A stretch of 13,636 nucleotides of DNA, taken from positions 1 to 13,636 of the forward strand of contig CALFEM010000609.1 in the NCBI GenBank assembly GCA_937950105.1, in the 5' to 3' direction. The notes under the pieces were generated by a model. The model searched no databases and had not been told where the DNA came from. It saw only the letters and a list, made by a program, of their open reading frames with translations. The DNA is from an uncultured Alphaproteobacteria bacterium. Lineage in GTDB: Bacteria > Pseudomonadota > Alphaproteobacteria > Rhizobiales > Hyphomicrobiaceae. The position numbers were made by a program, and so were the translations under genes. Positions 1 to 13,636 of this stretch are shown piece by piece (the stretch's first letter is position 1; every line of letters begins with the position of its first letter).

Positions 1-1904
1 GCGAGTGCCTTGTCGATGTCGGCGATCGGCACGCTGGAGGCGATGTAGCGAAGCCCGAGATGGTCGGCGAGAGGCGAACGGTAGGACGGGAACAGGGCCG
101 AGAACCTGCGGTCCTGCGGGCTGCCCGCAACGTCGCCCGCTCCGACCGCGCGGCTGTAGAGATCGAGCCGGACCGGATTGTAGCCGAGCGTGTTCTCGAG
201 CCGGTGCGTCATGCTCGCGTTCGGCCAGTGGAAGCCGAGGCCGATCAGCTCGACGCGGTCGCGGCGGGTCTCGCTTTGCCCGGCATCGACGAGGCGGCGC
301 AGCGTGACGATGGTCTCGTTGGCGGAGCCGGGTTCCAGTACCTCGTAATACGGGGTCGGCAAGGCGCTGGCGCCGCCCGGGCCGTTCGACCAGGCGAGAT
401 CCCCCGCCGTCGCCGCCACCAGCAGCACGCCTGCCAACACGGGGCGCAGCGGCTCGTTGCGCCGCGCCAGCGCGATCGTGATCGCCGCAGCGGCGAAGAT
501 CGCGAGCGAGACGACGAGTGGCCGCGTCGCCATGTCGAGCTTGCCGAAGTGGATCGCGACACCCGCTGCGGCGGCGAAACCTGCCGCGACCGTCAGCCCG
601 GTCAGCCACAGTGCGAGACGTGGCGGCTGCCACAGCGGCTCGGCGAGCAGGCGGTGCGCGACGTAGCCCGCCAGCAGCGCTGCGAAGAAGCCGATCAGGA
701 ACGTCGCATCGGCCGGACGGCGATAGAAGTCGACGCCGGGCAGGTGCGCGTGCAGAGCCGCGAACACCGGCGTGTACCAGCCGAGCGCGTAAACCAGCAT
801 TGCGGCGAGCGACAACGTCAGCGCAGCGACCTCGCGCCGCCACAGTGTGCCGGTGAACAGTCCGACCAGTAGCAGGAGCAGCGGCACGGCGCCGAAGTAG
901 AGCACGCCCATGTTCTGCGCGATGAACAGGTCCGTGCCGCGCCACGTGAAGCTCGGCGGCCCCCAGTAGTCGGCCATCGGTCCCGAGGCGCCGAACACGT
1001 CCGGAGAAAGCGCCGTCACCAGCAAGGCGGGATGCAGTGAGCCGCGTCCTGCTCCGATCAAGTCGATGTCCGGCCGGTTCGACTGCTCGGCGATCAGCGC
1101 CGTCATGGCGACCGGCAGCGCGATCAGCAGCGCCCCGGCGATGGATCCGGCAGCGAGCGGACCGAGACTGTTGCGCAGGCGCGCCGCCGCGTCATCACCG
1201 CCCGTCGCGCCCTCGCGCGTAGAGAGCGCCCCGCCGGGCACGATCTCCCAAACCACCAGCACGATCAGCAGATAGACCGACAGCAACGCGATCTGGTCGC
1301 GCCCGAGCACCATGAACGCGGCGACGATGCCCGCGGCGATGCCGTACCATAAGGACCCGCGCGCCATGGCCCGGCCGAGCAGCACCAACACCATCGGCAG
1401 ATATGCGAGACTGACCACTTGCCCGGTATGCTGGATGCGCCACGCCATGGACGCACCGAAAGCGAAGGCGATGGCCGCGACGAGCCCGCCGGCCCAATGC
1501 CAGCCGCGATCACGGAACCAGACGACGACCGCCAGCGCGCCGAGCAGAACGGTGACGAGCACGGCGGTATCGACCGCCCTGAGGCTCGGGTTGCCGTCGA
1601 TGAGTGCCAGCGCCAGAAACGGTGGCGAGAAGATCAGCGATTGCGGGTCGGCGATCTGCGGGTGGCCTGAGAACACGAACGGGTTCCAGTACGGCGTCTC
1701 GCCGCGCGCGATCGATTGCGCCAGGAACTGCGCCTGCGGCTGGAAGTGTGCCTTCGCATCCCAGGGTATCGTCACCTGACCGGAGAGCCAGGGCCAGCCG
1801 AGCGCCAGCCACAGGACGGCAAGCAGCAGTGCCACCGGCAGCAGCGGCCAGTCGCTCTCCGTGTCGTGGTCGATCAGCGCCGCCGGCCGCCGCTCGCTAG
1901 CCAT
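1..1904 (-). CDS. YfhO-like GT-C-type polytopic membrane protein (C-terminus outside window)
   Basis: The frame is open from ATG at 1904 down to the window edge, giving 634 residues without a stop; the 3' end is missing. A hydrophobic helix at about residues 20-40 is followed by an extracytoplasmic loop with W48-D49 and the stretch PYWNPFVFSGHPQIADPQS (71-89). Many further hydrophobic segments follow, then a more polar C-terminal part with an LHAHLPGVDFYRRPAD motif before it. A WNP...G.P..ADPQ loop after the first helix is typical of the YfhO/GT-C class, whose members use lipid-linked sugars. YfhO itself glycosylates cell-wall polymers in Gram-positive bacteria; the substrate here is unknown. 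D49 is in the place expected for a GT-C catalytic acid, which is inference. A GGGAGA lies about 11 bases upstream of the start. It stands alone and is divergent from the reductase gene at 2086. An alternative is an unassigned membrane protein of the DUF type. Confidence 0.75.
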   Translation of the reverse strand, partial: MASERRPAALIDHDTESDWPLLPVALLLAVLWLALGWPWLSGQVTIPWDAKAHFQPQAQFLAQSIARGETPYWNPFVFSGHPQIADPQSLIFSPPFLALALIDGNPSLRAVDTAVLVTVLLGALAVVVWFRDRGWHWAGGLVAAIAFAFGASMAWRIQHTGQVVSLAYLPMVLVLLGRAMARGSLWYGIAAGIVAAFMVLGRDQIALLSVYLLIVLVVWEIVPGGALSTREGATGGDDAAARLRNSLGPLAAGSIAGALLIALPVAMTALIAEQSNRPDIDLIGAGRGSLHPALLVTALSPDVFGASGPMADYWGPPSFTWRGTDLFIAQNMGVLYFGAVPLLLLLVGLFTGTLWRREVAALTLSLAAMLVYALGWYTPVFAALHAHLPGVDFYRRPADATFLIGFFAALLAGYVAHRLLAEPLWQPPRLALWLTGLTVAAGFAAAAGVAIHFGKLDMATRPLVVSLAIFAAAAITIALARRNEPLRPVLAGVLLVAATAGDLAWSNGPGGASALPTPYYEVLEPGSANETIVTLRRLVDAGQSETRRDRVELIGLGFHWPNASMTHRLENTLGYNPVRLDLYSRAVGAGDVAGSPQDRRFSALFPSYRSPLADHLGLRYIASSVPIADIDKAL

Positions 1905-2085
1905 TCCCGGTTCGTCTCCCTCGCGCGCGCCCGTGCGCGCGTTTCGTATAGCATCGTGATCGGGCCATTCGGCATCCGACGTCGCAGAAACTCATGTCGT
2001 CGTGAACGGGCGAACGCGATTCCATGGGCCGGCCGGCGACGAACGCCATTGACCATGGCGCCGTCCCGCGAGCAGAAATGCGGCC
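1905..2085. other. Divergent intergenic spacer with alternating CG tract
   Basis: This spacer of 181 bases separates the divergent membrane-protein and reductase genes, so it should hold promoters for both. A purine-pyrimidine alternating CG-rich tract lies at about 1921-1940. The only AT-rich -10-like element is TATAC on the minus strand, around 1945-1951. No convincing -35 partner was found for either direction, so no promoter is called. Confidence 0.4.
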
Positions 2086-2820
2086 ATGAAGCACCCCGCA
2101 GATCATCCGGCCGCCCACCTCGGCGGCCTCGAACCGTCCTATGCCGCGAGCCTCAGTGCCGTCGCCGAGCCGCTTGGCGGTGCCATCGTCGTCGCCCAGC
2201 TCGGGCAGTCGCTCGACGGGCGCATCGCGCTGCCGAGCGGGGAAAGCCGCTGGATCAACAATTCGGCCGCGATCGATCACCTGCACCGCCTGCGCGCCTC
2301 GGTCGACGCGGTCGTGATCGGGATCGGCACGGCACTCGCGGACGATCCGCAATTGACGGTGCGCCGCTGCACCGGCCGCAGTCCCGCGCGCGTCGTCATC
2401 GATCGGCGCGGCGCCTGCCCGCACGCAGCCAAGGTGTTCGCCGACGACGGAGTCGAACGCGCTCTCGTCACCACCGCCGGGGTCGAGACGCCGCCGGGCG
2501 TGCGCCGCATCGTGCTGCCAGAGCGCGGGAACGCTTTCGAGCCGTTCGATGTTGTCGCTGCGCTGCGCAAGCAAGGTTGGCGGCGCATCCTCGTGGAGGG
2601 TGGCGCCGGCATCGTCTCGGCTTTCATCGACGCCGGTGTGGTCGATCGCCTGCACGTCCTCGTCGCGCCGCTGTTGCTCGGTTCGGGCACAACCGGATTG
2701 ACGTTGCGCACGCCGGCGTGCCTCGCCGAGGCGCACCGGCCGGAGACCGCCGTCCATGTCTTCGCCGACGGCGATGTGCTATTCGATTGCAACCTGCGCG
2801 CTCGCGCCGAACAGGTGTGA
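2086..2820 (+). CDS. Stand-alone RibD C-terminal-domain reductase (DHFR fold)
   Basis: The product has 244 residues and contains only the reductase half of RibD. Family motifs seen are AQLGQSLDGRIA (37-48), GIGTALADDPQLTVR (79-93), the nucleotide-binding LVEGGAGIVSAFI (169-181) and APLLLGSG (194-201). There is no N-terminal zinc deaminase domain (no HAE or PCxxC). In riboflavin synthesis this domain reduces the ribosylamino-pyrimidine carbonyl with NADPH. Stand-alone copies often act on other substrates, including pterins and deazaflavin-type compounds. The ATG at 2086 is the first usable start; an ATG at 2078 in another frame stops at once. It is followed by cytochrome b561 after 45 bases to that gene's preferred start, and it faces the pterin-synthase-like operon. 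A housekeeping riboflavin role is possible but less favoured without the deaminase or other rib genes nearby. Confidence 0.88.
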   Translation: MKHPADHPAAHLGGLEPSYAASLSAVAEPLGGAIVVAQLGQSLDGRIALPSGESRWINNSAAIDHLHRLRASVDAVVIGIGTALADDPQLTVRRCTGRSPARVVIDRRGACPHAAKVFADDGVERALVTTAGVETPPGVRRIVLPERGNAFEPFDVVAALRKQGWRRILVEGGAGIVSAFIDAGVVDRLHVLVAPLLLGSGTTGLTLRTPACLAEAHRPETAVHVFADGDVLFDCNLRARAEQV

Positions 2821-2850
2821 TGCGCCGCCGATGCCGGTTCCGCCTGTCCA

Positions 2851-2856
2851 GAGGAG
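2851..2856 (+). promoter_or_regulatory. Ribosome binding site that decides the b561 start
   Basis: GAGGAG lies 9 bases before the ATG at 2866. It directly abuts the ATG at 2857 with no spacing, so translation should begin at 2866 rather than at the longer in-frame start. Confidence 0.75.
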
Positions 2857-2865
2857 ATGCTGAGC

Positions 2866-3474
2866 ATGCCGCGACACGAGTCCCCGACCTCCCGCACCCG
2901 GCCCGCGCGCACGCCGTCCTCGCCGGCCGTCGAACTCTACAGTCCGACGGCGCGGGCCTTCCACTGGATCGTCGTGGCGCTGCTGCTGGTGCAGATTCCG
3001 CTCGGGCTCTACATGGTGCGCTACGGCGCCGCGACGAACTTCGCCGCGCCGACCGGGCAGATGTACGACTCGCACAAGCTGCTCGGTCTCGCCATCCTGC
3101 TGGTGGTGGTACTGCGTCTCGCCTACCGTCTGGCGCACGGGGCGCCTGCGCACGAGCCGACGCTCGAGACCTGGCACAAGCTCGCCAGCGGGTTCAACCA
3201 CTGGGGCCTCTATCTGTTGCTGCTCGCTATTCCGGTCGGCGGGTGGGTGGCCGTGTCGATGTACGGCCCGTTCCAGCCGTTCGGCATCGCGTTGCCGTCG
3301 CTCGCCGCCGAGAACAAGGCGCTCGCCGAGCAGGTCTTCATGGTGCACAAGTTCGCGGCCTGGCTGCTGATCGCGTTCGTCGGCATCCACGTCGGAGCGG
3401 CCCTCTATCACCACCTGATCCGAGGCGACAATGTCCTCGCGCGCATGATCCCGGGCCTGCTCCGCAAGCACTGA
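2866..3474 (+). CDS. Cytochrome b561 family protein
   Basis: The product has 202 residues from the ATG at 2866, chosen over ATG 2857 because of the ribosome binding site spacing. It has four predicted helices at about 31-51, 68-91, 110-131 and 159-183. Candidate haem-b ligands are H33 (in AFHW), H70 (in SHK), H161 (in VHK) and H175 (in GIHVG). This is the pattern of bacterial CybB-type b561, a di-haem inner-membrane protein that passes electrons between quinol and other carriers. The polar N-terminus of about 25 residues rich in Pro, Arg and Ser is cytoplasmic by the positive-inside rule. It sits 45 bases behind the reductase gene, so the two are probably cotranscribed. The stop is 34 bases from the end of the convergent methyltransferase gene, and no clear terminator was seen between them. 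Confidence 0.9.
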   Translation: MPRHESPTSRTRPARTPSSPAVELYSPTARAFHWIVVALLLVQIPLGLYMVRYGAATNFAAPTGQMYDSHKLLGLAILLVVVLRLAYRLAHGAPAHEPTLETWHKLASGFNHWGLYLLLLAIPVGGWVAVSMYGPFQPFGIALPSLAAENKALAEQVFMVHKFAAWLLIAFVGIHVGAALYHHLIRGDNVLARMIPGLLRKH

Positions 3475-3508
3475 CGTAGGCAACCGGATCGCGGCGTTGA
3501 GCGGCGCA

Positions 3509-4390
3509 TCACAGATCGCCGCTGTCCCCCACGTTGTCCTCGTCGTCGAAGCCGGGCGGCGGCAGACCGAGTGTGTCGACGTGGCCGACCTCGGCGCCGG
3601 TCCGCGTGATCGCCTGCCAGCGATCGACGATCGCGGCATCGACCGCGCGCGTCTCACGCACGGCAGCCGCCTGCCCCTCGACCAGTTCGCCGATCAGACG
3701 CGCCTCCTGGTGCGCGGAGAGCCGCCACGGGCTCTGGCCCTCGATCACCGCATAGCCCGCGAGTTCGAGCTGCTCGGCGAGTTCGACCGGCGCGGTCGGT
3801 CCGGCCGAGGCGCCGAAACCCTTGTCGCTCATCTGGTGGAGGTTGAACGCCTGTGTCATCTGGCCGTCGCTCGGCTGGCGCGGCTGCCAGTGCTGGATGC
3901 CGTTGTAGGTGAGCACGGTGTAGAACACGGCGCGGTTGCGGGCCGTCGCCTGCGCCGCGCGGCGAATGAATGCAGGCGAGGCGAGATCGAACAGCGCCGC
4001 CGCGGTCACGAGATCGGGCTTGCCCTCCAGCGCACGCTCGAGATCGCGCGCGAGGTCCAGCTCGAGGAACTCGACGTGGATGCGTCTGCCGGCCGCTCGC
4101 AGCTCCAGCACGCCGGTGTCGTGCTCGTGCGCTTCGTCGGCCCAGCCGATCAGCGCCACGCGTGCGGCGGCGAGCAGGCGCGCATCGTAATCGACCAGCG
4201 TCCACGACTGTCGCGCCGGGAGCAGCGGCGCGGTCGCGCGCAGATTGGAGCCGGCGCCGCAACCGAGATCGACCACGCGAACGCTGTCGCGCAGCGCGAA
4301 ATGCGCGGCCAGTGCGGAGGCCACCTCGCCGTTGCGAGCGCGGGCATCGGCCGGCTCGCGCAGCGCCAGCCAGTCCGGCGAAAAGCTCAT
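3509..4390 (-). CDS. Class I SAM-dependent methyltransferase
   Basis: The product has 293 residues. The start is the ATG at 4390, whose ATGA overlaps the stop of the glycosyltransferase gene; a longer frame back to 4468 would run into that gene and is rejected. Motif I is VVDLGCGAGSN (39-49), the SAM-binding glycine loop, and LVDYD (65-69) is the acidic post-I position that contacts the ribose. DLVTAAALFDLAS (126-138) fits motif II/III. The C-terminal part (LTYNGIQHWQP at 160-170, FNLHQMSDKGFG at 182-193) gives no substrate clue I recognise. The last 18 residues are acidic and probably disordered. It is the last gene of the pterin-synthase-like/glycosyltransferase/methyltransferase operon, so a small molecule or sugar made by those enzymes is the likely acceptor (inference). 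Confidence 0.88.
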   Translation of the reverse strand: MSFSPDWLALREPADARARNGEVASALAAHFALRDSVRVVDLGCGAGSNLRATAPLLPARQSWTLVDYDARLLAAARVALIGWADEAHEHDTGVLELRAAGRRIHVEFLELDLARDLERALEGKPDLVTAAALFDLASPAFIRRAAQATARNRAVFYTVLTYNGIQHWQPRQPSDGQMTQAFNLHQMSDKGFGASAGPTAPVELAEQLELAGYAVIEGQSPWRLSAHQEARLIGELVEGQAAAVRETRAVDAAIVDRWQAITRTGAEVGHVDTLGLPPPGFDDEDNVGDSGDL

Positions 4391-5445
4391 GTCCTGATCC
4401 CCACGATGGCCGCCGCTACGCGCCGTGCGGTCTCGTTCCACGTCGGCAGCGTGCGCCCGGTTTCCCACGAGGCGCGCCGCATTTCCTTGCGCAGCTTGTT
4501 GTCGCCGAGCACGCTCGAGATGGCGCGCGCCAGCGCCTTGGCATCGCCGGGCGGCACCTTGATGGCGGCGGCGTCGGGCACCGTCTCGGCGGCGGCACCT
4601 CCGGTGGTACAGACGATGGCGAGGCCGCGCGCCATGGCCTCCGCCAGCACCATGCCATAGCCCTCGTAAAGCGATGGCAGCACGAACAGGTCGGCGCTGT
4701 CATAGAAGCGGTCGAGCGTCGCCGGAACCACGGTGCCGGCCAGTGTCACGCGGTCGCCGAGGCGATGACGGGCGATGAGGTCGCGCACGCTCGAAGCGGT
4801 CGCCGGATCGCGGTCGACGGCACCGGCGATGGTGACGCGCCAGTCCGGGGCGTCGAGTTCGCGCAAGGCTTCGATCAGCACGTCGTAGCCCTTGCGTGCC
4901 GAAACCGCGCCGACGGCGAGCAGTTGCATCGGCGCGCCGGTGCCGGTCGCGCGCGGTGCCGGGTCCGTGCCCGGCTCGGCGACGGTGATGCGGTCGGCCG
5001 GGACGGTGTAGTCGTAGATCAGCGTCCGCCGCGTCAGGTCGCTGGTGACGATGACGTGCCGCGTCATCGCCAACGCGGCTTTCTCGGACTCGTAGAGTTC
5101 CTTGCTCCGCGCCGGCGCAAGGCCCGTCTCCAGCGCCAGCGGGTGATGCACCAGCGCGATGATGCGCCGGTCCAGCCGCGCGATCAGGTCGGCTGGCATG
5201 GCGCCATAGGCGAGCCCGTCGATGATCAGTCGCGTCGACGGGGAGGTTGCCGCGAGCAGGCGCGCCGTTTCCGCGAGATCACCGCCATCCGGCCGCGGAT
5301 AGCCCGCCGGCAGAACGATATGCCGCGCGCTGATGCCATACGACGGCAGCAGTTCGAGCAGGCGGCGATCGTAGATGTAGCCGCCCGTCGGCGTATCGAT
5401 GTCGCCGGGAATGGCGAACGCGACCTCGGCGAGACTGTCAGGCAC
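4387..5445 (-). CDS. Family 4 glycosyltransferase (GT-B fold)
   Basis: The product has 352 residues. The start is a GTG at 5445, 8 bases inside the preceding gene. The N-terminal half has the acceptor-side glycine loop TPTGGYIYDRRLLELL (18-33). The C-terminal donor-binding half has LLAVGAVSARKGYDVLIEAL (175-194) with the conserved Arg-Lys, then LFVLPSLYEGYGMVLAEAMA (253-272), whose E261 and E269 form the E-x7-E motif of GT4 enzymes. GT4 enzymes transfer a sugar from a nucleotide-sugar donor with retention of configuration, in the cytoplasm; donor and acceptor cannot be read from sequence. No signal peptide or membrane segment is seen. It is translationally coupled on both sides, to the pterin-synthase-like gene upstream and the methyltransferase downstream. 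This suggests a soluble product of the same pathway as acceptor (inference). Confidence 0.9.
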   Translation of the reverse strand: MPDSLAEVAFAIPGDIDTPTGGYIYDRRLLELLPSYGISARHIVLPAGYPRPDGGDLAETARLLAATSPSTRLIIDGLAYGAMPADLIARLDRRIIALVHHPLALETGLAPARSKELYESEKAALAMTRHVIVTSDLTRRTLIYDYTVPADRITVAEPGTDPAPRATGTGAPMQLLAVGAVSARKGYDVLIEALRELDAPDWRVTIAGAVDRDPATASSVRDLIARHRLGDRVTLAGTVVPATLDRFYDSADLFVLPSLYEGYGMVLAEAMARGLAIVCTTGGAAAETVPDAAAIKVPPGDAKALARAISSVLGDNKLRKEMRRASWETGRTLPTWNETARRVAAAIVGIRT

Positions 5446-5857
5446 CGGATGCCTCGCGCTGGACGGGGCCTTCGCACCAGGCGCGCGCGAGGTCGGTCTC
5501 GGTCAGCGTCACGCGCACGCGGGAAAGCCCCTTGCCGTCCTCGCCGAGCGCTCCGGAGCGTGCCGCTTCGACGATGCGCTCGAAGATGTGGCGGGCGAGA
5601 AATTCGGTGGTGGTCAGCTTGCCCTTGAACTCGGCGATCTCGTCGAGATTCTTGTAGGCCAGCGGCTTCAGCGTCTTGTTGAGCACGTCGAGGGCGGCGC
5701 CGATGTCGACGACGACGTTCTGTGCCGTCAACTGCTCGCGCATGAAGGCGACGTCGACGACGAAGGTGGCGCCGTGCATGTTCTGCGCGGGGCCGAAGAA
5801 CGGGTCGGGAAGGGAATGGGCGATCATGATGCGATCGCGGACCTCGACGGCAAACAT
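5438..5857 (-). CDS. Divergent 6-pyruvoyl-tetrahydropterin synthase/QueD-like protein
   Basis: The product has 139 residues from the ATG at 5857. The frame extends open to 6049, but that would place the start across the terminator at 5999-6030 and add a composition unlike the family. The family layout is visible: H14 in IAHSLPD, HGA at 28-30, VVDIG at 49-53, LAYKNLDE at 66-73, TTTEFLARHI at 82-91 and TLTET at 117-121. By recall of E. coli QueD, the expected residues are Cys before the HGH, HGH itself, and LDHxxLN. Here the Cys position is A24, the last zinc His is A30, and Asp-His is A67-Y68. E85 and E120, which hold the pterin ring in the family, remain. The normal reaction acts on dihydroneopterin triphosphate; the changed site suggests a different reaction or a binding role. 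It is the first gene of the three-gene operon and overlaps the glycosyltransferase by 8 bases. Confidence 0.82.
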   Translation of the reverse strand: MFAVEVRDRIMIAHSLPDPFFGPAQNMHGATFVVDVAFMREQLTAQNVVVDIGAALDVLNKTLKPLAYKNLDEIAEFKGKLTTTEFLARHIFERIVEAARSGALGEDGKGLSRVRVTLTETDLARAWCEGPVQREASGA

Positions 5858-5998
5858 CACGTGCAGGGCTCCGGCAGGCTTGAGGTGGGCGGCGCAATGC
5901 GCCTTGGACCTCCTATAGCGGTGCGAACGCGGCAGCGATAGGGCGCCCGCCGCGAAAGGCAAACGTCGAGCCTCGCAACCTCGGTCCGTCCCGCCGAC

Positions 5999-6030
5999 AA
6001 AAAAAGGGCGGCCCGCGCTGGGCCGCCCTT
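5999..6030 (-). terminator. Rho-independent terminator behind the CBS gene
   Basis: Read on the minus strand, an 11-bp perfect stem (arms 6020-6030 and 6004-6014, core GGGCGGCCC/GGGCCGCCC) with a 5-base loop is followed by a run of seven T (complement of A at 5999-6005, partly shared with the stem). It lies 25 bases after the CBS gene stop. It separates that gene from the pterin-synthase-like operon, which must therefore have its own promoter between 5858 and about 5998. Confidence 0.9.
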
Positions 6031-6054
6031 CGATTGCATGCCGGTGCAATTATC

Positions 6055-6483
6055 TCAGGCCGCTGAGTCCTTCAGGGCTTCCATCAGGTCCTCGCGGGCG
6101 ATGACGCCGACCAGCTTGTCGGCTTCGTCCAGCACCGGGAAACTCCGCGCCCGCATCTCGATCATGAGCTGCAGTGCGCGGGTCAGCGGCGCCGTCACGT
6201 CGACGCTGACGACCTTTTTCGTCATCACGTCGCCGACCGTGCGGTTCATCAGGGCGTCGTACTGCGGCACCATCTGCGTGGTGGCGAAGGCGAACGCCTT
6301 GAGGAAATCGAACTTGGTGACGAGCCCCACCAGGGCGCCGTTGTCGACGACCGGGAAGGCGTTGAAGTCATGCTCTTCGAACAGAGCCTCGAGCTCGCGC
6401 AGCGTGATGCCGGGCCCGATGGTCATCGGGTTCGCCGTCATGTACTGGCCGACCTTGTATTCGAGGAATTTGTATATCGCCAT
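6055..6483 (-). CDS. Two-CBS-domain protein
   Basis: The product has 142 residues made almost entirely of a CBS pair. CBS1 spans about residues 10-65 (VGQYMTANPMTIGPGITLRE, then FNAFPVVDNGALVGLVTKFD). CBS2 spans about 82-138 (VGDVMTKKVVSVDVTAPLTR, then RSFPVLDEADKLVGVIARED). Such tandems bind adenine nucleotides such as AMP, ATP or SAM and sense energy or metabolite state. With no catalytic domain attached, the partner is unknown. The length is normal for stand-alone CBS proteins. The ATG at 6483 is the natural start, with the first domain beginning about ten residues later; only a weak GAGG lies upstream. It forms its own transcription unit, with a candidate TTGACG promoter element upstream and a strong terminator downstream. 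Confidence 0.92.
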   Translation of the reverse strand: MAIYKFLEYKVGQYMTANPMTIGPGITLRELEALFEEHDFNAFPVVDNGALVGLVTKFDFLKAFAFATTQMVPQYDALMNRTVGDVMTKKVVSVDVTAPLTRALQLMIEMRARSFPVLDEADKLVGVIAREDLMEALKDSAA

Positions 6484-6503
6484 GCGCGCCGGGATGCCTC
6501 GAT

Positions 6504-6532
6504 TTGCGGACGCCGTGATTGATGGGCGTCAA
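6504..6532 (-). promoter_or_regulatory. Candidate promoter of the CBS gene
   Basis: On the minus strand TTGACG (6532-6527) matches a sigma-70 -35 box and lies about 44 bases before the CBS start. The -10 region about 17-19 bases on (GCAAAT or CCGCAA) is a poor match. Weak evidence. Confidence 0.3.
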
Positions 6533-6636
6533 TTGCGATGCCGCAGTGCAGCATGCCAGCTATTCGGTGATTGCAGGCGGCGCGTCAAGAGCGTGTCGAT
6601 GCGCCGCCCAGCCGAGCGGGCGAGGCCCGGAAGCGG

Positions 6637-6843
6637 TTAGGGGCGCGTCAGCGTCAGCGTAAAGACGAACGCCGCCAGAACCGCGGCATGCAGCACGTAG
6701 ATGAAGGCGCCGAAGCCAAAATACGCGATGGCCGCGATCCAGATGGCGAGCAGCGCCACGACCACCACGATGACGGTCATGGTCAGCTTGACGTCGCTCG
6801 GCACGTGGGCGGCATCGTTGTTGGACTGGTCGAGTTCCGTCAT
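6637..6843 (-). CDS. Small two-helix membrane protein, function unknown
   Basis: The product has 68 residues. A polar N-terminus of about 18 residues (several Asp, Asn, Ser) precedes two hydrophobic helices, about 20-42 (rich in Val, Ile, Ala) and 45-64. They are separated by the short aromatic-glycine turn YFGFGAF (41-47). AGGAG lies 8 bases before the ATG at 6843, a good ribosome binding site that supports the gene being real. The family is not recognised. It lies between the CBS gene and the glutamate synthase operon on the same strand. It has 153 bases after it and 237 before it, with a terminator in the upstream spacer, so it is probably transcribed alone. Confidence 0.75.
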   Translation of the reverse strand: MTELDQSNNDAAHVPSDVKLTMTVIVVVVALLAIWIAAIAYFGFGAFIYVLHAAVLAAFVFTLTLTRP

Positions 6844-7009
6844 GCGGGCGGCTCCTGCGCGGCTAGCGTTTTCAGTCGACGCGGGGGAGGCTCCCGCACG
6901 TGACAGGTGTGCTCGGCGTCAACTTGTGCCGCTGGCGCGCGAGGCGGAACACTGCGCGGCCTGCCTCAGCGACAGTCTGACTCATATCAGAGAATCCATT
7001 GATCTCACG
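6844..7009. other. Spacer upstream of the small membrane protein
   Basis: This lies between the gltD-side terminator and the small membrane protein gene. Apart from the AGGAG site at 6852-6856 on the minus strand, no open frame with a credible start, no RNA gene and no clear promoter boxes were seen. Confidence 0.4.
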
Positions 7010-7046
7010 CAAAAACGCGAAGGGCGCCCGCCTGCAGCGAGCGCCC
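7010..7046 (-). terminator. Probable terminator of the gltB-gltD operon
   Basis: On the minus strand a 10-bp stem with one G-T wobble (arms 7046-7037 and 7031-7022, loop of 5) begins 35 bases after the gltD stop. The T run (TTTTT, complement of 7011-7015) is 6 bases past the stem rather than adjacent, which lowers certainty. Confidence 0.6.
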
Positions 7047-7080
7047 CCGGAACGATACGAGCCAATGCTGCTGCGCCGGC

Positions 7081-8520
<1,440 letters not shown>

Positions 8521-8558
8521 GGTGTGCTTTCCAGTGGTGAAATCAAAAACGATTGCGC

Positions 8559-9023
8559 CTAGCGGCGCGACTTCCATGCCTGTGACGCCGCCTCTGATGC
8601 GGCCTGCTGCCAGACCGCCTTGCCATGCCTCGCATACGCCGCCCAGTCGTCATTGGAGCGATACCAGCCGAGCCCGACACTGTCGAACTCGTCGGCGGGC
8701 AGTGAACGGGTCACGCCGATCAGCGCCAGCGCTGCGTTGATGGCGCCGCTGCCGCTCCTGCTGGGCGCCGCCACGTCGGACGGCGTCCAGACGCGGGCGT
8801 GCTGTGTGCCGGAGCCGCCGAAGTAGTCCGTCGCGATCAACGCGATCGCGAAACTGCGACCGAGTCGTTCTCCGGCCTCTTCGAGGAGCCTCATCTCGTC
8901 ATCGGCATCAGGGGCGACAGCCAGTGCATAGCCCTGGGCGAGGGGCGCGACCACGCACGGGGTCGCGATTGCAGCGGAAAGCTGCTCGCCCTTTGCGACC
9001 AATGCTCGTATCGCGTGCCCCAC
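8559..9023 (-). CDS. Unrecognised 154-aa protein between gltB and gltD
   Basis: The product has 154 residues from a GTG at 9023, with GGGGG about 8 bases upstream, 13 bases after the gltB stop. It ends in TAG at 8559, 38 bases before gltD, so it is almost certainly cotranscribed with both. It has no signal peptide and no membrane helix. Visible features are an Ala-rich N-terminal helix, [22 protein letters not shown] (58-79, a likely beta strand then a Gly-rich turn), and the aromatic stretch [19 protein letters not shown] (116-134). It does not match any family I know, and no catalytic motif is evident. Its codon use resembles that of its neighbours, and no other frame through the region is better. 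Position suggests a role tied to glutamate synthase or nitrogen assimilation, but that is inference from location only. Confidence 0.72.
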
Positions 9024-9036
9024 CGCTGCCCCCGCA

Positions 9037-11082
<2,046 letters not shown>

Positions 11083-11085
11083 CTA
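11083..11085 (-). other. In-frame amber codon in gltB (second)
   Basis: TAG sits in PIPLD-[TAG][11 protein letters not shown], directly before the [10 protein letters not shown] start of the FMN domain. From memory of family sequences this position is commonly Glu, so a single GAG-to-TAG change is the simplest origin. Confidence 0.85.
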
Positions 11086-11853
11086 GTCGAGCGGGATCGG
11101 CTTGCGCCCGGCTTCATCCGCGCCCTTGATGCGGAACAGGCCGCGAATGGTCATCAACTGCTCGGCCTGATCGTTCACCTGCCTGGCGAAGGCGCGATAC
11201 TTGTCGGGCAGGTTGCCGCGCACCGCGTGCTGCAGGTCGGCGACCGTCGAGGGGCGCCACATGTGCGATTCGCCACGGATGCGGTAGGCGTACTCGCCGC
11301 CGACGTCGAGCGCGTTGGCGAGCACCGGCGCGTTGGAGAAAGCGAGGCTGTGGCGTTCGAACGTCTCGCGCGCGATTTCCCTGAGGCCGATGCCCTCGAT
11401 CTGCGTGTGCGTGCCGGTGAAGTACTTGGCGACGAAGCTCGACTTCAGGCCCACCGCGTCGAAGATCTGCGCGCCGCAGTACGACTGGTAGGTCGAGATG
11501 CCCATCTTCGCCATCACCTTGAGGATGGCCTTGCCGACCGCCTTGATGAAGCGCTTCTTGACTTCGCCGCTGTCGAGGTTCTCGCCGAGCTCCGGCAGCA
11601 TCGCTTCCAGCGTCTCGAAGGCGAGATACGGGTTGATGGCTTCCGCGCCATAGCCCGCGAGCGTGCAGAACTGGTGCACCTCGTGCGCTTCGCCGGTCTC
11701 GACGACGAGACCGACCGACGTGCGCAGGCCCTGCTTGATCAGGTGGTGGTGCACGGCGGACGTCGCGAGCAGCGACGGGATCGGCACACGGTCCGGCCCG
11801 GTCGCGCGATCGGACAAAATGATGATGTTGTAGTCGCCCGAGCGCACGGCATC
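11083..11853 (-). CDS. gltB: gltB segment 2: central domain between the two ambers
   Basis: This is 256 sense codons between the two TAG codons. It reads as the Glu-synthase central domain: NIIILSDR near its start, SVGLVVETGEAHEVHQFC, GYGAEAINPYLAFETL and STYQSYCGAQIFDAVGL. It ends in IPLD just before the second amber. The only early start codon is a GTG at 11847 with no ribosome binding site, so independent translation is unlikely. Confidence 0.8.
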   Translation of the reverse strand, partial: DAVRSGDYNIIILSDRATGPDRVPIPSLLATSAVHHHLIKQGLRTSVGLVVETGEAHEVHQFCTLAGYGAEAINPYLAFETLEAMLPELGENLDSGEVKKRFIKAVGKAILKVMAKMGISTYQSYCGAQIFDAVGLKSSFVAKYFTGTHTQIEGIGLREIARETFERHSLAFSNAPVLANALDVGGEYAYRIRGESHMWRPSTVADLQHAVRGNLPDKYRAFARQVNDQAEQLMTIRGLFRIKGADEAGRKPIPLD

Positions 11854-11856
11854 CTA
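11854..11856 (-). other. In-frame amber codon in gltB (first)
   Basis: TAG sits in VVCAEA-[TAG]-DAVRSGDYNIIILSDR, inside the central domain. Both flanks match GltB. One base change from GAG or CAG would explain it. It also creates a CCTAGG palindrome, with CTAG generally rare in bacterial genomes. Confidence 0.85.
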
Positions 11857-13636
11857 GGCCTCGGCGCAGACGACGTCGATGGCCGTCACCATGCCGGAGG
11901 GGCCATTGGCGACGTCGTAGGTGATGTCGAGCGTGATCGACGAAAAGTTGTTGTCGGCGACTTCGCCAATCTGGCGAATGCGCTCCAGATCCTCGTTGGT
12001 CAGGATCGGCTGATACACCTCGAGCCGCTTCTCGCGCGAGGTGCCCTCGAGGTCGAGGATGTTCGGACGCGGGCCGATGAACGACACGAGGCTCATGACG
12101 AGTTCCTCGCGGATCGAGTCGATCGGCGGGTTCGTGACCTGCGCGAAGTTCTGCTTGAAGTAGGTGTGCAGCAGCTTCGGCTTCGACGACAGCGCCGAGA
12201 TCGGCGTGTCGGTGCCCATCGAGCCGATCGCTTCCTGACCGGTCGTCGCCATCGGCGTCATCAGGAACTTGACGCTCTCCTGCGTGTAGCCGAACGCCTG
12301 CTGCAGATCGAGCAGCGAGATATTGGAGGTGCGCGCAGGTGCCCGCCGCTTCGGCAGCGGCAGGTCGGATACCATGATCTGCGTGCTCTTCAGCCAGCTT
12401 TCATACGGGTTGCGCGCGCTGATCTCGGCCTTCAGTTCCTCGTCGGAGACGATGCAGCCCTTCTCGAGGTCGATCAGAAGCATCTTGCCCGGCTGCAGAC
12501 GCCACTTCTTGACGATGTTCTCCTCCTTCACCGGCAGCACACCGGATTCCGAGGACATGATGACGATGTCGTCCTTGGTGACGAGGTAGCGTGCGGGACG
12601 CAGCCCGTTGCGGTCGAGCGTCGCACCGATCTGGCGGCCGTCGGTGAACGCCATCGCCGCCGGGCCGTCCCACGGCTCCATCAGAGCCGCGTGATACTCG
12701 TAGAAGGCGCGCCGCTTGCCATCCATGGTCGGGTTGCCGGCCCACGCCTCGGGGATAAGCATCATCGCCGCGTGCGTCAGCGAGTAGCCGCCCATGACGA
12801 GGAACTCGAGCGCGTTGTCGAAGCACGCGGTATCGGACTGGCCCTCGTACGAGATCGGCCACAGCTTGGAGATCTGCTCGCCGAACAGCGGGCTCGACAC
12901 GGAGGCCTGCCGCGCCGCCATCCAGTTGACGTTGCCGCGCAGCGTGTTGATCTCGCCGTTGTGGGCGACCATGCGATACGGGTGCGCGAGCTTCCACGAC
13001 GGGAAGGTGTTGGTCGAGAAGCGCTGGTGCACGAGCGCGAGCGCGGACGTGAAGCGCGGGTCGGAGAGGTCCTTGTAATAGGCCTTCACCTGGTAGGACA
13101 TGAACATGCCCTTGTAGACCAGCGTGCGCGTCGACAGGCTGACGCAGTAGTGGCCGATGTCGGTGCCCTTCGAAGCCGCCTGCACCGAGTTCGAGACGAT
13201 CTTGCGCACGAGGTAGAGCTTGCGCTCGAAGGCGTCCTGATCGCCCTTGAAGCCGGAGCGGCCGATGAACACCTGGCGGTGCACCGGCTCGGTCGCGATC
13301 ACCATCTTCGACAGGCACGAGTTGTCGACCGGCACCGAGCGCCAGCCGATCAGGTTCAGCCCCTGCTCGCGGATGACGCGCATCCACACGCTCTCGCAGT
13401 AGGCGCGCAGGCGCTCGTCCTGCGGCATGAACACGTGACCGACGGCGTAGTTGCCTGGCTCCGGCAGGGAGAAGCCCTTCACCTGGCAGTCCTGCGCCAG
13501 GAACGTGTGCGGGATCTGCACCATGATGCCGGCGCCGTCGCCCGCGATCGGGTCGGCGCCCACCGCGCCGCGATGCTCGAGGTTTTCGAGAATGTGCAGC
13601 GCGTCGCCGACGATCTTGTGTGACTTGCGCCCCTTC
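11854..13636 (-). CDS. gltB: gltB segment 1: class II glutamine amidotransferase domain (N-terminus outside window)
   Basis: This is 593 codons from the window edge to the first amber. It begins KGRKSHKIVGDALHILENLE, then HRGAVGADPIAGDGAGI. This is the usual continuation about 30 residues after the catalytic Cys, which lies outside the window. Glutaminase landmarks are HNGEINTLRGN (HNGEIN at 12963-12946), SDTACFDNALEFLV and WDGPAAMAFTDGRQIG, then LDRNGLRPARY. The start of the central domain follows. Translation stopping at the amber would give a glutaminase half without the synthase site. Confidence 0.88.
   Translation of the reverse strand, partial: KGRKSHKIVGDALHILENLEHRGAVGADPIAGDGAGIMVQIPHTFLAQDCQVKGFSLPEPGNYAVGHVFMPQDERLRAYCESVWMRVIREQGLNLIGWRSVPVDNSCLSKMVIATEPVHRQVFIGRSGFKGDQDAFERKLYLVRKIVSNSVQAASKGTDIGHYCVSLSTRTLVYKGMFMSYQVKAYYKDLSDPRFTSALALVHQRFSTNTFPSWKLAHPYRMVAHNGEINTLRGNVNWMAARQASVSSPLFGEQISKLWPISYEGQSDTACFDNALEFLVMGGYSLTHAAMMLIPEAWAGNPTMDGKRRAFYEYHAALMEPWDGPAAMAFTDGRQIGATLDRNGLRPARYLVTKDDIVIMSSESGVLPVKEENIVKKWRLQPGKMLLIDLEKGCIVSDEELKAEISARNPYESWLKSTQIMVSDLPLPKRRAPARTSNISLLDLQQAFGYTQESVKFLMTPMATTGQEAIGSMGTDTPISALSSKPKLLHTYFKQNFAQVTNPPIDSIREELVMSLVSFIGPRPNILDLEGTSREKRLEVYQPILTNEDLERIRQIGEVADNNFSSITLDITYDVANGPSGMVTAIDVVCAEA

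Follow-up and report, generated by a model that had tools for sequence, protein, structure and literature searches.

The gltB gene on the contig under study, which encodes the large subunit of glutamate synthase, is interrupted by two in-frame TAG codons and reads as a conserved, undamaged gene on both sides of each. We give about an even chance to the reading that both TAGs are isolated G-to-T errors of the consensus, which the living gene would either lack or not carry in fixed form, and that this gltB would be ordinary and functional. The region analysed, hereafter the window, is one whole contig of 13,636 bp, and its closest kin belong to the Hyphomicrobiaceae, the source name attached to the protein P0003 of the nearest genome.

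The two amber codons and their setting

The gltB gene lies on the minus strand at 9037-13635, with a TGA stop at 9037 and its 5′ end beyond the contig edge; judging from the offsets of the open frames of relatives, some 44-140 codons are missing ahead of the first codon present. Reading of the ORFs gave three open pieces on this strand (11857-13635, 11086-11853 and 9037-11082), and translation with TAG as X gave 1,532 residues with X at positions 594 and 851. With X at both stops, the Pfam families GATase_2 (residues 1-414), Glu_syn_central (444-731), Glu_synthase (792-1164) and GXGXG (1245-1431) were found in the domain order of a GltB, while the single uninterrupted frame of a GltB is broken at codons 594 and 851. 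Five distinct sequences of solved glutamate synthases aligned across most of the gene.

The first-pass annotation had described two in-frame amber codons in an otherwise intact gltB, and both were found at its coordinates on the minus strand, in the same frame as gltB, with no further stop and no frameshift inside the 1,532 codons. The TAG at codon 594 (11854-11856) falls in Glu_syn_central, in a column where 153 of 177 relatives have glutamate (T 16, D 3, Q 2, H 1, K 1, R 1). The TAG at codon 851 (11083-11085) falls in the first part of Glu_synthase, where glutamate occurs in 148 of the 177 (D 15, Q 7, S 3, A 3, N 1). Because the first lies in the central domain and the second in the early synthase domain, either TAG acting as an ordinary stop should abolish GltB activity, as far as can be judged from the domain layout. 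Both codons are GAG or GAA among the aligned close relatives, and the nearest genomes having each site, G076 and G079, have GAG at both, in agreement with the earlier view that each TAG is one change from GAG. The common C-TAG-G context that had also been pointed out is present but unremarkable, C-GAG-G being the commonest GAG context of the gene (22 of the 67 remaining GAG codons, beside which 27 GAA codons remain), and it was rejected as a motif on that ground. CTAG occurs five times in the window where the trinucleotide frequencies predict 8.4, and this rarity was likewise dropped as being of no use as evidence.

Comparison with relatives showed that gltB is 91% identical in protein over the length present, and 88% in DNA, to the gene of G076 (P0003, an ORF of 1,581 aa), 93% identical across residues 1-1083 to the partial gene of G079, and 87% identical to that of G077. 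An order-wide DNA search, in which 216 of 397 genomes were scored, also returned G076 (88%) as the closest relative. In a protein search with residues 560-900 for another gltB copy from this species, whether open or interrupted alike (7,997 scored, best 120 considered), the top full-length match was 88% identical; the protein searches took in proteins of 0.55-1.75 times the query length, a scope that leaves partial GltB proteins of other lengths outside. The top match of that search, P0002, was set aside for an internal repeat of the gene; it is a GltB-like protein in which a stretch of the central region is repeated, perhaps through mis-assembly. The two gltB pieces of G079 (L097 and L098) overlap and differ in identity to the window (93% and 86%), which suggests a mixed genome bin.

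The rest of the window is open as well. The gltD gene, encoding the small subunit, occupies 7081-8520 on the minus strand as an open frame of 498 aa, intact as had been noted, and the neighbouring ORFs with matches to the Pfam families RibD_C, cytochrome b561, glycosyltransferase, PTPS and CBS are all open. At 3-1904, an ORF of 634 aa open at the contig edge appears hydrophobic by eye and has no Pfam match.

Decay, selection and the cost of losing gltB

The first-pass annotation had argued that random decay would have damaged more than two codons. This was tested by aligning the window against 177 relatives, namely the 80 best-scoring loci and 97 proteins of 1,500-1,659 residues (the 97 of 119 proteins, P0003-P0121, that passed this length filter), a column being taken as near-invariant when at most two other sequences differ. 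The window differed at none of 508 such columns, a score of zero that is shared by 76 of the 178 sequences, the window included. When P0024, which has 47 odd residues and was kept in the 508-column set, was left out, 514 columns were near-invariant and the count was again zero. Beside two nonsense changes, 16.5 missense changes would be expected at these columns under a uniform spectrum and 7.4 under G:C-to-T:A changes only. Two nonsense changes without any missense change there would arise with a probability of 1.2% under a uniform or a transition-biased spectrum, 4.5% under G:C-to-T:A, 3.6% under coding-strand G-to-T only and 5.8% under C-to-A only. The argument thus holds, and the excess of missense changes and the frameshifts that would mark a decaying pseudogene are lacking, although the ratio of private nonsynonymous to synonymous changes is raised, as described below. 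The absence of change at the 514 positions suggests that selection acted on the entire GltB until very recently. It leaves either two unlikely, very recent events, or bases that are not real, or codons that are harmless. The same figures also weigh on the reading as consensus error, for two nonsense calls free of missense are a rare outcome of random error as well (4.5% under G:C-to-T:A).

The first of these choices, a real and very recent loss, is a serious possibility that we rate somewhat below an even chance. GltB would have been lost by one G-to-T change, with the second following soon after; the first TAG would end the protein before the FMN/synthase domain, leaving the cell without glutamate synthase and dependent on its neighbours for glutamate or other amino donors. 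Both codons are indeed a single change away in G076 and G079. Read as a neutral clock, zero changes allow at most about 0.27% divergence per site after the loss, and at that divergence the chance of two or more nonsense changes is about 5%, which counts against a real loss.

The private changes of gltB speak on this point from both sides. Nonsynonymous to synonymous counts were 23:18 in the window and 10:31 in its sister L083 (Fisher P 0.006), the highest ratio in the window being that of the middle piece (9:3), a pattern that may reflect relaxed selection and runs against an intact gene carrying two erroneous bases. Pairwise dN/dS was 0.13 between the window and L083 (0.10, 0.17 and 0.14 for the three pieces) and 0.02 between L083 and L097. 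Three-way arithmetic gave much the same branch dN for the window and the sister (0.030 and 0.028; 0.044 and 0.046 in the middle piece), whereas the branch dS of the window was the lower (0.19 against 0.25), with branch dN/dS of about 0.15 and 0.11, respectively. We read this pattern as no clear decay, yet no other evidence speaks as strongly for a real loss.

Stops inside gltB appear to be rare among relatives. None of 201 related near-full-length genes, from 103 family and 150 order genomes, had an internal stop, which argues against a true loss and favours error. The 201 genes are the 76 family and 130 order genes matched over at least 1,400 residues, five genomes being common to both sets; the total was counted by reading tables whose ends are unlisted, and genes broken by frameshift escape it, appearing as shorter matches. 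Stops flagged in G043, G147 and G129 each proved to be the gene's own end, and all 80 of the best-scoring loci kept are open in a single frame for 1,400 residues or more. In G009 (C32) and G078 (C212), two adjoining gltB pieces lie on one contig in different frames, an apparent frameshift. These breaks could be either natural losses, which would make a real loss in the window more plausible, or errors of the records; real or not, they show that base-level breaks of gltB occur in deposited records.

Loss of gltB should also be costly. In each of the 76 family genomes gltB matched once across 1,400 residues or more, and G061 and G018 had a further close copy that was partial. The large glutamate dehydrogenase (GDH) was found in all four nearest relatives; the small GDH was present in G077 and absent above cut-off from G076, G078 and G079, some of which may be incomplete genomes. 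We therefore consider gltB apparently single-copy and probably needed in the near relatives, and its loss costly where no small GDH scores above cut-off. Escherichia coli lacking GDH and glutamate synthase (GOGAT) is described as a glutamate auxotroph (PMC9436414), and such a strain is reported to grow when amino donors are supplied or when a partner strain is present (PMC9436414; PMC6415869), which lends some plausibility to a natural loss. A true double nonsense would probably give an auxotroph, a way of life possible in a community, and this expected auxotrophy adds to the case for error.

Origin of the two bases

GAG stands at both codons in G076 and G079; if the ancestor of the window had it too, each change is a coding-strand G-to-T. 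The share of such changes among the possible nonsense changes of gltB is 23% with a uniform spectrum, 16% when a 4:1 transition bias is assumed and 49% when the process is G:C-to-T:A, so that both nonsense changes would be G-to-T in 5.5%, 2.7% and 24% of cases, respectively. On these figures, the class of change makes oxidative damage, miscalls or a repair-defective population about 4- to 9-fold more likely. Against a general process of this kind, the private changes of gltB held no excess of G:C-to-T:A (5 of 41 in the window and 7 of 41 in the sister).

A stem search revealed a perfect 7-bp inverted repeat at 11076-11092 whose 3-nt loop is exactly the TAG of codon 851. This stem is the longest, with loops of 3-8 nt, among the 69 GAG-type sites of gltB, and 0.44% of gltB positions lie inside the loop of a stem of at least 7 bp. 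Inverted repeats and GGC have been cited as triggers of Illumina miscalls (PMC4787001; PMC3622629), the Illumina origin of the contig being our assumption; one study found no universal miscall motif, according to the portion of PMC4787001 drawn on here. On the other side, the same 7-bp arms flank a GAG in the relative L088, a hairpin loop could equally raise true mutation, no hairpin was found at site 594, and the GGC just upstream of that site is shared by 42% of GAG sites.

Further evidence came from gltD, which matches P0242, from another record (a contig of 6,890 bp), at 497 of 498 residues, so that the species is probably present in a second assembly, to judge by this match. The single difference lies at codon 179 (8041-8043), where P0242 has Lys and the window and all 119 homologues have Gln. 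The Lys is one C-to-A change from the window codon and could belong to the same G:C-to-T:A class as the stops of gltB, which would suit error; here the window itself has the common state and agrees with P0242 at every other residue, which tells against it. At 8266-8268, the window and P0242 share a Thr where all 119 other homologues have Ser, and this Thr is the only difference of the window at 241 near-invariant gltD columns.

According to the reading as consensus error, the two bases would stem from library damage or miscalling, in one case at the loop of the 7-bp hairpin, and would have survived into the consensus, for instance where depth was low. Our preference for error comes from the class of both changes (G-to-T), the absence of other damage, the hairpin at codon 851 and a gltB that is apparently single-copy and probably needed in near relatives. 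The ranking of error above mutation rests on likelihoods of a few fold.

Recoding, restart and known systems

Amber suppression or recoding, the third option raised by the first-pass annotation beside nonsense mutation and consensus error, would have UAG read as an amino acid in this lineage only, most simply through a tRNA-Glu(CTC) whose anticodon had turned to CTA and which would insert glutamate. Both stops are TAG and both stand in glutamate columns of a gene whose remainder is under apparent selection, and G076, the nearest genome, has separate tRNA-Glu genes with CTC and TTC anticodons, so that a change in one might be borne. The results, which come mostly from relatives, point the other way. 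Release factor 1 (TIGR00019) scored above the curated cut-off in five of six close relatives, the exception being G079, whose gltB is spread over two contigs and whose genome may be incomplete. The scan for a tRNA with a CUA anticodon, which the annotation had suggested, was run in G076, and none of its 46 tRNA genes, all of them read, has the anticodon CTA; no tRNA gene was found in the 13.6-kb window. Among 30 ORFs of G076, 21 end in TGA, five in TAA and four in TAG; these ORFs came from 31 stretches and were chosen for a length of 200 aa or more and by a filter on codon composition.

In the window, gltB alone holds internal TAG codons, none being found in the other ORFs with Pfam matches, to which extent the earlier statement on this point stands, and the 67 GAG and 27 GAA codons left in gltB also argue against suppression. 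A 154-aa ORF at 8559-9023, between gltB and gltD, does end in TAG as had been noted; as an argument against recoding it is weak, for the ORF lacks a Pfam match and a 117-aa ORF at the corresponding place of G076 (L095) showed no significant similarity (E 0.16). G076 gives a clearer view of TAG as a terminator, although it is a relative. The bacterial reassignments described in the portion of PMC8629427 drawn on here, a screen of over 250,000 genomes, concern UGA and arginine codons, and the 290 bacterial stop codons that it infers to be sense codons are treated as candidates only, with pseudogenes and contamination named as sources of error. Taken together, recoding found no support and we regard it as very improbable, while consensus error and recent nonsense both stand. 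The fuller proposal, a GC-rich alphaproteobacterium with natural UAG-to-Glu suppression by a mutated tRNA-Glu(CUA) that would tolerate amber codons in a central metabolic gene, has a fainter chance still.

A split enzyme, with three pieces translated separately by restart after each TAG and then assembled, seems hardly credible. Every piece is open and conserved, and a GTG lies three codons past the first TAG. The first cut, however, falls inside the central domain (444-731), the next in-frame ATG beyond the second TAG is 16 codons away, no gene among the 201 relatives is cut by a stop, and the middle piece, searched as a separate protein, had no relative above 84% identity except itself among the best 120 of 3,011.

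By title and the opening of the abstract, the first 8 to 15 entries on each topic gave nothing on such a case, the topics being gltB nonsense mutations, UAG reassignment, Hyphomicrobium and glutamate metabolism, screens for codon reassignment, oxidative artefacts, Illumina context errors and errors in metagenome-assembled genomes. Read literally, the contig would point to auxotrophy for glutamate or to a new genetic code. The lack of further damage over 1,532 codons is telling on its own and indicates an error of single bases or a change so recent that it has left no trace, and neither auxotrophy nor recoding should be read from one metagenome contig.

Compared with known systems, the gene departs from bacterial stop reassignment (UGA to Trp or Gly), with which it shares an in-frame stop in a conserved gene, in that the codon is UAG, both cases lie in one gene, and near relatives have release factor 1 and lack a suppressor tRNA. 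Like a young pseudogene, it has premature stops one change from the sense codon of a relative, but unlike one it is undamaged at 514 near-invariant positions. Its likeness to short-read miscalls or oxidative damage, drawn from the consensus alone, lies in two G-to-T changes with one in a hairpin loop, although gltB shows no general excess of that class. The closest resemblance in layout is to the GltB of the Hyphomicrobiaceae, the large subunit of NADPH-GOGAT: apart from two in-frame TAGs and a 5′ end beyond the contig, the gene has the same four domains in the same order, 91% identity to that of G076 (P0003), and gltD nearby.
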